Source: Spirochaetota bacterium (GTDB lineage: Bacteria > Spirochaetota > UBA4802 > UBA5368). From it: 64,000 nt of DNA. A program made the translations under genes and the position numbers. The number at the start of each line of letters is the position of its first letter. The stretch's first letter is position 1. Below the pieces are notes generated by a model. The model worked only from the letters and a program-made list of their open reading frames with translations, did no database searches and had not been told where the DNA came from. This document shows positions 1 to 64,000 of the stretch, piece by piece. The stretch is taken from the NCBI GenBank assembly GCA_004297825.1, contig SCSX01000079.1:62001-126000 (forward strand), in the 5' to 3' direction.

Positions 1-2931
1 ATAGAAACCGAGCTTGCGGGGCTGCCGCGCGTCGCCGACATGCGATCACTTTCCCGGTATGGCCTCTCGCAGGTCGTGGTCTTTTTCGAGGACGGCACGG
101 ATGTCTACCGTGCACGCCAGCTCGTCGCTGAGCGACTTCAAAGCGTACGTGAAGCGCTTCCCGGCAACCTCAGTCCCGAGCTTGGCCCCATCAGCACCGG
201 CCTGGGTGAGGTGCTCATCTACACGGTAAAGGCGAAAAAAGGTTCATCGCTCGAGAGGAAGAGCGAGCGTGAGCGCCTTACCTATCTTCGCACCGTGCAG
301 GATTTCATCATCCGGCCCTATCTTAAGTCGACCATCCCCGATACCGCGGAGATCGACGCGATAGGAGGCTATAAGAAGGAGGTCCATATCGATTTTCACC
401 CGGCCAGTCTGTCGCGGTACGGCATCACGATCGATGATTTGCTTCGCAGGCTCTCTACCCTGGGGGAGAATATCGGCGGCGGCTACATCGAGAAGAAAGG
501 GAAACAGGTCATCATACGGACCGATGCCATGCTGGACAACCTTGAAATCATGAGATCGGTGCCCGTGAAGCTCATGGCCGATGGCAGGTTCGTCACGCTT
601 CGGGACATCGCGGAGGTGCGCGAGGATCACGTCCAGCGTCTCGGCGCGGCCACGTACGGCGGCAAGGAGACCGTGCTTGGCGCGGTGATCATGCTGCTGG
701 GGGCCAACAGCCGCGAAGTGGCCAGGAACGCCGAGCATGCGCTCACTGAGATATCGCTCCCGCCAGATGTGGAAACCGAAATTGTGTACACGCGCAGTTT
801 TCTCGTTAACGCCACCATCCAGACCGTGGGTGAAAATCTTGCAATGGGCGCGGCCCTTGTCGTGGTGGTGCTGCTCTTCATTCTCGGCAATGTGCGGGCC
901 GCGATTTTCGTATCGTTCGCCATTCCGCTTTCAATGCTCGCCGCGGCTGTCGGCATGAATTTTTTCGGTATATCGGCAAACCTCATGAGCCTGGGGGCGG
1001 TGGATTTCGGACTCCTGGTGGACGGCTCCGTGGTGCTCATTGAGAACTATCTGCGCCGCCGGGAAGAGCAGGCGAGGAGCGGCGCGGCGATCACTTCTTC
1101 CGGAAAACTTTCACTGCTTGCGGATTCGTGCGCTGAGGTCGCCAAACCGGTCATATTCGGTCTCGTTATCATCATGGTCGTCTATGTGCCCATTCTTACC
1201 CTGGAAGGCGTCGAGGGCAAGATGTTCCGCCCCATGGCACTCACCGTGCTCATGGCACTTGGCGCAAGCCTCATCGTGGCGCTTGTCCTCATGCCGGTCA
1301 TGGCCCATTACGCGGCTCGCGGCGGGAACCATGCGGAATCCGATCCCTTCCTTTTCCGGCTCATCCGTCGCGCCTATTATCCCGTGCTTGATTTCAGCCT
1401 GCGCCGCCGGGCCCCGCTGGTTTCCGCGGCGCTCGTGATCGTTATTGCATCGGGCGCTGTTTTTTACCGCACCGGCTCGGATTTTGTTCCGTCGCTCGAT
1501 GAAGGTGACATGAGCATCGCCTTTGTGCGCGAATACAGCATAGGGATCGAGGAGGCACTGCGTCAGCAGGCGATCTGTGAGAAAATCATCGGCAGCTTTC
1601 CCGAGGTCGATCGTGTATTCGCCCAGATCGGCTCGTCGGAATCTTCCACTGACCCCATGAACATCAATATGGCCGATACCTTCGTGATCCTTAAGCACGA
1701 CCGCGGCGCATGGCCGAAAATCAACGGGAAACGGCGGACCAAGCGCGAGCTTTTCGAGGTCATCAGGAGCGAAATCGAAAAGAAGGTACCGGGACAGGAA
1801 ATATTTTTCTCGCAGCCCATCGAGCTGAGGTTCAATGAAATACTGGAAGGCAGCCGCGCCGATGTAACGCTGCGCATTTACGGAAAAGACCTGAATACCC
1901 TGAGCGATCTTGTCGAGCAGGCGGAAGAGATTCTGCGCCCGATTCCCGGTTCCAGCGAGGTAGAGAACGATCCCATCACGGCGCTTCGGAAAAGTCCCAT
2001 GTTCACGATCAGGCTCAATTACGCGAAAATGAACAATTACGGCGTGGGACTGCAGGAGTTAAACGAGACCATAGAGACCGCCATGGGCGGCCGCCGCATC
2101 GGCAGCTACTACGAGTATGACTGGCGCTTCCCGGTGGTGCTTCGCATGAGCGAAGAGCATCGCAACGATTTTCGCACAATGGCGGCGATACCGGTGCCGC
2201 TCGCCGACGGCGGCACGGTACCCCTGCACGATCTTACCGAGATCGGCGAGATCGAAAGGGTCGCGAACATCGCCCGGCATCGATCAATGCGCTACTCAGC
2301 GGTATCCATATTCCTGGGCGACCGGGACATTGCCGGTTACGTGGCCGAGGCGAAAGAGGAAATAGCAAAGAAGCTCAAGCTCCCCGAAGGATATTATATC
2401 TACTGGGGGGGGAAATTTAAAAACCTCGAGCGTGCACGCGCTCGCCTTTTCATTATGGTGCCGCTCGTGCTCTTCGCGATCTTCATACTCGTGCTGCGGA
2501 GCGTGGGGAGCTTCCGGCAGGCCCTGCTCGTATATACGAGCATCCCATTCGCGATATCCGGCGGCGTCTTCGCCCTGGCGGTGCGCGACCTTAATTTCAG
2601 CATATCCGCCGCGGTAGGGTTTATCGCGGTACTCGGCATTGCGATATTGAACGGCCTTGTCATGGTCACGTTCATTAATCAGCTCAGGGAAAAGGGTGAG
2701 ACCTTGAGGATGGCGGTCTTCAGCGGCGCACATAAGCGGCTCCGGCCGGTGGTAATGACCGCGCTCGTCGCGACGCTGGGATTCCTGCCCATGGCACTCA
2801 ATACCGGCATGGGGGCGGAGATTCAACGGCCCATCGCCACGGTCGTCATCGGGGGTCTCATCACCTCGACAATCCTGACGCTCGTGCTTTTGCCTACACT
2901 CTATCTTTGGATCAACAAGGAGACAAATTAA
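1..2931 (+). CDS. Heavy-metal efflux RND transporter, CzcA/CusA type (5'-truncated by window edge)
   Basis: Inner-membrane proton-driven pump subunit of a tripartite efflux system. The reading frame is open from base 1, so the N-terminus lies outside the window; 976 residues are visible and family members are about 1020-1050 aa, so roughly 50-75 residues are missing. The opening segment RYGLSQVVVFFEDGTDVY is typical of the HME-RND branch. The TM4 motif AVDFGLLVDGSVVLIEN carries the acidic residues used for proton relay in the heavy-metal subfamily. The two halves each show a periplasmic porter region and clustered TM helices, and the last helices end at the C-terminus. The periplasmic adaptor and outer-membrane partners are not downstream, so they are probably upstream of the window. 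The family is secure; the metal is not known. Confidence 0.93.
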   Translation: METELAGLPRVADMRSLSRYGLSQVVVFFEDGTDVYRARQLVAERLQSVREALPGNLSPELGPISTGLGEVLIYTVKAKKGSSLERKSERERLTYLRTVQDFIIRPYLKSTIPDTAEIDAIGGYKKEVHIDFHPASLSRYGITIDDLLRRLSTLGENIGGGYIEKKGKQVIIRTDAMLDNLEIMRSVPVKLMADGRFVTLRDIAEVREDHVQRLGAATYGGKETVLGAVIMLLGANSREVARNAEHALTEISLPPDVETEIVYTRSFLVNATIQTVGENLAMGAALVVVVLLFILGNVRAAIFVSFAIPLSMLAAAVGMNFFGISANLMSLGAVDFGLLVDGSVVLIENYLRRREEQARSGAAITSSGKLSLLADSCAEVAKPVIFGLVIIMVVYVPILTLEGVEGKMFRPMALTVLMALGASLIVALVLMPVMAHYAARGGNHAESDPFLFRLIRRAYYPVLDFSLRRRAPLVSAALVIVIASGAVFYRTGSDFVPSLDEGDMSIAFVREYSIGIEEALRQQAICEKIIGSFPEVDRVFAQIGSSESSTDPMNINMADTFVILKHDRGAWPKINGKRRTKRELFEVIRSEIEKKVPGQEIFFSQPIELRFNEILEGSRADVTLRIYGKDLNTLSDLVEQAEEILRPIPGSSEVENDPITALRKSPMFTIRLNYAKMNNYGVGLQELNETIETAMGGRRIGSYYEYDWRFPVVLRMSEEHRNDFRTMAAIPVPLADGGTVPLHDLTEIGEIERVANIARHRSMRYSAVSIFLGDRDIAGYVAEAKEEIAKKLKLPEGYYIYWGGKFKNLERARARLFIMVPLVLFAIFILVLRSVGSFRQALLVYTSIPFAISGGVFALAVRDLNFSISAAVGFIAVLGIAILNGLVMVTFINQLREKGETLRMAVFSGAHKRLRPVVMTALVATLGFLPMALNTGMGAEIQRPIATVVIGGLITSTILTLVLLPTLYLWINKETN

Positions 2932-3017
2932 TGGAAACGATATTAGTGGATATGCATGGCGATTCGTACCGCGCGCATGTGTGCCGGACCAGGCGATACC
3001 TTCCGGGACTTTATTGA
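2931..3017 (+). CDS. Possible 28-aa ORF overlapping the RND stop codon
   Basis: An ATG overlaps the pump stop (TAATG) and opens a short frame, METILVDMHGD... ending RYLPGLY, that stops just before the lipoprotein gene. The overlap is the type used for translational coupling. The length, lack of a recognisable domain and a Cys/His-poor sequence make a chance ORF or decayed remnant equally likely. Confidence 0.2.
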   Translation: METILVDMHGDSYRAHVCRTRRYLPGLY

Positions 3018-3027
3018 GGGGGCAGTC

Positions 3028-3621
3028 ATGAAATCATTGTTGGTATTGGTAATCATGTCCGCATGTGTCATGTGCTCGAGCGCATCGCGGGTTATTCAAC
3101 GCACGCTCCAGGAAGACGCGACTGGTGTATTTACGGAACGGGAAGCGCATGATGCGCTGCCATCGGGGAAATCACTCCTTTCCCTCAAGGCCTCGTTCAA
3201 GACGCATGCACCCGGGTATTACTTCCTTGAATCGGATACATCCCCGCATGGGAAGCCCGTATACCGCATCCTCGTGAGTATTGACGGTCAATCCGTAGTA
3301 TGGAAGATCGAAGGAAAGCCGGAATCGACGCCGACCCGCGATGGTGAGGGGAACCTGATCTCCGAACCGGAAGCGGGGGAGGGATTTCGCTATATACTCG
3401 AAAAAAGCGTAATCCTGGCACCCGGAAGGCATCGCATTTTCTTTTCGCTCCCGGATGAGGACTACTACCAGGAGTTCACTATTAACGTCTCTCCGGGGGG
3501 TGTGAATATTGTCGAGTTAAAACCGATCTACAAGTTTACCCCCCGCTCTCACCGCCGTTCCTTCGCAGGAGATGTGAATCATTTCCAGGTGTTCTTTAAT
3601 ACGCCTGAGGTCATTGAATGA
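3028..3621 (+). CDS. Putative lipoprotein of unknown function
   Basis: 197-residue protein. The ATG at 3028 is preferred over an upstream in-frame start because it follows a GAGGGGG ribosome site and begins a clean signal peptide (MKSLLVLVIMSAC). Cys13 or Cys16 could be lipidated. The mature part is beta-rich, with a segment around residues 110-160 (YILEKSVILAPGRHRIFFSL, then ...FTINVSPGGVNIVEL) that reads like a PEGA-type or Ig-like sandwich sheet. It lies close behind the RND pump gene on the same strand and may be co-transcribed. I recognise no named family, so the role is unknown. Confidence 0.7.
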   Translation: MKSLLVLVIMSACVMCSSASRVIQRTLQEDATGVFTEREAHDALPSGKSLLSLKASFKTHAPGYYFLESDTSPHGKPVYRILVSIDGQSVVWKIEGKPESTPTRDGEGNLISEPEAGEGFRYILEKSVILAPGRHRIFFSLPDEDYYQEFTINVSPGGVNIVELKPIYKFTPRSHRRSFAGDVNHFQVFFNTPEVIE

Positions 3622-3650
3622 AGCGCCCCCGGCAAATCATGAAATCCGTC

Positions 3651-3678
3651 TTGAACTATTCGCCCCCATGACTATTAA
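3651..3678 (+). promoter_or_regulatory. Possible sigma-70 promoter for the GH13 gene
   Basis: TTGAAC, 16-base spacer, TATTAA, located about 70 bases upstream of the GH13 start in the only gap before that gene. Confidence 0.35.
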
Positions 3679-3747
3679 GTAGTAAAGGGCATAAATGCAC
3701 CATTCCAATCCTGCCGATCCGCAACGAGGCTAACAGGAGAAAGTCCC

Positions 3748-5424
3748 TTGAAAAAACCGCATCCCCCCACGAAAAGCAAACCTGTTAAAAAACAAACTCC
3801 CCTGCGCCGCTGGTGGCAGGAGACTTCCATCTACCAGATCTACCCCCGGTCATTCTTTGACTCCAACGGCGACGGGATTGGCGATATCCCGGGTATCATC
3901 GCGAAGCTGGACTACATCAGGGACCTTGGCTTTGAAACGATCTGGCTCTCTCCCCCCTATAAAAGCCCCCAGCGGGACTTCGGCTACGACATCGCCGACT
4001 ACCGTGACGTGGCGCCCGAATACGGCACGCTCGACGACGCCCTGCGCCTCATCAGGGAGGTTCATAAAAGGGGGATGCGCATCATCTTCGATATGATACT
4101 GAATCACACCTCCGACGAGCATCCCTGGTTCGTGGAATCACGGTCGAGCAGGGACAACCCGAAGCGGAACTGGTATATTTGGCGCGACGGGAGGGGGAGC
4201 GGGCCGCCCAACAACTGGAAGGCCATGGTGGGCGGCTCCGGCTGGGTGTACGATGAAAAAACCGGCCAGTGGTATTTCCACAACTATCTTCCCTTCCAGC
4301 CGGACCTGAATTTCCGGAATCCGGAAGTGAAGAAGGCGATGTTCGACGTGGTGCGCTTCTGGCTCGATCGCGGCGTCGACGGGTTCAGGCTCGACATATT
4401 TCACGCGATATTCAAAGACGACCAATTCCGCGACAATCCCTTCTCCTTCAAGTACCTTCCCGGCGGCGACTCGGAGAACAGCTTTTTCCAGGAATACAAA
4501 TACACCCTGCACCGGCCCGAGGTCTTCGAACTGGCCAGGGAGGTGCGTTCCCTCCTGGATACGTATAAGCCGGAGAGGTTCGCGATCGGCGAGGTCTTCG
4601 GCAAGGACAAGGTGAAGAAGTACCTGGGGGAAAACCAGGACGGGTTGAACCTGATATTGATGTTCGAAGTCATGGAGATGAAAAAGGCGTCTGCCGCGGC
4701 GCTGAGGCACATTATAGAAGAGTATGAAAGGACCTATCCCGACCCCATGGTGCCGTCATACGGTCTTGGGAACCACGACAGGCGGCGTGTCATGTCCAGG
4801 ATTGGGGGAAGCGCGGGCATCGCGAAAATACTGGCGCTTTTTCAATACACCGCCAGGGGAATCCCCATCACCTATTACGGCGACGAGATCGGCATTCCGG
4901 ACGGCGATCTGCCCCACCGGGGGGCGAAGGATTCCCAGGCGCATGCGTACTGGTGGGTCCCCGCGGGTCTTGCGAGGCTTCTCAATCTCTATATAAACAG
5001 GGACGGCTGCCGGACGCCCATGCAGTGGGACGGAACCGCACATGCCGGATTCACGAAAGGCCGGGAGCCATGGCTTCCGGTGCATAAGGATTACAAAACC
5101 CTGAACGTCCAGGCGCAAACGGCCGACGAGTTTTCGCTCTACAATATTCATAAAGGACTTCTGAAGCTGCGAAAGGAATGGCTTCCCCTGCGGCGCGGAT
5201 CCATCGCTATCGTCGAACCGGTACCCAGGGATGATTCCATCCTCGCGTATACCCGGGAAAGCGAAGGGCAGCGCGTCCTTGTTATAATGAACATCGCGAA
5301 GAAGAAAAAGCTCGTTACGCTGCCGGTGTTATCGGCCCGGATGCTGATGAAAACCGAGGAAGTGATTTCCCTGGACGGGAATACGATCACCCTTGCGCCG
5401 TATTCCGGTGCGGTCCTGGCCTGA
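3748..5424 (+). CDS. GH13 alpha-glucosidase / oligo-1,6-glucosidase-like enzyme
   Basis: 558-aa cytoplasmic glycoside hydrolase of family 13 with the (beta/alpha)8 barrel. It opens with the family signature YQIYPRSFFDSNGDGIGDIP, whose DxNxDG loop binds Ca in relatives. Catalytic residues are readable: nucleophile Asp216 in GFRLDIFHA, acid/base Glu282 in AIGEVF, and Asp344 in GNHD. A small C-terminal beta domain follows (about 480-558). The start is TTG, chosen for the AGGAGA site 8-13 bases upstream and the lack of an earlier in-frame ATG. There is no signal peptide. The enzyme probably hydrolyses or transglycosylates short alpha-glucosides; the exact linkage (alpha-1,4, alpha-1,6, sucrose or trehalose) cannot be read from sequence alone. 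Confidence 0.92.
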   Translation: MKKPHPPTKSKPVKKQTPLRRWWQETSIYQIYPRSFFDSNGDGIGDIPGIIAKLDYIRDLGFETIWLSPPYKSPQRDFGYDIADYRDVAPEYGTLDDALRLIREVHKRGMRIIFDMILNHTSDEHPWFVESRSSRDNPKRNWYIWRDGRGSGPPNNWKAMVGGSGWVYDEKTGQWYFHNYLPFQPDLNFRNPEVKKAMFDVVRFWLDRGVDGFRLDIFHAIFKDDQFRDNPFSFKYLPGGDSENSFFQEYKYTLHRPEVFELAREVRSLLDTYKPERFAIGEVFGKDKVKKYLGENQDGLNLILMFEVMEMKKASAAALRHIIEEYERTYPDPMVPSYGLGNHDRRRVMSRIGGSAGIAKILALFQYTARGIPITYYGDEIGIPDGDLPHRGAKDSQAHAYWWVPAGLARLLNLYINRDGCRTPMQWDGTAHAGFTKGREPWLPVHKDYKTLNVQAQTADEFSLYNIHKGLLKLRKEWLPLRRGSIAIVEPVPRDDSILAYTRESEGQRVLVIMNIAKKKKLVTLPVLSARMLMKTEEVISLDGNTITLAPYSGAVLA

Positions 5425-5436
5425 GCATAAATCGAA

Positions 5437-5483
5437 ACACTAAGGACCGGGAGATGTGGAGAGGGAAGGGATGAGGGGATAAA
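5437..5483 (+). repeat. Dispersed purine-rich intergenic repeat, copy A
   Basis: The segment TAAGGACCGGGAGATGTGGA and the following GAGGGAAGGGATGAGGGGAT match copy B (18581-18626) almost base for base. It starts 12 bases after the GH13 stop. Confidence 0.6.
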
Positions 5484-5668
5484 GGCGGGCTGCATTAATT
5501 ACCCCGTCAGAACCGCGAAATGCTTGACGTATGCCCCGTCAGCGTTTTGATTATGTTCTGAACCGCTCGGGCCGGGTAGGTTTGCCATTGTATGGGACCA
5601 CCCCAACGAGGCCGGTCCGGCCCGTTCATCCGGAACTATGGAATAATAACTCGCACGTGGGGGAAGTC

Positions 5669-6823
5669 ATGTCATTCAAGAAGATCCTTATCACATTGCT
5701 ATGCGTCTCGATCCTGCCGCTCGCCGTATTCTGCGGGGGCAAGAAAGGCGACACCATCAAGATAGGCGCGATATTCGCGATCACGGGCCCCGCGTCTTTC
5801 CTGGGGGCGCCGGAGGAGAAAACGGCCCGCATGATGGTCGACGAGATCAACAAGGCGGGGGGCATAGACGGGCGCAACCTGGAGCTCGTCATCAAGGACT
5901 CCGCGGGAAGCCCCGAGAAGGCGATCTCGTTCGCCAAGCAGCTTATTGAAGAAGAAAAGGTGTTCGCCATCATAGGGCCCTCCACGAGCGGCGAGACCAT
6001 GAAGATCAAGTCGATCTGCGAAGAGGGTAAGACGATCCTCATCTCCTGCGCTGCGGCCGAGGTTATCGTGAACCCGGTGTCGAAGTACGTCTTCAAGGTC
6101 GCCCAGAACGACAGCGACGCTGCGCAGATGATCTGCGACGTCATGAAGAAGAAGGGTATCACGGGCATAGGGCTCGTTTCCAGCAACGACGGCTATGGCG
6201 CCGCCGGCAAGGATCAGATGGAAAAGGTCGCGGCCCGCAACGGCATCAAGGTTCTGATTAACGAGGTGTACGACAAGAAGGACACAGACCTTTCGGGCGT
6301 GCTGACCAAGGTAAAGGCGATGAACGTGCAGGCGGTCGTGAACTGGTCCATCGTCCCCGCGCAGTCGATCATCCCCAAGAACATGAAGCAGCTCAACATG
6401 ACCATGCCGCTCTTCCAGAGCAGCGGGTTCGGGAACATCAAGTACGCCAAGGAAGCCGGCGCGGCGGGAGAGGGGATCATCTTCCCCTGCGGCCGCCTGC
6501 TCATCGCGGCGGCGCTGCCGGACAAAAATCCGCAGAAGGCAGTGCTCATGAAGTACAAGAAAGACTACGAATCCAAGTATAACGAGGACGCCAGCACCTT
6601 TGGCGGCCACGCGTATGACTCCATCCTGGTGCTCGCCGAGGCGATCAAGAAGTCAGGCGCGGACAGGGAAAAGGCGCGCGATGCGCTCGAGAATTTGACG
6701 AACGTGCCGGGCATCGCGGGCGTGTTCAACTTCTCGGCCAGGGATCACCTGGGGCTTGACATCAAGGCGTTCGAGATGCTCACGGTGAAAGACGGCAAGT
6801 TCGTACCGTACGAACAGAAATAA
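5669..6823 (+). CDS. Branched-chain/aromatic acid ABC transporter substrate-binding lipoprotein (LivK-like)
   Basis: 384-aa periplasmic binding protein of the Leu/Ile/Val (type I fold) family. The ATG at 5669 follows TGGGGGA and starts a signal peptide ending in a lipobox-like LAVFC, so Cys22 is probably lipidated. Phe at -1 is unusual for enterobacteria but tolerated in spirochaetes. The mature protein starts KIGAIFAITGPASFLG, the normal family opening, and keeps the GPSTSGETM hinge/ligand loop. It is the first gene of an operon with two permeases, two ATPases and a phenylacetate-CoA-ligase-like gene. That context suggests an aromatic acid rather than an amino acid as cargo. A 20-base perfect palindrome separates it from livH and may let it be made in excess of the membrane subunits. 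Confidence 0.92.
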   Translation: MSFKKILITLLCVSILPLAVFCGGKKGDTIKIGAIFAITGPASFLGAPEEKTARMMVDEINKAGGIDGRNLELVIKDSAGSPEKAISFAKQLIEEEKVFAIIGPSTSGETMKIKSICEEGKTILISCAAAEVIVNPVSKYVFKVAQNDSDAAQMICDVMKKKGITGIGLVSSNDGYGAAGKDQMEKVAARNGIKVLINEVYDKKDTDLSGVLTKVKAMNVQAVVNWSIVPAQSIIPKNMKQLNMTMPLFQSSGFGNIKYAKEAGAAGEGIIFPCGRLLIAAALPDKNPQKAVLMKYKKDYESKYNEDASTFGGHAYDSILVLAEAIKKSGADREKARDALENLTNVPGIAGVFNFSARDHLGLDIKAFEMLTVKDGKFVPYEQK

Positions 6824-6836
6824 TCGTCCGCGTAGA

Positions 6837-6856
6837 GCGGCGCCGCGCGGCGCCGC
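6837..6856. terminator. GC palindrome between binding protein and permease genes
   Basis: GCGGCGCCGCGCGGCGCCGC is a perfect 20-base palindrome lying 13 bases after the binding-protein stop. No T-run follows, so it is more likely an mRNA-stabilising or attenuating stem than a full terminator. Confidence 0.5.
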
Positions 6857-6876
6857 CTGTGCGCGCGCGGCCCGCC

Positions 6877-7767
6877 ATGCCATTCGATCAACTTCTCCAA
6901 TATGCCCTGTCCGGCGTCACCAATGGCAGCATCTACGCCATCGTGGCGATAGGTTTCAACATCATCTATAACACCACGGGCATCATCAACTTCGCGCAGG
7001 GCGAGTTCCTCATGCTGGGCGGGATGACCGCGATTTCGCTTTCCGCCTTCATGCCGCTTCCCCTGGCCATACTCGCGGCCGTGATAATCACCTCGTGTAT
7101 CGGCGCCCTCATCGACTTTTTCTTTATCCGCAGGCTTAAGAGTCCCACCGTGCTCAACATGATCATCGTCACCATTGGCCTCTCCATCGTGATCCGGGAG
7201 ATCGCGCTTCACGTCTGGGACGAGAAGGTACGCTCGCTCCCGTATTTCACCGGGAACGAGGTCACCTCGATCAATCTCCTGGGCGCGTATATTTCGCCGC
7301 AAGTGCTCTGGGTGCTGGGCATCTCCGCCGTGACCGTCGTCTTCCTGGGATTCTTCTTTAAATTCACGCTCACCGGACGGTCCATGCGCGCGTGCGCGTC
7401 CAACATGACGGCGGCGCGCCTGTGCGGGATCAACACCGGGGCCATGGTGACGGTCTCGTTCATGCTGAGCGCCGCGATCGGCGCGCTCGCGGGATGCGCG
7501 ATCTCTCCCATCACGCAGACGCAGTACGACTGCGGGACCTCGCTCGCGATCAAGGGGTTCACGGTGGCGATACTCGGGGGACTGGGAAACAGCACGGGGG
7601 CGGTGATAGGCGGGATGGTGGTGGGCATGCTCGAGGCGTTCAGCATCAGCGTGCTTCCCCTGGCGTACAAGGACGCGATCTCCATCGCGATACTCCTCCT
7701 CATACTCTTTGCGAAGCCGAGCGGTCTCCTGGGCAAAAAGGAAGCCGCGGGGCTCAAGGAATTCTGA
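6877..7767 (+). CDS. livH: ABC transporter inner-membrane permease, LivH type
   Basis: 296-residue integral membrane protein. The N-terminal segment LLQYALSGVTNGSIYAIVAI and the following GFNIIYNTTGIINFAQGEFLM are hallmarks of LivH; about eight TM helices are visible. It pairs with LivM to form the translocation pore for the lipoprotein's ligand. I start at ATG 6877 (MPFDQLLQY), which matches LivH N-termini, rather than GTG 6859, which lies next to the palindrome; no strong ribosome site marks either. The stop overlaps the livM start (TGATG), so translation is coupled. Confidence 0.92.
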   Translation: MPFDQLLQYALSGVTNGSIYAIVAIGFNIIYNTTGIINFAQGEFLMLGGMTAISLSAFMPLPLAILAAVIITSCIGALIDFFFIRRLKSPTVLNMIIVTIGLSIVIREIALHVWDEKVRSLPYFTGNEVTSINLLGAYISPQVLWVLGISAVTVVFLGFFFKFTLTGRSMRACASNMTAARLCGINTGAMVTVSFMLSAAIGALAGCAISPITQTQYDCGTSLAIKGFTVAILGGLGNSTGAVIGGMVVGMLEAFSISVLPLAYKDAISIAILLLILFAKPSGLLGKKEAAGLKEF

Positions 7768-8861
7768 TGCGTTTTAAAAAGCACCTCCCGGTCGCCGGGC
7801 TCGCCGCGGCCATCGTAATCTTCCAGGCCCTCACGAGCCTCCTGGGCCGGGAGTATTATCTCACGCAGCTCACGATGGCGGCGTACTACTGCCTGGTGAT
7901 CCTGGGCCTCACCGTGCTTATGGGTTACGCGGGACAGATATCCATGGGACACGCGGCCTTCTTCGCGATGGGCGGCTACACCACGGCCGTGCTCACGACG
8001 CCCGACCTTTCGACGAGCGCGCACCCGCTCGCGAGGCTGGCTATAGACCTGGGCCTCACGGTGGGGGACGTGAACGCGTTCGGCGACGGGGTACGGCACC
8101 TCTCGCCGTGGGTGTCGCTCGCGGTCGCGGTGCTCCTCACCGCGGGGGTCGCCTTTCTCATAGGCATCCCCATCCTGAAGCTCAAGGGCCATTACCTCGC
8201 GATGGCGACGCTGGGGTTCGGCATCATCGTGTACCGGATCGTGCTGGGGACCGCCCTGTTCGGAGAGGCGGACGGAATATCGGATCTCCCGCCGTTCGGC
8301 CTTGCGGGCGGACTCACGGTGAGCGGGGATCCGGGGCTGCGCGTCCAGAATTACTATATCGCGGCGTTCCTCGTGGTTGCGGGAATGGTGCTCCTGCTGA
8401 ACCTGATCGATTCGCGGGTGGGCAGGGCGCTGCGTTCCATCCACGGGAGCGAGGAGGCGGCAAACGCCATGGGTGTGGACACCTCGTGGTACAAGCTCCT
8501 GATATTCGTACTCTCCGCGGTGTTCGCGTGCGTCGCCGGGGTGTTTCTCGCCCATTTCAACGGCGGGGTGGGACCGTCCGAGGCCGAGGTGATGAAGTCC
8601 GTGACCTACGTCGCGATTGTCGCGGTCGGGGGAATGGCCAACCTGTGGGGGGCGCTCGCCATGGGGATGGTGCTCAATTACCTTTCGCTGCGCGGCTACT
8701 TCGGGAGTTACGACGAGCTCGTGTTCGGGGGGATACTCATCGTCATCATGCTCTTTTTCCCGGAGGGGCTCCTGGGCACGGAAAACCTGAAGCGTCTTAC
8801 CGGCGCTGCCGCGCGCCTGGTGCGGGGAAAGACCGCGGGCGGGAAGCATGGAATTTCTTGA
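7767..8861 (+). CDS. livM: ABC transporter inner-membrane permease, LivM type
   Basis: 364-aa second permease. The motif YAGQISMGHAAFFAMGGYTTAVL is diagnostic of LivM, and the conserved cytoplasmic coupling segment GRALRSIHGSEEAANAMG follows in the second half. The ATG overlaps the livH stop by one base. The gene overlaps livG by 14 bases at its 3' end. The C-terminus carries a short basic tail (RLVRGKTAGGKHG). Role: partner of LivH. Confidence 0.93.
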   Translation: MRFKKHLPVAGLAAAIVIFQALTSLLGREYYLTQLTMAAYYCLVILGLTVLMGYAGQISMGHAAFFAMGGYTTAVLTTPDLSTSAHPLARLAIDLGLTVGDVNAFGDGVRHLSPWVSLAVAVLLTAGVAFLIGIPILKLKGHYLAMATLGFGIIVYRIVLGTALFGEADGISDLPPFGLAGGLTVSGDPGLRVQNYYIAAFLVVAGMVLLLNLIDSRVGRALRSIHGSEEAANAMGVDTSWYKLLIFVLSAVFACVAGVFLAHFNGGVGPSEAEVMKSVTYVAIVAVGGMANLWGALAMGMVLNYLSLRGYFGSYDELVFGGILIVIMLFFPEGLLGTENLKRLTGAAARLVRGKTAGGKHGIS

Positions 8862-9612
8862 GGTGAAGGACATGTGCCGCGCCTTTGGCGGCCTGCGCGC
8901 GGTGGACGGGGTCTCGTTCTCGGTTTCCCACAACGAGATTAAGGCCGTGATCGGTCCCAACGGCGCGGGGAAGACCACGCTCTTCAACCTCATCGCGGGC
9001 GCCCTGGTCCCCGATTCGGGGGAGGTGCGTATCGGCGGCAGCCCCATCCACGGCCTTCCGCCGTACCGGATCGCGCGTCACGGCATCGCGCGCACCTTCC
9101 AGAACATCAAGCTCTTCCCCGGCATGACGGTGCTCGAAAACGTGATGGTCGGGATGCACATGCACGGCGGCGCGGGCTTCCTGTCGTCCATGCTCCACCT
9201 TCCCGGATCGCGCAGGGAGGAGCGGGAGATCCGCGCGCGGGCGCTCGAAGTGCTGGAATTCACCGGGATCGCGGACCTCGCGGACCAGGACGCGGTGAGC
9301 CTCGCGTTCGGCAGGCAGCGCGTCGTGGAGATTGCGCGGGCGCTGGCCGCGCGGCCGGCCCTGCTCCTCCTGGACGAGCCCGCGGCCGGGCTCAACATGC
9401 ACGAGACCGACCAGGTCGCCCGGGTGATCGTGAAGATACGCGAGGGCGGGGTCACGGTCCTCGTGATCGAGCACGACATGTCGCTCGTCATGAACATTTC
9501 CGACAGCATCGTGGTCCTGTCCTCGGGGAAAAAGATCGCCGAGGGCGCGCCGCACGATATCCAGAAGAACAGCGAGGTGGTCCGCGTGTACCTGGGAGAG
9601 GACGATGCTTAG
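8848..9612 (+). CDS. livG: ABC transporter ATP-binding protein, LivG type
   Basis: 254-aa ATPase energising the LivHM pore. Walker A GPNGAGKTT is at residues 36-44; Walker B LLLLDEP starts at residue 172; the H-loop is in VIEHDMSLVM. The ABC signature is atypical: LAFGRQRVVEIARAL at about 152-166, where relatives have an LSYGQQR-like string, so the central Gly is kept but the Ser/Tyr is replaced. The LivG insertion between Walker A and signature (FLSSMLHLPGSRREER) is present. It overlaps livM by 14 bases and livF by 8 bases. Confidence 0.93.
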   Translation: MEFLEVKDMCRAFGGLRAVDGVSFSVSHNEIKAVIGPNGAGKTTLFNLIAGALVPDSGEVRIGGSPIHGLPPYRIARHGIARTFQNIKLFPGMTVLENVMVGMHMHGGAGFLSSMLHLPGSRREEREIRARALEVLEFTGIADLADQDAVSLAFGRQRVVEIARALAARPALLLLDEPAAGLNMHETDQVARVIVKIREGGVTVLVIEHDMSLVMNISDSIVVLSSGKKIAEGAPHDIQKNSEVVRVYLGEDDA

Positions 9613-10345
9613 GGTCCGGAACCTCTACGCGGGATACGGCAAGCTCGAGGTGCTCAAGGGCGTGTCCCTTCACGTGAGCCCGGGCGAGATCGTGACGATA
9701 ATCGGCGGGAACGGTTCGGGGAAGAGCACGCTGTTGCGCGCCGTCGCCGGGATCGTGCGTGCGCGCGAGGGAGAGGTGCTGTTCGACGGAAAGCCTATCG
9801 GCGAAGCCCCCCCGGAAAAGATCGTCGCGGCGGGATGCTCGCTCGTGCCAGAGGGACGCATGGTTTTCGACACGATGACCGTCCGCGAAAACCTGGAGCT
9901 GGGCGCCTACACGCGGCTGCGCGGGGGGCGCCGGAAGGAGGCGAAGGCCGCACTTGCCGGGGTCTACGCGATGTTCCCGCGCCTGAAGGAGCGGGAGCGG
10001 CAGCTCGGGGGCACGCTTTCCGGGGGCGAGCAGCAGATGCTCGCGATAGGGAGGGCGCTCATGGGCGGGCCGCGGCTCATCATGATGGACGAGCCCTCCA
10101 TGGGACTCGCGCCGATAATAGTGAAGGGCATATTCGCGGAGATCGGGAGGCTGCGCGCCGCGGGCAACACGATACTCCTCGTGGAACAGAACGCCAGGGC
10201 GGCGCTGCGCATCGCCGACCGCGGTTATGTCATCGAGACGGGCCAGATAGTGCTGGAGGGTACCTCGGGCGAGCTATTGAACAACAACGACGTGCAGAGG
10301 GCGTACCTGGGCAAGGACTACAGGAGCATCAGCGACCAGGGATAA
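9605..10345 (+). CDS. livF: ABC transporter ATP-binding protein, LivF type
   Basis: 246-aa second ATPase of the importer. Walker A GGNGSGKST lies at residues 34-42, the canonical signature LSGGEQQ at 138-144, Walker B LIMMDEPSMGL after it, and the H-loop-equivalent is LVEQNA as usual in LivF. It overlaps livG by 8 bases and is followed after 11 bases by the CoA-ligase gene with its own ribosome site (AAGGGGGAAG), so all six genes read as one transcript. Confidence 0.93.
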   Translation: MLRVRNLYAGYGKLEVLKGVSLHVSPGEIVTIIGGNGSGKSTLLRAVAGIVRAREGEVLFDGKPIGEAPPEKIVAAGCSLVPEGRMVFDTMTVRENLELGAYTRLRGGRRKEAKAALAGVYAMFPRLKERERQLGGTLSGGEQQMLAIGRALMGGPRLIMMDEPSMGLAPIIVKGIFAEIGRLRAAGNTILLVEQNARAALRIADRGYVIETGQIVLEGTSGELLNNNDVQRAYLGKDYRSISDQG

Positions 10346-10356
10346 GGGGGAAGCAT

Positions 10357-11655
10357 ATGATCTATAACGCGAAATTCGAGACGATGCCGCGCGAGGAACT
10401 GGTGCAGCTCCAGATCGAGCGTCTCCAGAGCACCCTGAACAGGGTCTACCGGAACGTCGCCTTTTATAAGGAATCGTTCGACGCCATGAAGCTCGACATC
10501 CGGGACATACGGAGTATCGACGACATGAGGCGTCTTCCCTTCACCACGAAGGAGGACTTGCGGAAGAGCTATCCCTACAACATGTTTGCCGTTCCGCTCC
10601 GGGACATCGTGCGCATCCACTCGACCACGGGAAGGACGGGCAAGCCCATCGCGATAGGCTACACGATGAACGACATCCACCACTGGTCCGAGATCGTGGC
10701 AAGGGTGCTTGGTGCGGCGGGCGTCACGGATCACGATTTCGTGCAGATCGCCTTCGACTACAACATGTTCACCGGCGGGTTCGGGCTCCACTACGGGGCA
10801 GAGAAGCTGGGATCGTCCGTGATCCCGTCCTCGCAGACCGGCAACGTTCAGCAGCAGATACATATCATGAAGGACTACAAGACCACCGTGCTCCTCTCGA
10901 CGCCGAGCTACGCCTTCCGCATCTCGCGCAACTTGAAGGAGATGGGCATCCACCCGGACGAGCTGAATTTAAAGACGGGCATATTCGGCGCGGAGCCGTG
11001 GGGGGAGGCGAAGCGCGCGGCGATCGAGGACATGCTGCACCTCTCGGCCTTCAGCATTTACGGGGTGAACGAGATGACGGGGCCCGGCGTGTCGGGCGAG
11101 TGCGGGCAGAGGAACGGGCTGCACATCAACGAGGACCATTTCATACTCGAGATCATAGATCCCGTCACTGCCGAGCCGCTCCCGCACGGCGCGGAGGGCG
11201 AGCTCGTGATCACCACGATCACGCGCGAGGGGTTCCCGCTCATCCGCTACCGCACGGGGGACCTGTCGGCGATCATGGAGGGCGCCTGCCCGTGCGGCCG
11301 CACGACGACGCGCATGCGGCGCGTGGGCGCGCGTGCCGACGACATGGTGGTGGTGAACGGGGTGAACGTGTTTCCCGCGCGCATGGGCGAGATACTGGGG
11401 ACCGCCGCCGGCATGGAATTGAAATTCCGGATCCTCATCGACGACGAGCAGGGCGAGGACGTGATGCTCATTGAGATCGAGATACAGGAAACAATGTTCG
11501 ACGCGGATATCAAAAAGCTCCAGGGGCTCAAAAGCGCCATCACCGCCGGCATCGAGCGCGAACTGGGACTGGCCCCCCGGCTCACCTTCGTGGAACACCT
11601 TGCCGCGGAGACCGGTCCGGACGGGCGAACGAAACTCGTTGTCGACCGGAGATAA
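10357..11655 (+). CDS. Phenylacetate-CoA ligase-like adenylate-forming enzyme (PaaK family)
   Basis: 432-aa ATP-dependent acid:CoA ligase. The phosphate-binding loop HSTTGRTGKP is at about residues 88-97, and the adenylate-binding YGVNEMTGPGVSGEC and RYRTGDLS motifs follow. The small C-terminal PaaK domain (RVGARADDMVVVNGVNVFP onward) is complete. Starts at ATG 10357 behind GGGGGAAG. Family members activate phenylacetate, hydroxyphenylacetate, benzoate-like acids or indoleacetate. Co-transcription with a Liv-type importer suggests import followed by CoA trapping of an aryl acid; no downstream ring-epoxidase or aryl-CoA pathway genes are present here, so the substrate stays open. Confidence 0.9.
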   Translation: MIYNAKFETMPREELVQLQIERLQSTLNRVYRNVAFYKESFDAMKLDIRDIRSIDDMRRLPFTTKEDLRKSYPYNMFAVPLRDIVRIHSTTGRTGKPIAIGYTMNDIHHWSEIVARVLGAAGVTDHDFVQIAFDYNMFTGGFGLHYGAEKLGSSVIPSSQTGNVQQQIHIMKDYKTTVLLSTPSYAFRISRNLKEMGIHPDELNLKTGIFGAEPWGEAKRAAIEDMLHLSAFSIYGVNEMTGPGVSGECGQRNGLHINEDHFILEIIDPVTAEPLPHGAEGELVITTITREGFPLIRYRTGDLSAIMEGACPCGRTTTRMRRVGARADDMVVVNGVNVFPARMGEILGTAAGMELKFRILIDDEQGEDVMLIEIEIQETMFDADIKKLQGLKSAITAGIERELGLAPRLTFVEHLAAETGPDGRTKLVVDRR

Positions 11656-12088
11656 ATGAGCGAAGCATTCTTCTGGTTATATTCAACCAGTCGCGAACAG
11701 GACGTTCGCGGCGGCCAACTGCGATACACGGATGTATCCCCAGTGGCCGCTCACGGTAAGCACATCGATCTTCCAGCCGTTATTGAGTCTCGGAAATCAT
11801 AGGAGTTAATAACTGTGGAACAGCACTATTTATCAACCAGACCCTGGAACGCCGCGTCAGCGGCAAACCAAATCCGCCCTCGTGTGTGAGCCGAGTCCGG
11901 CACGGCCGGCGAGGCGAGTCAGGGCGGCCGGCCCTCGCGCCCAGCGAGCGGCACGGGGGTGCAGGGGGTGTTTGCTGTTGAACACACCCTGCAAAAAGCT
12001 ACCCTCTGTCAGGGGGAATAACCCCTCGATATACGCGTTTGTGTAAGAAAGAACCCGCGATTCCTTTGACGTTAAAAAACCAATCCCG
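11656..12088. other. Intergenic region between convergent operons with stem-loops
   Basis: 433 bases with no credible gene. A small stem GCGAAC/GTTCGC occurs at 11693-11709. A larger imperfect 12-bp hairpin with an 8-base loop, GCAGGGGGTGTT ... AACACACCCTGC, occurs at 11961-11992 and is followed by AAAAAGC. The G-run string GGGGGTGCAGGGGGTGTTT resembles one at 49544-49563. Part of this may serve as the terminator for the liv operon or the ABC exporter operon. Confidence 0.5.
11961..11992. terminator. Hairpin between convergent liv/paaK and ABC exporter operons
   Basis: 12-bp stem with one mismatch and loop TGCTGTTG. There is no T-run on either strand in the classical position, so rho-independent activity is uncertain. 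Confidence 0.35.
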
Positions 12089-13834
12089 TTACTCGAAATG
12101 CCTCAGCGCGTCCGCGGCCGAGAGGCGCGCCGCGCGCTTTGCCGGGAAGTAGGCCGTGAGCGCGGTGATCGCCAGGATGAGCAGGAAATTTCCCGTAATC
12201 GAGAGCACGGTCGGCAGGAAGTAGAGATGCCGCTCCACGAGCAGTATCGAGAGCACGCTCTCGGTCTCGATCGTGAACAGGCCCATGATCCCCATGAACA
12301 CGAAGCCGAGCACGATCCCCGCGGCGGAGGCGATCGCGGAGAGGAAGACCGTCTCGGCCATGAACAGGGCGCGCACGTCGCCGCTCTGCATGCCTATGGC
12401 GCGCACCGTGCCGATCTCCCGCGTGCGCTCGCGTATCGTCATGCGCAGGGTGTTCACCACGCCTATGAGTATAATGAAGAACAGGATGAGCACCGCGAGG
12501 AAGGTGATCAGGTTGAGCGCGTACTCGAGGTCGAGCACCTGGCTCGCGCTTTCGTACATCGTACGCACGTCGAGCGAGGGCCCCTTCCAGCGCGAGCGCG
12601 TCATCTCGGCGAGCTTCTTCTCCATGGTGTCGTGGTCGGGGGTGCGGGGAAGGAGGCGCCACTCGGGCGCGAGGAGCCCCGCGAGCGTATCGGACTTGTC
12701 GGGGAGCGTGATCGCCCTTTCCGCCGGGGCGGGAAGATTTTCATGGTAGAGCTTGTAGAAGGAAAGCTCGTTCAGGAAGGCGAGGTCCGGGGGCCGATTC
12801 CCTCCCGGGCGGTACAGCGCGCCCGCCGTGCACTCGAGCTCCACGGTCCTGTTCCCATACTTCGCCGGGTAGCGCAGGGTGGCCTTGTCGCCGGGGGCGA
12901 GCTTCAGTTTTTTCGCGAGCGCCTCGGGCAGGACGAGCTTGTTCTCGGCCTTCGCGTCCGGGAGCTTCCCGGCGGTGAGGGCGAGCGCTTTCCTCGTCGA
13001 TTCCAGTCCCGTGTCGTCGGAGGCGTATCCCAGGAGGGTGACCGGCGTATCGGCGCCCCCCGCTTTTATCTTCGCCGCGATGAAAGCGGTGCCGGGGGTA
13101 AGGGCGCCATGAATGCGGTCGGCCTGCCGTATCGCGATGCGCGGGTCCTCGACCTTGTTGAAGACAATTTGAAGCGCGCCGGTTTCCCACGGCTTCATGT
13201 TGATGAGCGTCTTGAGCGAGCCCAGGTTCACAAAAATCGCGAAGCTCTCGAAGATGTTCGCGGGCTTGATAATCGCGGCCACGGTGAAGCGCGCGCTCTG
13301 CTCCTGCCCGCTCACGGTCTTGAGCTTCGCGCGCAGGGTGTCATGCACCTTGACGTTCAGGAGCTTCGCCTTGTCCTCGTACACGACCACCGGGTTCTCG
13401 ATCGTTCCGCTAAAAAAATCGTCGACCGCGCCGTCGATCAGGGTCGAGGTGAAGTAGCTCCTGTTCTCCTCGTTGTCGATGAGCCCCACCATGATGGCGT
13501 TGTCGCTCTTGCCGATGCCCACGATGCGGGTGAATATCCCGATCGACTCGTTGATCTCCTTGACGTTGTCGGTGTTTTCCCTGATTACTTTTTCAAAGCG
13601 CTCCCTGTCGCGTATGACGCGGTGGTATTGCTTGCTCTGCTCCATCATGGAGATTTCCACGTGGCCCACCATGTAGACGATCATGCGGTTCAGGATGTTG
13701 TCCGATATGCCGTGCGCGAACGAATTCGCCATCACGAGTATCATCATGCCGAAGGCGACGGCGCTTCCCAGGAAGACGCTCCGCCGTTTCTGGCGCAGGA
13801 GGTTTCGGAATGCGAGTAGCAGTATCAGCTTCAT
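12089..13834 (-). CDS. FtsX-fold ABC transporter permease (LolC/E-MacB type), subunit 2
   Basis: 581-aa permease. It begins MKLILLLAFRNLLRQKRRS with a first TM helix at about 15-35, a long periplasmic region of about 350 residues, then three TM helices in the C-terminal third including the FtsX core (MTIRERTREIGTVRAIGMQ). The ATG at 13834 has a GGAGGCGTC ribosome site. It is the last gene of a three-gene minus-strand operon with an ATPase and a second permease; the gap to the preceding gene is 8 bases. Family role: extraction or export of lipoproteins, peptides or lipids across the inner membrane. The periplasmic domain is unusually long and not one I recognise. Confidence 0.85.
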   Translation of the reverse strand: MKLILLLAFRNLLRQKRRSVFLGSAVAFGMMILVMANSFAHGISDNILNRMIVYMVGHVEISMMEQSKQYHRVIRDRERFEKVIRENTDNVKEINESIGIFTRIVGIGKSDNAIMVGLIDNEENRSYFTSTLIDGAVDDFFSGTIENPVVVYEDKAKLLNVKVHDTLRAKLKTVSGQEQSARFTVAAIIKPANIFESFAIFVNLGSLKTLINMKPWETGALQIVFNKVEDPRIAIRQADRIHGALTPGTAFIAAKIKAGGADTPVTLLGYASDDTGLESTRKALALTAGKLPDAKAENKLVLPEALAKKLKLAPGDKATLRYPAKYGNRTVELECTAGALYRPGGNRPPDLAFLNELSFYKLYHENLPAPAERAITLPDKSDTLAGLLAPEWRLLPRTPDHDTMEKKLAEMTRSRWKGPSLDVRTMYESASQVLDLEYALNLITFLAVLILFFIILIGVVNTLRMTIRERTREIGTVRAIGMQSGDVRALFMAETVFLSAIASAAGIVLGFVFMGIMGLFTIETESVLSILLVERHLYFLPTVLSITGNFLLILAITALTAYFPAKRAARLSAADALRHFE

Positions 13835-13842
13835 GACGCCTC

Positions 13843-15366
13843 CTAATCGCGCGCAACGGCTTCGAGCGGGGTGATCCGCCGGGCCGTCCGAATGGGATAG
13901 ATGGTCGCGAGCACCGTGACCGCCGCGAGCTCGATGACGCCCGTGAAAATGTCCCAGAAATCGAGGACCGGGCGGAAGACGCTCCCCCCGAAGAGGAGCT
14001 CGAGTATCCGGTTGGTCGTGGTGATGTCGAGGAGCCCCAGGACGTACACGCACAGGACCCCCGCGAGGATCCCCGCCCCCCCGAACAGGAATGAGAGAAA
14101 CGCCGTCTCGCTGAAGAACATGGACGCGATGAAGCGCTTCTGCGCGCCCACCGCGCGCATCATGCCCAGCTCGCTCACGCGCTCCATGGCCGCCATCGAG
14201 AGGGTGTTCATGATGATGATGATCGCGACGAAGAAGATGAACACGACGAAGACGAAGAGCGCGGTGCGGATAATGGTCGCCATGTCGGCGAGCTGTCCGG
14301 TCGCCTTCTTCCAGGTGACGGCGCGCGCGTCCGCGCCGGAGCCTTCGAGCGCCGCGTTGATGCGCGCGACGTCGCGGTCGATCTCCCGGCTGTCCTTGAG
14401 CTTTATGAAGACGACGTTGTAGGCCCCTGCGTCGATGTCCACGTTCTTCTTCACCACCTTCCTGCCGATCAGGTTCTCGACGCGGTAAACCTTCGCGCCC
14501 GTATCGGCGGGGTTCACGACGGTCGCCCCGGCGAAGAGCGAGTCCTCCAGGTTCTCGGCCTGGAGGATCTGCTTTCTCTCCTGCGGGATCTCCACGGCGG
14601 CGTCCTCGGCCGTCACGTAGTGGAAGGCCTCGCGGAAGGACTCGATGTCGAGGATGTTGAAGTTCTCCCAGTAATCGTTAAGGTACTCGTACTTCACGAT
14701 TCCCCTCACGGGGACGCGCACGTCCACCGTGGTGTTCTCGCTGGACGAGCCCATGAGCACCACGTCATGCCGGATGTTCAGGCGCGCGATGTTCTGTTTC
14801 GCCTCCGGCGTGAGGGTGTCCGGATTGAGCTTCATGCCCTCGGGCACTGCCCAGAAGTCCTGGCGGTCGTACATCTGCCTGCGGCTCCCCGTCGTGACGA
14901 GCACGCCGCGCTCGTCGTTCTTCATGAGGCGCCCCTCCACGAGGAGCACGTTGTTCTTGAAGAATTTCTGGTAGTCCTGGAAGTTCACGCCCAGGGTGAG
15001 CGAGAAGCCCAGGTCGCCGTCCTCGTTCAGGATCAGGGTGAATCCGCGCGCGACCGGGATGAACGAGGCGATATAGTCCTGCGCATCGAGCACCTTCTTA
15101 ATATCCTTGTAGTGGTTCATGACGAGCAGGTCGCGCCCCATGGGGATGAAGAGCACGTTGTCGCTCTGCTGGTTCTTCGCCACGAGCACGACGTGGCCGG
15201 TGAAGCGGTTCATGATGTTTTCGCGCAGCCCCTTGTCCATGCCGGAGAGGACGCCGTTCCCGACGGTCATAATGAAGGCGCCCAGGAAGAGTATGATCCC
15301 GATCACCAGGCTCTTTCCCCTGTGGCGCTGGATGTTCCGCCACGCGATGGTGATGATGAGCTTCAT
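13843..15366 (-). CDS. FtsX-fold ABC transporter permease, subunit 1
   Basis: 507-aa permease starting MKLIITIAWRNIQRHRGKS with one N-terminal helix, a periplasmic domain of about 200-250 residues and the C-terminal FtsX block (ERVSELGMMRAVGAQKRFI). Start ATG overlaps the ATPase stop by four bases (ATGA), indicating translational coupling. With the next permease and the upstream ATPase it forms a heterodimeric LolCDE-like or MacB-like complex. No periplasmic adaptor gene is adjacent, which argues against a tripartite MacA/TolC pump. Confidence 0.86.
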   Translation of the reverse strand: MKLIITIAWRNIQRHRGKSLVIGIILFLGAFIMTVGNGVLSGMDKGLRENIMNRFTGHVVLVAKNQQSDNVLFIPMGRDLLVMNHYKDIKKVLDAQDYIASFIPVARGFTLILNEDGDLGFSLTLGVNFQDYQKFFKNNVLLVEGRLMKNDERGVLVTTGSRRQMYDRQDFWAVPEGMKLNPDTLTPEAKQNIARLNIRHDVVLMGSSSENTTVDVRVPVRGIVKYEYLNDYWENFNILDIESFREAFHYVTAEDAAVEIPQERKQILQAENLEDSLFAGATVVNPADTGAKVYRVENLIGRKVVKKNVDIDAGAYNVVFIKLKDSREIDRDVARINAALEGSGADARAVTWKKATGQLADMATIIRTALFVFVVFIFFVAIIIIMNTLSMAAMERVSELGMMRAVGAQKRFIASMFFSETAFLSFLFGGAGILAGVLCVYVLGLLDITTTNRILELLFGGSVFRPVLDFWDIFTGVIELAAVTVLATIYPIRTARRITPLEAVARD

Positions 15367-16124
15367 TTACGCGCCCCCTTTTTTGCGGCGGGCTTCTTCG
15401 CGGTCTTCCGTACCCCGCCGGGCCGGGACGGCTTGGAATTCGTATCGTCCGTGATGAGGCCGTCGCGGAGCTTCACCACGCGGTGTGCGTACTTGAGCAC
15501 GTCGGGATCGTGGGTGGAGAAGATGAAGGTCGTCTTCTCGATTTCGTTCAGCTCCTTCATAAGGGAGAGGATGGTGGCGCCGGTCTCCGAGTCCAGGTTC
15601 GCGGTGGGCTCGTCGGCGAGCACGATCTGGGGCTTCGTGACCAGGGCGCGCGCGATGGCGACCCGCTGGCGCTGTCCGCCGGAGAGCTCGGCGGGACGGT
15701 GCTCCATGTGCTCCCGCAGGCCCACCTCGTCGATAAGCTTCTCGGCGCGCTTGCGTATCTCCGCCTTCGAAATGCGCTGTTCCTTCATGAGCAGCAGGGG
15801 GAACTCGACGTTTTCGAGCAGGGTGAGGACGGGAATGAGGTTGAAGGTCTGGAAGATGAACCCGACCTTGTAGAGGCGTATGTTCGTGAGCGCGCGGTCG
15901 TCCATGGTCGTGATGTCGTGCCCGCCGATGCGTACCGCGCCCCGGGTGGGGACGTCGATACAGCCGATAATGTTCAGGAGCGTCGTCTTCCCGCTCCCCG
16001 AAGGCCCGATCACGGAAAGGAAGTCCCCCTGGGCGACCCGGAAGTCGACCCCCTTGAGGGCGTGTACCACGGTTTCCCCCAGCGGATAGTCCTTGATGAT
16101 TCCCGACATCTCGATAATGTTCAT
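15363..16124 (-). CDS. ABC transporter ATP-binding protein, LolD/MacB type
   Basis: 253-aa ATPase. Walker A GPSGSGKTT, signature LSGGQRQRVAIARAL, Walker B IVLADEPTANLD and the H-loop STHDPDV are all intact, and the order and wording are those of the LolD/FtsE/MacB branch. I start at ATG 16124 (MNIIEMSG) behind GGGAGAG; an in-frame ATG 15 bases further upstream is less well placed. The C-terminus has a basic Lys/Ala/Pro tail (about 25 residues) beyond the usual domain. It drives the two downstream permeases. Confidence 0.9.
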   Translation of the reverse strand: MNIIEMSGIIKDYPLGETVVHALKGVDFRVAQGDFLSVIGPSGSGKTTLLNIIGCIDVPTRGAVRIGGHDITTMDDRALTNIRLYKVGFIFQTFNLIPVLTLLENVEFPLLLMKEQRISKAEIRKRAEKLIDEVGLREHMEHRPAELSGGQRQRVAIARALVTKPQIVLADEPTANLDSETGATILSLMKELNEIEKTTFIFSTHDPDVLKYAHRVVKLRDGLITDDTNSKPSRPGGVRKTAKKPAAKKGARK

Positions 16125-16244
16125 GACGCTCTCCCGCATAAATGTGGCGCTATGGTAGTGAGACGGCGCGGCAAAATCAAGAGATTATTTTCGGAGGCCG
16201 ATGCGCGGACGGGCGTTTCGACGGGACCCGCATGGAAACAATGC

Positions 16245-16293
16245 GGGGAAATCCGTAGAGACGTCCCGCCGGGACGTCTCTACGGATTTCCCC
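16245..16293. repeat. GTAGAGACG-type perfect palindrome, copy 1
   Basis: 24-base arms around a single C, with core GTAGAGACGTCCCG and its complement. The same core occurs at 50928-50978 with different outer arms that again match each other. It sits 7 bases downstream of the stop of the minus-strand hypothetical gene. Confidence 0.85.
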
Positions 16294-16299
16294 GGAATT

Positions 16300-16635
16300 T
16301 CACCGCGGGACCTCAAATACCACCTGGAGGGAGGGATACCGCCGGGTGAGAAATTTCTTGACCGATTCCTGTCCGGCCGGTTCCCTGATATACTCGAGCT
16401 GGCTCACGGGGAGGCCGCGCGTGTCAAGGGAGTGCTGCCAGGAGACGATCCTGCCCGGCACCACGAGGTAGGCCAGCTCGCCCGCGCCGCAGCAGGCGCT
16501 GCCTGCCACCGTGTGTACCCGCAGGCAGAGGATCTCGCCTTCGTCCAACTGGATGCGCTCTTCGCCGTCCAGTATATAATGGATGGCCGTGCCGCCGATC
16601 TCGGTACCGGGCGGATGATGAACGTAAGATGCCAT
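16300..16635 (-). CDS. Conserved-looking hypothetical protein, 111 aa
   Basis: Starts MASYVHHPPGTEIGGTAIHY and reads as a compact beta-rich globular domain with a Cys-Cys pair (AGSACCGAGEL, about residues 45-55) and a basic C-terminal half. No signal peptide or TM helix. No strong ribosome site precedes ATG 16635. Coding character is supported by balanced amino-acid content and by a gene-end palindrome right after the stop. I do not recognise the family. Confidence 0.55.
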   Translation of the reverse strand: MASYVHHPPGTEIGGTAIHYILDGEERIQLDEGEILCLRVHTVAGSACCGAGELAYLVVPGRIVSWQHSLDTRGLPVSQLEYIREPAGQESVKKFLTRRYPSLQVVFEVPR

Positions 16636-16733
16636 GGATTTAATCGAAGCGCATGGCTCGCGCTCCCGTCAACGGGAATTCGCAGGCTGTTGCGAAACGA
16701 GGCGGCAACGGAAAAGGGGATCGAGGGGCTGGG

Positions 16734-16825
16734 TGTCATTTCGACGATTCCCGGTCTTTCGGGATGAAGAGAAATCTTTCTGCGAAGATGCTTAAAAGAT
16801 TTCTCACCTCGGGAGGCGGGGTTCT
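16734..16825. repeat. TGTCATTTCGA element (MITE/REP-like), copy 1, decayed at its right end
   Basis: Matches 47105-47204 along most of its length: TGTCATTTCGACGA, TCCCGGTCTTTCGGGATGA, GAGAAATCTT, then GATTTCTCACC and GGCGGGGTTC. The closing inverted terminus TCGAAATGACA of the other copy is missing here, where the sequence runs into the methyltransferase leader. Confidence 0.7.
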
Positions 16826-16873
16826 CTCGTATTCCCACGCGCCGTTACATTATGATGAGCGGAGGTTTTAGCC

Positions 16874-17500
16874 ATGCGGAATGGCAGGGGGACCGATCCG
16901 AAATTTCCCAATCCCTACATGGACGAGATACGCGAAACTATCGTGTCCGCCTGTGCGCGCGGCGAGGACGTCCGTACCGCGCTCATTGCCGCCCGAAGCT
17001 CCCTTGTTGAAAAATACGCGTTCGCCGTTCCCGACGCGCGCACCGTGGGCGTGCTCGCGCGCCGCGGGCCATTGGTTGAGATCGGCGCGGGAAGCGGCTA
17101 CTGGGCATGGTGCCTGACGCAGGCGGGGGCGGATATCATCGCCTACGACATCGCGCCCCCCGAGGATGAGCTCCCCTGGCCGCACGGAAGCTTCGAAAAG
17201 GGCAATTACTGGTTCGAGCACGAGTGGTACCAGGTCATCGAGGGCGGCCCGGAGGCCGCCGCGCGTCACCCGGACAGGACGCTCTTCCTCTGCTGGCCGC
17301 CGCTCGATTCGCCCATGGCCATCGATGCCCTCACGGCATACGGGGGCGCGGGCGGAAGGACGCTCGCGTACCTGGGAAGCCCGCGCTCCTCGGCCGATGA
17401 ACGTTTCCATGAACTGAGGGCGACGCTGAGATGCGTCGAGCGCATCGAACCCTGGCGCTGGTCGGGAATCGAGGATGTGCTGGAAATCTACAAATTGTAA
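16874..17500 (+). CDS. Class I SAM-dependent methyltransferase-like protein
   Basis: 208-aa cytoplasmic protein. Motif I LVEIGAGSGYWAWCL (about residues 72-86) and the acidic loop after the second strand (IIAYDIAPPEDE) fit SAM binding; LFLCWPPLDSPM near residue 140 occupies the motif IV position. Starts at ATG 16874 with GGAGG 10 bases upstream. Single gene with a decayed repeat upstream. Family-level call only; the substrate is unknown. Confidence 0.75.
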   Translation: MRNGRGTDPKFPNPYMDEIRETIVSACARGEDVRTALIAARSSLVEKYAFAVPDARTVGVLARRGPLVEIGAGSGYWAWCLTQAGADIIAYDIAPPEDELPWPHGSFEKGNYWFEHEWYQVIEGGPEAAARHPDRTLFLCWPPLDSPMAIDALTAYGGAGGRTLAYLGSPRSSADERFHELRATLRCVERIEPWRWSGIEDVLEIYKL

Positions 17501-17624
17501 GGGATGTCTCCATGCAGGAGCGGCGCCGCCGCGTATCCAACTCATTTATCGCCCCGATCTCTTCCATCCTCCTGTCTCCCTTTCTTACACGCCTTTTACC
17601 CAAGCATTGTTTCTCAATAAGTAC

Positions 17625-17653
17625 TTGAACCGTTACCCGTCATGTACTAGGAT
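17625..17653 (+). promoter_or_regulatory. Sigma-70-like promoter for the ferritin-like/VIT1 gene
   Basis: TTGAAC, exactly 17 bases, TAGGAT, ending 22 bases before the start codon. Confidence 0.5.
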
Positions 17654-17675
17654 GCGCCCACACAGAGGGGGGTGA

Positions 17676-18557
17676 ATGGATATAAAAGGGCAGGGGCGCG
17701 CCGACTCGGCGCTCATCAAAAAGAACCAGCGGGACGAGATCACCGGCTACGAAATATACTCGAGGCTCGCCGCGCGCGTCGCCGACGCGAAGAACGCGAA
17801 GCTCCTCGCCGACATCGCGACGAGCGAAAAAGAACACTATGCGATCCTCAAAAAATACAGCGGCGTCGACGTAAAGCCGGCGCGCTTCAAGGTCTTCATG
17901 TACCTGTTGTTCGCGCGGGTGCTGGGGCTCACCTTCACGCTCAAGCTCCAGGAGCGCGCCGAAAACGGCGCTGGCGATTCCTATGCGGGCCTTGCCGGCT
18001 TCGTCCCGGAGATCGCAACAATCCTCGCCGACGAGGACCGTCACGAACACGAGCTTATCGATCTCATAAAGGAATCGCGCCTGGAATACATGGGTTCCAT
18101 CGTCCTGGGGCTCAACGACGCGCTCGTGGAGCTCACCGGGGCGCTGGCCGGCTACACCTTTGCCCTGCAAGACGGGCGCCTCATCGCGGTGATCGGGCTC
18201 ATTACCGGGATCGCGGCCTCGCTCTCGATGGCCTCAAGCGAGTTTCTTTCGAAGCGCCAGGAGGGCAGCATACGCGAAGCCATGAAGGCGAGCCTTTTCA
18301 CAGGGGGCGCCTACGTGTTTACGGTAATCGCCCTCATTACGCCGTTCCTGACCATGGACAATCCCTATCATGCGCTTGCCGTCGCGATCACCGTGGCGCT
18401 CGTGATAATTTTCCTGTTCAATTATTACATCTCGGTCGCGAAGGACCTTCATTTCGGGAAGCGCTTCGCGGAAATGGCGTCGATAAGCCTTGGCGTGGCG
18501 GCGCTCTCGTTCGGGATAGGGTGGCTCGTGCGCTCCGTTTGGGGAATCGAGGTATAA
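17676..18557 (+). CDS. Ferritin-like/VIT1 fusion, iron (or Mn) membrane transporter, MbfA-like
   Basis: 293-aa protein with two parts. Residues about 8-140 form a rubrerythrin-like four-helix domain with the di-iron ligands Glu in RDEITGYE, the ExxH of SEKEHY and the ExxH of ADEDRHEHEL. Residues about 145-293 form a CCC1/VIT1 membrane domain with the signature GLNDALVELTGALAGYTFA and about five TM helices. Known MbfA proteins export iron and protect against peroxide stress. Start ATG 17676 behind GAGGGGGGTG. It stands alone behind its own promoter. No Fur- or IrrA-like box was recognised upstream. Confidence 0.88.
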   Translation: MDIKGQGRADSALIKKNQRDEITGYEIYSRLAARVADAKNAKLLADIATSEKEHYAILKKYSGVDVKPARFKVFMYLLFARVLGLTFTLKLQERAENGAGDSYAGLAGFVPEIATILADEDRHEHELIDLIKESRLEYMGSIVLGLNDALVELTGALAGYTFALQDGRLIAVIGLITGIAASLSMASSEFLSKRQEGSIREAMKASLFTGGAYVFTVIALITPFLTMDNPYHALAVAITVALVIIFLFNYYISVAKDLHFGKRFAEMASISLGVAALSFGIGWLVRSVWGIEV

Positions 18558-18580
18558 GGTACTTTTCCCGCATTAACACA

Positions 18581-18626
18581 ACATTAAGGACCGGGGGAGG
18601 TGGAGAGGGAAGAGATGAGGAGATCA
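18581..18626 (+). repeat. Dispersed purine-rich intergenic repeat, copy B
   Basis: ACATTAAGGACCGGGGGAGG then TGGAGAGGGAAGAGATGAGG, nearly identical to copy A at 5437-5483. Begins 23 bases after the VIT1-fusion stop. Confidence 0.6.
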
Positions 18627-18635
18627 CACCGGAAG

Positions 18636-18679
18636 GTCTTGATGAAGGCACGGATTCGAATCCGCGCCTTCATCAAGAC
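18636..18679. terminator. Long palindrome at a convergent gene junction (bidirectional terminator candidate)
   Basis: 22-base arms with one mismatch: GTCTTGATGAAGGC(A)CGGATTC / GAATCCG(C)GCCTTCATCAAGAC. It abuts the stop codon of the minus-strand regulator and follows the plus-strand VIT1-fusion gene. No T-run on either side. Confidence 0.6.
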
Positions 18680-20418
18680 TAAATCGGTTTTACATTGTAC
18701 ATGGTAATTTTTCTCCACAGGGTTGTCCTCGAGATACCCAGTTCTTTGGCCGCGAGTACCTGGTTCCAGTTCGACCGGTTGAGGGCCTCAATGATGGCGG
18801 CCTTATCGCGTTCTCTTGTGGATGCGGCCGGATTAACGCTTTTTGCCGGGTTATTCGTGTCAGGGTTGTTAAGAACAACCTGAACCGGCAAATCATCGAT
18901 GGTGATCGATGGCCCGGAAAACATTGCCAGCGCGTGCTCGATTGCGTTTTCCAGCTCCCTGATATTACCCGGCCACGGGTAGTTGAGCAGGAGCAGTTGA
19001 ACGGCCTTCTCGATCCCGATCCTGGAGGGCTTGCCGGCCTTCCGGTGTTTCTGTATTAAATGCCGCGCAAGGGGAAGGATGTCCTCGGGGCGCTCCCTCA
19101 GCGGCGGGATAGTGAGAGGAATAACGGCGATGCGGTAATACAGATCATGGCGGAATTGGTTACGGCCGATCAGTTCCTGCAGGTTTTTGTTGGTCGCGGC
19201 GATAACGCGGACATCCACCGGATACGTCCTATTGCCCCCGACGGGACGTACCTCCCTTTCCTGTAATACCCGCAGGAGCTTCACCTGCAGCGGTTCCGGG
19301 ATATCTCCCACCTCATCAAGGAACAGGGTGCCTCCGTTTGCCTCACGGAACAGGCCCTGCCGTTCCGAGATCGCACCGGTGAAGGCTCCCTTTACATGGC
19401 CGAAAATTTCCGATTCAAGTAAAGACTCCGGCAACGCACCGCAATTCACCGCCACGAACGGCTTATCCTTCCTGCCGCTCTGGTTATGAATTGCCCTCGC
19501 CGCTATTTCCTTTCCTACGCCTGTTTCTCCCAGTATCAGCACGGTTGAATCAACCTCCGCGCAGCGGAGTACTAAATCGAAAACCTTCTGCATTTGAGGG
19601 CTAAAACCTATCATCTCTTCGTTCATGAGCTCGCGCCGCATTTCGCGTTTCATCCTGAATAACTCCTGCTCGCGTTGCTCAAGTTTTTTTATATCGGTGA
19701 TATCCTTCAGGATTTCGACGTATGCGAACGGCAGTCCCTGGTTGTCTTTTATCTCTTCGATTCGACAAAGATAGTAGCGACCCTCGGAGTCGACATCCAG
19801 GGCCAGCTCCCTGCTGTTTCCGGGTTTCAGGGGAAGGAGGGGATCGCTCTGACCGGCAAGGATGTGCGTACCCTGCGGATTACGAATAACGAGGATTCCA
19901 TCGGGATTGTAGATGGAAACACAGTCACCGATGCCGAAAAGTATGGCCTCGAGTTTCATCTTTTCCTTTTCCAGGGTATCGGTGTTGGCGCTCAGGGCGG
20001 CGTTGACCTTTTCAAGCTCCTTTTGAATTTTCTTCTGCTCCCGTATATCGGTGATCATTACATTTATCGATTCGGGCTGTCCCGCCCGGTCATAGTTCAG
20101 GGATGAGTTGAAAAGCACGGGAATAGTTTCGCCGCCCGCCGTAGGGATGAAAAATTCAAACTGGTACTTCCCGTATTTCTGAAGCGCTAAGCCGAGATTT
20201 TGCATCTTTTCGAGATTTTCCGCGTCGTAAAAATCCCTGTTGTTCCGCCCGATTATCTGTTCCCGCTTCGCGCCGGTAAGCCGCAGGAGGGTCTCATTGA
20301 CCTCGACAAAATTGTCGTTCATGTCCACCAGGGCGAATCCAATATTCAGGGAATCAAGCAGATTCTGATATCGCATTCTCCAGTCGATAAGCGCGGGGTT
20401 GTCCTTTTCATCATTCAT
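18679..20418 (-). CDS. Sigma-54-dependent transcriptional activator with two PAS domains
   Basis: 579-aa enhancer-binding protein. Order: PAS 1 (about 15-130), PAS 2 (about 150-260), AAA+ domain with Walker A GETGVGKE at 297-304, sigma-54 contact loop GAFTGA at 344-349 and Walker [12 protein letters not shown], then a Fis-type HTH at the C-terminus ([20 protein letters not shown]). I start at ATG 20418 ([10 protein letters not shown]) because the in-frame upstream extension is not PAS-like; no strong ribosome site helps. It is divergent from the large catabolic cluster, whose promoter at 20628 is a sigma-54 type, so it is almost certainly its activator. PAS domains imply sensing of a small ligand or redox state. 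Confidence 0.95.
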
Positions 20419-20451
20419 GGCGATTGTTCCATTGTTGTTGATGTGTTGAAT

Positions 20452-20467
20452 CACTGTTGCAACAGTG
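20452..20467. promoter_or_regulatory. Candidate enhancer (UAS) palindrome for the sigma-54 activator
   Basis: CACTGTTGCAACAGTG is a perfect 16-base palindrome about 175 bases upstream of the -24 element of the divergent sigma-54 promoter and 34 bases upstream of the activator gene. The position fits an enhancer and an autoregulatory operator. Confidence 0.55.
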
Positions 20468-20627
20468 TTACACCGGTACTGTGAAACATTCTTTCTGTCA
20501 ATTAAATTTCGGGGAATCGGACGGACATAATCGCTTAAAATAAACATTTTTAATAATAATGCACATAAATTGTGGCCCTTTCTCCGGTTGAAAAGCGCTC
20601 CGAATCTTTTTCCTTCCGAATCACCGC

Positions 20628-20643
20628 TGGCACGGTTCTTGCT
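20628..20643 (+). promoter_or_regulatory. Sigma-54 (-24/-12) promoter of the catabolic cluster
   Basis: TGGCACGGTTCTTGCT matches the TGGCAC-N5-TTGCT consensus at every conserved base, with correct GG-GC spacing. Transcription should begin near 20654, about 65 bases before the first gene, which has GAGAGGGAG as ribosome site. Confidence 0.88.
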
Positions 20644-20719
20644 AAGTCTAGGTTAGATACAAGTATCACCTGTTATTACAGGTTGCCGCTATTCAATTTT
20701 GACAGAGAGGGAGAAAACA

Positions 20720-21958
20720 ATGAAACAGGGTGTCCAGTGGCCGAACATACCGTACGAAGAGTACAGGTCGAGAATCGATCTTGCGAAGAAGAAGCTCACG
20801 GAACAAAAGATCGACGCGATGATTCTTTTCTCGCCGCTTAACTGGTGGTACTACGGCGGTTTCACCGATCCCGCCCAGATGCACAACCTCGCATGGCGGA
20901 CCGTCCTGATCGTGTGCCAGGACCGGGACCCGATAGCCATCGCGGATACGAACTTCATCTGGACGTTCGCCCACATTTCCTGGGTGGAGGACGTCCGCTA
21001 CCATTTTTCCCAGAAGCACCCCGCGTACACCGGTATCCGGTCCGGCGAGGAATTTTACCCGGTGCTGTTCGACGCGCTTAAAAGCGCGGGGCTGGACAAG
21101 AAGACCATCGGTCTTGAGACGGGGGCGGAGATAGCCACCTACCTTTCCATCGACGAATACCAGATGATAAAGGAAAAGCTCCCCCAGGCAAAAATCGTGA
21201 ACGCCGATCCGGTGATCTGGTCGCAGCGAATGATTAAAACCCCTTATGAGCAGGAGATAATACGCGAAGGATGCAGGCGGGCATGTGTGTGTGTCCGGGA
21301 GGCCTTCGAGACCATTCGACCGGGAGCGCTGGAAAAAGACGTACACCGGGCATTCTGGCGCAAGGCGCTGGAGCTCGATATGATCGAATCGCCGAACCAT
21401 TCGACATGGCTCTGTTTTTCAAGCAACCCTAATGAGAGCCTGGGCGGCCATCGCTGGATCACACCGGCCGTCGACAGGGTGATAAAAACCGGGGACTGCG
21501 GCCACTCCGATTGCGGGCCTACCTACAAAATGTACGAAATGGATTTCCAGCGGGCGTTCTGCGTGGGCGAGCCGCCGGCGAAGACCCTGGAATATTACCG
21601 GATCGGCAAAGAGGCGTATTACGAAACCATAGACGCCATGAAACCGGGCGTGAGGATTGGCGAGTTATACGATATTTCCGTGAGGGCGCTCGAGAAGCGC
21701 GGATTTCCGCACGGCCATACCATCTCCTTCATCGGTCACGGCGAGGGTCTCGCCAACCACGAGCCCCCGTGGATCATGTCGGCGGAAAATACCATCGTGC
21801 AGCCGGGCATGGTGCTTGCGGTCGAGATCGGGTGCTTCGATCCGGATGGTGTGTTCTTCGGCGGGATGCTCGAGGATTTGTGGCTCATCACCGGCACCGG
21901 GAGCGAAAATCTTACAAGGCATTTCACCGACGAGCTTTATGTAGCCGAGGCACGCTAG
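20720..21958 (+). CDS. M24-family metallohydrolase (creatinase / aminopeptidase P-like)
   Basis: 412-aa protein with an N-terminal creatinase-like domain (about 1-165) and a C-terminal pita-bread catalytic domain. Metal ligands expected for M24 are seen in SDCGPTYKMYEMDF (two Asp), GHGEGLANHEPP (His), VLAVEIG (Glu) and GMLEDLW (Glu). ATG 20720 is chosen for the GAGAGGGAG site just upstream; a TTG 21 bases earlier is less likely. First gene behind the sigma-54 promoter. The fold covers X-Pro peptidases, creatinase and related C-N hydrolases; the cluster context favours a catabolic C-N hydrolase over a housekeeping peptidase, but this is inference. Confidence 0.88.
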   Translation: MKQGVQWPNIPYEEYRSRIDLAKKKLTEQKIDAMILFSPLNWWYYGGFTDPAQMHNLAWRTVLIVCQDRDPIAIADTNFIWTFAHISWVEDVRYHFSQKHPAYTGIRSGEEFYPVLFDALKSAGLDKKTIGLETGAEIATYLSIDEYQMIKEKLPQAKIVNADPVIWSQRMIKTPYEQEIIREGCRRACVCVREAFETIRPGALEKDVHRAFWRKALELDMIESPNHSTWLCFSSNPNESLGGHRWITPAVDRVIKTGDCGHSDCGPTYKMYEMDFQRAFCVGEPPAKTLEYYRIGKEAYYETIDAMKPGVRIGELYDISVRALEKRGFPHGHTISFIGHGEGLANHEPPWIMSAENTIVQPGMVLAVEIGCFDPDGVFFGGMLEDLWLITGTGSENLTRHFTDELYVAEAR

Positions 21959-22003
21959 GGCCTGTCGCCGTGACGGCGCAGGTATTATCAAGGAGGTCTT
22001 TTT

Positions 22004-22942
22004 ATGAGCCGCAATTCCATTGTCGTGGACGTTCATTACCATTATTTCGGGATCTTCCCGGAGGACTTTATCGACGTTCTCACCGCCGATATCACCTATG
22101 GCCTGAAGAAGCGGGGTCCGCTGCCCGACCAGGACACACTGCGCAAGATGGCTAAAGAAACGATCATCGATCCGAACGGTGATCTGGTGAAATCCCGGAA
22201 AGAGCGGCTGGGCATCGATGTCACGTGTATCAATACCACGGATATGTACGTGCCCGGCATCGTCACGACCGAGCTGATATTGCAGTCGAATAAAAAAGCC
22301 GCCGATCTCATGAAGAGCGAATCGGGGAAAATCTTCGCCTTCGCCGGCGTCGATCCCCGCCGCCCCGAATCGGCCGAGGTCGCCCGGATCAGCCTGGAGG
22401 AGTATGGCATGATCGGCATCAAGTGGCATCCGGACTACGGCTATGACCCCACCAGTCCGGAGGCATACGAGATACTGCGCGTGCTCGATCGAAAGGGCGG
22501 GATTCTCCTTATTCACACGGGATATCTCCCGGGAGGCCGCAGCAAGTATACCGACCTGAACCTTGTGTGCGACATCCTCGTCGATTTTCCGAACATAAAG
22601 GTCATTGCCGCGCATATGGGAAAGACCGCCTGGCACGAATGGGCGGGACTCGCCCATGATTTTCCGAATCTATACGGCGACCTGGCCGTATGGAGCCGGT
22701 ACGGCGATCGTAATTATGCGCACTTCTGCCGCGAGCTCCGGGAGCTTACGTATTATGCCGGAGCCGAAAAGGTCCTCTGGGGTACCGACGACCCATTCGA
22801 GAATTATACGGTGCCCACGAAGGATTATCTTCAGATGATGCGGGATCTGGAGACGAAGTCTCCGAAAGGATACGAGTTTTCGAAGGAAGAGATCGACCTG
22901 ATGCTCGGGGGAAACGCGGCACGGCTGCTGGGGATCGGGTGA
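22004..22942 (+). CDS. Amidohydrolase-2 family protein (TIM barrel)
   Basis: 312-aa metal-dependent hydrolase or decarboxylase. The opening DVHYHYFG is the DxHxH metal motif; further ligands are in LIHTG, AAHMGK and the late Asp motif LWGTDDPF. Ribosome site AAGGAGG sits 13-19 bases before ATG 22004. Second gene of the sigma-54 cluster, followed 49 bases later by a paralogue of the same superfamily. Relatives include ACMSD-type decarboxylases and amide/lactone hydrolases; the exact reaction cannot be fixed. Confidence 0.87.
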   Translation: MSRNSIVVDVHYHYFGIFPEDFIDVLTADITYGLKKRGPLPDQDTLRKMAKETIIDPNGDLVKSRKERLGIDVTCINTTDMYVPGIVTTELILQSNKKAADLMKSESGKIFAFAGVDPRRPESAEVARISLEEYGMIGIKWHPDYGYDPTSPEAYEILRVLDRKGGILLIHTGYLPGGRSKYTDLNLVCDILVDFPNIKVIAAHMGKTAWHEWAGLAHDFPNLYGDLAVWSRYGDRNYAHFCRELRELTYYAGAEKVLWGTDDPFENYTVPTKDYLQMMRDLETKSPKGYEFSKEEIDLMLGGNAARLLGIG

Positions 22943-22991
22943 GGGTACCGATTCGCGCGCGCGGTCAGACACTATCGGGGAGGACGAAAAA

Positions 22992-23993
22992 TTGATATCT
23001 CCACAAGACGCAAAAAGCCGAACCTGCATCGATGTGCATCAGCACCTCGTGTCAGATGTTTTCCGGACGATGCTCCGGGGCGTCGGGATCACCGGGGGAG
23101 CCGGCGAGGAGCTCGCCGAATGGAGCGCCCGGACGACGCTGGATACGATGGATCGGTGCGGTATTTCCGCTTCGGTTCTATCCTATACGATCAGCGGCAT
23201 CGTCATCGAGGACCTTCAGTTTTTTCGCCGGCTCAGCCGCGCCTCGAATGAGTACCTTGCGGAACTGATTCAGAAGTATCCCGGCAGATTCGGGGGCTTT
23301 GCGTTACTGCCGCTCCCCGACATCGATGCGACTTTGAAAGAAATCGAATACGCAATGGACGTTCTCAAGCTGGACGGCGTCGGAATGCACAGCAATATGG
23401 GCGGGATTTATCCCGGTGATTCCCGCTTCGATCCGGTGTTCGATGAGCTTAATAGAAGAAAGGCCGTTATTCACCTGCATCCGACGGATATTCCGGGAAA
23501 CCATGAGCTTCGACCCCAATGGCCTCCCTATATCGTGGAATTCATGTTCGAGACCACACGCGCCGTCTCCAATCTTATTTTCAGCGGCGCGATGGAGCGA
23601 TATCCCGATCTCTCGATAATACTCTCCCATGCGGGCGGTGCGGCGCCCTATCTCGCGCTTCGCCTTTGGACGGGGGAATTCACCATCGATGGACTCCAGG
23701 GCCGGGCCCCTAAAGGGGTGCTCGATTATCTGGGACGATTTTACTACGATACTGCCATGGCGTCCAGTCCCGTGACATTCGGGGCACTGCTAAAAGCGGT
23801 GGACACGGGCAGGGTGTTATTCGGTTCCGATTATCCCTACATGCCGGACATCGCTATCGCAGGATACATGGACGAGATAAACAAATATCCGGATTTCAGC
23901 GCCCAAACCAGAAACAATATCTACGGCGATACCGCTCTCGGGCTTTTTCCGCGGCTGCAAAAAACACCGAACGCCGGCGGGGGCATCTCATGA
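22992..23993 (+). CDS. Amidohydrolase-2 family protein, ACMSD/resorcylate-decarboxylase-like
   Basis: 333-aa TIM-barrel enzyme, longer than its upstream neighbour. Metal motif DVHQH at the N-terminus, HLHPTDIPG mid-chain, ILSHAGG, and LFGSDYPYMPD near the C-terminus match the ACMSD/6-methylsalicylate/gamma-resorcylate decarboxylase branch, where the late Asp and preceding His are catalytic. Start is TTG 22992 behind GGGGAGGAC; no ATG fits. The stop overlaps the next gene (ATGA). A decarboxylase of a carboxylated ring or enol acid is plausible. Confidence 0.87.
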   Translation: MISPQDAKSRTCIDVHQHLVSDVFRTMLRGVGITGGAGEELAEWSARTTLDTMDRCGISASVLSYTISGIVIEDLQFFRRLSRASNEYLAELIQKYPGRFGGFALLPLPDIDATLKEIEYAMDVLKLDGVGMHSNMGGIYPGDSRFDPVFDELNRRKAVIHLHPTDIPGNHELRPQWPPYIVEFMFETTRAVSNLIFSGAMERYPDLSIILSHAGGAAPYLALRLWTGEFTIDGLQGRAPKGVLDYLGRFYYDTAMASSPVTFGALLKAVDTGRVLFGSDYPYMPDIAIAGYMDEINKYPDFSAQTRNNIYGDTALGLFPRLQKTPNAGGGIS

Positions 23994-24739
23994 ATGAAAA
24001 ATACGCCCAAGGCATGAAAACCGGAGATGACGCGCCGGCGCGGAGCGTTATCGAAAACATCACATCGCGCTTCAGCTGCAGGTGGTTTCTTGACGCGCCC
24101 GTTCCGCGCGATGTGGTAGAGACGATGCTCGACGCCGCTAATTGCGCCCCGTCGCCCATGAACACCCAGCCCTGGGAGTTCATCGTGCTCACGGGGAAAG
24201 CCCTTCAGGAGTATCGCCTTAAAGTAACCGAATGGCTACAAAACCCGGTCCTGAATGACGACGCCGCCCACAGCGGGGAGAAGGCGCTCTACCCCGAGGC
24301 CGGGATATACACTACGCTTCCCGAAGATCTTGTAGCCCGAAAGCGGCTGCACATTAAACGGCTTTCCGCGAAGGTGGAAGCGATTGGGTTGAAGCTCAAG
24401 GATGTTTACAATCTCACATTCTCCTGCCACAACGCGCCTGTCGTCATCATAATAACCGGGTGCTCGGTACGCAGGGACCGGCACGGCATGGAGATCCACC
24501 AGGCGGTCGCGGCATCGATACAAAACATGCTGCTTGCGGCCAATGCGCTCGGGTACGGCACCTGCTGGATTGGCGATATATTACGGTTCAGCCGGCAGCT
24601 TCACGAATATCTGCAGATACCCTCCGGCAGGGAGGTCGTTGCCGCCGTAACGGTGGGATGCCCTCCGGAAAACGCCCTCGCAGGGCGCATACCGAGAGAG
24701 ACCCTTGAGGGAAAGGTGCAATGGAGAGGGTATGAATAG
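23990..24739 (+). CDS. Nitroreductase-family flavoprotein 1 (cytoplasmic)
   Basis: 249-aa FMN-dependent oxidoreductase fold. FMN contacts are suggested by ITSRFSCRWF (Arg-Ser/Cys-Arg variant of the RRSxR motif), PSPMNTQPWEF, and the late AANALGYGTCWIG. An insertion of about 50 residues (LYPEAGIYTTLPED to LKLKDVYNLTF) separates the halves, as in nitroreductases acting on larger substrates. Starts four bases inside the previous gene. First of three nitroreductase-fold proteins in the cluster; such enzymes reduce nitro groups, quinones, enoates or iodotyrosine, or dehydrogenate flavin-linked substrates. Confidence 0.85.
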   Translation: MNEKYAQGMKTGDDAPARSVIENITSRFSCRWFLDAPVPRDVVETMLDAANCAPSPMNTQPWEFIVLTGKALQEYRLKVTEWLQNPVLNDDAAHSGEKALYPEAGIYTTLPEDLVARKRLHIKRLSAKVEAIGLKLKDVYNLTFSCHNAPVVIIITGCSVRRDRHGMEIHQAVAASIQNMLLAANALGYGTCWIGDILRFSRQLHEYLQIPSGREVVAAVTVGCPPENALAGRIPRETLEGKVQWRGYE

Positions 24740-24765
24740 ATTCGGGGGCGTTGCGGGGTAAGCGC

Positions 24766-26100
24766 ATGTCGCATAAAAATCCAAGAGAGAGTGGCAAGGT
24801 AATGGAAACAGAGAAAAAAAGCAATCAGTCGGGTTTCACGACGGGCGGCATGCATGCGCATTACACCCTGGCGGTGTGTTTCTTGCTGTTCGTAATGTAT
24901 TTCGTAAACTGGTACATGTTCGGCGTGGTGCTTGAGCCCATGAAAATGGACCTGGGACTCACCGACGGACAAGCGGGCGCCATCCAGACTGGATTCCTGC
25001 TCTGCGTCGCGGCATTTTCCTTTCCGATTTCCTTCATGGTGGACCGCTGGAGCAGGCGAAAGGCGATAACGGTGATGGCGATATTCTGGAGCGTGTTCAT
25101 GTTCATCACGGGCAGCGGAAACAGTTTTCTGGGTGTGCTTGCCCCGCGTATAATGGTGGGCATCGGACTTGCCGGTTTTTCCGGCGCGTCGGCGGCACTG
25201 GTAAGCGCGGTATATCATCAGAAGCTCCGGGGACGGGTCATGGGGATATTCAACGCATCCATCCCGATCGGGGCGGTCATCGGGGTCATGCTGGGCGGAT
25301 ATATTTCCGCGAACCACGGCGGCTGGAGAGTCCCCTTTTATGTGTTCGCGATACCCGGAATCATACTCTCTGTTTTCGCGTATTTCATGAAGGATTATAA
25401 GACCATCGAGCATACCGATGAATGCGGAGTGAGGATGGGTTTTTTCTCCACGGCGAAGACCCTCTTTAAAATCCGCTCGCTGAAATGGGTATTCATCGGG
25501 TACGGCCTGCAGGACGTCATGGCCTTCACTTTTGTCATCTGGGCCCCCGCTTTTCTCATGCGCTCGCAGGGCATACCCGAGGACAAAGCCGGAATGACCG
25601 TCGGCATAATCGGCGTTATGGCGATCATCGGTGCGCCCCTGGGAGGGATATTGTCCGACCTGTGGCAGAAGAAAAATCGGCGCGGCAGGATGCTTATACC
25701 GGCTATCACCATTCCTATCGGCGCGGTAATGATGGCGCTCGCCATGACCTTCGAGCTTAAGGGGATCGGCCTCGTTTTCGGGATATTGTATGGCGTCATC
25801 GCCATCATGGGCGTACCCGCGCTCAGCTCCGTGACCCAGGACGTGGTATCGCCGGGCCTAAAGGCCGCCTCGTGGGGCATGAGTGTCTTTTGCATGTACG
25901 CAATTTTCGGGGCCTGGGCGCCCGCGTTCGTAGGTTTCATATCGGACAGCCTGGGCGGGGGAGCGGCCGGCCTAAAAATAGCGATCATTGCGGCGGCATC
26001 GGGGGGAATTCTGGCGGGTATCTGCTATCTGCTGGGCGCGAGGCATTATCCCTCCGACCTGGATAAAGTGAAGGACGTCGTCTTCCAGTCGGAATGTTAG
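24766..26100 (+). CDS. MFS transporter
   Basis: 444-aa, 12-TM major facilitator protein. The loop 2-3 motif is present as DRWSRRKAI, and two six-helix halves are separated by a loop near KDYKTIEHTDECG. ATG 24766 follows GCGGGGTAAGC; ATG 24802 (METEKKS) is an alternative giving 432 aa. Located inside the sigma-54 cluster between an oxidoreductase and a small hydrolase-like gene, so it probably imports the pathway substrate, likely an organic anion; direction and substrate are inferred. Confidence 0.88.
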   Translation: MSHKNPRESGKVMETEKKSNQSGFTTGGMHAHYTLAVCFLLFVMYFVNWYMFGVVLEPMKMDLGLTDGQAGAIQTGFLLCVAAFSFPISFMVDRWSRRKAITVMAIFWSVFMFITGSGNSFLGVLAPRIMVGIGLAGFSGASAALVSAVYHQKLRGRVMGIFNASIPIGAVIGVMLGGYISANHGGWRVPFYVFAIPGIILSVFAYFMKDYKTIEHTDECGVRMGFFSTAKTLFKIRSLKWVFIGYGLQDVMAFTFVIWAPAFLMRSQGIPEDKAGMTVGIIGVMAIIGAPLGGILSDLWQKKNRRGRMLIPAITIPIGAVMMALAMTFELKGIGLVFGILYGVIAIMGVPALSSVTQDVVSPGLKAASWGMSVFCMYAIFGAWAPAFVGFISDSLGGGAAGLKIAIIAAASGGILAGICYLLGARHYPSDLDKVKDVVFQSEC

Positions 26101-26116
26101 GAACGGGAGGTTACGA

Positions 26117-26575
26117 ATGAACATCGAGCTCAAACCTGAGGAACGGCTGGCCTATCTGATAATCATGGTCGGAGGCGGAAACGGCCTCATTCAGAAGATT
26201 TATGAGAACAGCGACGAGACAGCCCGGGCCATGATAATGAAGCTCCTCGGCGAATACAACCAGCAGATAGAACCGGTCATGGACGCCTATGGCCTTGGGA
26301 AAGATCCCGAGGGCGTCGCGCGCGCGATGATGCTCACGGAGGACCTGATAGGCTGCGAACCGAAAGGGGAACTCCTCTCCGTTACACCCGACGAGGCGGT
26401 GCGGAAGGTCACCTCGTGTCCGTGGGCTTCTTCCTTCTCGATTGAAACCTGCCGGCTCCTCATGGCGGCCATGGAAGAGGGAGTGGGTAAAAAATACGGA
26501 CTCGAGATTTTCTGCGAACAGAGCATGGCCGGGGGAGCCGGTCATTGTATCTGGAAGGTCAGGAGGAAGAAGTAG
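26117..26575 (+). CDS. Small cytosolic protein resembling ATC-hydrolase/V4R-like domains
   Basis: 152-aa protein with no signal or TM segment. The C-terminal half TSCPWASSF ... ETCRLLM ... GLEIFCEQSM ... GHCIWKV has the Cys-Pro plus late Cys pattern of L-2-amino-thiazoline-4-carboxylate hydrolase-like and related small domains; the N-terminal half is helical. Ribosome site GGGAGG before ATG 26117. Another clearer member of the ATC-hydrolase family lies at 47297-47848. Function in the cluster unknown; hydrolase or substrate/redox-binding accessory protein are both possible. Confidence 0.55.
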   Translation: MNIELKPEERLAYLIIMVGGGNGLIQKIYENSDETARAMIMKLLGEYNQQIEPVMDAYGLGKDPEGVARAMMLTEDLIGCEPKGELLSVTPDEAVRKVTSCPWASSFSIETCRLLMAAMEEGVGKKYGLEIFCEQSMAGGAGHCIWKVRRKK

Positions 26576-26631
26576 TCTCCGGAACCCCCGTGGTCGGGTA
26601 GGACCGCGTTAAAATATCGATGGAGGATAAA

Positions 26632-28227
26632 ATGACACGTGTAATCGACGATTTGCCCATCTTCAAGTGTCTCGGCGTCAAAGACCTCGACCCGGGGAAG
26701 GAAGCTTTTATCTTCGTCAACGATGACGGCAGCGATGAGCGCATCTCCTATGGCGATATCTATTCGAACACGAACCGGATGTCCCGCATCCTATTGAAGG
26801 CGGGCATCGGCAAGGGCGATACCTTCGCTCTCATGATGCGCAACCACGCGGAGTTTCTCTATTCCCTCTTCGCGGCGCTTTCGATCGGCGCCATCGCGGT
26901 GCCCATTGATCCGCGCTCGAAAGGCAAGAAGCTCTCTTTTCAGCTTATGAATACGAAAACGAGGGGAATAGTGGTGTCCGACGAGTTTATGGAGAGCCTG
27001 GAGGAGATCGGACAGGATATTCATTTCATGCCCGTCCTGGGCGTCGTCTACAAACCGGAACATCGGATTCCCTTATCAAACAGCCATCCGGATTTAAAGG
27101 AACTATTCTCGGCGGAGAGTGGTGATCCGCCCGATGGATTGGTGGAGTTGAACCTCAAAGCGCCTGTTCAGATCATACATACATCCGGTACAACCGGCGA
27201 TCCCAAGGGCGTTGTGCTCAGGGCCGATCGCTTCATGACCTATGCGCTCATGGCTGAATTCATCTGGCGGTATCGGTCCGATGACATCCTTTATACGGGC
27301 CTCTCGCTGACCCATGGAAACGCCCAATCGGTTACCATATTCACCGCCATGGCGAAGAAGATCCCGGCGGTCATCAGCGAACGGTTCACCAAGAGCAGAA
27401 TATGGGACGTGTGCCGAAAATACGGCTGCACCTCGTTTTCCCTGCTGGGCGGCATGATGTCGGGAATTTACAACGAACCGCGGCGGCCGAATGACGGGGA
27501 CAACCCGGTGCGGACGGTTATCAGCGCCGGCACGCCCCGCGCCATCTGGGAGGATTTTCAGACCAGGTTCGGCGTCAGCATTCACGAGTGGTACGGCACT
27601 GTCGAGGGCGGCCTGGCCCATAATCCCCCCGGCGAGGGACCGGTCGGCTCCTTTGGAAAACCGCCGGAGGCTTTCATCGAAATGAAGGCGGTTGACGAGG
27701 ACGATAACGAAGTCCTTCCGAACACGCGCGGGGAGCTGGTATCGCGAATGAAATCCTCGGCCACCGAGGTGAGTTACTACGGCAAGGAAAAGGAATCGAA
27801 GGAAAAAACCAGGGGCGGATGGCTGCGCAGCGGCGATATCTGTCACCGCGACGAGAATGGTTATTTTTATTTCGATTTCAGGAAGGGGGGCGGGCTGCGC
27901 CGGCAGGGTGATTTTATCCAGCCGGACTATATCGAGAAGATAATCGGCGAGCATGAAGGCGTTTCGGAGGTATGCGTGTACGGTATTCCCGCGGAATCAG
28001 GGGCGCCGGGGGAGAGTGATATCGTGGCGGCGGTCGCCCCATTCGGAGACAAGAAGCCGGACGTTGCCGGAATCAGGCAGTTGTGTCATTCAAAACTCGA
28101 AAAAAACTCGGTTCCGTCATTTCTGCAGATCGTCGAGGAGATCCCCAAGACGGTGACGGAGAAGGCACTGGACAGGCTGCTCAGGGATGCCTTTCGTCCC
28201 GACGCGCCCAACGTCTATAAACTTTGA
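26632..28227 (+). CDS. Acyl-CoA synthetase (AMP-forming, CaiC/FadD-like)
   Basis: 531-aa adenylate-forming ligase. P-loop IIHTSGTTGDPKGVVL, adenine motif EWYGTVEGGLAHN, and hinge region SGDICHRDENGYFYF are all present, followed by the C-terminal lid ending in PKTVTEKALDRLL with its catalytic Lys. ATG 26632 is chosen for GGAGG five bases upstream; ATG 26620 would place the ribosome site inside the gene. It should convert a carboxylic acid from the pathway to its CoA thioester for the downstream thiolase. Chain type (carnitine-like, aromatic or aliphatic) is not readable. Confidence 0.92.
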   Translation: MTRVIDDLPIFKCLGVKDLDPGKEAFIFVNDDGSDERISYGDIYSNTNRMSRILLKAGIGKGDTFALMMRNHAEFLYSLFAALSIGAIAVPIDPRSKGKKLSFQLMNTKTRGIVVSDEFMESLEEIGQDIHFMPVLGVVYKPEHRIPLSNSHPDLKELFSAESGDPPDGLVELNLKAPVQIIHTSGTTGDPKGVVLRADRFMTYALMAEFIWRYRSDDILYTGLSLTHGNAQSVTIFTAMAKKIPAVISERFTKSRIWDVCRKYGCTSFSLLGGMMSGIYNEPRRPNDGDNPVRTVISAGTPRAIWEDFQTRFGVSIHEWYGTVEGGLAHNPPGEGPVGSFGKPPEAFIEMKAVDEDDNEVLPNTRGELVSRMKSSATEVSYYGKEKESKEKTRGGWLRSGDICHRDENGYFYFDFRKGGGLRRQGDFIQPDYIEKIIGEHEGVSEVCVYGIPAESGAPGESDIVAAVAPFGDKKPDVAGIRQLCHSKLEKNSVPSFLQIVEEIPKTVTEKALDRLLRDAFRPDAPNVYKL

Positions 28228-28248
28228 AAGATAAAACCGGAGGCGATC

Positions 28249-29262
28249 ATGTTCGAAAATATACGACAAGCCTATTTGCCTGAAACGAATTTCCCGGTCG
28301 TTACGATCGATTATGGGAAATGCAAAAAATGCGGACGATGTTCCGACCAATGTCCCACATTCGCCATCGAAAGCGGAGCGGATAAGCTTCCGCGGGTACG
28401 CGGATTCGGCGGGTTCGAACAGACATGCTTCAATTGCTGGAATTGCGTATCCGTATGTCCCCATGACGCCATACGGATACAGGGAGCCCATTCGATTCCG
28501 GGGGGCAGATACAAGACGCGCCTGCTGGGGAAGGTGGAGTACCCGGACCCCCTGCGCTCCGGAGGCGTTAAACCATACCAGGAGTTTGAATCGCAGCTTA
28601 CCGGGGTCGAGCGTGTTATTTACACCAGGAGATCCTGCAGGCTTTTCAAGGATAAGGCGGTACCAAGGGAAACGATCGAGAGGATACTCGAGGCCGGCCG
28701 CTTCGCGCCATCCGCGGGGAACAGCCAGCCCTACAGGTTTGCGGTGATCACCGACAGGGGGATCATCGCCGAATTGGAGCGGCAGTCGATGAAGATGCTC
28801 AGGCAGTTTAAGGATCTCTATCTTGATTCCCGCGGGAAGAAACGCTGGTGGAAAAATATTCTATTTACCCTGCTCAGTCTCGCCAAGGTGAACAGCATAG
28901 ATCCGCGTCCGGTCCCGGCCATTGAAAAATCCGATAAAAACGGCGATCGCCTCTACTTTAACGCCCCGGCGGTGATTCTCATTTTCAAGAATAGTAACGG
29001 TATCGGCAACCCTGATCTCGATGCCGGCATATGCTCGCAGAACATGGCGCTTGCGGCGAATTCCCTGGGACTGGGCAGTTGTCATATAACCTTCTTCGTG
29101 GAACCCATGAAATCAAAGGGCATGTCCGCGATGAGGCGGAGACTCGGAATTTCATATCCGTGGGTGCCTGTCAACAGCATAGCGATAGGCTACCCGAAAG
29201 GCACGGTCGACGGGGTCGTTAAAAGGGACACGCCGCCATCGGATTGGTTTACCGGGGATTGA
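28249..29262 (+). CDS. Ferredoxin-nitroreductase fusion flavoprotein (nitroreductase 2)
   Basis: 337-aa fusion. Residues about 20-85 hold two [4Fe-4S] motifs, CKKCGRCSDQCP and CFNCWNCVSVCP; residues about 120-337 hold a nitroreductase domain with YTRRSCRLF (FMN phosphate), FAPSAGNSQPYRF and AANSLGLGSCH. The Fe-S half can deliver electrons from ferredoxin to FMN, as in clostridial-type nitroreductases. It sits 21 bases after the acyl-CoA synthetase. An anaerobic ferredoxin-coupled reduction or oxidation of a CoA-bound intermediate is a reasonable guess. Confidence 0.9.
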   Translation: MFENIRQAYLPETNFPVVTIDYGKCKKCGRCSDQCPTFAIESGADKLPRVRGFGGFEQTCFNCWNCVSVCPHDAIRIQGAHSIPGGRYKTRLLGKVEYPDPLRSGGVKPYQEFESQLTGVERVIYTRRSCRLFKDKAVPRETIERILEAGRFAPSAGNSQPYRFAVITDRGIIAELERQSMKMLRQFKDLYLDSRGKKRWWKNILFTLLSLAKVNSIDPRPVPAIEKSDKNGDRLYFNAPAVILIFKNSNGIGNPDLDAGICSQNMALAANSLGLGSCHITFFVEPMKSKGMSAMRRRLGISYPWVPVNSIAIGYPKGTVDGVVKRDTPPSDWFTGD

Positions 29263-29321
29263 GCGGTACCACCATACCATAAGGTGCTCGAACATGCGGG
29301 CGACCGGGAGAGGATTCACAG

Positions 29322-30563
29322 ATGGAAAACATTTATATAATCGGCATCGGGATGATACGGTTCAGCAAGTATCCCGGAGAATCGGTCCGGACAATGGCGG
29401 AAAAAACGGTCCATGAAGCGCTGGGCGACGCCGGAATATCCGCGAAGGATCTTCAGGCGGTGTATTTCTCGAACACCTTCTGGGGGATGTTCGCGAACCA
29501 GCATTCAATTCGCGGCCAGGTGGTGATGCGGGGAATGGGGATCGATAAAATACCGGTGACCAACGTCGAAAACGCCTGCGCGGGGGCGTCCACCGCGCTG
29601 CACCTTGCATATACGGGAATTAAGGCCGGAATGTTCGATGTCGCCCTGGCAGTGGGATCGGAGAAGATCACCCATCCCGATAAGGGGCTATCGCTTGCGG
29701 CGTACGCCTCCTGCATGGACGTTGAAAACCTCGAAGCGCATCTGGCGGAGATCGTAGAGCTGGCTAAAACACTTTCCATTGAAATTCCGCCGGGCCAGAC
29801 CCCCCCCGGGGAGGGGAGGAGCGTATTCATGGACGCCTACGCCATGGGGGCGCGCTGGCATATGAACCGGTTCGGTTCCACTCAGAAGCAACTGGCCCTC
29901 ATTTGTTCGAAGAACCATCTGCACGGATCGCTCAACCCGCTCGCGCAGTATCAGGCTCCCATGACCGTTGAGGAGGTGCTTGCCGACCGGCCCGTCGCCT
30001 ATCCCCTCACGCGCGCGATGTGTGCACCGGTGGGTGACGGGGCTGCCGCGGCGATCGTATGCTCCGAAAGCTTTCTGAGGAAATTGAAGGCGGCGCGGCC
30101 GGTCAGTATACTCGCGTCCGTTATGGGGCAGGGAAGCGAACGGGACCTTGACGGCACGGATATCGGCGAGCGCCTCTCGAAACAGGCATATAACGCCGCG
30201 GGGATGGGACCGGAGGATATCAATATCGCGGAGCTGCATGACGCCACCGCATGGGGAGAGCTGCATCAATGCGAGGCAATGGGATTTTGTCCGGCAGGGG
30301 AAGGCGGTCCCTACGCCGAATCCGGGGCTACGGCACTCGGGGGGAAGCGGCCCGTCAATACCAGCGGCGGGCTGGAGTGCAGGGGACACCCTATCGGCGC
30401 GTCCGGGCTTGCGCAGATACATGAATTGGTAACCCAGCTTCGCGGTGACGCCGGGAAACGCCAGGTGGAGGAGGCGCGTATCGGCCTGGCCGAAAACGGC
30501 GGCGGTAATATCGGCGTCGAAGAGGCCGCCATGTGTATTCATATACTGGAGAGGGCGAAGTAG
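29322..30563 (+). CDS. Thiolase-family protein (SCP2/lipid-transfer type)
   Basis: 413-aa thiolase fold. Nucleophilic Cys lies in NVENACAGASTAL, catalytic His in CRGHPIGASGLAQ, and the C-terminal active-site segment is AENGGGNIG rather than the CGGG of classical thiolases, which places it in the SCP2-thiolase branch. These often pair with a DUF35 OB-fold partner; none is encoded here. With the upstream CoA ligase it could cleave or condense a beta-keto-acyl-CoA. Start ATG 29322 behind GGGAGAGG. Confidence 0.9.
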   Translation: MENIYIIGIGMIRFSKYPGESVRTMAEKTVHEALGDAGISAKDLQAVYFSNTFWGMFANQHSIRGQVVMRGMGIDKIPVTNVENACAGASTALHLAYTGIKAGMFDVALAVGSEKITHPDKGLSLAAYASCMDVENLEAHLAEIVELAKTLSIEIPPGQTPPGEGRSVFMDAYAMGARWHMNRFGSTQKQLALICSKNHLHGSLNPLAQYQAPMTVEEVLADRPVAYPLTRAMCAPVGDGAAAAIVCSESFLRKLKAARPVSILASVMGQGSERDLDGTDIGERLSKQAYNAAGMGPEDINIAELHDATAWGELHQCEAMGFCPAGEGGPYAESGATALGGKRPVNTSGGLECRGHPIGASGLAQIHELVTQLRGDAGKRQVEEARIGLAENGGGNIGVEEAAMCIHILERAK

Positions 30564-30649
30564 ACGGGGCTTCCGGAATGCGGGCGGATAAAAGGCGTAA
30601 CACCGCATTGCCGGAAATGAAACGCAAAATACTATTAAAGGAGCTTTGT

Positions 30650-31759
30650 ATGAAAATAGGCGTTCCAAAGGAAATCAAAACCAAAGAGGGGCGTGTGGCC
30701 CTCACCCCCGCCGGCGTATCGGAACTGACCGGCAACGGCCACCGGGTCTATGTAGAAAAATATGCGGGGACCGGTTCGGGAATTTCCGATGAAGACTATT
30801 CCGCGGCCGGCGCGACAATCCTGAATACCCCCGACGAGATATGGGGGGAAGCGGAGATGGTCATCAAGGTAAAGGAACCCCTGGAGCCCGAATTCGAGCA
30901 GATGAGGGAGGGTCAGATATTGTTCACCTATCTGCACCTTGCGGCTGACGAGAAGCTGATGGCGCGCTTGATGAAGAAGAAGATCATCGGTATCGCCTAT
31001 GAAACCATTCAGCTCGATGACGGGAGTCTCCCCCTGCTTGCGCCCATGAGCGAGGTGGCGGGCAGGCTCTCCATTCAAATGGGATGCAGTTGCCTGGAGG
31101 CGAAAAACGGCGGCAGGGGGCTCTTGCTTTCGGGGGTTCCGGGGGTCGCGCCCGCGAAGGTGACCATTCTGGGCGGCGGTATCTCCGGCGTAAACGCGGC
31201 GCACCTGGCCGCGGGTATGGGAGCGCGGGTGACTATTCTCGACGTTAACATCAACCGCCTCCGCTATCTCGAGGATATCTTTCATTCGCGCGCCGTTACG
31301 CTCATGTCGAATTCGTCCAATATAGAAGAGAGCGTAGCCGGGGCGGACCTGGTGATCGGATCGGTGCTCATAGCCGGGGCGAAAGCGCCCAAACTCATTA
31401 CGCGCGATCTTCTATCGAAAATGAAACCCGGTTCCGCGTTCGTTGATATCGCGATCGACCAGGGGGGATGCGCGGAAACCAGCCGGCCGACGAACCATGA
31501 GAACCCCATCTATATGGAAAATGGAATCGTTCACTATTGCGTTGCCAATATGCCCGGCGCGGTGCCCCGCACGTCCACCTATGCGTTGACGAACGCGACG
31601 CTTCCTTATGCGGTGCGTATCGCGAACAACGGCTGGGAAAAGGCCCTTCACAATGACGGCGCCTTGGCGAAGGGACTGAATGTGCTCAAGGGTAAACTCA
31701 TCAATGCAAGGGTCGCCGAAGCATTTGGTATGGAGCATGAGGATCTGAAAATCGCGTAA
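30650..31759 (+). CDS. ald: Alanine dehydrogenase
   Basis: 369 aa, the normal length for the family. Catalyses L-alanine + NAD + water to pyruvate + ammonia + NADH (or the reverse). The N-terminus MKIGVPKEIKTKEGRVALTP, catalytic Lys in VIKVKEPLEP and His in FTYLHLAAD, and the NAD loop ILGGGISGVNAAHLA are all standard. ATG 30650 follows AAAGGAG. It is embedded in the sigma-54 cluster between thiolase and a Tat-exported nitroreductase, so the pathway probably liberates alanine or needs the enzyme for amine disposal. Confidence 0.95.
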   Translation: MKIGVPKEIKTKEGRVALTPAGVSELTGNGHRVYVEKYAGTGSGISDEDYSAAGATILNTPDEIWGEAEMVIKVKEPLEPEFEQMREGQILFTYLHLAADEKLMARLMKKKIIGIAYETIQLDDGSLPLLAPMSEVAGRLSIQMGCSCLEAKNGGRGLLLSGVPGVAPAKVTILGGGISGVNAAHLAAGMGARVTILDVNINRLRYLEDIFHSRAVTLMSNSSNIEESVAGADLVIGSVLIAGAKAPKLITRDLLSKMKPGSAFVDIAIDQGGCAETSRPTNHENPIYMENGIVHYCVANMPGAVPRTSTYALTNATLPYAVRIANNGWEKALHNDGALAKGLNVLKGKLINARVAEAFGMEHEDLKIA

Positions 31760-31775
31760 AATAAGGCGGGACAAG

Positions 31776-32909
31776 ATGAAGATGACACGACGGGGATTTA
31801 TGCTTAAATCAATGGCCGGGGCCGGATTGCTCGTTGGATCGGGCGCACTGTTCAGCGCATGCATGGGGCATGGAGTCCGGCGCGATGATTTTCGAAACGG
31901 TGCTAGGGCGTTCGAGCCGGTACCGGCGCTTGACGAGGACACGGCCGCCATACTTTATTACGCATCGCTTGCGCCCAGCGGTCACAATTCGCAGCCCTGG
32001 TACATAAAGATGATCGATCGCAACGAGTTTCTCGTGGGCGCCGACCCCGCGCGCCGTCTCACGGCGGTCGATCCCGATAACCGGGAGGCCCTGCTTTCAA
32101 TCGGGGCATTCCTGGAGAACCTGTCGATTGCCGCCGGGTGCCTCGGGTATGAAGCCGAAATCAAGGTGATCGCCAATTCCCAGAAAGATGAGGAGGTGGC
32201 GCGGGTGACGCTGAGAAAGGCAAAGGCCACGGACTATCCGATCAGCAGGCTCGTTTCAAGAAAGACGGTGAAACGCGGTCACCTCACCACGGTGATTAAG
32301 GCCGCGGACATCGATTTTCTTTCGGGGGAGCTTAAAGGCCACCTTTTTTATTTTCCAAGGGACACCCGGCATGCGAATTGCATAAAGGAAGGCGCCATCG
32401 AGGCATATCGTTCCTGGGTGGAACGCGACGCGGCCCAGAAGGAAAACACAGCGTGGAGCCGGCTCAGCAACGCCGACGCGCGAAAATACCGCGACGGTCT
32501 CACCACCGAGGGAATGGAAATAAAGGGCATCGCAGGCTTCTATGTGCGCAATTTCGTGAGCCCGGAGGATTTCATGAAACCGGGCATGCTGAAACAAAGC
32601 CTCCAATTCGCGGTCGATCGCGCCGGCGAGGGGGGCGGTTGGATTATTATCACCGGGTACGGCGACGGCGTGGCCGGGCTCATCGAAACGGGAAGGCGAT
32701 TTGAGCGAATGGCCCTCACGGCGCGCGAGCGATTGATAGGCCTTCATCCCATGACCCAGCTTTTAGAGGAAGAACCCGGGCAGAAGCTGATCGCTTCGAA
32801 TCACGTTTCACGCATGAACGCGCAGTTCGTGCTTCGAGTGGGATATGTCGAGAGCTATCCGCAGCCGGTATCGCTTCGGCGTCCCGTAAGCTGGTTTCTG
32901 AGAACGTGA
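31776..32909 (+). CDS. Tat-exported nitroreductase-fold protein (nitroreductase 3)
   Basis: 377 aa. The N-terminus MKMTRRGFMLKSMAGAG is a twin-arginine signal, followed by a hydrophobic stretch ending FSAC, so the protein is exported folded and may be lipidated at that Cys. The mature part keeps nitroreductase features: YYASLAPSGHNSQPWYI, then a duplicated/extended Acg-like second half (GGGWIIITGYG, and ERLIGLHPMTQ). Export of a flavoprotein suggests FMN loading in the cytoplasm. It is 16 bases after ald. Cell-envelope activity on an incoming substrate is possible. Confidence 0.82.
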   Translation: MKMTRRGFMLKSMAGAGLLVGSGALFSACMGHGVRRDDFRNGARAFEPVPALDEDTAAILYYASLAPSGHNSQPWYIKMIDRNEFLVGADPARRLTAVDPDNREALLSIGAFLENLSIAAGCLGYEAEIKVIANSQKDEEVARVTLRKAKATDYPISRLVSRKTVKRGHLTTVIKAADIDFLSGELKGHLFYFPRDTRHANCIKEGAIEAYRSWVERDAAQKENTAWSRLSNADARKYRDGLTTEGMEIKGIAGFYVRNFVSPEDFMKPGMLKQSLQFAVDRAGEGGGWIIITGYGDGVAGLIETGRRFERMALTARERLIGLHPMTQLLEEEPGQKLIASNHVSRMNAQFVLRVGYVESYPQPVSLRRPVSWFLRT

Positions 32910-32958
32910 GCATGTCGTGTGAACGAAAAGGGCGATTCAGAAAACATGGAGAATACCT

Positions 32959-34275
32959 ATGAATAAATATTTCCGCTCCGCAATCATCAGGACCCTGCTT
33001 ATAACCTTGTTTCCGCTGTCCGTGTTTGCGGTGCAGTTGAGCGAGGATGTGCTTTCGAAGAAAAAGGAAGGCTATTACATCACGGGACTGCCCCTGGTAA
33101 ACTTCACCTCGGACGATGGTTTTGGTTACGGGGTGCGCGCATATCTCTACAACAATGGCGGTAAGGACGACAAATATTTCGACAAATCGCCGTATTTCAT
33201 GCAGCTGTACGCACAATACTGGGCGACCACGAACGGCATTCAGTACCACGAGCTCAATCTGGACATGCCGTACGCGGCGGGCACGAAGTGGCGATTGAAA
33301 TCCAACATCGCGTACGACAAGTCGGTGAATGAAAACTTCTTTGGCGTGGGCGAGGCGCAGTCTCATCAAAAGCTTGCAAATTTCAATGGCAGCAAGGAAT
33401 TCGGAACCTATTCCGGCCTTACGGATTATTACGAGGATAATAAGGATGAATCGCGCTACTATCACTACACGATCTTCCGCCCCAGCGGCACGTTCTACCT
33501 TTACCGCGATATAACCGACGAATTAAAACTCGTGCTCGGGACGCTGGTGAGGAAAGTTTTCATCACCTCGTGGGGGGGAAGGGATTTCAACGGCGACGCG
33601 CAGCAGTCCACGCTGCTGGATCAGCAGAGGGACAGGCTCACCGATGCGGCAGGGGGGCACCTGGGCGGCTTCGTGAGCATGGCGCGAATCGGCGCGGCGT
33701 ACGATGCGCGTGATTTCGAGCCGGATCCACACAAGGGATACTATCTGGATTATGTGTGCGAACTATCGACGACCGTACTCGGGTCCGATTTCGACTTCGT
33801 GAAGCATAACGTCCAGGCCATGTATTATATCAGCCCCCTGGATTCGCTGACATTCGGCGGACGCGCCGGATATACCACCGCGGCGGGAGACATCCCGTTC
33901 TATGAGCAATCGTATTTCGGGTTCGCCAACTTCAGGAGGGTAGGAGAGGGCGGGAACCGGACGCTCCTGGGATACAAAAAGAACCGCTTCGTCGCCAAGA
34001 CGATGACGGTGGGGAACCTCGACGTGCGCTGGAAATTCACGGAGCTCGCCGGCGGGGGACAGCGGTTCGGTTTCTCGGTGATAGGATTTGTCGAGTCGGG
34101 GAACGTGTACGACGAAGCGGCAAATCCCGTTACCGACCCGAAGTGGAAGTTCTATCACACATCGTATGGCGGGGGGCTTGTCATAGCATGGAACCTCTCG
34201 ACCATCATTCACTTCCTGTACGGCATGAGCAAAGAGGACGCCAACATATCGATTGATTTCGACCATAGATTTTAG
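32959..34275 (+). CDS. Outer-membrane beta-barrel protein, Omp85/BamA-C-terminal-like
   Basis: 438 aa with a signal peptide (cleavage near VFA-VQL). The segment after it, GYYITGLPLVNFTSDDGFGYG, is the typical opening of surface-antigen barrels; alternating amphipathic strands run to the C-terminus, which ends ISIDFDHRF with the terminal Phe required for barrel insertion. No POTRA domains precede the barrel. It lies 49 bases behind the Tat nitroreductase, possibly at the end of the sigma-54 transcript, and could be a substrate channel. Confidence 0.8.
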   Translation: MNKYFRSAIIRTLLITLFPLSVFAVQLSEDVLSKKKEGYYITGLPLVNFTSDDGFGYGVRAYLYNNGGKDDKYFDKSPYFMQLYAQYWATTNGIQYHELNLDMPYAAGTKWRLKSNIAYDKSVNENFFGVGEAQSHQKLANFNGSKEFGTYSGLTDYYEDNKDESRYYHYTIFRPSGTFYLYRDITDELKLVLGTLVRKVFITSWGGRDFNGDAQQSTLLDQQRDRLTDAAGGHLGGFVSMARIGAAYDARDFEPDPHKGYYLDYVCELSTTVLGSDFDFVKHNVQAMYYISPLDSLTFGGRAGYTTAAGDIPFYEQSYFGFANFRRVGEGGNRTLLGYKKNRFVAKTMTVGNLDVRWKFTELAGGGQRFGFSVIGFVESGNVYDEAANPVTDPKWKFYHTSYGGGLVIAWNLSTIIHFLYGMSKEDANISIDFDHRF

Positions 34276-34375
34276 GGTACAATAACTATTCAGCGAATGA
34301 ATGGTGAGGTGGTAACAGGAAATGCGCATACGGCCCGCCCCACCGCTTCAAAAATATACGAAGGGAGAGAAGCAT

Positions 34376-35017
34376 ATGGCGATTAATTTATATTTGGGAA
34401 AGCCTTTAAAGGATTATACTTACGACGATCTCAAGAAGCTGAAGCGGAAGCAGCTCCTGGAATTGTTTTATCAGCTGGACCCGCCGGGCATGTCCGATCT
34501 GCACGGCGAATATCGCGCGGCCATGCTGAACAGCGGGCCCGTCACCAACACATTTTCCGCGTGGCTTTTCCTCAATTGTACCTGGGGTACCTGGCAGCAC
34601 AAAGCATTCGAGCCCCTGGGAAAGCAGGACGGCCATGGCTACAACACCTTTATTACGACCAGGTCAAAAGTCCCTGAAAACTACTTTGCGGCAAATGCCA
34701 TGAACATCGTGTACCTCCTTACATCGCTCTTTCGGGCCAAGAAAACCCCGCGGTTAGCACGGATAATGCTCAACAAGACATCCATAGTCTCCTCGGTATT
34801 CGATGGCAGGCCTTCGTTCCAACTGAGCTATAAGGAATACAATTCGTTTTTTACGAACACCATGACAGACGAGCTGCGCACGGTAAACGACAAGCTGTAC
34901 CTTGGCGTAGGAAGGCTTACCGTCAATGGGGGTAAAAACAACCCGACGGTGTTCGCGCTTTCCGGACCGCCCGCTCCCTGGGTCGGCCCTGATATTCCCT
35001 ATCCTGAACTGGGATAG
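34376..35017 (+). CDS. Uncharacterised cytoplasmic protein, 213 aa
   Basis: ATG 34376 is chosen over an upstream in-frame ATG at 34322 because GGGAGAG precedes it. The protein begins MAINLYLGKPLKDYTYDDLK, has no signal peptide, and carries aromatic-rich beta segments (SAWLFLNCTWGTWQHKAF, YNTFITTRSK, FQLSYKEYNSFF) and a GPPAPWVGPD tail. That pattern would suit a lipocalin-like or calycin barrel binding a hydrophobic ligand, but I recognise no family. It is followed by a small hairpin (35018-35032) and a chemotaxis-like gene. Confidence 0.65.
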   Translation: MAINLYLGKPLKDYTYDDLKKLKRKQLLELFYQLDPPGMSDLHGEYRAAMLNSGPVTNTFSAWLFLNCTWGTWQHKAFEPLGKQDGHGYNTFITTRSKVPENYFAANAMNIVYLLTSLFRAKKTPRLARIMLNKTSIVSSVFDGRPSFQLSYKEYNSFFTNTMTDELRTVNDKLYLGVGRLTVNGGKNNPTVFALSGPPAPWVGPDIPYPELG

Positions 35018-35032
35018 TTGGCAAATTGCCAA
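35018..35032. terminator. Small stem-loop TTGGCAA-A-TTGCCAA
   Basis: Perfect 7-bp arms with a one-base centre starting at the third base after the preceding stop codon. Weak and AT-rich; may be incidental. Confidence 0.25.
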
Positions 35033-35058
35033 TTGAGGATATGCGGAGGTATTCCACT

Positions 35059-36618
35059 ATGAGTATCATATCAGCGCTCAACAACGCCTTCCTCGTGCAC
35101 TATGCCGGTGATTCATACGTAATCCAGAAAAAAGCCCGGTCCCTGTTCGTACTGCTCTCGATAATATTGGTGCTCATGGGTGTGCAGATAATCACGTACT
35201 ATTTCCTGGTACCCGGCATGTTCATTACAATCGCGACCAATACCCTCCCCGTGTTCGGCGTGGGCAGTTTCGCGCTTTTTTTGCTCCGAAAAGGGAAATA
35301 TTTCTTAGCTTCAAATATTATCGTAATTTCGGCTGCATGCCTGGAGATTCTGGCAAGCGCGTCCACAATGAATTCGGAAAATATCGCGGTCATGGCGAAT
35401 TTTATATTTTATATGATCGCGATCATCGTCGCGGCCGCCCTCTTTTGCACGAAGAGAGTGGTCTTCTTGGTTTCCATGCTGTTCATTGCGGGCAATACCC
35501 TGCTTTTTTTATGGTTTATGAATACGCTTAGCCCGGCGGCATTGGAAATGGCGAAAACGATATTGATAGACAGCGTTATCACCATCCTGATAGTCTTTTT
35601 TCTTTCCTGGCGAATAATAACCATCACCGACGGCGCGGTAAAGAGAATCGAAGAAGATGCGCATAAGGACAAAGAGCAATGCATGAAAATGCGAACGTTG
35701 CTCGAGTCGATACGGGACCATGTTCAAGGCCTTGCCACCGCATCCGAAAAGCTCGATGAGACGGCCTACCACTTTGCCGAAGGCGCGCAGAGCCAGGCCG
35801 CTTCAATCGAGCAGATATCCGTGACCATAGAGGAGATTTCGTCAGGCATGGATAACATCGCGCACGAATCAAACGGCCAGAATGAAATCCTGTCCGTGTT
35901 GTTTTTAAAACAGGATGAGCTGACGAACATGATCGGACAGACTAAAGAAGAAATATCCAGCGAGCTCGACGTTGCCGCGTCACTCTCCTCCCTGGCCGTT
36001 ACCGGAACCGATTCCCTGCACGCCATGAACAACGGCATGGAAAAGATAAAAACCAGTGTAACTGATATGTACAACGCGATTCAGATCGTCAATTCAATAT
36101 CCGATCAGATCAATCTTCTCTCACTCAACGCCACCATAGAGGCGGCCCGCGCGGGAAGCTCGGGAAGGGGATTCGCCGTGGTGGCCAGCCAGATATCGCG
36201 TCTGTCGGAAGAAACGGCGAAAAGCATACGGGATATGGATATCCTTGTAAAATCTAACGACGCCGAAATGAGAAAGGGCGAGGGAAGGGTTAATGAAGCT
36301 ATTTCCAGCCTCAGTTCAATTATTGACAAGCTGCAATCGATAATCGGGATGATAAATAAAAACGCCCAGTTGGTCGAAGGTCAATACGGGATCAACAATG
36401 AACTGAATAAAATTGCGGAGAACGTCAAACAGAGCTCCATCACGATAAAAACCGCGACAGCCGAACAAAAAAACGCGATTATGGAAACCGTGAATTCGAT
36501 GTCGCTGGTAAGCAATGAAACGCAGTCGTACTCGGAGGGCTCGGATATGCTTTTCACCCATTCCCGGGCGGTGAGGTCCATGGCAGAATCGCTCAAAGTC
36601 AAGGTGAATGAATATTAA
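35059..36618 (+). CDS. Methyl-accepting chemotaxis-like signalling protein with polytopic membrane sensor
   Basis: 519 aa. Residues about 30-195 contain six hydrophobic helices without a large periplasmic loop; a coiled-coil cytoplasmic region follows with a recognisable signalling tip, NLLSLNATIEAARAGSSGRG, then FAVVASQISRLSEETAKS. The tip deviates from LALNAAIEAARAGE but keeps the E/A/R core. ATG 35059 has GGAGGT eight bases upstream. It follows the uncharacterised gene by 41 bases, so it may be co-transcribed with the catabolic cluster and link substrate or energy state to motility. No HAMP domain is evident. Confidence 0.87.
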   Translation: MSIISALNNAFLVHYAGDSYVIQKKARSLFVLLSIILVLMGVQIITYYFLVPGMFITIATNTLPVFGVGSFALFLLRKGKYFLASNIIVISAACLEILASASTMNSENIAVMANFIFYMIAIIVAAALFCTKRVVFLVSMLFIAGNTLLFLWFMNTLSPAALEMAKTILIDSVITILIVFFLSWRIITITDGAVKRIEEDAHKDKEQCMKMRTLLESIRDHVQGLATASEKLDETAYHFAEGAQSQAASIEQISVTIEEISSGMDNIAHESNGQNEILSVLFLKQDELTNMIGQTKEEISSELDVAASLSSLAVTGTDSLHAMNNGMEKIKTSVTDMYNAIQIVNSISDQINLLSLNATIEAARAGSSGRGFAVVASQISRLSEETAKSIRDMDILVKSNDAEMRKGEGRVNEAISSLSSIIDKLQSIIGMINKNAQLVEGQYGINNELNKIAENVKQSSITIKTATAEQKNAIMETVNSMSLVSNETQSYSEGSDMLFTHSRAVRSMAESLKVKVNEY

Positions 36619-36635
36619 CACGCCTCTAAATAGTA

Positions 36636-36664
36636 TTGACAAAATGCAATTCATTATGATAATA
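36636..36664 (+). promoter_or_regulatory. Sigma-70-like promoter for the UxaA/SuyAB-type operon
   Basis: TTGACA, 17 bases, ATAATA, in an AT-rich gap 46-74 bases upstream of the next gene. The start codon has GGAGG upstream. Confidence 0.6.
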
Positions 36665-36709
36665 CTATACACCGTATGACAATAGCATACATGAGTACCG
36701 GAGGCAGCC

Positions 36710-36988
36710 ATGAAACCCAACGTGGTGATCATCAATCCCGCCGATAACGTCGCGATCTCACTCGAAGACATCGCCCAGGGCGCGCCCGTTTCGCTCCCGG
36801 ACTCGAGCGAATTTACCGCGGCGGCAGCGATCCCGTACAGCCACAAGGTCGCGCTCAGGGACTTCGCCCCCGGTGACGAGATACGTAAATACGGCGAGGT
36901 GATAGGACGCGCGAAGGGCCCAATCCGGAAGGGGGATTGGATCCACGGGCACAACATCGTGGTCGGGGACGCGGAGGCGGCGCAATGA
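36710..36988 (+). CDS. UxaA/SuyA-type small lyase subunit (SAF domain)
   Basis: 92-aa single SAF domain: PYSHKVALRDFAPGDEIRKYG and PIRKGDWIHGHN are the conserved strands. In fused altronate and galactarate dehydratases this domain is the N-terminal part; as a separate about 90-aa protein it resembles sulfolactate sulfo-lyase subunit SuyA. Its stop overlaps the large-subunit start (ATGA), so the two are made in step. Iron-dependent beta-elimination on a 2-hydroxy acid is the expected chemistry. Confidence 0.85.
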   Translation: MKPNVVIINPADNVAISLEDIAQGAPVSLPDSSEFTAAAAIPYSHKVALRDFAPGDEIRKYGEVIGRAKGPIRKGDWIHGHNIVVGDAEAAQ

Positions 36989-38145
36989 ATACATTCATGG
37001 GCTTCGAGCGGCAGGACGGCTCCGTGGGCGTCCGCAATTACGTGGCAGTGCTCCCCTCGGTGGCGTGCGCCAACGGGGTCGCGGCCGCGATCTCACGCGG
37101 GGTGCCGGAGGCGGTGCCGCTCTACCACGGGCATGGCTGCGGGCGCGCCGGCGCCGATCTTGAAATACATCAGCGCACCCTCGCGAACATCGCAAAAAAT
37201 CCCAATGTGGCCGCGGTGCTCGTCGTGGGACTGGGCTGCGAGGTCATAAGCGCCGCGGCCCTCACGCTCCTCACCTCGCTCGCGAAGAAGCCGGTGGAAA
37301 ATATCGTCATCCAGAACGAGGGCGGATCGCGCAGGGCGGCCGAGAAGGGGATCGGGATCGTGAGACGCATGCTCGCCGACGCCGCGCACCTGGACCGCAG
37401 GGAGTTTCCCGTGAGCGCGCTCCGGGTGGGACTCGAATGCGGGGGGTCCGATGCGTTCTCCGGCGTGACCGCGAACCCCGGCGTGGGAATCGTCGCCGAC
37501 TGGCTCGTGGCGCAGGGGGGCACCGTGGTCCTCACCGAGACGACCGAGATGATCGGAACGGGAAACATCCTCGCCCGCAGGGCGAAGTCCCCGGAGGTCG
37601 CGCGCGCGATCGTCGAGCGCATCGATGCAGCCGAAAAACGAACGCACGAATTGTTGGGACCCATGGCCTCGTACGTGATCGCGCCAGGGAACATGGACGG
37701 GGGAATGAGCTCCATCCAGGAAAAGTCCCTGGGCTGCATCGTCAAGGCGGGCGGGAGCACGATCAGCCAGGTGGTGAACTACGCCGAGCCCCCGGCGGAG
37801 AAGGGCCTCGTCATCATGGACGGGCCCGGCTACGACATCGAATCCATGGCGGGCGTCGCGGCCGCGGGTTGCCAGGTCATGCTCTTCACGACGGGCCGTG
37901 GGAACCCTATAGGCTTCCCCGTGGTGCCGGTCATCAAGATCGCGAGCACCTCCCGGCTTTTCCGGAGCATGGAGGACGACATGGACGTAAACGCGGGGGC
38001 GGTGCTGGAGGGGAAGGGCCTGGACAAGGTGGCGGACGAGATCCGCGGGCTCCTGGTGCGCGTCGCTTCGGGCGAACAGACCAAGGCGGAGATCAACCGC
38101 CAGGACGGCATAATCTGTCCCTGGACGATGCACTCGTCGTTCTAG
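36985..38145 (+). CDS. UxaA/SuyB-type large lyase subunit
   Basis: 386-aa altronate/galactarate dehydratase-type catalytic domain: GFERQDGSVGVRNYVAVLPS at the start, HGHGCGRAG, GLGCEV, LECGGSDAFSG and GNMDGGMSSIQEKSLG follow in the usual order. ATG 36985 with GGAGG upstream. With its separate SAF subunit and a downstream 2-hydroxyacid dehydrogenase, a sulfolactate-type elimination is possible. Altronate, galactarate or a related hydroxy acid remain alternatives; no sulfite-export or sugar-acid genes are adjacent. Confidence 0.87.
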   Translation: MNTFMGFERQDGSVGVRNYVAVLPSVACANGVAAAISRGVPEAVPLYHGHGCGRAGADLEIHQRTLANIAKNPNVAAVLVVGLGCEVISAAALTLLTSLAKKPVENIVIQNEGGSRRAAEKGIGIVRRMLADAAHLDRREFPVSALRVGLECGGSDAFSGVTANPGVGIVADWLVAQGGTVVLTETTEMIGTGNILARRAKSPEVARAIVERIDAAEKRTHELLGPMASYVIAPGNMDGGMSSIQEKSLGCIVKAGGSTISQVVNYAEPPAEKGLVIMDGPGYDIESMAGVAAAGCQVMLFTTGRGNPIGFPVVPVIKIASTSRLFRSMEDDMDVNAGAVLEGKGLDKVADEIRGLLVRVASGEQTKAEINRQDGIICPWTMHSSF

Positions 38146-38198
38146 GACGGGCAATTTCGTATAACGAGCTGAATGCGATCGCACGCGAGGAGGAACAC

Positions 38199-39185
38199 GT
38201 GAAAAAGAAAATAGTGTCCATGTCGCCGCTGCCCCCGGACATACTCAGGATGCTCATAGAGGGCGCCGGAGTATCGGTCCCCGACGACTTCGAGATAATC
38301 AACGCCAACCCGCTCGAGGGTGACGCGCTCATCGATGCCGTCCGCGAGGCCGACGTCATCATGGGCGACTACACCTTCAACAAGAGAATAACCCCTGAGA
38401 TCGCGCGCGCCGCGAAGAGGGTCAAGCTCATCCAGCAGCCCAGCGTGGGGTACCAGAACATCGACGTCGACGCGTGCACCGCGCGGGGAATCCCGGTGGC
38501 GAACACGGCGGGGGCGAATACCGTGAGCGTGGCGGAACACACGATCGCCGCGGGGCTGTGTTTACTCAAGAAATTTCTACCGGCGGCGCGTTCCACCGCC
38601 GCGGGCGGCTGGGTGCAGATGGACCTGGGCGGGGGAGAGATCGAGGGAAAGACGTGGGGCCTCGTGGGCATGGGCAGGATCGGCAGGGCGGTCGCCCTGA
38701 GACTCATCCCGTTTGGCGTGAGCGTCATGTATTTCGATACCGCGCGGCTGAATCCGGACGATGAAAAGACATACCGGTGCGCCTACGCCCCGCTCGACGA
38801 GCTCTTTAAAAGCGCCGATATACTAAGCCTCCATTGTCCGCTCACCCCCGACACCGCGGGACTGGTAAACGAGGCGCGGATCTCCACGATGAAACCCGCT
38901 GCCCTGATCATCAACGTGGCCCGCGGTGAGGTGCTCGACGAGGCCGCGCTGGCGCGCGCCCTCGCGGAAAAGCGTATCGGTGGCGCAGCCGTGGACGTCT
39001 TTTCCCGCGAGCCCATAGAATCCGGAAACCCGCTCCTGGGACTTTCCGACGCGAACCTGCTCCTCACGCCGCACGTTGCCGGGGTCACCGGGGAGGCGCG
39101 CATGCGGATAATATCGGTCGCGGTCGGGAACATCATCCGGGTCCTGAACGGCGGGAAACCGGAGCTGCTGGTGAACGAGGTCTGA
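38199..39185 (+). CDS. D-isomer-specific 2-hydroxyacid dehydrogenase
   Basis: 328 aa. NAD loop GLVGMGRIGRAVALRL (about 150-165), catalytic Arg in NVARGEVLDE, Glu in FSREPIE and His in LLTPHVAG are intact. Start GTG 38199 has GAGGAGGA upstream; an apparent longer reading frame into the previous gene is not used. SlcC-type (S)-sulfolactate dehydrogenases and phosphoglycerate-, lactate- and glyoxylate-type enzymes all share this fold. Placement directly behind the UxaA/SuyAB-like pair suggests it interconverts the lyase substrate and its 2-oxo acid. Confidence 0.9.
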   Translation: MKKKIVSMSPLPPDILRMLIEGAGVSVPDDFEIINANPLEGDALIDAVREADVIMGDYTFNKRITPEIARAAKRVKLIQQPSVGYQNIDVDACTARGIPVANTAGANTVSVAEHTIAAGLCLLKKFLPAARSTAAGGWVQMDLGGGEIEGKTWGLVGMGRIGRAVALRLIPFGVSVMYFDTARLNPDDEKTYRCAYAPLDELFKSADILSLHCPLTPDTAGLVNEARISTMKPAALIINVARGEVLDEAALARALAEKRIGGAAVDVFSREPIESGNPLLGLSDANLLLTPHVAGVTGEARMRIISVAVGNIIRVLNGGKPELLVNEV

Positions 39186-39222
39186 GTTTTTCCCGCCCCA
39201 ATCTCCGTTATGCGAAATCTAA

Positions 39223-39251
39223 TTGATACGGGCATATTCAAATAATGCTAT
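39223..39251 (+). promoter_or_regulatory. Possible sigma-70 promoter for the small exported protein
   Basis: TTGATA, 17 bases, TGCTAT, about 150 bases upstream of the coding start. The 213-base gap holds no other feature. Confidence 0.35.
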
Positions 39252-39398
39252 ACAGTATCGGCATTACATGCGTTAACCGTTCCAAATGAAAAAAGTTCTC
39301 ACCGGATGATTAAATGGTTGTAAATTATAAATCATGTGCCGAATGCTTCCCTATCCATGGACTTTCATGGAAATTCATCTCAATGCAGGAGTCTGAAT

Positions 39399-39695
39399 AT
39401 GAAGAAGTATGCAGTAATGGCGTGCGTCGCAGTGTTCCTATTCGCAGTCGCCTCGTCGTCGTTCGCAGCCGCAGCGGCAGCGCAAAAAACCGCAACGGGT
39501 AACGTTACGGCAGTGAGCGCGAGCTCGATCACCGTAAAGACGACCGCGGGCGACGTCGTGTGCACCATCGTCACCGCCACGAAAGTGACCGGGAAAAAGA
39601 CGGTTGCCGAGATAAAGACGGGCGACAAGGCATTGGTAACCTATAAAGTCGACGCCGGCAAAAACGTCGCGGATTCGATCGACATAGGTAAATAG
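39399..39695 (+). CDS. Small exported protein, DUF5666-like
   Basis: 98-aa precursor with an Ala-rich signal peptide (MKKYAVMACVAVFLFAVASS, cleavage near AAA-AQ). The mature about 70 residues form one beta-barrel-like unit: TGNVTAVSASSITVKTTAGD ... AEIKTGDKALVTYKV. This resembles DUF5666-type OB-like repeats found in secreted proteins. ATG 39399 is selected for the CAGGAG site. Function unknown. Confidence 0.7.
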   Translation: MKKYAVMACVAVFLFAVASSSFAAAAAAQKTATGNVTAVSASSITVKTTAGDVVCTIVTATKVTGKKTVAEIKTGDKALVTYKVDAGKNVADSIDIGK

Positions 39696-39742
39696 TGAAT
39701 TCTCCTGGAGGCGTACTGCGAACGCGCGCTTCCAGGAATTCA
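39696..39742. terminator. Imperfect inverted repeat after the small exported protein gene
   Basis: TGAATTC(T)CCTGGA.GCG pairs with CGC.TCCAGGAATTCA with one bulge and one mismatch, right after the stop codon. Loop about 13 bases. No T-run. Confidence 0.4.
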
Positions 39743-39863
39743 ATCAGCGAAACGATTCCTTCCCGTATGTATTCACCCTTTCCCCGGAAAAAATATTTTT
39801 TCAGCCGATGCCAATAACTAATTTCCGGCACGGTGCCTGGTCGGAAAATCGGGAGGATTAAAC

Positions 39864-40532
39864 GTGGATAACAGTCCTTATTTTACCTGGTTTACAGTTG
39901 CGATTACCGTCATCCTGTCGCTTCCCGCGCTGTTTTCACCCGCGCTCCTCGAGCGGATGCTTTTTATAACCGGAAAAATCCGCTTCGACGGCCAGTGGTA
40001 CCGCCTGGTATCGCCGCTCTTCGTGCACCTGGATTATTTCCATCTGTTTTTCAACATGTACAGCTTCTTCCTGTTCGGGTCCGCACTGGAATCGCGCCTG
40101 GGCGCGGGGGCGAGCGCGGCGATCTACTTCGCGAGCGGGGTAGCCGCGAACGCGGTGCTCCTGCTCCTTAAAAGGAACGAATATGAATACCGCATGGGAG
40201 GTGCGTCGGGCGCGGTCACGGCGGTGATCTTCGCGAGCGCCTTCGTGATGCCGGAAAGCTCCGTGCTCGTCTTTCCCGTTCCCGTCCCGATCCCCGCGCT
40301 CGGATACGCCGTGCTCTTCGTCTTCATCTCGCTTTTCGCGATGCGAAGGAGCGCGGACGGCGTATGCCACGAGGCGCACCTGGCCGGGGGCTTCTTCGGT
40401 ATTGTCCTGACGCTCGTGTTCATCCCGCGCGCGATTCTCGCCAGCCCGCTCTACGCGGCGGGCATCGTCGCGGGAATCGTGCTCGTGTTCATCGTCCTCG
40501 CGAAGTACCCGGCGCTGCTTGGGCGTGCGTAA
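39864..40532 (+). CDS. Rhomboid-family intramembrane serine protease
   Basis: 222-aa polytopic protein with six to seven TM helices. Conserved features: WYRLVSPLFVHLDYFHLFFNM (entry helix and His), catalytic Ser in MGGASGAVTAV and catalytic His in CHEAHLAGGFFG. GTG 39864 has GGGAGG upstream. It cleaves membrane-anchored substrates within the bilayer. No substrate or partner gene is evident nearby; the small exported protein upstream may be coincidental. Confidence 0.85.
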   Translation: MDNSPYFTWFTVAITVILSLPALFSPALLERMLFITGKIRFDGQWYRLVSPLFVHLDYFHLFFNMYSFFLFGSALESRLGAGASAAIYFASGVAANAVLLLLKRNEYEYRMGGASGAVTAVIFASAFVMPESSVLVFPVPVPIPALGYAVLFVFISLFAMRRSADGVCHEAHLAGGFFGIVLTLVFIPRAILASPLYAAGIVAGIVLVFIVLAKYPALLGRA

Positions 40533-40534
40533 CG

Positions 40535-40593
40535 GCAACGGCAACGGAATGGAGATGAGGAGATAAAAGATAACGGCGATGAAGGAGATGAGG
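40535..40593 (+). repeat. Dispersed purine-rich intergenic repeat, copy C
   Basis: GGCAACGGCAACGGAA followed by GGAGATGAGGAGATAAAAGA and TAACGGCGATGAAGGAGATGAG. Close match to copy D (46604-46662). Begins right after the rhomboid stop and ahead of the restriction island; copy D lies just after the island's last gene. Confidence 0.6.
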
Positions 40594-40672
40594 GATTGGT
40601 TTGCAGCTTCATAAACATCTTGACTTCCCGTCGGCGTTTGTTTCAATTCTTTCATTGCAACCGCAATGAGAG

Positions 40673-41341
40673 ATGCTTCGTCCCGTGAACTATGTTAAAT
40701 CCAAACAACGCGTCGCCGACCACGGAGAGGTGTTCACCCCCGCATGGATGGTCGAGGCAATGCTCGATTTGGTGAAGGAAGAGACCGAACGTATTGATTC
40801 CCGTTTTCTCGAGCCGGCGTGCGGCAGCGGCAACTTCCTCGTGCGGATACTGCGCCGCAAGCTGACCGCCGTGGAACTCAAGTACGGCAAATCCGAGTTC
40901 GAGCGCCGGCACTATGCGTTGCTGGCGCTCATGTGCATCTACGGCATCGAATTACTGCCGGACAACATCACCGATTGCCGCGCAAACCTGCTCGACGTCT
41001 TCGCCGGGTGCCTGAATCTGGATGAAACGGACGAACTGTATCGAGCCGCGTCTTATGTTCTGTCGCAGAACCTCGTTCACGGCGACGCCCTGAGGATGCG
41101 AACCCAAGACGATCAGGCGATTACCTTTGCTGAGTGGGGATACCTGGGCAAGGGCAAATTCCAGCGGCGCGACTTTCGTCTCGACACTTTGACCATGTCG
41201 TCAACCTTCAGCGCGGAGGACTCGCTCTTCGCCAGCCTTGGGAAGCATGAGCTTTTCACGCCAACGAAGGAATACCCGCCCGCGACGGTGAGCGATCTGG
41301 CAGCCGCCGCGCGCGGGGAAGCCCAGAAGGAGGCCGAATGA
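40673..41341 (+). CDS. DNA methyltransferase-fold protein, first of two in the restriction island
   Basis: 222 aa. Motif I FLEPACGSGNFLVRIL (Glu47-Phe55) and the upstream region VFTPAWMVEAMLDLV are typical of N6-adenine methyltransferases, but no (N/D)PP(Y/F) catalytic motif follows before the stop. The C-terminal tail (DLAAAARGEAQKEAE) is charged and disordered-looking. Stop overlaps the next gene by four bases (ATGA). It may bind SAM and act together with the next protein, which has NPPY but a degraded motif I. Confidence 0.82.
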   Translation: MLRPVNYVKSKQRVADHGEVFTPAWMVEAMLDLVKEETERIDSRFLEPACGSGNFLVRILRRKLTAVELKYGKSEFERRHYALLALMCIYGIELLPDNITDCRANLLDVFAGCLNLDETDELYRAASYVLSQNLVHGDALRMRTQDDQAITFAEWGYLGKGKFQRRDFRLDTLTMSSTFSAEDSLFASLGKHELFTPTKEYPPATVSDLAAAARGEAQKEAE

Positions 41342-42945
41342 GCTCCCAGGCAGGTTTTGCGCTGCGCGGCCGGAACCCGGACGTGCTCACGTGCATCGCC
41401 AACCTCTCAAATGACGAAGTCTTCACGCCTCCCGAGTTTGCGAACCGGATGCTGGACACGCTGGCCGACGCGTGGGCGGCCGCCCACAACGGCGCAGACC
41501 TCTGGGCAGATAGTTCTGTGCGGTTCCTAGACCCCTGCACGAAGTCGGGCGTCTTCCTTCGTGAAATCACCAGCCGCCTCACCAAGGGCCTGGCCGGCGA
41601 GATGCCGGACCTTGAGCGACGCGTCAATCACATCCTGACGACGCAGGTGTTCGGCATTGGTATCACGCACCTCACGAGCCTGCTTGCGCGGCGCAGTCTG
41701 TATTGCTCAAAGCACGCGAAAGGTACGCACTCCATTGCCAAGTCGTTTGCCGGCGACGATGGAAACATCTGGTTTGATCGGATGGAGCATACGTGGGTGG
41801 ATGGCAGGTGCGTATTTTGTGGCGCGAGCCAGAAGGCGCTTGATCGAGGCGAAGGATTTGAGTCGCACGCCTATGCGTTTATTCACACCCGCGACATCAA
41901 ATTTAGAGTAACAGAGTTGTTCGGAGGCGATATGCAGTTCGATGTGATCATCGGGAATCCGCCGTATCAGTTGGACGATGGCGGTTACGGCACGAGCGCG
42001 GCGCCGATATACCAGTTGTTTGTGGAAAAGGCGCTCGACCTCGACCCGCGCTTTGCGGTCTTTGTGACGCCATCGCGCTGGATGGCCGGGGGCAAGGGAC
42101 TTGACAAGTACCGGGAACGGATGCTTTCTGACAAGCGCCTGCGGGATATTGTAGACTACCCGAAGCTTTATGAGGGTTTTCCGGGTGTGAAGATTCGAGG
42201 CGGCATCTCTTACTTCCTATGGGTCCGTGACTATAACGGGCCATGCGCGGTGCAAACTATCTGGGATGGGCTGCCGACCGGCCCCGCCATTGCGCGCTAC
42301 CTCGATGCATACGACATTCTAGTGCGACGGAATGAGGCAGTGCCAATTTTGGAGAAGGTTAGGGCGAAGGGTGAACCGACCCTAGCCTCGCGTGTTTCCA
42401 GCAGAAAGCCGTTTGGTCTTCCCACCAACTTCAAGGGCAAGTCATCCGCATCGGGCTTAAGCAAGCCAGTTCGTCTCTTTGAGAATCAGCGCGTCGGATG
42501 GATCGCCAGCGAAAACATCACCATTAATCCCACATGGATTGATGCGTGGAAGGTGCTTATGACAGCGGTCCAGGGCACGAGTGCGGCAGTCGAGAATAAA
42601 TTTCTAAGCAAACCAATCATTGCAGAGCCTGGAACTGCGTGTACAGAGACATACCTGGTGGCCGGTCGTTTTGATACAGAGGTGGAAGCTCGGAATTACG
42701 CACGATATCTCCGAACACGTTTCGTGCGCTTCCTTGTATCACTCCGAAAATCCACACAACACGCCACTCGCGACGTTTATTCTTTTGTGCCGGATTTGTC
42801 CCTTGACCAGGAATGGACAGACGCTAAACTCTACAAGCGGTATGGACTTACCAAGGAGGAGATAAATTTCATCGAGTCACAAGTAGCTGAACACGACGAT
42901 GCAGCGCCCGATGAAACCGTCGCTGATGAAGGCGATAATGAATAA
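41338..42945 (+). CDS. Eco57I-type modification methyltransferase (NPPY-containing)
   Basis: 535 aa. Catalytic motif IV is NPPY at residues 207-210 in DVIIGNPPYQLDDGG; the motif I position reads RFLDPCTKSGVFLREI, lacking the Gly-x-Gly of normal SAM loops. A CxxC-type insert (YCSKHAKG ... CVFCGAS, about 120-165) could bind zinc. The C-terminal region (about 300-500) resembles a target-recognition domain (VGWIASENITINP and later). Codon use in about 42300-42900 is visibly more AT-rich than the surroundings. Translationally coupled to the first methyltransferase-fold gene. Confidence 0.87.
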   Translation: MSSQAGFALRGRNPDVLTCIANLSNDEVFTPPEFANRMLDTLADAWAAAHNGADLWADSSVRFLDPCTKSGVFLREITSRLTKGLAGEMPDLERRVNHILTTQVFGIGITHLTSLLARRSLYCSKHAKGTHSIAKSFAGDDGNIWFDRMEHTWVDGRCVFCGASQKALDRGEGFESHAYAFIHTRDIKFRVTELFGGDMQFDVIIGNPPYQLDDGGYGTSAAPIYQLFVEKALDLDPRFAVFVTPSRWMAGGKGLDKYRERMLSDKRLRDIVDYPKLYEGFPGVKIRGGISYFLWVRDYNGPCAVQTIWDGLPTGPAIARYLDAYDILVRRNEAVPILEKVRAKGEPTLASRVSSRKPFGLPTNFKGKSSASGLSKPVRLFENQRVGWIASENITINPTWIDAWKVLMTAVQGTSAAVENKFLSKPIIAEPGTACTETYLVAGRFDTEVEARNYARYLRTRFVRFLVSLRKSTQHATRDVYSFVPDLSLDQEWTDAKLYKRYGLTKEEINFIESQVAEHDDAAPDETVADEGDNE

Positions 42946-42986
42946 GCCCATCAAAAAAATCCCCGCCCCAAGCCGGAAGCCCGCCC

Positions 42987-43993
42987 GTGACGCCGCTTGA
43001 GAAGTTCTACACGGAAGACCCCGGGTGGCACGAAAAGATCGGCGGCATTCACGCCCTGATCGAGCGTGTCAAGATCAGCGAGGAACATTCCGGTGACGTT
43101 CTGCATCTGCGCAAGCGGAGTCGCATTCTCTCGATTCATTCCTCCACCGCCATCGAGGGCAACCGGCTCAACCTGGGCCAGGTGACCGACATAATCAACG
43201 GCAAGCCCGTCTGGGGGCCGCCCGAGGACATCAAAGAGGTGCAGAACGCCTGGAATGCCTACAACGAAATGACCGGCTATGACCCCTGGACGGCGGGCGA
43301 CCTGCTACGGGCCCACGCGCACCTGACCGACGCCCTCATCGGGGAGTCGGGCCGGTTCCGCACGGTCGGCGTGGCCGTCGTGCGCGGCGACGGCGTGGTG
43401 ATGCACCGCGGCTCCCCGGCGGAACAGGTCCCTGCCCTGGTCGAACAGCTCCTGTACTGGGGGAAGACCGGCGAAGCGCATCCACTCATCAAGAGTTCCG
43501 CCGTCCATTACATGCTGGAATACATCCATCCCTTCCGTGACGGCAACGGCAGAATCGGGCGGCTATGGCAGACTCTGATTCTTTCCAAATGGAATCCGCT
43601 GTTCGCCTGGATGCCGGTAGAAACCCTTATCCATCACAACCAGGCGCTTTACTATCAAGCGCTGCAGGATTCGCACGCCGGCACTGTGGATTGCCGTCCG
43701 TTCATCGACTTCATGCTCGATGCAATCAGCAATTCGTTGTACAGGTATATTGACGCGGCAACGGAAACGGCGCTTGATGTCGGTGAAAATGACGGTGTAA
43801 ATGTCGGTGTAAATGATCAAATTTTGGAGCTTTTACGGCAAGAACCCCGATTGACGGCCAGGGAATTGGCCACATTGCTCAATAAAACCACTCGCACGAT
43901 CGAACGCCGTCTCAAGATGCTTCGCGAACAGGGCCGCGTACAACGAGTAGGTTCCGACAAGGCCGGCCACTGGGAAATCATCGAGAGGCCGTC

Positions 43994-43997
<4 letters not shown>
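42987..43997 (+). CDS. Fic-domain protein with winged-helix C-terminus
   Basis: 336 aa. Fic core HPFRDGNGRIGR with catalytic His181; inhibitory helix motif STAIEGNR with Glu57, which places it among class II self-inhibited Fic proteins that AMPylate targets. The C-terminus (about 275-336) is a DeoR/ArsR-like winged helix (LTARELATLLNKTTRTIERR). The link contains a 12-base repeat giving GENDGVNVGVN. GTG 42987 start. Lying between modification and restriction genes, it may regulate the system or act as a toxin. Confidence 0.9.
43779..43814 (+). repeat. 12-bp tandem repeat inside the fic gene
   Basis: Three units of (G)(T/A)CGGTG(T/A)AAAT encode V/D-G-E/V-N repeats between the Fic domain and the winged helix. 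Length changes by 12 bases would stay in frame. Confidence 0.7.
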
Positions 43998-46534
<2,537 letters not shown>

Positions 46535-46603
46535 TTCGCAGTTATGCGGGCAGGCCGTAGATGCTATGCGCGAACTCACGGGCCTGGAATTTCAACAGCG
46601 CCG

Positions 46604-46662
46604 GGGTAACGGAATAGGAGATGAGGAGATAAAGGAGTAACGGCGATAGAGGTGATGAGATT
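46604..46662 (+). repeat. Dispersed purine-rich intergenic repeat, copy D
   Basis: GTAACGGAATAGGAGATGAG then GAGATAAAGGAGTAACGGCG; close match to copy C at 40535-40593. It covers the earliest possible start codons of the YkgJ-type gene, which is why a later start is preferred. Confidence 0.6.
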
Positions 46663-46708
46663 TCGATCACGGCAAGGCGACAAAAAAAAGCAGGGGGCCG
46701 ATAAACCG

Positions 46709-47032
46709 GTGAGTCAAAATGCGAACATGCGCGAAGTCGGTACCCATGCGGAACCGGCGACGGAATGTCGTCCCGGGTGCGCCGCCTGCTGTGTCGCGCC
46801 CTCCATCACGACGCCCCTGCCGGGGATGCCGGGCGGGAAGCCCGCGGGCGTCCGTTGCGCCCATCTCACGGACGGAAACCTGTGCGATATTCACGAAAGT
46901 CCGCTTCGTCCCGTGTTCTGCCGGAGCCTGAAGCCCTCGCCCGAGATGTGCGGAAACAGCACCGTAGAAGCCATGCGGATGCTTGTCGAGCTGGAATCAC
47001 AAACGGTGCCGGGGCAACGGAAAGGGGGATAG
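46709..47032 (+). CDS. YkgJ-family cysteine cluster protein
   Basis: 107-residue (start-dependent) protein. Cys pattern CRPGCAACC, then RCAHLTDGNLCDIHESPLRP and FCRSLKPSPEMC, matches YkgJ/UPF0153 Fe-S or Zn binding proteins. I prefer GTG 46709, which follows CAGGGGG; ATG 46727 is also possible, while GTG 46652/ATG 46655 lie in the dispersed repeat. Function not established for the family. Confidence 0.75.
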   Translation: MSQNANMREVGTHAEPATECRPGCAACCVAPSITTPLPGMPGGKPAGVRCAHLTDGNLCDIHESPLRPVFCRSLKPSPEMCGNSTVEAMRMLVELESQTVPGQRKGG

Positions 47033-47104
47033 GGGATTGGACGGGATGGGGGAATAGAGACGGTTGATTAATAGAAATAATTGATAGCGCAAGTTGTTTT
47101 TAAA

Positions 47105-47204
47105 TGTCATTTCGACGAATCCCGGTCTTTCGGGATGAGGAGAAATCTTAAAGCACGGATGCAGATAGGATTTCTCACCCCAAAAGGCGGGGTTCGAAAT
47201 GACA
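47105..47204. repeat. TGTCATTTCGA element (MITE/REP-like), copy 2, complete
   Basis: 100-bp element bounded by perfect 11-bp terminal inverted repeats TGTCATTTCGA / TCGAAATGACA. Internal parts repeat those of 16734-16825. No coding capacity. Confidence 0.8.
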
Positions 47205-47296
47205 GTATCGGTATGAATCTCCCATAGCATCCAATCTTACACATTCGTGCCGTGAAGCATTCGGTTATAACGATGCATGATAACAGGAGGAATTAC

Positions 47297-47848
47297 ATGA
47301 ACGAGCTCGAACGGGAAAAGAAAAAGGGGCTATCCTTTCCTTACCTCATAAAGGTGCTCTTCGCGCGCCTGAAAAACCGGCGGCGCTACCAGACGCCGGG
47401 CTTTGGGCTTGCGGCCCAGCTCTTCGCGACCACGGCGAAGCACGTGATCGCGAAGCTCGGTCCCGTCGAGGGGGAGGCGTTGTTGAAGGCCGCCATCGAG
47501 GAATTCGGCAAGGAGCGCGGCAGGCGCATCGCGGAGACCGTGAAGAAAAAGGGGAAGCCCCTGTCGCTCCGCAACTGGATCATCCACACGGATATCGCGC
47601 CCGAAAACTTCGAGGCGAAGCCCTCCTTTCCCGCCGGCGACCTGGAGGCGAGGGTGGGTGCCTGCACCTTTATCCGCGCCGCCGACGCCTGGGGCCTTCG
47701 CGACTACGCGAAGCTCTACTGCAATTACGCCGACTACGCGATCCTGGACGGGTACAACCCGGACGTGAAGCTCATACTTGACGACCGTCACGCGACCGGG
47801 AAGGACCATTGCGTGTTCAGGTACGTGATGAAAGAGGAGAACAAATAG
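47297..47848 (+). CDS. L-2-amino-thiazoline-4-carboxylate hydrolase-like protein
   Basis: 183-aa soluble protein. The pattern ETVKKKGKPLSLRNWIIHTD and the Cys-containing C-terminal half (ARVGACTFIRAADAWG, KLYCNYADYAILDGYNP, DHCVFRYVM) match the ATC-hydrolase family, whose founding member opens the thiazoline ring on the route to cysteine in Pseudomonas; most members are of unknown substrate. ATG 47297 with AGGAGG upstream is preferred over ATG 47252. The following MFS gene is 151 bases away with its own likely promoter. Confidence 0.75.
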   Translation: MNELEREKKKGLSFPYLIKVLFARLKNRRRYQTPGFGLAAQLFATTAKHVIAKLGPVEGEALLKAAIEEFGKERGRRIAETVKKKGKPLSLRNWIIHTDIAPENFEAKPSFPAGDLEARVGACTFIRAADAWGLRDYAKLYCNYADYAILDGYNPDVKLILDDRHATGKDHCVFRYVMKEENK

Positions 47849-47945
47849 AAACGAACCGATTCCTGAATCCTCTTCTCTCACTTTCGGTCGCCATGCCTTA
47901 CTTTTCCGGAAATTGTGATTGCACTATTAATTATACTATACCCAA

Positions 47946-47974
47946 TTGTCAACTTTGTTGTAAGCATGTCTTAT
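47946..47974 (+). promoter_or_regulatory. Possible sigma-70 promoter for the OFA-type MFS gene
   Basis: TTGTCA, 17 bases, TCTTAT in an AT-rich block ending 26 bases before the start; GGAGGAAGG is the ribosome site. Confidence 0.35.
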
Positions 47975-47999
47975 TATATTTTTCCCGGAGGAAGGCATA

Positions 48000-49247
48000 A
48001 TGTCCACTGACGCACGACTTTTCGGTCTCCCGGCGGAGAAGGGCCGCTGGTTATTCATCGTGTTTGGGTTTTTCATCAATATCTGTCTCGGCAGCGTGTA
48101 CGCGTACAGCGTGTTCAAGGTTCCGGTCCAGGAACTGTTCTCGGTCGGGGCGCTGCAGGGCGGCATGCCCTACATGATCTTCCTCGCGTTTTTCGCGGGG
48201 CTTTTCCCCTTTGGCGGCCGGATGCTGGAGAAAATGGGACCGCGCAAGGTGGGCCTGCTGGGCGCCATTATAGTCGGCGCCGGTTGGATGCTTTCGAGCC
48301 GGGCATCGGGGATACTCTTCCTGAACATAACCTACGGTGTGATCGCGGGCGCGGGCGTGGGGCTCGCCTACGGCGGACCCATCGCCACCGCGGTGCGCTG
48401 GTTTCCGGATAAAAAGGGGCTCGCGGTGGGGCTCACGGTCGCGGGCTTCGGCGGTTCGCCGTTCGTCACCGCGTACGTGGCTTCACGGCTCATCGCCGCC
48501 TACGGCGCGCTTGCGACGTTCCTCTACCTGGGGATCGCGTTCCTCGCGCTGCTCCTTCTCCTGTCCATCCCGCTTCGTTTTCCCGCACAGGGCTGGAAGC
48601 CCGCGGGCTGGAGCCCGGGCGCCGCGGGAGCGGCCGTGCACGCGAAAGAATACGACACCCATGAAATGGCGAAAACCTCTTCTTTCTGGGGGCTGTTCGT
48701 CTGCTTCATGATCGGTTCGCTCGCGGGGCTCATGGCCATTGGCATATCGAGCCCGGTCGCCACCGAGGTGATAAGCATCGACAGGACGGTCGCGGCCTCG
48801 CTCGTCGGGGTATTCGCGATCTTCAACGGTCTGGGCCGCCCGCTCTTCGGCATACTCACCGACAAGCTCACGCCGCGCTACGCGGCCGTGCTCAACCTGG
48901 TCCTCATCATGCTCATGTCGGTGGGGATGCTCTTCGCCGGAACGGGGATGGTCGCGCTCTACGTCGCGTGCTTTATCGGCTTCTGGCTCTGCCTGGGCGG
49001 CTGGCTCGCCATCGCGCCCACCACCACCGCGACGCATTTCGGCGCCGCCTATTACGCGAGGAATTACGGGGTCATGCTCCTCGCCTACGGCGCGGGCGCG
49101 ATACTCGCCAACATCATCTCGGGACAGGCAAAGGATGTGTTCGGGTCCTACCTGTACGCCTTCTACCCGACGGCGGCCCTGGCAGCGGTGGGAATCGTCC
49201 TGGCGCTGGTATTTATCAAACCCCCCGCCGTGTCCGTGAAATCATAG
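48000..49247 (+). CDS. MFS transporter, oxalate/formate antiporter (OFA) type
   Basis: 415-aa 12-TM protein. N-terminal FFINICLGSVYAYSVFKVPV and the helix 4-5 region GVGLAYGGPIATAVRWFPDK are diagnostic of the OFA branch. A central loop of about 25 residues (FPAQGWKPAGWSPGAAG) separates the halves. ATG 48000 has GGAGGAAGG. OFA members carry oxalate/formate, lactate, pyruvate or other monocarboxylates; substrate unknown here. Confidence 0.9.
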   Translation: MSTDARLFGLPAEKGRWLFIVFGFFINICLGSVYAYSVFKVPVQELFSVGALQGGMPYMIFLAFFAGLFPFGGRMLEKMGPRKVGLLGAIIVGAGWMLSSRASGILFLNITYGVIAGAGVGLAYGGPIATAVRWFPDKKGLAVGLTVAGFGGSPFVTAYVASRLIAAYGALATFLYLGIAFLALLLLLSIPLRFPAQGWKPAGWSPGAAGAAVHAKEYDTHEMAKTSSFWGLFVCFMIGSLAGLMAIGISSPVATEVISIDRTVAASLVGVFAIFNGLGRPLFGILTDKLTPRYAAVLNLVLIMLMSVGMLFAGTGMVALYVACFIGFWLCLGGWLAIAPTTTATHFGAAYYARNYGVMLLAYGAGAILANIISGQAKDVFGSYLYAFYPTAALAAVGIVLALVFIKPPAVSVKS

Positions 49248-49595
49248 AAGGGGTGGGGGCCGTATCCTCGGAAAAGTCGGCATAATTCTCCCGCCTTGCA
49301 CGTCCTGGACTTCCAGTCGTGCAAAGCGGGAGCGGGCCGGCAGCTCTTGCAGCCCTGTTATTGGAAACCGCGAATTAACGCGAATAATAGAGACTGTTCG
49401 CTGTTCTCCTCCCCCTTGATGCTGATCATTACCCATATCACAAAATCTGCTTCAGGGGGCCCCCTAAATCCCCCGGAGGGGGACTTCAGCAATCGGCAGA
49501 ATATGCATTTTCTGGCATTGGCAGATGTCGTTGCCCCCCGTCGGGGGGTATGGGGGGTGTTTTTAACCTGTGGGTAATGTGTATAATGAAAAATC
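49248..49595. other. Intergenic region with G/C-run hairpins
   Basis: About 350 bases without a gene. Contains the palindromes AGGGGGCCCCCT (49456-49467) and TCCCCCGGAGGGGGA (49471-49485), then CCCCCCGTCGGGGGG (49534-49548) leading into GGGGGTATGGGGGGTGTTTT (49544-49563), which resembles 11955-11973. Confidence 0.6.
49456..49485. repeat. Paired G/C-run hairpins (AGGGGGCCCCCT and TCCCCCGGAGGGGGA)
   Basis: Two adjacent perfect stems separated by AAA. Likely part of a dispersed intergenic element and possibly terminating transcription of the MFS gene. Confidence 0.5.
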
Positions 49596-49624
49596 TTGCG
49601 TTACGCCCCCGAAGGTACTATAAT
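49596..49624 (+). promoter_or_regulatory. Sigma-70 promoter for the HD-domain gene
   Basis: TTGCGT, exactly 17 bases, perfect TATAAT, ending 27 bases upstream of the GTG start. Confidence 0.7.
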
Positions 49625-49651
49625 AGTTGAAAACCATCCAGAGGTATCTTT

Positions 49652-50914
49652 GTGTTCAGCCAGCTCCGTATTCCCATGAGCGACATGCTCATATGCCTCT
49701 CCAACGCGATCGACCTCGTAAACCCGAGCATCGCAAACCATAACCGGCAGGTCGCCTGCCTCGCGAGCTTCATCGCCGAGGAGATGGGCGTCCCCGGGGA
49801 GGAGAGACTCGATATCCTCATCGCGGGCCTTCTCCACGATATCGGGGCGCTCTCCCTGGGGGAACGGCTCGCGCTCCTGAATTTCGACGTACAGAACGCC
49901 GAGCGGCACGCGGAGCTGGGGTACCGGCATATCCGGTCATTTGCGCCCCTGGCGGGGATCGCTCCCCTGGTGCGCTTTCACCATCACCACTACGACGCCC
50001 CGCTGCCGGCCACCCTCCGCGATTCGCTCGTGCCCAGGGGCAGTTACATCATCCACCTGGCCGACCGGATCGCCATTCTCATGAAGGGCGATTCGTGCGT
50101 GCTCGACCAGGCGAGGTTTATCGGGGAGACGATCCGCCCGGGATCGGGCAGGATATTCCACCCGGAAGCGGTGGAGGCGTTTCTCGGCCTCGCCGGGAAG
50201 GAGCATTTCTGGCTCACCGTGAGCTCGCGTGCCATGGACACGTATATCTCCCGGAAAATGGAAGCGCTCGACGTGAGGCTCGACATTGTTGCCGCGATGC
50301 AGTGCGCCCGCCTCTTCGGAAGGGTTATCGACTTTCGCAGCCGCTTCACCGCCATTCACTCCAGCCGCGTGGCGATGGTGGCCGAATCGCTCGCGGGCCA
50401 CGCGGGGATGTCGCCCAGCGAATGCGCCGGCATGAAGATCGCCGGCTATCTCCACGACCTGGGGAAGCTCGTCGTTCCCGCCGAAATCCTGGATAAGGGC
50501 GAGGCGCTCACACAGGACGAGTGGAGCATGATGCGAAGCCACTCATTCCATACCTACCACCTGCTGGAGGAGATCGAGGGCTTCGAGCAGATCAACCGCT
50601 GGGCGTCGTCACACCACGAGCGCCTGGACGGAAAGGGATATCCCTTCCATCATCGCGGGGCCTCGCTCTCGTACGGCGACAGGATAGTGGCTGTCGCCGA
50701 TATTTTCACCGCCCTGACCGAGGACCGGCCGTATCGCCCGGGGCTCTCGCTCCCCGACACCCTGAGGACCCTCCGCGATATGGCGGATGAATCGGCGATC
50801 GACGGCGATGTGACCCAGATCGCGCACCGCGTTTCCTCCGAGCTCGAGGGGATCCGCATCGAGGCGGAGCGGGAGGTGGCGCGCGAGTACGAGGCGTTCA
50901 TCAGGGAGGCGTGA
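49652..50914 (+). CDS. Tandem HD / HD-GYP domain protein (cyclic-di-nucleotide phosphodiesterase-like)
   Basis: 420 aa with two HD domains. Domain 1 (about 20-190): HNRQVACLASF, GLLHDIGALS and HHHHYDAP. Domain 2 (about 225-410): YLHDLGKLVVP, HHERLDGKGYP with the GYP signature, and ADIFTALTEDRPYRPG. Domain 2 is therefore a plausible c-di-GMP phosphodiesterase; domain 1 is less canonical. GTG start behind AGAGG, downstream of a strong promoter. Stands alone ahead of a repeat palindrome. Confidence 0.85.
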   Translation: MFSQLRIPMSDMLICLSNAIDLVNPSIANHNRQVACLASFIAEEMGVPGEERLDILIAGLLHDIGALSLGERLALLNFDVQNAERHAELGYRHIRSFAPLAGIAPLVRFHHHHYDAPLPATLRDSLVPRGSYIIHLADRIAILMKGDSCVLDQARFIGETIRPGSGRIFHPEAVEAFLGLAGKEHFWLTVSSRAMDTYISRKMEALDVRLDIVAAMQCARLFGRVIDFRSRFTAIHSSRVAMVAESLAGHAGMSPSECAGMKIAGYLHDLGKLVVPAEILDKGEALTQDEWSMMRSHSFHTYHLLEEIEGFEQINRWASSHHERLDGKGYPFHHRGASLSYGDRIVAVADIFTALTEDRPYRPGLSLPDTLRTLRDMADESAIDGDVTQIAHRVSSELEGIRIEAEREVAREYEAFIREA

Positions 50915-50927
50915 ATGTTGCCGTAGG

Positions 50928-50978
50928 TCGTTGTTGCCGTAGAGACGTCCCGTCGGGACGTCTCTACGGCAACAACGA
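50928..50978. repeat. GTAGAGACG-type perfect palindrome, copy 2
   Basis: 25-base perfect arms around a single T, with the same core GTAGAGACGTCCCG as 16245-16293. It starts 14 bases after the HD-GYP gene stop and may double as its terminator. Confidence 0.85.
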
Positions 50979-51013
50979 CGGAATCCGTTACGAAATGGAG
51001 GGGGGACAGCCGC

Positions 51014-52330
51014 ATGGGACACATGACGCCTAAAGACAGGTATCGGGAGCTTGGAAAGAAAATCGACAGCCTCACCTTCCGCGTTCCCTGGAACGGGACC
51101 CTGCATGAAATCCTGAAAGAGCTCTACACCGCGGACGAGGCCGACCTCGTCATCATGATGCCCTACGGCCTCTCGCCCCTCGCGCGCATCGCGAAGCTGA
51201 CGAACTACGACGAGGCGCGCCTGCGGAATCTCCTCGAGGGGCTTTGCCGGAAGGGACTCGTCGTGGATCTCTTCATCGAGGGCGAGTACCGCTACATGCC
51301 CTCGCCCTTCGTGATAGGCATCTTCGAGTTCACGATGATGCGCACCGGCGGTAACCTCGACATAAAAAAAATGGCGCGGCTCTTCTACGAGTACTTTCAC
51401 CACGAGCACGGCGCGCTGCACGCCGCGAATTTCGGGGAGGGGGGCGCGTACTCGATCATGCGCGCGCTGCCCTACGAGGAAAGCGTCCGGGATCTTCCCC
51501 ACGTGGAAATCCTCGACTACGAGAAGGCGACGGAGATCGTGCGCGGGTGGGACCGGTTCGCTATCGGGACCTGTTCGTGCAGGCACGAGAAGCTGCACGC
51601 CGGGCACAAGCACTGCGACAACCCCCTGGACACCTGCTCTACGTTCGGCTACTCGGCGGATTACTGGATACGCAACGGTCTGGCGCGGGAGGTTTCGAAA
51701 GGAGAGATGCTCGCGAACATCGAGAGGTCCAGGGACCTGGGGCTCGTGTTCAACGCGGACAACGTGCAGCGGAACGTGACATTCATCTGCCAGTGCTGCA
51801 AGTGCTGCTGCAACGCCCTGCAGGCGATCAACACCTACGGCTACACGCAGATGATGGTGACCTCCACCTTCATCGCGCGCATCGACGATGACGCGTGCAC
51901 CGGCTGCGGCAAATGCGCAAAGGAGTGTGCCGCCAACGCGATCGAGATGGTCCCCGTCCAGGGGGACGCCGGCGACAAAAAGAAGAGACCGGTGCTTGAC
52001 GAGTCCTTCTGCCTGGGGTGCGGCGTGTGCACGATGCACTGCAAGCCGCGCGCGATCATGCTTGAGAAGCGAGGCCAGAGGGTCATTCACCCGGAGACGA
52101 CATTCGAGCGGGTGATTCTGCAAACCCTTGAAAAGGGCACGCTCCAGAACCAGATATTCGACAACCCTATGAGCGTCACCCAGGACGTGATGCGTGCCTT
52201 CCTGGGGGGCGTGCTGCGGCTGAAGCCGGTCAAGCGGGCGCTCCTGGGCGATCGGTTCCGCTCGATCTTCATTAAACAGATGAAGGCGGGAAGCAGGCTC
52301 CTGGGAAAGGAATGGGCACTCAAGCTGTAG
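51014..52330 (+). CDS. Polyferredoxin-like 4Fe-4S protein
   Basis: 438 aa. Residues about 1-110 look like a winged-helix/regulatory fold (ARIAKLTNYDEARLRNLLEG). Then comes a Cys-rich middle: GTCSCRHEKLHAGHKHC, and ICQCCKCCCNAL. Two [4Fe-4S] motifs follow: CTGCGKCAKECAANAIEM and CLGCGVCTMHCKPRAIML. The C-terminal about 75 residues are basic and amphipathic, so it may dock to the membrane. ATG 51014 has GGAGGGGGG upstream. Such proteins occur in anaerobes beside dehydrogenases; the partner here is unknown. Confidence 0.85.
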   Translation: MGHMTPKDRYRELGKKIDSLTFRVPWNGTLHEILKELYTADEADLVIMMPYGLSPLARIAKLTNYDEARLRNLLEGLCRKGLVVDLFIEGEYRYMPSPFVIGIFEFTMMRTGGNLDIKKMARLFYEYFHHEHGALHAANFGEGGAYSIMRALPYEESVRDLPHVEILDYEKATEIVRGWDRFAIGTCSCRHEKLHAGHKHCDNPLDTCSTFGYSADYWIRNGLAREVSKGEMLANIERSRDLGLVFNADNVQRNVTFICQCCKCCCNALQAINTYGYTQMMVTSTFIARIDDDACTGCGKCAKECAANAIEMVPVQGDAGDKKKRPVLDESFCLGCGVCTMHCKPRAIMLEKRGQRVIHPETTFERVILQTLEKGTLQNQIFDNPMSVTQDVMRAFLGGVLRLKPVKRALLGDRFRSIFIKQMKAGSRLLGKEWALKL

Positions 52331-52351
52331 CGGGGCGGGCGCGTAAATCCA

Positions 52352-52765
52352 TCACGCCCCCATGACCGTGACTACGATCGCGCGCGTGTCGCGCGGCCCG
52401 TCGAACTCGCACAGGAAAATATTCTGCCATCGCGAGAGCCCCAGCGTTCCCCCGATGACGGGGACCGTCTCGCCCGGCCCCACGATGCCCGCCTTAAGAT
52501 GGGCGTCCCCGTTGCCGTCCTGCCGGTCGTGTTCCCAGACGCCGCGCGGTACCAGTTCTCGCAGGAGACGGATGCAGTCGTTCCGTACGCTTTCGTCCCA
52601 GTTCTCCTGGATCATCACCGCGGCCGTGGCCCCCTGGACATAGACCGATACCGTCCCCGTCGTCACGCCGCTGCGCGCGACGACCGCCCGCACCCCGGAG
52701 GTGATGTCGTATAACGCCTCCCGCGCGGTGGTGGCGAGGCTGATCGTTTCCTGCGTGATTTTCAT
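52352..52765 (-). CDS. YjbQ / UPF0047 family protein
   Basis: 137 aa, the family's usual size. Conserved strings GTVSVYVQGATAAVMIQENW, NGDAHLKAGIVGPGETVPV and LGLSRWQNIFLCEFDGP are present with the metal-binding His. Members have weak thiamine-phosphate synthase activity in vitro; the cellular role is unclear. ATG 52765 gives the standard N-terminus MKITQETISL; longer upstream frames are not needed. Divergent from the CULT gene, sharing a 182-base regulatory gap. Confidence 0.88.
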   Translation of the reverse strand: MKITQETISLATTAREALYDITSGVRAVVARSGVTTGTVSVYVQGATAAVMIQENWDESVRNDCIRLLRELVPRGVWEHDRQDGNGDAHLKAGIVGPGETVPVIGGTLGLSRWQNIFLCEFDGPRDTRAIVVTVMGA

Positions 52766-52947
52766 GAGGGCGGACTCCCTGCGCGAGTGATTTTTCCATA
52801 TGATGGAACGCCGGCGGTGCGAAGGCAAAGATTTTTTGAAAATTATGATCGCCAGTGCCGCCGGCGACCGACCGCAAATTCGCTTTACAGCTTGCGTTCT
52901 ATTGTATAGATTATACCCAGTTACCGTTACTGACGAATGCCAGCCCA

Positions 52948-53376
52948 ATGCAGCTGATACTGGAGATCACTTCCCCGAGACCGGAAATCGAACTGAAGAA
53001 GACCTCGTCCGAGCCGCCCGGGCATACGGAGATCGAGATCCTTACGCTCAAGGAAACCCGCACCGGGAAGAAGAAGACGCTTATCTGCAAATTCTGCGGC
53101 CACGAGATCACCTCGCGCGCCGAATCCCTTGAAATGGGGGGAAATCATACGCATTCATTCATGAATCCGGCGGGCATACGCTTCCGGATCGGGTGCTTCA
53201 CCCGGGCGAAGGGCTGCGTCGTCGCGGGGGAAGCGACGGACGAACATACGTGGTTTCCGGGATACTCATGGCAATTCGCGCTCTGCGGGCTGTGCGCGGC
53301 GCACATGGGGTGGTTCTACGGCTCCGCGGGACACGGGTTTTTCGGGCTCATCCTGGAAAACCTGGTCGAGCTTTAA
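52948..53376 (+). CDS. Bacterial cereblon-type (CULT domain) protein
   Basis: 142-aa soluble protein made of a short N-terminal extension (about 1-42) and one CULT domain. Zinc ligands: Cys47, Cys50 (CKFC) and Cys113, Cys116 (CGLC). The ligand-pocket motif EHTWFPGYSW ... HMGW gives Trp102, Trp108 and Trp122 plus His100. Spacing of the three Trp (6 and 14) and of Trp to Cys (5 and 6) equals human cereblon W380/W386/W400 and C391/C394. ATG 52948 is favoured because a promoter-like AT block (TTTACA ... TATAGA) lies just upstream; a longer frame from 52855 exists. Bacterial members bind uridine and thalidomide-type imides in vitro; their physiological role is unknown. Confidence 0.85.
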   Translation: MQLILEITSPRPEIELKKTSSEPPGHTEIEILTLKETRTGKKKTLICKFCGHEITSRAESLEMGGNHTHSFMNPAGIRFRIGCFTRAKGCVVAGEATDEHTWFPGYSWQFALCGLCAAHMGWFYGSAGHGFFGLILENLVEL

Positions 53377-53395
53377 TTCCCCGGGGGGAGCGTAT

Positions 53396-54106
53396 TTAAA
53401 GACACGAACCGGACACGGCGTCTTTTCCCTGGAATGGGGCGCGCCGCTTGGGACATTCCTGCCGGGGGCACCGCATGCAGTTTATGAACGCATGCTCCGA
53501 GAAATAGATTATCCCGGAAACGGACTTGAGCGGTCTCATCATGAAGTTATCTCCCAGCGCAACGCCCAGCGCACGCGCCTCGCGCTCAAGCAGACCGAAA
53601 AGCTCCCGTTGACCCTCGATGGGCCATTCCTTGAGCGAGCCCGGGTTCACCATGGAGACGGCGCCGTGCTCCCGTCCCTCCGAGAGCCTCGCCATGAGCG
53701 CGACGACCGCGCTCTCGAGGACGAGCCCCGCGATCTCGTCGGCCCAGTAGCGCTCGAGCATGTCGTCCTTGCCCGCGGCCCATTCCTCCGCCTGGGGGCC
53801 CGCGGTCGCGATGAAGGGGTACGCGAGTTCGGTGTCGCACAGGTTTTCGGCGAGAAGCGTGCTGGGGAACCTGGTTTCTTCCAGCACGACGGAGGCGTCG
53901 TCCTCGCGCCGTACGGGGCTTTCGCGCCAGGCGGCGCGGGGTCGCGCGATCGAGGCGGCCTGCGCGATGAGGTCCCGCGCGCGCGCGGCATGGGGGCTCC
54001 CGGCGCCGATGCGCAACCGGGGCAGTATCGGACCCGGATCGCCGTCAAAGCGCGCCTCGAGGAGAAGCGTCCCTGAACCTGCGTCCTTCGTATTCACGGA
54101 TTCCAT
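53396..54106 (-). CDS. Corrinoid (MetH-type) activation-domain-like protein
   Basis: 236 aa. The C-terminal half SMVNPGSLKEWPIEGQRELF, the later PLKSVSGIIYFSEHAF and NCMRCPRQECPKRRAPF follow the vitamin B12-dependent methionine synthase activation region, and the late Cys cluster could hold an Fe-S centre as in RACE-like reactivators. The N-terminal half is less conserved. Free-standing versions are common in anaerobes beside corrinoid methyltransferases, but none is adjacent here. Divergent from the hydantoinase-like gene and convergent with the CULT gene (19 bases apart). Confidence 0.75.
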   Translation of the reverse strand: MESVNTKDAGSGTLLLEARFDGDPGPILPRLRIGAGSPHAARARDLIAQAASIARPRAAWRESPVRREDDASVVLEETRFPSTLLAENLCDTELAYPFIATAGPQAEEWAAGKDDMLERYWADEIAGLVLESAVVALMARLSEGREHGAVSMVNPGSLKEWPIEGQRELFGLLEREARALGVALGDNFMMRPLKSVSGIIYFSEHAFINCMRCPRQECPKRRAPFQGKDAVSGSCL

Positions 54107-54173
54107 GGCGTCTCCGGTAGTTTAATGAATGCAGTCTATCCCCGGCCTTTTTGCGGCGCAAGCGGCTTTTTCC

Positions 54174-54202
54174 TTGACGCGGCCATATTTTCGGGGTATC
54201 CG
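54174..54202 (+). promoter_or_regulatory. Possible sigma-70 promoter for the hydantoinase-HDAC operon
   Basis: TTGACG, 17 bases, TATCCG, within the 152-base divergent gap; about 55 bases before the start codon. Confidence 0.4.
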
Positions 54203-54258
54203 ATACCCACGCGGCCGCCGCGCACCGCGCGCCGCGAATCGATGCTTCGGGGGCGGCT

Positions 54259-55935
54259 ATGCTTATCGGGCTTGACGTGGGCGGGACCCATACCGACAGC
54301 GTGCTCATCGGGAAGGAAGGCATCCTCGCCCAGGCGAAGGTTCCCACCAACCATGAAGACCTGCTCGAGTCGGTGATCGCGGGCATACGCGCGGTGATTG
54401 GCGGGACCGATGCCGCGGCCGTCACCCGCGTGAACCTGAGCACGACGCTCTCCACGAACGCGATCGTGGAGGGGAAGGCGGAGAAGGTGGGCGTCGTCGT
54501 CACGGCGGGCGCCGGGATAGACCCGCGGGGATTTTCCACAGGGGACCATTTCGCCTTCGTCCCGGGCTCGATAGATCACCGCGGAACCCAGACGGCAATG
54601 CTCGACGAGAAGTCGCTCGACGCGGCGGCGAAGGCGTTCCGCAAGGCGGGACTCAGGGTGTACGCCGCGGTGGGAAAGTTCTCGACCCGCAACATCACGC
54701 ACGAAAACGCAATCAGGGATGCGCTCGCTGCGCAGTCGGATTTCACCACCGCGGGCCACCTGCTCTCCGGGAGGCTCAATTTCCCGCGCCGCATCGCGAC
54801 CGCGTATTACAATTCCGCCGTGTGGCGCCGTTATACGCAATTCGCCGACGCGGTCGAGGAGGGCGTGCGCGCCCTGGGGATTCGCGCCGCGCTCTGCGTC
54901 CTCAAGGCCGACGGCGGCACCATGCCGCTCGCGCTCTCCCGCAGCCTCCCGGTCGAGACGATACTCTCCGGGCCCGCGGCGAGCGTTATGGGCATCGTCG
55001 CACTCTGCAGGCCCGCGGAGGATTCGGTGCTGCTCGATATCGGCGGCACCACGACCGACATCGCCGTCTTCGCCGCGGGCGACCCGCTCATCGAGCCCGA
55101 CGGCATTTCGCTCGACGGGCGGCCCACCCTGGTGAGGGCGCTGCGCACGCGGTCCATTGGCGTGGGCGGGGACTCCGCACTCGAAGTGCGCGACGGCGCG
55201 GTGCTCGTGGGTCCCGTGCGGCGCGGTTTTTCAATGGCGGACGGCGGCGCGCACCCCACGCTTACCGACGCGTGCAATGTCGGCGGATTTTCGAGTTACG
55301 GGGGCACGGATCGCTCGGCGAAGGGGATCGGGGAGCTCGCGAAAAGACACGGGATGAAGCCGGCCGAGCTGGCGAACGCCGCGGTGGAGACGGCGGTGGC
55401 GTCGATACGCGGACAGGTTGAGGCGCTGGTCTCCCAGGTCAACGAGCGTCCCGTCTACACCATCCACGAGATGATCGAGGGTAAGCGCATAGAGCCGCGC
55501 ACGGTCTACGTCGTGGGCGGCCCGGCGCGCACCTTCGCCCCGCTTATAGAGAAGGCGATGGGGGTGAAGACGGTGCTCCCGAACCACCACGGCGTCGCGA
55601 ACGCCGTGGGCGCGGGGCTCGCCAGGACCACCATGTACATCGAGCTCCTCGCGGACACGGAACAGAGGCGCCTCATCATACCCGACCTCAACGTGGCGCG
55701 CGAGATCACCCCGGGCTACGCGCTCGCGGACGCCGAGAAGGACGCGAAGCGCTATCTTCTCGATCATATGCGCGCGCAGCAGGTGACCGACGTGGATATA
55801 AGCGCCGAGGTGGTGGAGTCCTCGGTCTTCCATATGGTGCGCGGCTTCACGGCGACGGGCAAGAACATCCGCGTGCGCTGCCAGGTGAAGCCGGGTGTGC
55901 TCGAGGAATTTGCGGGAGCGGTGGCGGGGCAATGA
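54259..55935 (+). CDS. Hydantoinase/oxoprolinase-family ATPase (HyuA-like)
   Basis: 558 aa. ASKHA-type nucleotide motifs: GLDVGGTHTDSVLI at the N-terminus, VLLDIGGTTTDIAVF near residue 260 and VVGGPARTFAPL near 415. This is shorter than classic HyuA or 5-oxoprolinase A (about 690 aa) and lacks the usual C-terminal domain and an adjacent HyuB, so it may be an acetone-carboxylase-like or reactivase-type ASKHA enzyme. ATG 54259 with GGGGG upstream. Its stop overlaps the HDAC-like gene start. Confidence 0.82.
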   Translation: MLIGLDVGGTHTDSVLIGKEGILAQAKVPTNHEDLLESVIAGIRAVIGGTDAAAVTRVNLSTTLSTNAIVEGKAEKVGVVVTAGAGIDPRGFSTGDHFAFVPGSIDHRGTQTAMLDEKSLDAAAKAFRKAGLRVYAAVGKFSTRNITHENAIRDALAAQSDFTTAGHLLSGRLNFPRRIATAYYNSAVWRRYTQFADAVEEGVRALGIRAALCVLKADGGTMPLALSRSLPVETILSGPAASVMGIVALCRPAEDSVLLDIGGTTTDIAVFAAGDPLIEPDGISLDGRPTLVRALRTRSIGVGGDSALEVRDGAVLVGPVRRGFSMADGGAHPTLTDACNVGGFSSYGGTDRSAKGIGELAKRHGMKPAELANAAVETAVASIRGQVEALVSQVNERPVYTIHEMIEGKRIEPRTVYVVGGPARTFAPLIEKAMGVKTVLPNHHGVANAVGAGLARTTMYIELLADTEQRRLIIPDLNVAREITPGYALADAEKDAKRYLLDHMRAQQVTDVDISAEVVESSVFHMVRGFTATGKNIRVRCQVKPGVLEEFAGAVAGQ

Positions 55936-57242
55936 TGAAATCGGAAAGGAAACTGGGCATTATATTCTTCCCCGCGTACGACTGGGCGATAAGCCCCACG
56001 CACCCGGAGCGGCAGGAGAGGCTCCTGTATACGCAGGACCAGCTCGTCGAGGAGGGTCTCTTCGATATCGACGGCATCACCGAGTACAAGCCGGATCTCG
56101 CGACGGTCCAGGACGTGGAGCGGGCCCATTTCTGCTTTCCCGACACGCCCCACATCCTCACGGAATCGCACCTGGTGTCGGCGGGGGGCGCGATAAAGGC
56201 CGCGCGGCTGGTGCTCGACAAAAAGGAAGACAGGGCGTTCGCGCTGGTGCGCCCGCCGGGACATCACGCGATGAAGGTGGTGCACGGGGCGCGCGGGTTT
56301 TGTAACGTCAACATCGAGGCCATAATGATCGAGTATATCCGCGAGCATTACGGGCAGAAGCGAATCGCCGTCGTAGACACGGATTGCCACCACGGCGACG
56401 GCACCCAGGACATCTACTGGCACGATCCCCACACCCTGTACATATCGGTCCACCAGGACGGCCGTACGCTGTATCCCGGTTCGGGCTTTATCGGCGAGCT
56501 GGGGGGTCCCAATGCAATAGGCAGGACGATCAATATCCCCCTGCCGCCGGAAACGGCCGATGACGGATTCCTGTTCGCGCTCGAAAAAATCATCATGCCC
56601 ATCCTGAAAGACTTCAAGCCGGACCTGGTGATCAACAGCGCCGGCCAGGACAATCACTACTCCGATCCCATCACGAACATGAACTTTTCGGCGCAGGGCT
56701 ATGCGCGCCTGAACGAGGTGCTGAACCCGGACATCGCCGTGCTCGAGGGCGGGTACGCGATACAGGGGGCGCTGCCCTACGTCAACCTGGGGATAGCCCT
56801 GGCCATGGCGGGCGTCGATTATTCCTCCGTGCGCGAGCCCGATTTCGACCGCGATTCGTTGAAACAGGACGCAGGCGTCACGCAGTATATAAAGAAGATC
56901 GCGGACGAGATTCTCGACACCTATGCGCACCTCGCGGACCACGCGTCAAGGGGAATGCCCGGGAACTATTCGGTACGCAAGAAAAACATTTACTATGACA
57001 CCGACGGCATCCAGGAAAACCAGGTGGAATCGGTAATGGTGTGCGACGAGTGCGCCGGCGTGCTGAAGATCGAGACGTTGAGCACGGTGAACCCGCTTTG
57101 CCTGGGGGTGGAGATCCCGGTCGGGGCGTGCCCGCGATGCAGGCGCGAGGGGCTGCGTATACTTGACGAGGGTCGGAAAAAAGGCAAGTACCGGCATATC
57201 CAGCTCATCAACCGCGCGGACAGGGAATACGCGCGTTTTTAA
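55932..57242 (+). CDS. Histone deacetylase-family amidohydrolase with C-terminal zinc ribbon
   Basis: 436 aa. The HDAC/AcuC/APAH core spans about 10-310: RPPGHHAMK (catalytic His pair), DTDCHHGDGTQD (Zn Asp/His) and SAGQDNH (Zn Asp). A C-terminal extension of about 90 residues holds CDEC ... CPRC, a likely zinc ribbon not found in typical bacterial members. ATG 55932 overlaps the preceding stop. Possible substrates are acetylated polyamines or lysines; fusion and coupling to a hydantoinase-like ATPase suggest a specialised amide-hydrolysing pair. Confidence 0.86.
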   Translation: MMKSERKLGIIFFPAYDWAISPTHPERQERLLYTQDQLVEEGLFDIDGITEYKPDLATVQDVERAHFCFPDTPHILTESHLVSAGGAIKAARLVLDKKEDRAFALVRPPGHHAMKVVHGARGFCNVNIEAIMIEYIREHYGQKRIAVVDTDCHHGDGTQDIYWHDPHTLYISVHQDGRTLYPGSGFIGELGGPNAIGRTINIPLPPETADDGFLFALEKIIMPILKDFKPDLVINSAGQDNHYSDPITNMNFSAQGYARLNEVLNPDIAVLEGGYAIQGALPYVNLGIALAMAGVDYSSVREPDFDRDSLKQDAGVTQYIKKIADEILDTYAHLADHASRGMPGNYSVRKKNIYYDTDGIQENQVESVMVCDECAGVLKIETLSTVNPLCLGVEIPVGACPRCRREGLRILDEGRKKGKYRHIQLINRADREYARF

Positions 57243-57311
57243 ACCCGCCAGGCGAATCGGCTGAAAAAATTATTCGACTCCGCGCGACCAGTGGGGTATA
57301 CTCCGTCCGGC

Positions 57312-59492
57312 ATGATGATACTGGAAAATCTGCTGGCCCATTTATTGAAGCGTTACGACGGGACGAGCTTTGTCGTGAGGCTCAAGGCGCGATTCGTCGC
57401 CTACTGCTCCCTGACCGAGATCCTGGTTATCGGCACGGTCATAATCGTGTCCGGGTTCGCCCACCTGAACAACCCCCTGTACGGATACTCCCTGAATTTC
57501 AAGGTGCTCGGACCTCTCATCGCGGGATTATCCTTCCCGGCGATCGGGCTCTGGTTCCTGGCGCGGGGCAATTTTACGATCGCGGCGCATATGCTTCTCG
57601 TGTGCGGGTTCGTCACGACCTGGACCGTGATCTTCCTGGACCGGTCGTACGTCGTCTCGCGTCTTGATTCAATTTCCCTCATAATCGGCCTGCTCTCCAT
57701 GACGCCCCTGATCATTTTAAAAAAGCCCCTGGGAATCATTTTCTATTCCGCGGTTAATATCGTCACCCTATACGCCTTCATGTTCATTTTCAGGGACGAT
57801 CTCAACCTTCCCTACAGCTCGTTCATCGACTACCTGTCTGATAATACCGTCACGCTGCTCGCGGTCACCGTAATTGCGTACAACGTCTATTCGATCAACC
57901 GGCGCACACTGGAAAAGGCGGAGACCGACATCGCGGAGCGGATACGGACCGAGGAGCTCCTGGTGCGCTCCGAGGAAAAGTTTTCGAAGTCATTTCACCT
58001 GAGCCCCCTGGCGATCATACTCGCGACCCTGGACGGGGCCAGGGTCGCGGAGGTAAGCGACCAGGCGTGCAGGCTCCTGGGAATCGAGCGCGGGGAGATC
58101 ATGGGACGCTCGCTCCTGGAGACCGGCGTGCTCAGGACCGAGGGCACGTGGGACCAGCTCCGCGGAGACCTTGAACGGGACGGCATTATCCTGGAACGCG
58201 AGCTGGGAATAACGACCAAGGCGGGATCCGCGAGAACGGTGCTCGCGTCCGCGGAGATCGTCACGATAGGGGCGGTGCCCCACGCGATCATCGTCGCCGC
58301 CGATATCACCGAAAAGAAGGCGCACCAGGAGGAACGCGCGCGCCTCGAGGATCAGCTGCGCCAATCGCAGAAAATGGAATCGATCGGCCAGATGGCGGGC
58401 GGCATCGCCCACGATTTCAACAACCTGCTCACCGCGATCCTGGGCCACGCGGAGCTTGGTCTCATGAACGCCGACCAGGGCGGGGCCGCGTACCCGCACT
58501 TCCTGGGGATATCCAAGGCGGCCGAGAGCGCCGCGACGCTTACCAGGCAGCTCCTCGCGTTTTCCCGCAAGCAGGTCATCGAGCCCAGGACACTCGATCT
58601 CAACGAGCTCATCGCGGGGATGCAGAAGATGCTCGCGCGCGTGATTGGCGAGCATATCACGCTGAAAACGGTGATGCAGCAGAAGCTGTGGAAGGTCCGG
58701 GCGGACCCCGGGCAGATCGAGCAGGTGGTGATCAATCTCGCGGTCAACGCGCGCGACGCGATGCCGGACGGGGGAAGGCTGGCCATCGAAACGATGAATG
58801 CCAGCTTCGACGAGAAGTACGGGAGGACCCACCTCACGGTGCAACCGGGCGAGTACGTGATGCTTTCGGTGAGCGATACCGGGACGGGGATGGACGAGGA
58901 GGTGAAGCGGCACCTTTTCGAGCCCTTCTTCACCACGAAGCCCAAGGGAAAGGGGACGGGCCTGGGGCTTGCCACCATATACGGCGCGGTACGCCAGAAC
59001 AACGGGACCATCGAGGTGTATTCGGAGCCGGGGATGGGCACCACCTTCAAGGTCTACTTCCCAAGGATCGCGGCGGGAGAGGAGGCCTCCGCGGAGCGGC
59101 GCTCATCCAGAACGGCGCCCGGAGGCACGGAGACGATCCTCCTGGTCGAGGACGACGATCTCGTCCTCCGGTTCTCGCTGAGCGTGTTGAAAAACCTGGG
59201 GTACACGGTCATATCGAGCTCGACGGCGGAGGAGGCACTGCGCGCCGCAGCCCGCCACGAGGGGCGGATCGACATGTTGCTGACCGACGTGGTCCTTCCG
59301 GGCATGAACGGGCGCGCCCTGGCGGAGAAACTGATCGAGAAGCGTCCCGAGTGCAAGGTGCTGTACGCATCGGGCTACACCGAGGACGTGGTGCTTCACC
59401 ACGGGGTGCTGCAGGGGGATATCAGCTTCATCGCCAAGCCGTTCAGCCCCCAGGCGCTCGCGAAGAAGATACGAGAGGTCCTGGACGGGTGA
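57312..59492 (+). CDS. Hybrid sensor histidine kinase with PAS and receiver domains
   Basis: 726 aa from ATG 57312. Membrane region about 30-205 (six hydrophobic helices), PAS (about 225-335), HisKA with phospho-His in GGIAHDFNNLLTAILGHAEL, HATPase_c with NLAVNARDAMPDGG, DTGTGMDEEV and GKGTGLGLATIYG, and a C-terminal receiver starting ILLVEDDDLVL with phospho-Asp in LTDVVLPGMNG and Lys in FIAKPF. The HisKA subtype (AHDFNN) is common in hybrid kinases of soil and sediment bacteria. No separate response regulator is adjacent; signal unknown. Confidence 0.92.
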   Translation: MMILENLLAHLLKRYDGTSFVVRLKARFVAYCSLTEILVIGTVIIVSGFAHLNNPLYGYSLNFKVLGPLIAGLSFPAIGLWFLARGNFTIAAHMLLVCGFVTTWTVIFLDRSYVVSRLDSISLIIGLLSMTPLIILKKPLGIIFYSAVNIVTLYAFMFIFRDDLNLPYSSFIDYLSDNTVTLLAVTVIAYNVYSINRRTLEKAETDIAERIRTEELLVRSEEKFSKSFHLSPLAIILATLDGARVAEVSDQACRLLGIERGEIMGRSLLETGVLRTEGTWDQLRGDLERDGIILERELGITTKAGSARTVLASAEIVTIGAVPHAIIVAADITEKKAHQEERARLEDQLRQSQKMESIGQMAGGIAHDFNNLLTAILGHAELGLMNADQGGAAYPHFLGISKAAESAATLTRQLLAFSRKQVIEPRTLDLNELIAGMQKMLARVIGEHITLKTVMQQKLWKVRADPGQIEQVVINLAVNARDAMPDGGRLAIETMNASFDEKYGRTHLTVQPGEYVMLSVSDTGTGMDEEVKRHLFEPFFTTKPKGKGTGLGLATIYGAVRQNNGTIEVYSEPGMGTTFKVYFPRIAAGEEASAERRSSRTAPGGTETILLVEDDDLVLRFSLSVLKNLGYTVISSSTAEEALRAAARHEGRIDMLLTDVVLPGMNGRALAEKLIEKRPECKVLYASGYTEDVVLHHGVLQGDISFIAKPFSPQALAKKIREVLDG

Positions 59493-59506
59493 CTCCGATG
59501 TGCACG

Positions 59507-59539
59507 CAAATGGCGAAGGCGCACAAATGGCGAAGGCGC
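59507..59539 (+). repeat. Direct repeat CAAATGGCGAAGGCGC x2
   Basis: Two 16-base copies 17 bases apart, the second forming part of the left arm of the large palindrome that follows. Confidence 0.7.
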
Positions 59540-59565
59540 GCAAACGTTTGCGCGCCTTCGCCATT
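59526..59565. terminator. 40-base perfect palindrome at a convergent gene junction
   Basis: AATGGCGAAGGCGCGCAAAC joined without a loop to its exact complement. Lies between the hybrid kinase stop (59492) and the glutamine synthetase III stop (59587), so it is positioned as a bidirectional terminator. Confidence 0.7.
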
Positions 59566-59586
59566 GTGTACCCGGCAATGCCCGGA

Positions 59587-61749
59587 CTAGCTGATGAAGA
59601 GCATCTCCCAGAACTTGGGAAGCGGCCATATCGAGTCGTCGATATACTCTTCCAGGATGTCCGCTTTTTCGCGGATCTCGATCATTACCTTCTTGATCTC
59701 ATTACAGTAATACGCGGCCTTCTTCTCCTCGTCATGCATGGCCCCGGCCTTGTCGTTCCTGGCCTTGAGGTCGTTGACCGAGGTCTGCAGGGCGCTCACG
59801 AGCGACAACACGGTCTTCAGGAGCTCCTTCTGGACCTTGAGGTCGGACGAATCGCCGAGTATTTCGGAGACCGACGCGATCGAGGTCGCGACCTTGTACT
59901 GGTAATCAAGGCCGGCGGGGATCACCTGGTTCTGCACCATCGAATAAAGCGTCATCGCCTCGATGTCGAGCTCCTTGACGTAGCGCTCCACGCGGATGTG
60001 ATACCGCGATTTGAGCTCCACCTTGGAGAGCACGCCGTATTTTTCGAAGAGCGAAAGCGCCTTTTCCGTGACGAGATCGGTGAGGGATTCGGGCGTGGTC
60101 TTCTTGTTCGGAAGCCCGCGCCGTTTCGCCTCGTCTTCCCATTCCTTCGTGTAGTTGTCGCCCATGTACAGTATGGGCTTGAGGGTCTTGATCTCCTCGC
60201 GAATCACGTCGAGCGCGGCCTGCTTCACGTCACCGCCCTTCGCCTTGATCTTGGAGGCGAGCACGTCCAGGCTTTCCGCCACGATCGTATTGAGCACGGT
60301 CGCGGAGAAGGCGATCGACTGGGACGAGCCTACCGCGCGGAATTCGAACTTGTTCCCGGTGAAGGCGAACGGCGAAGTCCTGTTGCGGTCGGTGCTGTCC
60401 TTGGAAAGAATGGGCAGTTTCGAGAGCCCCAGGTCGATGATCGCCGCGTTCGACGCGGAGGTTACGAGCCCCTTCTCGATGTTCTCGATTATCTGCGTGA
60501 GCTGTTCGCCCAGGAAGACCGAGATGATCGCGGGGGGGGCTTCGTTCGCGCCCAGGCGGTGGTCGTTGCCGCTCGACGCGACGGCCGCGCGGAGCAGGTC
60601 GGCGTGGAGGTAGACCGCGCGGATGGTCGCGATCAGGACCACGAGAAACTGGATGTTGTCATGCGGCGTTTTGCCCGGGTTGAGCAGGTTGTTCCCCAGG
60701 TCGTCCGAAAGCGACCAGTTCAGGTGCTTGCCCGACCCGTTGATGCCCGCGAAGGGTTTCTCGTGCAGGAGCGCGGCGAGCCCGTGCTTGATGGCGACGG
60801 TGCGCAGCGTATCCATGACCAGGTAGTTGTGGTCTACGGCAAGGTTCGCCTCTTCGTACATGGGGGCGATTTCGAACTGGCTCGGGGCCACCTCGTTGTG
60901 ACGGGTCTTCGCCGGGATGCCCAGCTTGAAAAGCTCCTCCTCGACGTCATGCATGTAGGAGAGGATGCGCTCCTTGATGCTCCCGAAATAGTGGTCTTCC
61001 AGCTGCTGGCCCTTGGGGGGCTCGCCGCCCAGGAGCGTACGCGAGCTGAGCACAAGGTCCTTGCGTTCCTGGTAGTAATCCTGGTCGATAAGGAAATATT
61101 CCTGCTCGGGTCCCAGCGTCGCGTAGATGCGCTTCGCCTTGCTGTTGTTCAGGAGGCCTACAATCGAGAGCGCGCTCTTGTTGATGGCGTTGATCGAGCG
61201 CAGGAGCGGGGTCTTCTTGTCGAGCGCTTCCCCGGAGTAGGAAATGAACACCGAGGGGATGCACAGCACGGTCCCGATTCCGCGCTGGAGTATGAACGCG
61301 GGGCTCGAGGGATCCCACGCCGTGTAACCGCGCGCTTCGAACGTCGAGCGGATTCCGCCGCTCGGGAAGCTGGAGGCGTCGGGCTCGCCCTGCCACAGTT
61401 GCTTGCCGGAAAAGCGCTCAATGCCCATGCCGTTTTCGGCGGGTTCGATGAAGGCGTCGTGCTTTTCCGCGGTGGAGCCGGTCATGGGCTGGAACCAGTG
61501 GCAGTAATGCGTGGCCCCTTTCTCGAGCGCCCATTCCTTCATCGCGTGCGCGACCGCGTTGGCTATGGTGATGTCGAGGGTGCGCTGCCCGTGGAGAATC
61601 TCGACCATGCTGTCGTAAATGTCTCTGGGAAGTTTCTCCAGCATCGCGGTGAGATTGAACGTGTTCTCGCCGTAGTAGCGGGATACCGGCATGTCCTTTT
61701 CCTTGCAAATTGAAACATTGGTAGAATTGATCGGCGTTGACTCTGACAT
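59587..61749 (-). CDS. glnN: Glutamine synthetase, type III (GlnN)
   Basis: 720 aa, within the GSIII range. Makes glutamine from glutamate, ammonia and ATP as a large dodecamer. GSIII signatures readable: TFNLTAMLEKLPRDIYDS, EKGATHYCHWFQPMTGSTAEKHD, KTRHNEVAPSQFEIAPMYEEA and LHEKPFAGINGSGKHLNWSL. ATG 61749 has AAGGAGGAAG upstream and is preferred over a start 51 bases earlier. Divergent from glnA, 391 bases apart, so both nitrogen-assimilation genes share a control region. Confidence 0.95.
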   Translation of the reverse strand: MSESTPINSTNVSICKEKDMPVSRYYGENTFNLTAMLEKLPRDIYDSMVEILHGQRTLDITIANAVAHAMKEWALEKGATHYCHWFQPMTGSTAEKHDAFIEPAENGMGIERFSGKQLWQGEPDASSFPSGGIRSTFEARGYTAWDPSSPAFILQRGIGTVLCIPSVFISYSGEALDKKTPLLRSINAINKSALSIVGLLNNSKAKRIYATLGPEQEYFLIDQDYYQERKDLVLSSRTLLGGEPPKGQQLEDHYFGSIKERILSYMHDVEEELFKLGIPAKTRHNEVAPSQFEIAPMYEEANLAVDHNYLVMDTLRTVAIKHGLAALLHEKPFAGINGSGKHLNWSLSDDLGNNLLNPGKTPHDNIQFLVVLIATIRAVYLHADLLRAAVASSGNDHRLGANEAPPAIISVFLGEQLTQIIENIEKGLVTSASNAAIIDLGLSKLPILSKDSTDRNRTSPFAFTGNKFEFRAVGSSQSIAFSATVLNTIVAESLDVLASKIKAKGGDVKQAALDVIREEIKTLKPILYMGDNYTKEWEDEAKRRGLPNKKTTPESLTDLVTEKALSLFEKYGVLSKVELKSRYHIRVERYVKELDIEAMTLYSMVQNQVIPAGLDYQYKVATSIASVSEILGDSSDLKVQKELLKTVLSLVSALQTSVNDLKARNDKAGAMHDEEKKAAYYCNEIKKVMIEIREKADILEEYIDDSIWPLPKFWEMLFIS

Positions 61750-62140
61750 GTGACTGCTTCCTCCTTCTGGGGTTATGCGAAGGTTTATCGGCCCGAGCAT
61801 ATTGTTAAGTAATACTCATTTTTTGGCTTGATTGGGCAGAAAATGAAAGAGCCGCTTCATTCTGTCAAACGACAAATCGAAGTGATATGTTACATACATG
61901 TTAAATAGGCAATATCGGTACCCCACGCTTTCAGGGAACGCGATAGGGGCAGGCCGGTACCATTCGCGGGCGCACCGCTTCGTTCCCTCATAGCGGAAAA
62001 TCCATATATCAGCATACCTTGTTACGCCTAAGTTAAATAAGGATGAAAAAAAGATCATGTTCACGGGTCGGCATTGACGTACGCGGGGAATGGTACTACT
62101 TTTCCGTATATTTATAATAATAACGCTAGGAGTGATTTCC
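61750..62140. promoter_or_regulatory. Divergent glnN-glnA control region
   Basis: 391 bases without a gene. A minus-strand TTGACA lies at 61863-61868 (read as TGTCAA), and TTGACG at about 62074 is followed by AT-rich sequence with TATAAT near 62112. The string GTTAAATA(A)GG occurs twice (about 61898-61909 and 62032-62042). No sigma-54 consensus or clear NtrC palindrome was found. Regulatory sites are therefore unassigned. Confidence 0.45.
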
Positions 62141-63559
62141 ATGAAGACAGTTCAAGACGTCATGCAATTCATCAAGAAGGAAGCGGTCGAGGTGATCGAT
62201 TTCAGGTTCATGGACTTCCCCGGGATCTGGCAGCACTTTTCGATTCCCGCCCGCGAGTTTGACGAAAGCGTGTTCACCGAGGGGCTCGGGTTCGATGGAT
62301 CCAGCATCAGGGGATGGCAGGCGATCAACGAATCGGATATGCTTATCAAGCCCGTTCCCGATACGGCGTTTCTCGATCCCTTCTTCAAGCACAAGACGCT
62401 CGTGCTCGTATGCAACATCGGGGACCCCGTGACCGGCAAGGACTATACCCGCGACCCGCGCAACATCGCCATCAAGGCGGAGAATTACCTCAAGTCCACC
62501 GGGATCGGCGATATCGCCTATTTCGGGCCCGAGGCCGAGTTCTTCATCTTCGACAGCATCCGGTTCGACCAGAACACGAACAGCGGATACTACTTCATCG
62601 ATTCCGATGAAGGAAACTGGAATACGGGGCGTGAAGAGTCGCCCAACAACCTGGGGTACAAGATTCGGCCCAAGGAGGGCTATTTCCCCGTGCCGCCCAC
62701 GGACAGCCAGCAGGACATCCGCAGCGAGATGATGCTCATCCTGGAGAAAATCGGGGTGGAGATCGAGGCGCAGCACCACGAGGTGGCGACCGGCGGACAG
62801 GCAGAAATCGACATGCGCTTTTCCCCGCTGGTCGAGATGGGGGACAAGCTTCTCAAATACAAGTACGTCATTAAAAATGTCGCAAAGCAATACGGCAAGA
62901 CGGTGACCTTCATGCCGAAACCCCTCTTCCAGGACAACGGATCGGGTATGCACGTGCACCTGTCCATCTGGAAGGGCGGCAAAAATCTTTTCTTTGGCGA
63001 CGGGTACGCCGGACTCTCGCAGACTGCCCTGTACGCGATCGGCGGGATACTCAAACACGCCCCGGCCCTCCTTGCCATAACGAATCCGACTACGAACAGC
63101 TATCGACGCCTTGTCCCCGGATTCGAAGCCCCCGTGAACCTCGCGTATTCGAGCCGCAACCGCAGCGCCGCGGTCCGCATACCCATGTACTCCAAGTCGG
63201 AGAAGGCGAAGCGCTTCGAGTTCCGGTGCCCCGATCCGAGCTGCAACGGGTACCTTGCGTTTTCCGCCATCCTGATGGCGGCGATCGACGGTATAGTCAA
63301 CAAGATCGATCCGGGTCAACCCCTGGATAAGGACATTTACGACCTTCCCAAAGAGGAGCTGGCGAAGGTGCCGCATACGCCGGGATCGCTTCGCGAGGCG
63401 TTGGGCGCACTCGAGAAGGACCATGCCTTTTTATTGAAGGGGGACGTTTTCACCCCGGACGTCATCGAGACCTGGATCGGGTACAAGATGGAAAAAGAGG
63501 TTGAGGCCATGGACCTTCGGCCGCATCCCTGGGAGTTCGCCCTTTACTACGATCTCTAA
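62141..63559 (+). CDS. glnA: Glutamine synthetase, type I (GlnA)
   Basis: 472 aa. Type I signatures: [17 protein letters not shown], the metal-binding EAEFFIFD and EIDMRFSP, the ATP loop [27 protein letters not shown], and Tyr400 in [10 protein letters not shown] at the position of the adenylylated Tyr397 of E. coli. ATG 62141 has AGGAG eight bases upstream; a longer frame from 62090 runs through the leader and is unlikely. Followed by a clear terminator. Adenylylation control is plausible because the Tyr is kept. Confidence 0.96.
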
Positions 63560-63581
63560 ACACGAGAGAGGGAATTCTTTG

Positions 63582-63609
63582 AAAGGGGGCCGGTGAGGCC
63601 CCCTTTTTG
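63582..63609 (+). terminator. Rho-independent terminator of glnA
   Basis: AAAGGGGGCC, loop GGTGA, GGCCCCCTTT followed by TTG: a 10-bp GC-rich stem with a T-run, 22 bases after the glnA stop. Confidence 0.9.
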
Positions 63610-63679
63610 TTTCTAGTGCCGGAAGAAAGGGACAATTATTATTGATTAACCCGATGATGATCGGTATCGTTTCCACAGT

Positions 63680-64000
63680 ATGGAATCGCGTCCTTCATTC
63701 GACAGCCTGCGCTCCGCGCTTTCCGGCATCGATCCCGGTTTTGCGGAGTGGTACCTGGGCGCCTTTTCCGATTCATACTATTCCAGCTTTGGCGAGCCGG
63801 AGATAACCCGCCACTGCGCAACGCTGGCCGGACTTTCGGCGGGCACGCCGGTCTTTCTCGATGCGCGCGAGGATTCCCTCGGGATTTCCATGACGGTTAT
63901 CGGGTACGATCATCCGGGGGTCCTGTCCATGATCACGGGCGTTCTCTCGGCCATGGGATTTCAGACCGTATCGGGCAGGATATTTTCTTCGAGCCGCGCG
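63680..64000 (+). CDS. ACT-domain protein, probably nitrogen-regulatory nucleotidyltransferase (3'-truncated)
   Basis: 107 residues are visible before the window ends. ATG 63680 is the only start after an in-frame stop at 63647; no strong ribosome site. The N-terminal about 60 residues are helical (FAEWYLGAFSDSYYSSFGEP); then an ACT domain begins with MTVIGYDHPGVLSMITGVLS. Next to glnA this would suit a GlnD/GlnE-like regulator with ACT domains at the N-terminus, an unusual order since GlnD carries them at the C-terminus. Assignment is by context only. Confidence 0.5.
   Translation, partial: MESRPSFDSLRSALSGIDPGFAEWYLGAFSDSYYSSFGEPEITRHCATLAGLSAGTPVFLDAREDSLGISMTVIGYDHPGVLSMITGVLSAMGFQTVSGRIFSSSRA

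Follow-up and report, generated by a model that had tools for sequence, protein, structure and literature searches.

The CULT gene, its pocket and its known relatives

The window, as the whole stretch of 64,000 nucleotides that was analysed is called here, carries on its forward strand an open reading frame that begins with an ATG at 52948, ends with a stop codon at 53376 and encodes a CULT-domain protein of 142 amino acids. It is the only copy of a CULT gene in the source genome and is flanked on both sides by genes of the opposite strand, namely a divergent YjbQ/UPF0047 gene (52352-52762, reverse strand) and a convergent gene (53396-54106, reverse strand), the product of which resembles the B12-dependent methionine synthase activation domain weakly, with an E of 4.6e-4 that does not reach the Pfam cut-off. 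Further on lie the forward-strand genes of a HyuA-like (Hydantoinase_A) protein (54259-55935) and an HDAC-like amidohydrolase (55932-57242), which overlap by 4 nt, and the reverse-strand gene of a 737-aa protein that is a type III glutamine synthetase by sequence (59587-61800).

None of the Pfam and NCBIfam models reports the 142-aa protein. A phmmer search against PDB sequences places MsCI4 of Magnetospirillum gryphiswaldense (MGR_0879; PDB 4v2y and many other entries; E 9.9e-26, residues 45-141) first among its solved relatives and human cereblon (E about 1e-12 to 1e-11, residues 41-126) next. Residues 41-142 (53068-53373, forward strand) form the CULT domain and are modelled with high confidence by AlphaFold2 (pLDDT 94-98). 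Superposition on solved CULT domains demonstrates the beta-tent fold: the model fits thalidomide-bound MsCI4 (4v2y) at 1.1 Å over 100 residues (Z 19.9) and the human cereblon structures at 1.3-1.6 Å (Z 17-18). The sequence matches and the predicted fold together bear out the earlier assignment of the gene to the cereblon-type CULT proteins.

The cage consists of Trp102 (53251-53253), Trp108 (53269-53271) and Trp122 (53311-53313), which correspond to W380, W386 and W400 of human cereblon and to W79, W85 and W99 of MsCI4. The zinc site is made up of two CxxC pairs, C47/C50 (53086-53097) and C113/C116 (53284-53295), and a hairpin Asn-Pro, N73-P74, lies at 53164-53169 (all on the forward strand). 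All nine of these residues are identical in 39 of 39 aligned bacterial sequences. In a 71-sequence alignment neither the Trp and Cys residues nor N73 vary, and at least 90% of the rows retain P74. The earlier note had proposed an intact tri-Trp pocket with the spacing of human cereblon, together with aligned zinc CxxC pairs, and both proposals hold. It had also equated His100 with human H378; the equivalence stands, but histidine is not a feature of the family, since bacterial relatives more often have Phe or Tyr at this position. The pocket is predicted to be unblocked, because the predicted fold corresponds to the ligand-bound-like one, and the blocked pocket that the earlier note named as counting against its proposal does not appear in the model. 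We infer, by transfer from MsCI4 only, that the window protein may bind thalidomide and uridine.

No other Pfam or NCBIfam domain was recognised in the protein beside its CULT domain, and it is a bacterial single-domain CULT protein. Like the CULT domain of human cereblon, with which it has about 32% identity, it possesses the cage Trp, the equivalent of His378, the zinc site and the fold, but it lacks the LON domain and the DDB1-binding region that precede CULT in cereblon proper: the 40 residues ahead of the domain form a low-confidence tail with no Pfam match. MsCI4, with about 44% identity, also consists of a single CULT domain with the same zinc and tri-Trp sites, whereas it has Phe at the position of His100. 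The family as such is already known. Lupas et al. 2015 (PMC4287342) list one spirochaete, and the bacterial group treated there, including Leptospira sp. B5-022, is likewise single-domain. The earlier remark that bacterial CULT proteins are without an established physiological role agrees with PMC4287342 and PMC4449219.

Gene neighbourhood, distribution and inheritance

Four group samples supplied the 98 CULT loci of the neighbourhood comparison. HyuA-like, HDAC-like and corrinoid-activation-like genes were found beside CULT in 0 of the 97 other loci, and YjbQ recurs near CULT only in one genome of the same genus. Histidine kinases aside, no neighbour family recurs widely in the 98 loci, and the neighbours that are shared are restricted to small sets of related genomes. 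Histidine kinases (14 of 98 loci) were rejected as a linked partner because they belong to a large promiscuous superfamily. Any one Pfam family accounts for at most 4 of 85 immediate neighbours; rhodanese (4/85 downstream genes) and FG-GAP proteins (4/85) are each confined to small groups of loci and were discarded as partners. A Penicillin amidase family gene is convergent with CULT at L061:7285-9855, with a homologue at L065:7239-9797, an arrangement seen only in one genus (g2) of the window's family. The synteny of the 98 loci leads to the rejection of an operon or neighbour partnership for every neighbour of CULT in the window.

The HyuA-like gene is present in single copy in 36 of the 46 genomes of the order. 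Strong HyuA matches occur in 24/29 CULT-bearing and 11/17 CULT-lacking genomes (Fisher p 0.28), so the two genes are not co-distributed in the order, and in every other genome possessing both they lie on different contigs. In all 15 of the other genomes that were examined, the HyuA-like gene is closely followed by the HDAC-like one, with CULT not adjacent, and the pair is also found in CULT-lacking genomes, including those of family f2. The two genes are a conserved unit of their own, apart from CULT. A glutamine synthetase homologue is located near this unit in 10 of the 15 genomes, and no HyuB-type partner was seen among its scanned neighbours; in the window the unit lies at 54259-57242 on the forward strand. 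The recurrent association of CULT with HyuA that the earlier note had expected from a neighbourhood survey is absent, and the link it drew to hydantoinase and amide chemistry is not supported; the interpretation built on the neighbours is contradicted by synteny. The chemically related genes lie close to CULT by chance of position.

In a sample of 296 genomes of the phylum, 32 have CULT, and 29 of these belong to the window's order or below; samples around the genomes of three other loci gave 29/297, 16/237 and 20/349. According to the profile search, 29 of the 46 genomes of the order carry the gene, and families f2 and f4 have none. In a tree of 96 CULT domains, which is built on few columns and has many weak forks, 3 label changes suffice for the 28 copies of the order, where shuffles take 24. 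Since the copies of the order cluster in this way, inheritance within the order seems to be mostly vertical. A search of viral contigs for CULT returned one 20-residue match only. One incomplete genome from the window's family contains a CULT remnant with two in-frame TGA codons (L071; G204:C101:635-829), which may be a copy in decay or an error of assembly. The apparent extra domains in the long CULT frames of L170, L192, L203, L206, L209 and L210 were dismissed, as the translations point to upstream read-through in open frames.

The N-terminal tail motif

Many CULT copies have a short motif of a hydrophobic residue, [FL] and [KR] about 25-30 residues ahead of the first CxxC. Plotted by distance to that CxxC, tail composition shows a maximum of hydrophobic residues at -34 to -30 and one of Lys/Arg at -30/-29. 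In bacterial CULT proteins the motif is followed by an acidic linker that is probably disordered. In the window protein, IELKK at residues 14-18 (52987-53001, forward strand) matches the family motif hydrophobic-x-[FL]-[KR] weakly, and between it and the CULT domain there is a charged linker of the family composition (residues 19-40, 53002-53067, forward strand; pLDDT about 57-60). Compared with MsCI4, which has 23 residues ahead of the first CxxC cysteine, its tail is longer and includes both the motif and the linker.

When 63 proteins are aligned by MAFFT, a column with F/L in 54 of 61 rows is followed by one with K/R/Q in 58 of 62. An alignment can itself produce such columns, and for this reason the motif was tested alignment-free. 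Of 44 non-redundant tails, 35 contain the dyad [FL][KR], as against 19.1 ± 3.0 in shuffled ones, with a maximum of 30 in 2000 shuffles. An EM motif search scored 109 versus 89 ± 3.4 in the shuffle comparison; this run used tails without their last 10 residues, and untrimmed tails gave the domain edge only. When the motif was tested across groups on held-out tails, transfer from spirochaetes to the others succeeded and the reverse failed. In a re-alignment control the best [FL][KR] column covered 32% of the 44 rows, whereas shuffled tails gave a mean of 8% and a maximum of 18%; a looser dyad of any class did not exceed the shuffles in this control. The start codons were chosen by rule, and some tails are perhaps too long or too short.

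Two structure models give the tail middling confidence, with a local rise at the motif: residues 11-20 of the window protein have pLDDT 75 versus 57-62 in the flanking tail blocks, and for a second member the value is 70 at the motif versus 55-64 beside it. One divergent clade (L195-L197) lacks the motif. We regard the motif as real, and its combination with the linker suggests a tethered reader or an adaptor. In PMC4287342 members of the bacterial group are described as made up of nothing but the CULT domain, and the passages considered here make no mention of a tail motif. The motif, the synteny result and the pattern of inheritance are new here.

Proposed role and candidate ligands

The reading that we favour, still tentatively, is that of a stand-alone, mainly vertically inherited CULT reader of a ubiquitous imide-bearing ligand, perhaps tethered by its tail to an effector. 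The zinc-pinned beta-tent domain would present the cage of three Trp, and this cage would, as in MsCI4, bind a cyclic imide or a uracil-like ring. The protein would act alone, without neighbouring genes, and such a reader appears to be its most likely role. The best ligand candidates would be C-terminal cyclic imides arising from protein damage, and after them free uracil or uridine, while the [FL][KR] motif on the flexible tail may tether the reader to an effector in an adaptor-like manner. Bacterial CULT proteins are workhorse crystallographic models for thalidomide-class drugs. MsCI4 binds thalidomide and uridine (PMC4449219). Cyclic imides at the C-terminus are read by human cereblon and can be produced by PCMT1 (PMC13001092). 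A PCMT match is present in 46 of 46 genomes of the order, which makes a source of such imides plausible; given this and the cereblon/PCMT1 analogy, a damage-reading role for CULT is plausible as well. Being universal, PCMT is uninformative as a co-occurrence diagnostic for the role of CULT. Should a C-terminal cyclic imide prove to be the natural ligand, the damage-reading function of cereblon would be older than ubiquitin.

The main rival to damage reading is a sensor or buffer of free uracil, uridine or dihydrouracil, in which the cage holds the pyrimidine ring and no proteolytic or repair role exists. The low micromolar binding of uridine by MsCI4 and the deoxyuridine bound to it in the crystal (PMC4449219; 4v31) are consistent with this possibility, but CULT has no pyrimidine-metabolism family among its recurrent neighbours, and we consider it on the unlikely side. 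It is more doubtful that the protein is a protease adaptor, handing imide-damaged proteins by way of the tail motif to a Lon- or Clp-type protease as a bacterial counterpart of the cereblon ligase. A binding domain, a linker and a short motif are present, as such an adaptor would have, and genes of a Lon-like protease (AAA_32, LonC_helical, Lon_C; L195:5829-8264 and L197:5452-7932) lie on the same strand directly downstream of two divergent CULT genes, at 87 and 444 bp; but these are two related loci only, the association is not significant, and both CULT copies are devoid of the tail motif.

A bolder form of the favoured reading, in which the [FL][KR] sequence is a docking motif that recruits a housekeeping effector, for instance a protease or an enzyme of repair, to proteins that end in a cyclic imide, would make CULT a two-part tethered reader and a ubiquitin-free forerunner of the cereblon pathway; we put it forward as speculation with a rather small chance of being right. 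Reading of methylated Lys/Arg or of quaternary ammonium groups by the aromatic cage is improbable: the cage architecture is similar to that of methyl-lysine readers according to PMC4287342 and PMC4449219, but the former reports no interaction of choline, carnitine and betaine with the bacterial model, and the latter calls binding tests of such groups inconclusive. Least credible of all is the model of the earlier note, a ligand-binding helper of the neighbouring HyuA/HDAC-type enzymes on cyclic imides or amides, since the genes adjoin in the window genome alone, the survey, the separate contigs and the CULT-independent HyuA-HDAC pair argue against it, and the HyuA-like protein scores 68 bits with the NCBIfam caprolactamase model (cut-off 1000) and 43 bits with the acetophenone carboxylase model (cut-off 1250). 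With this tempting neighbour-based hypothesis removed, CULT appears as a gene kept within the order without fixed neighbours.
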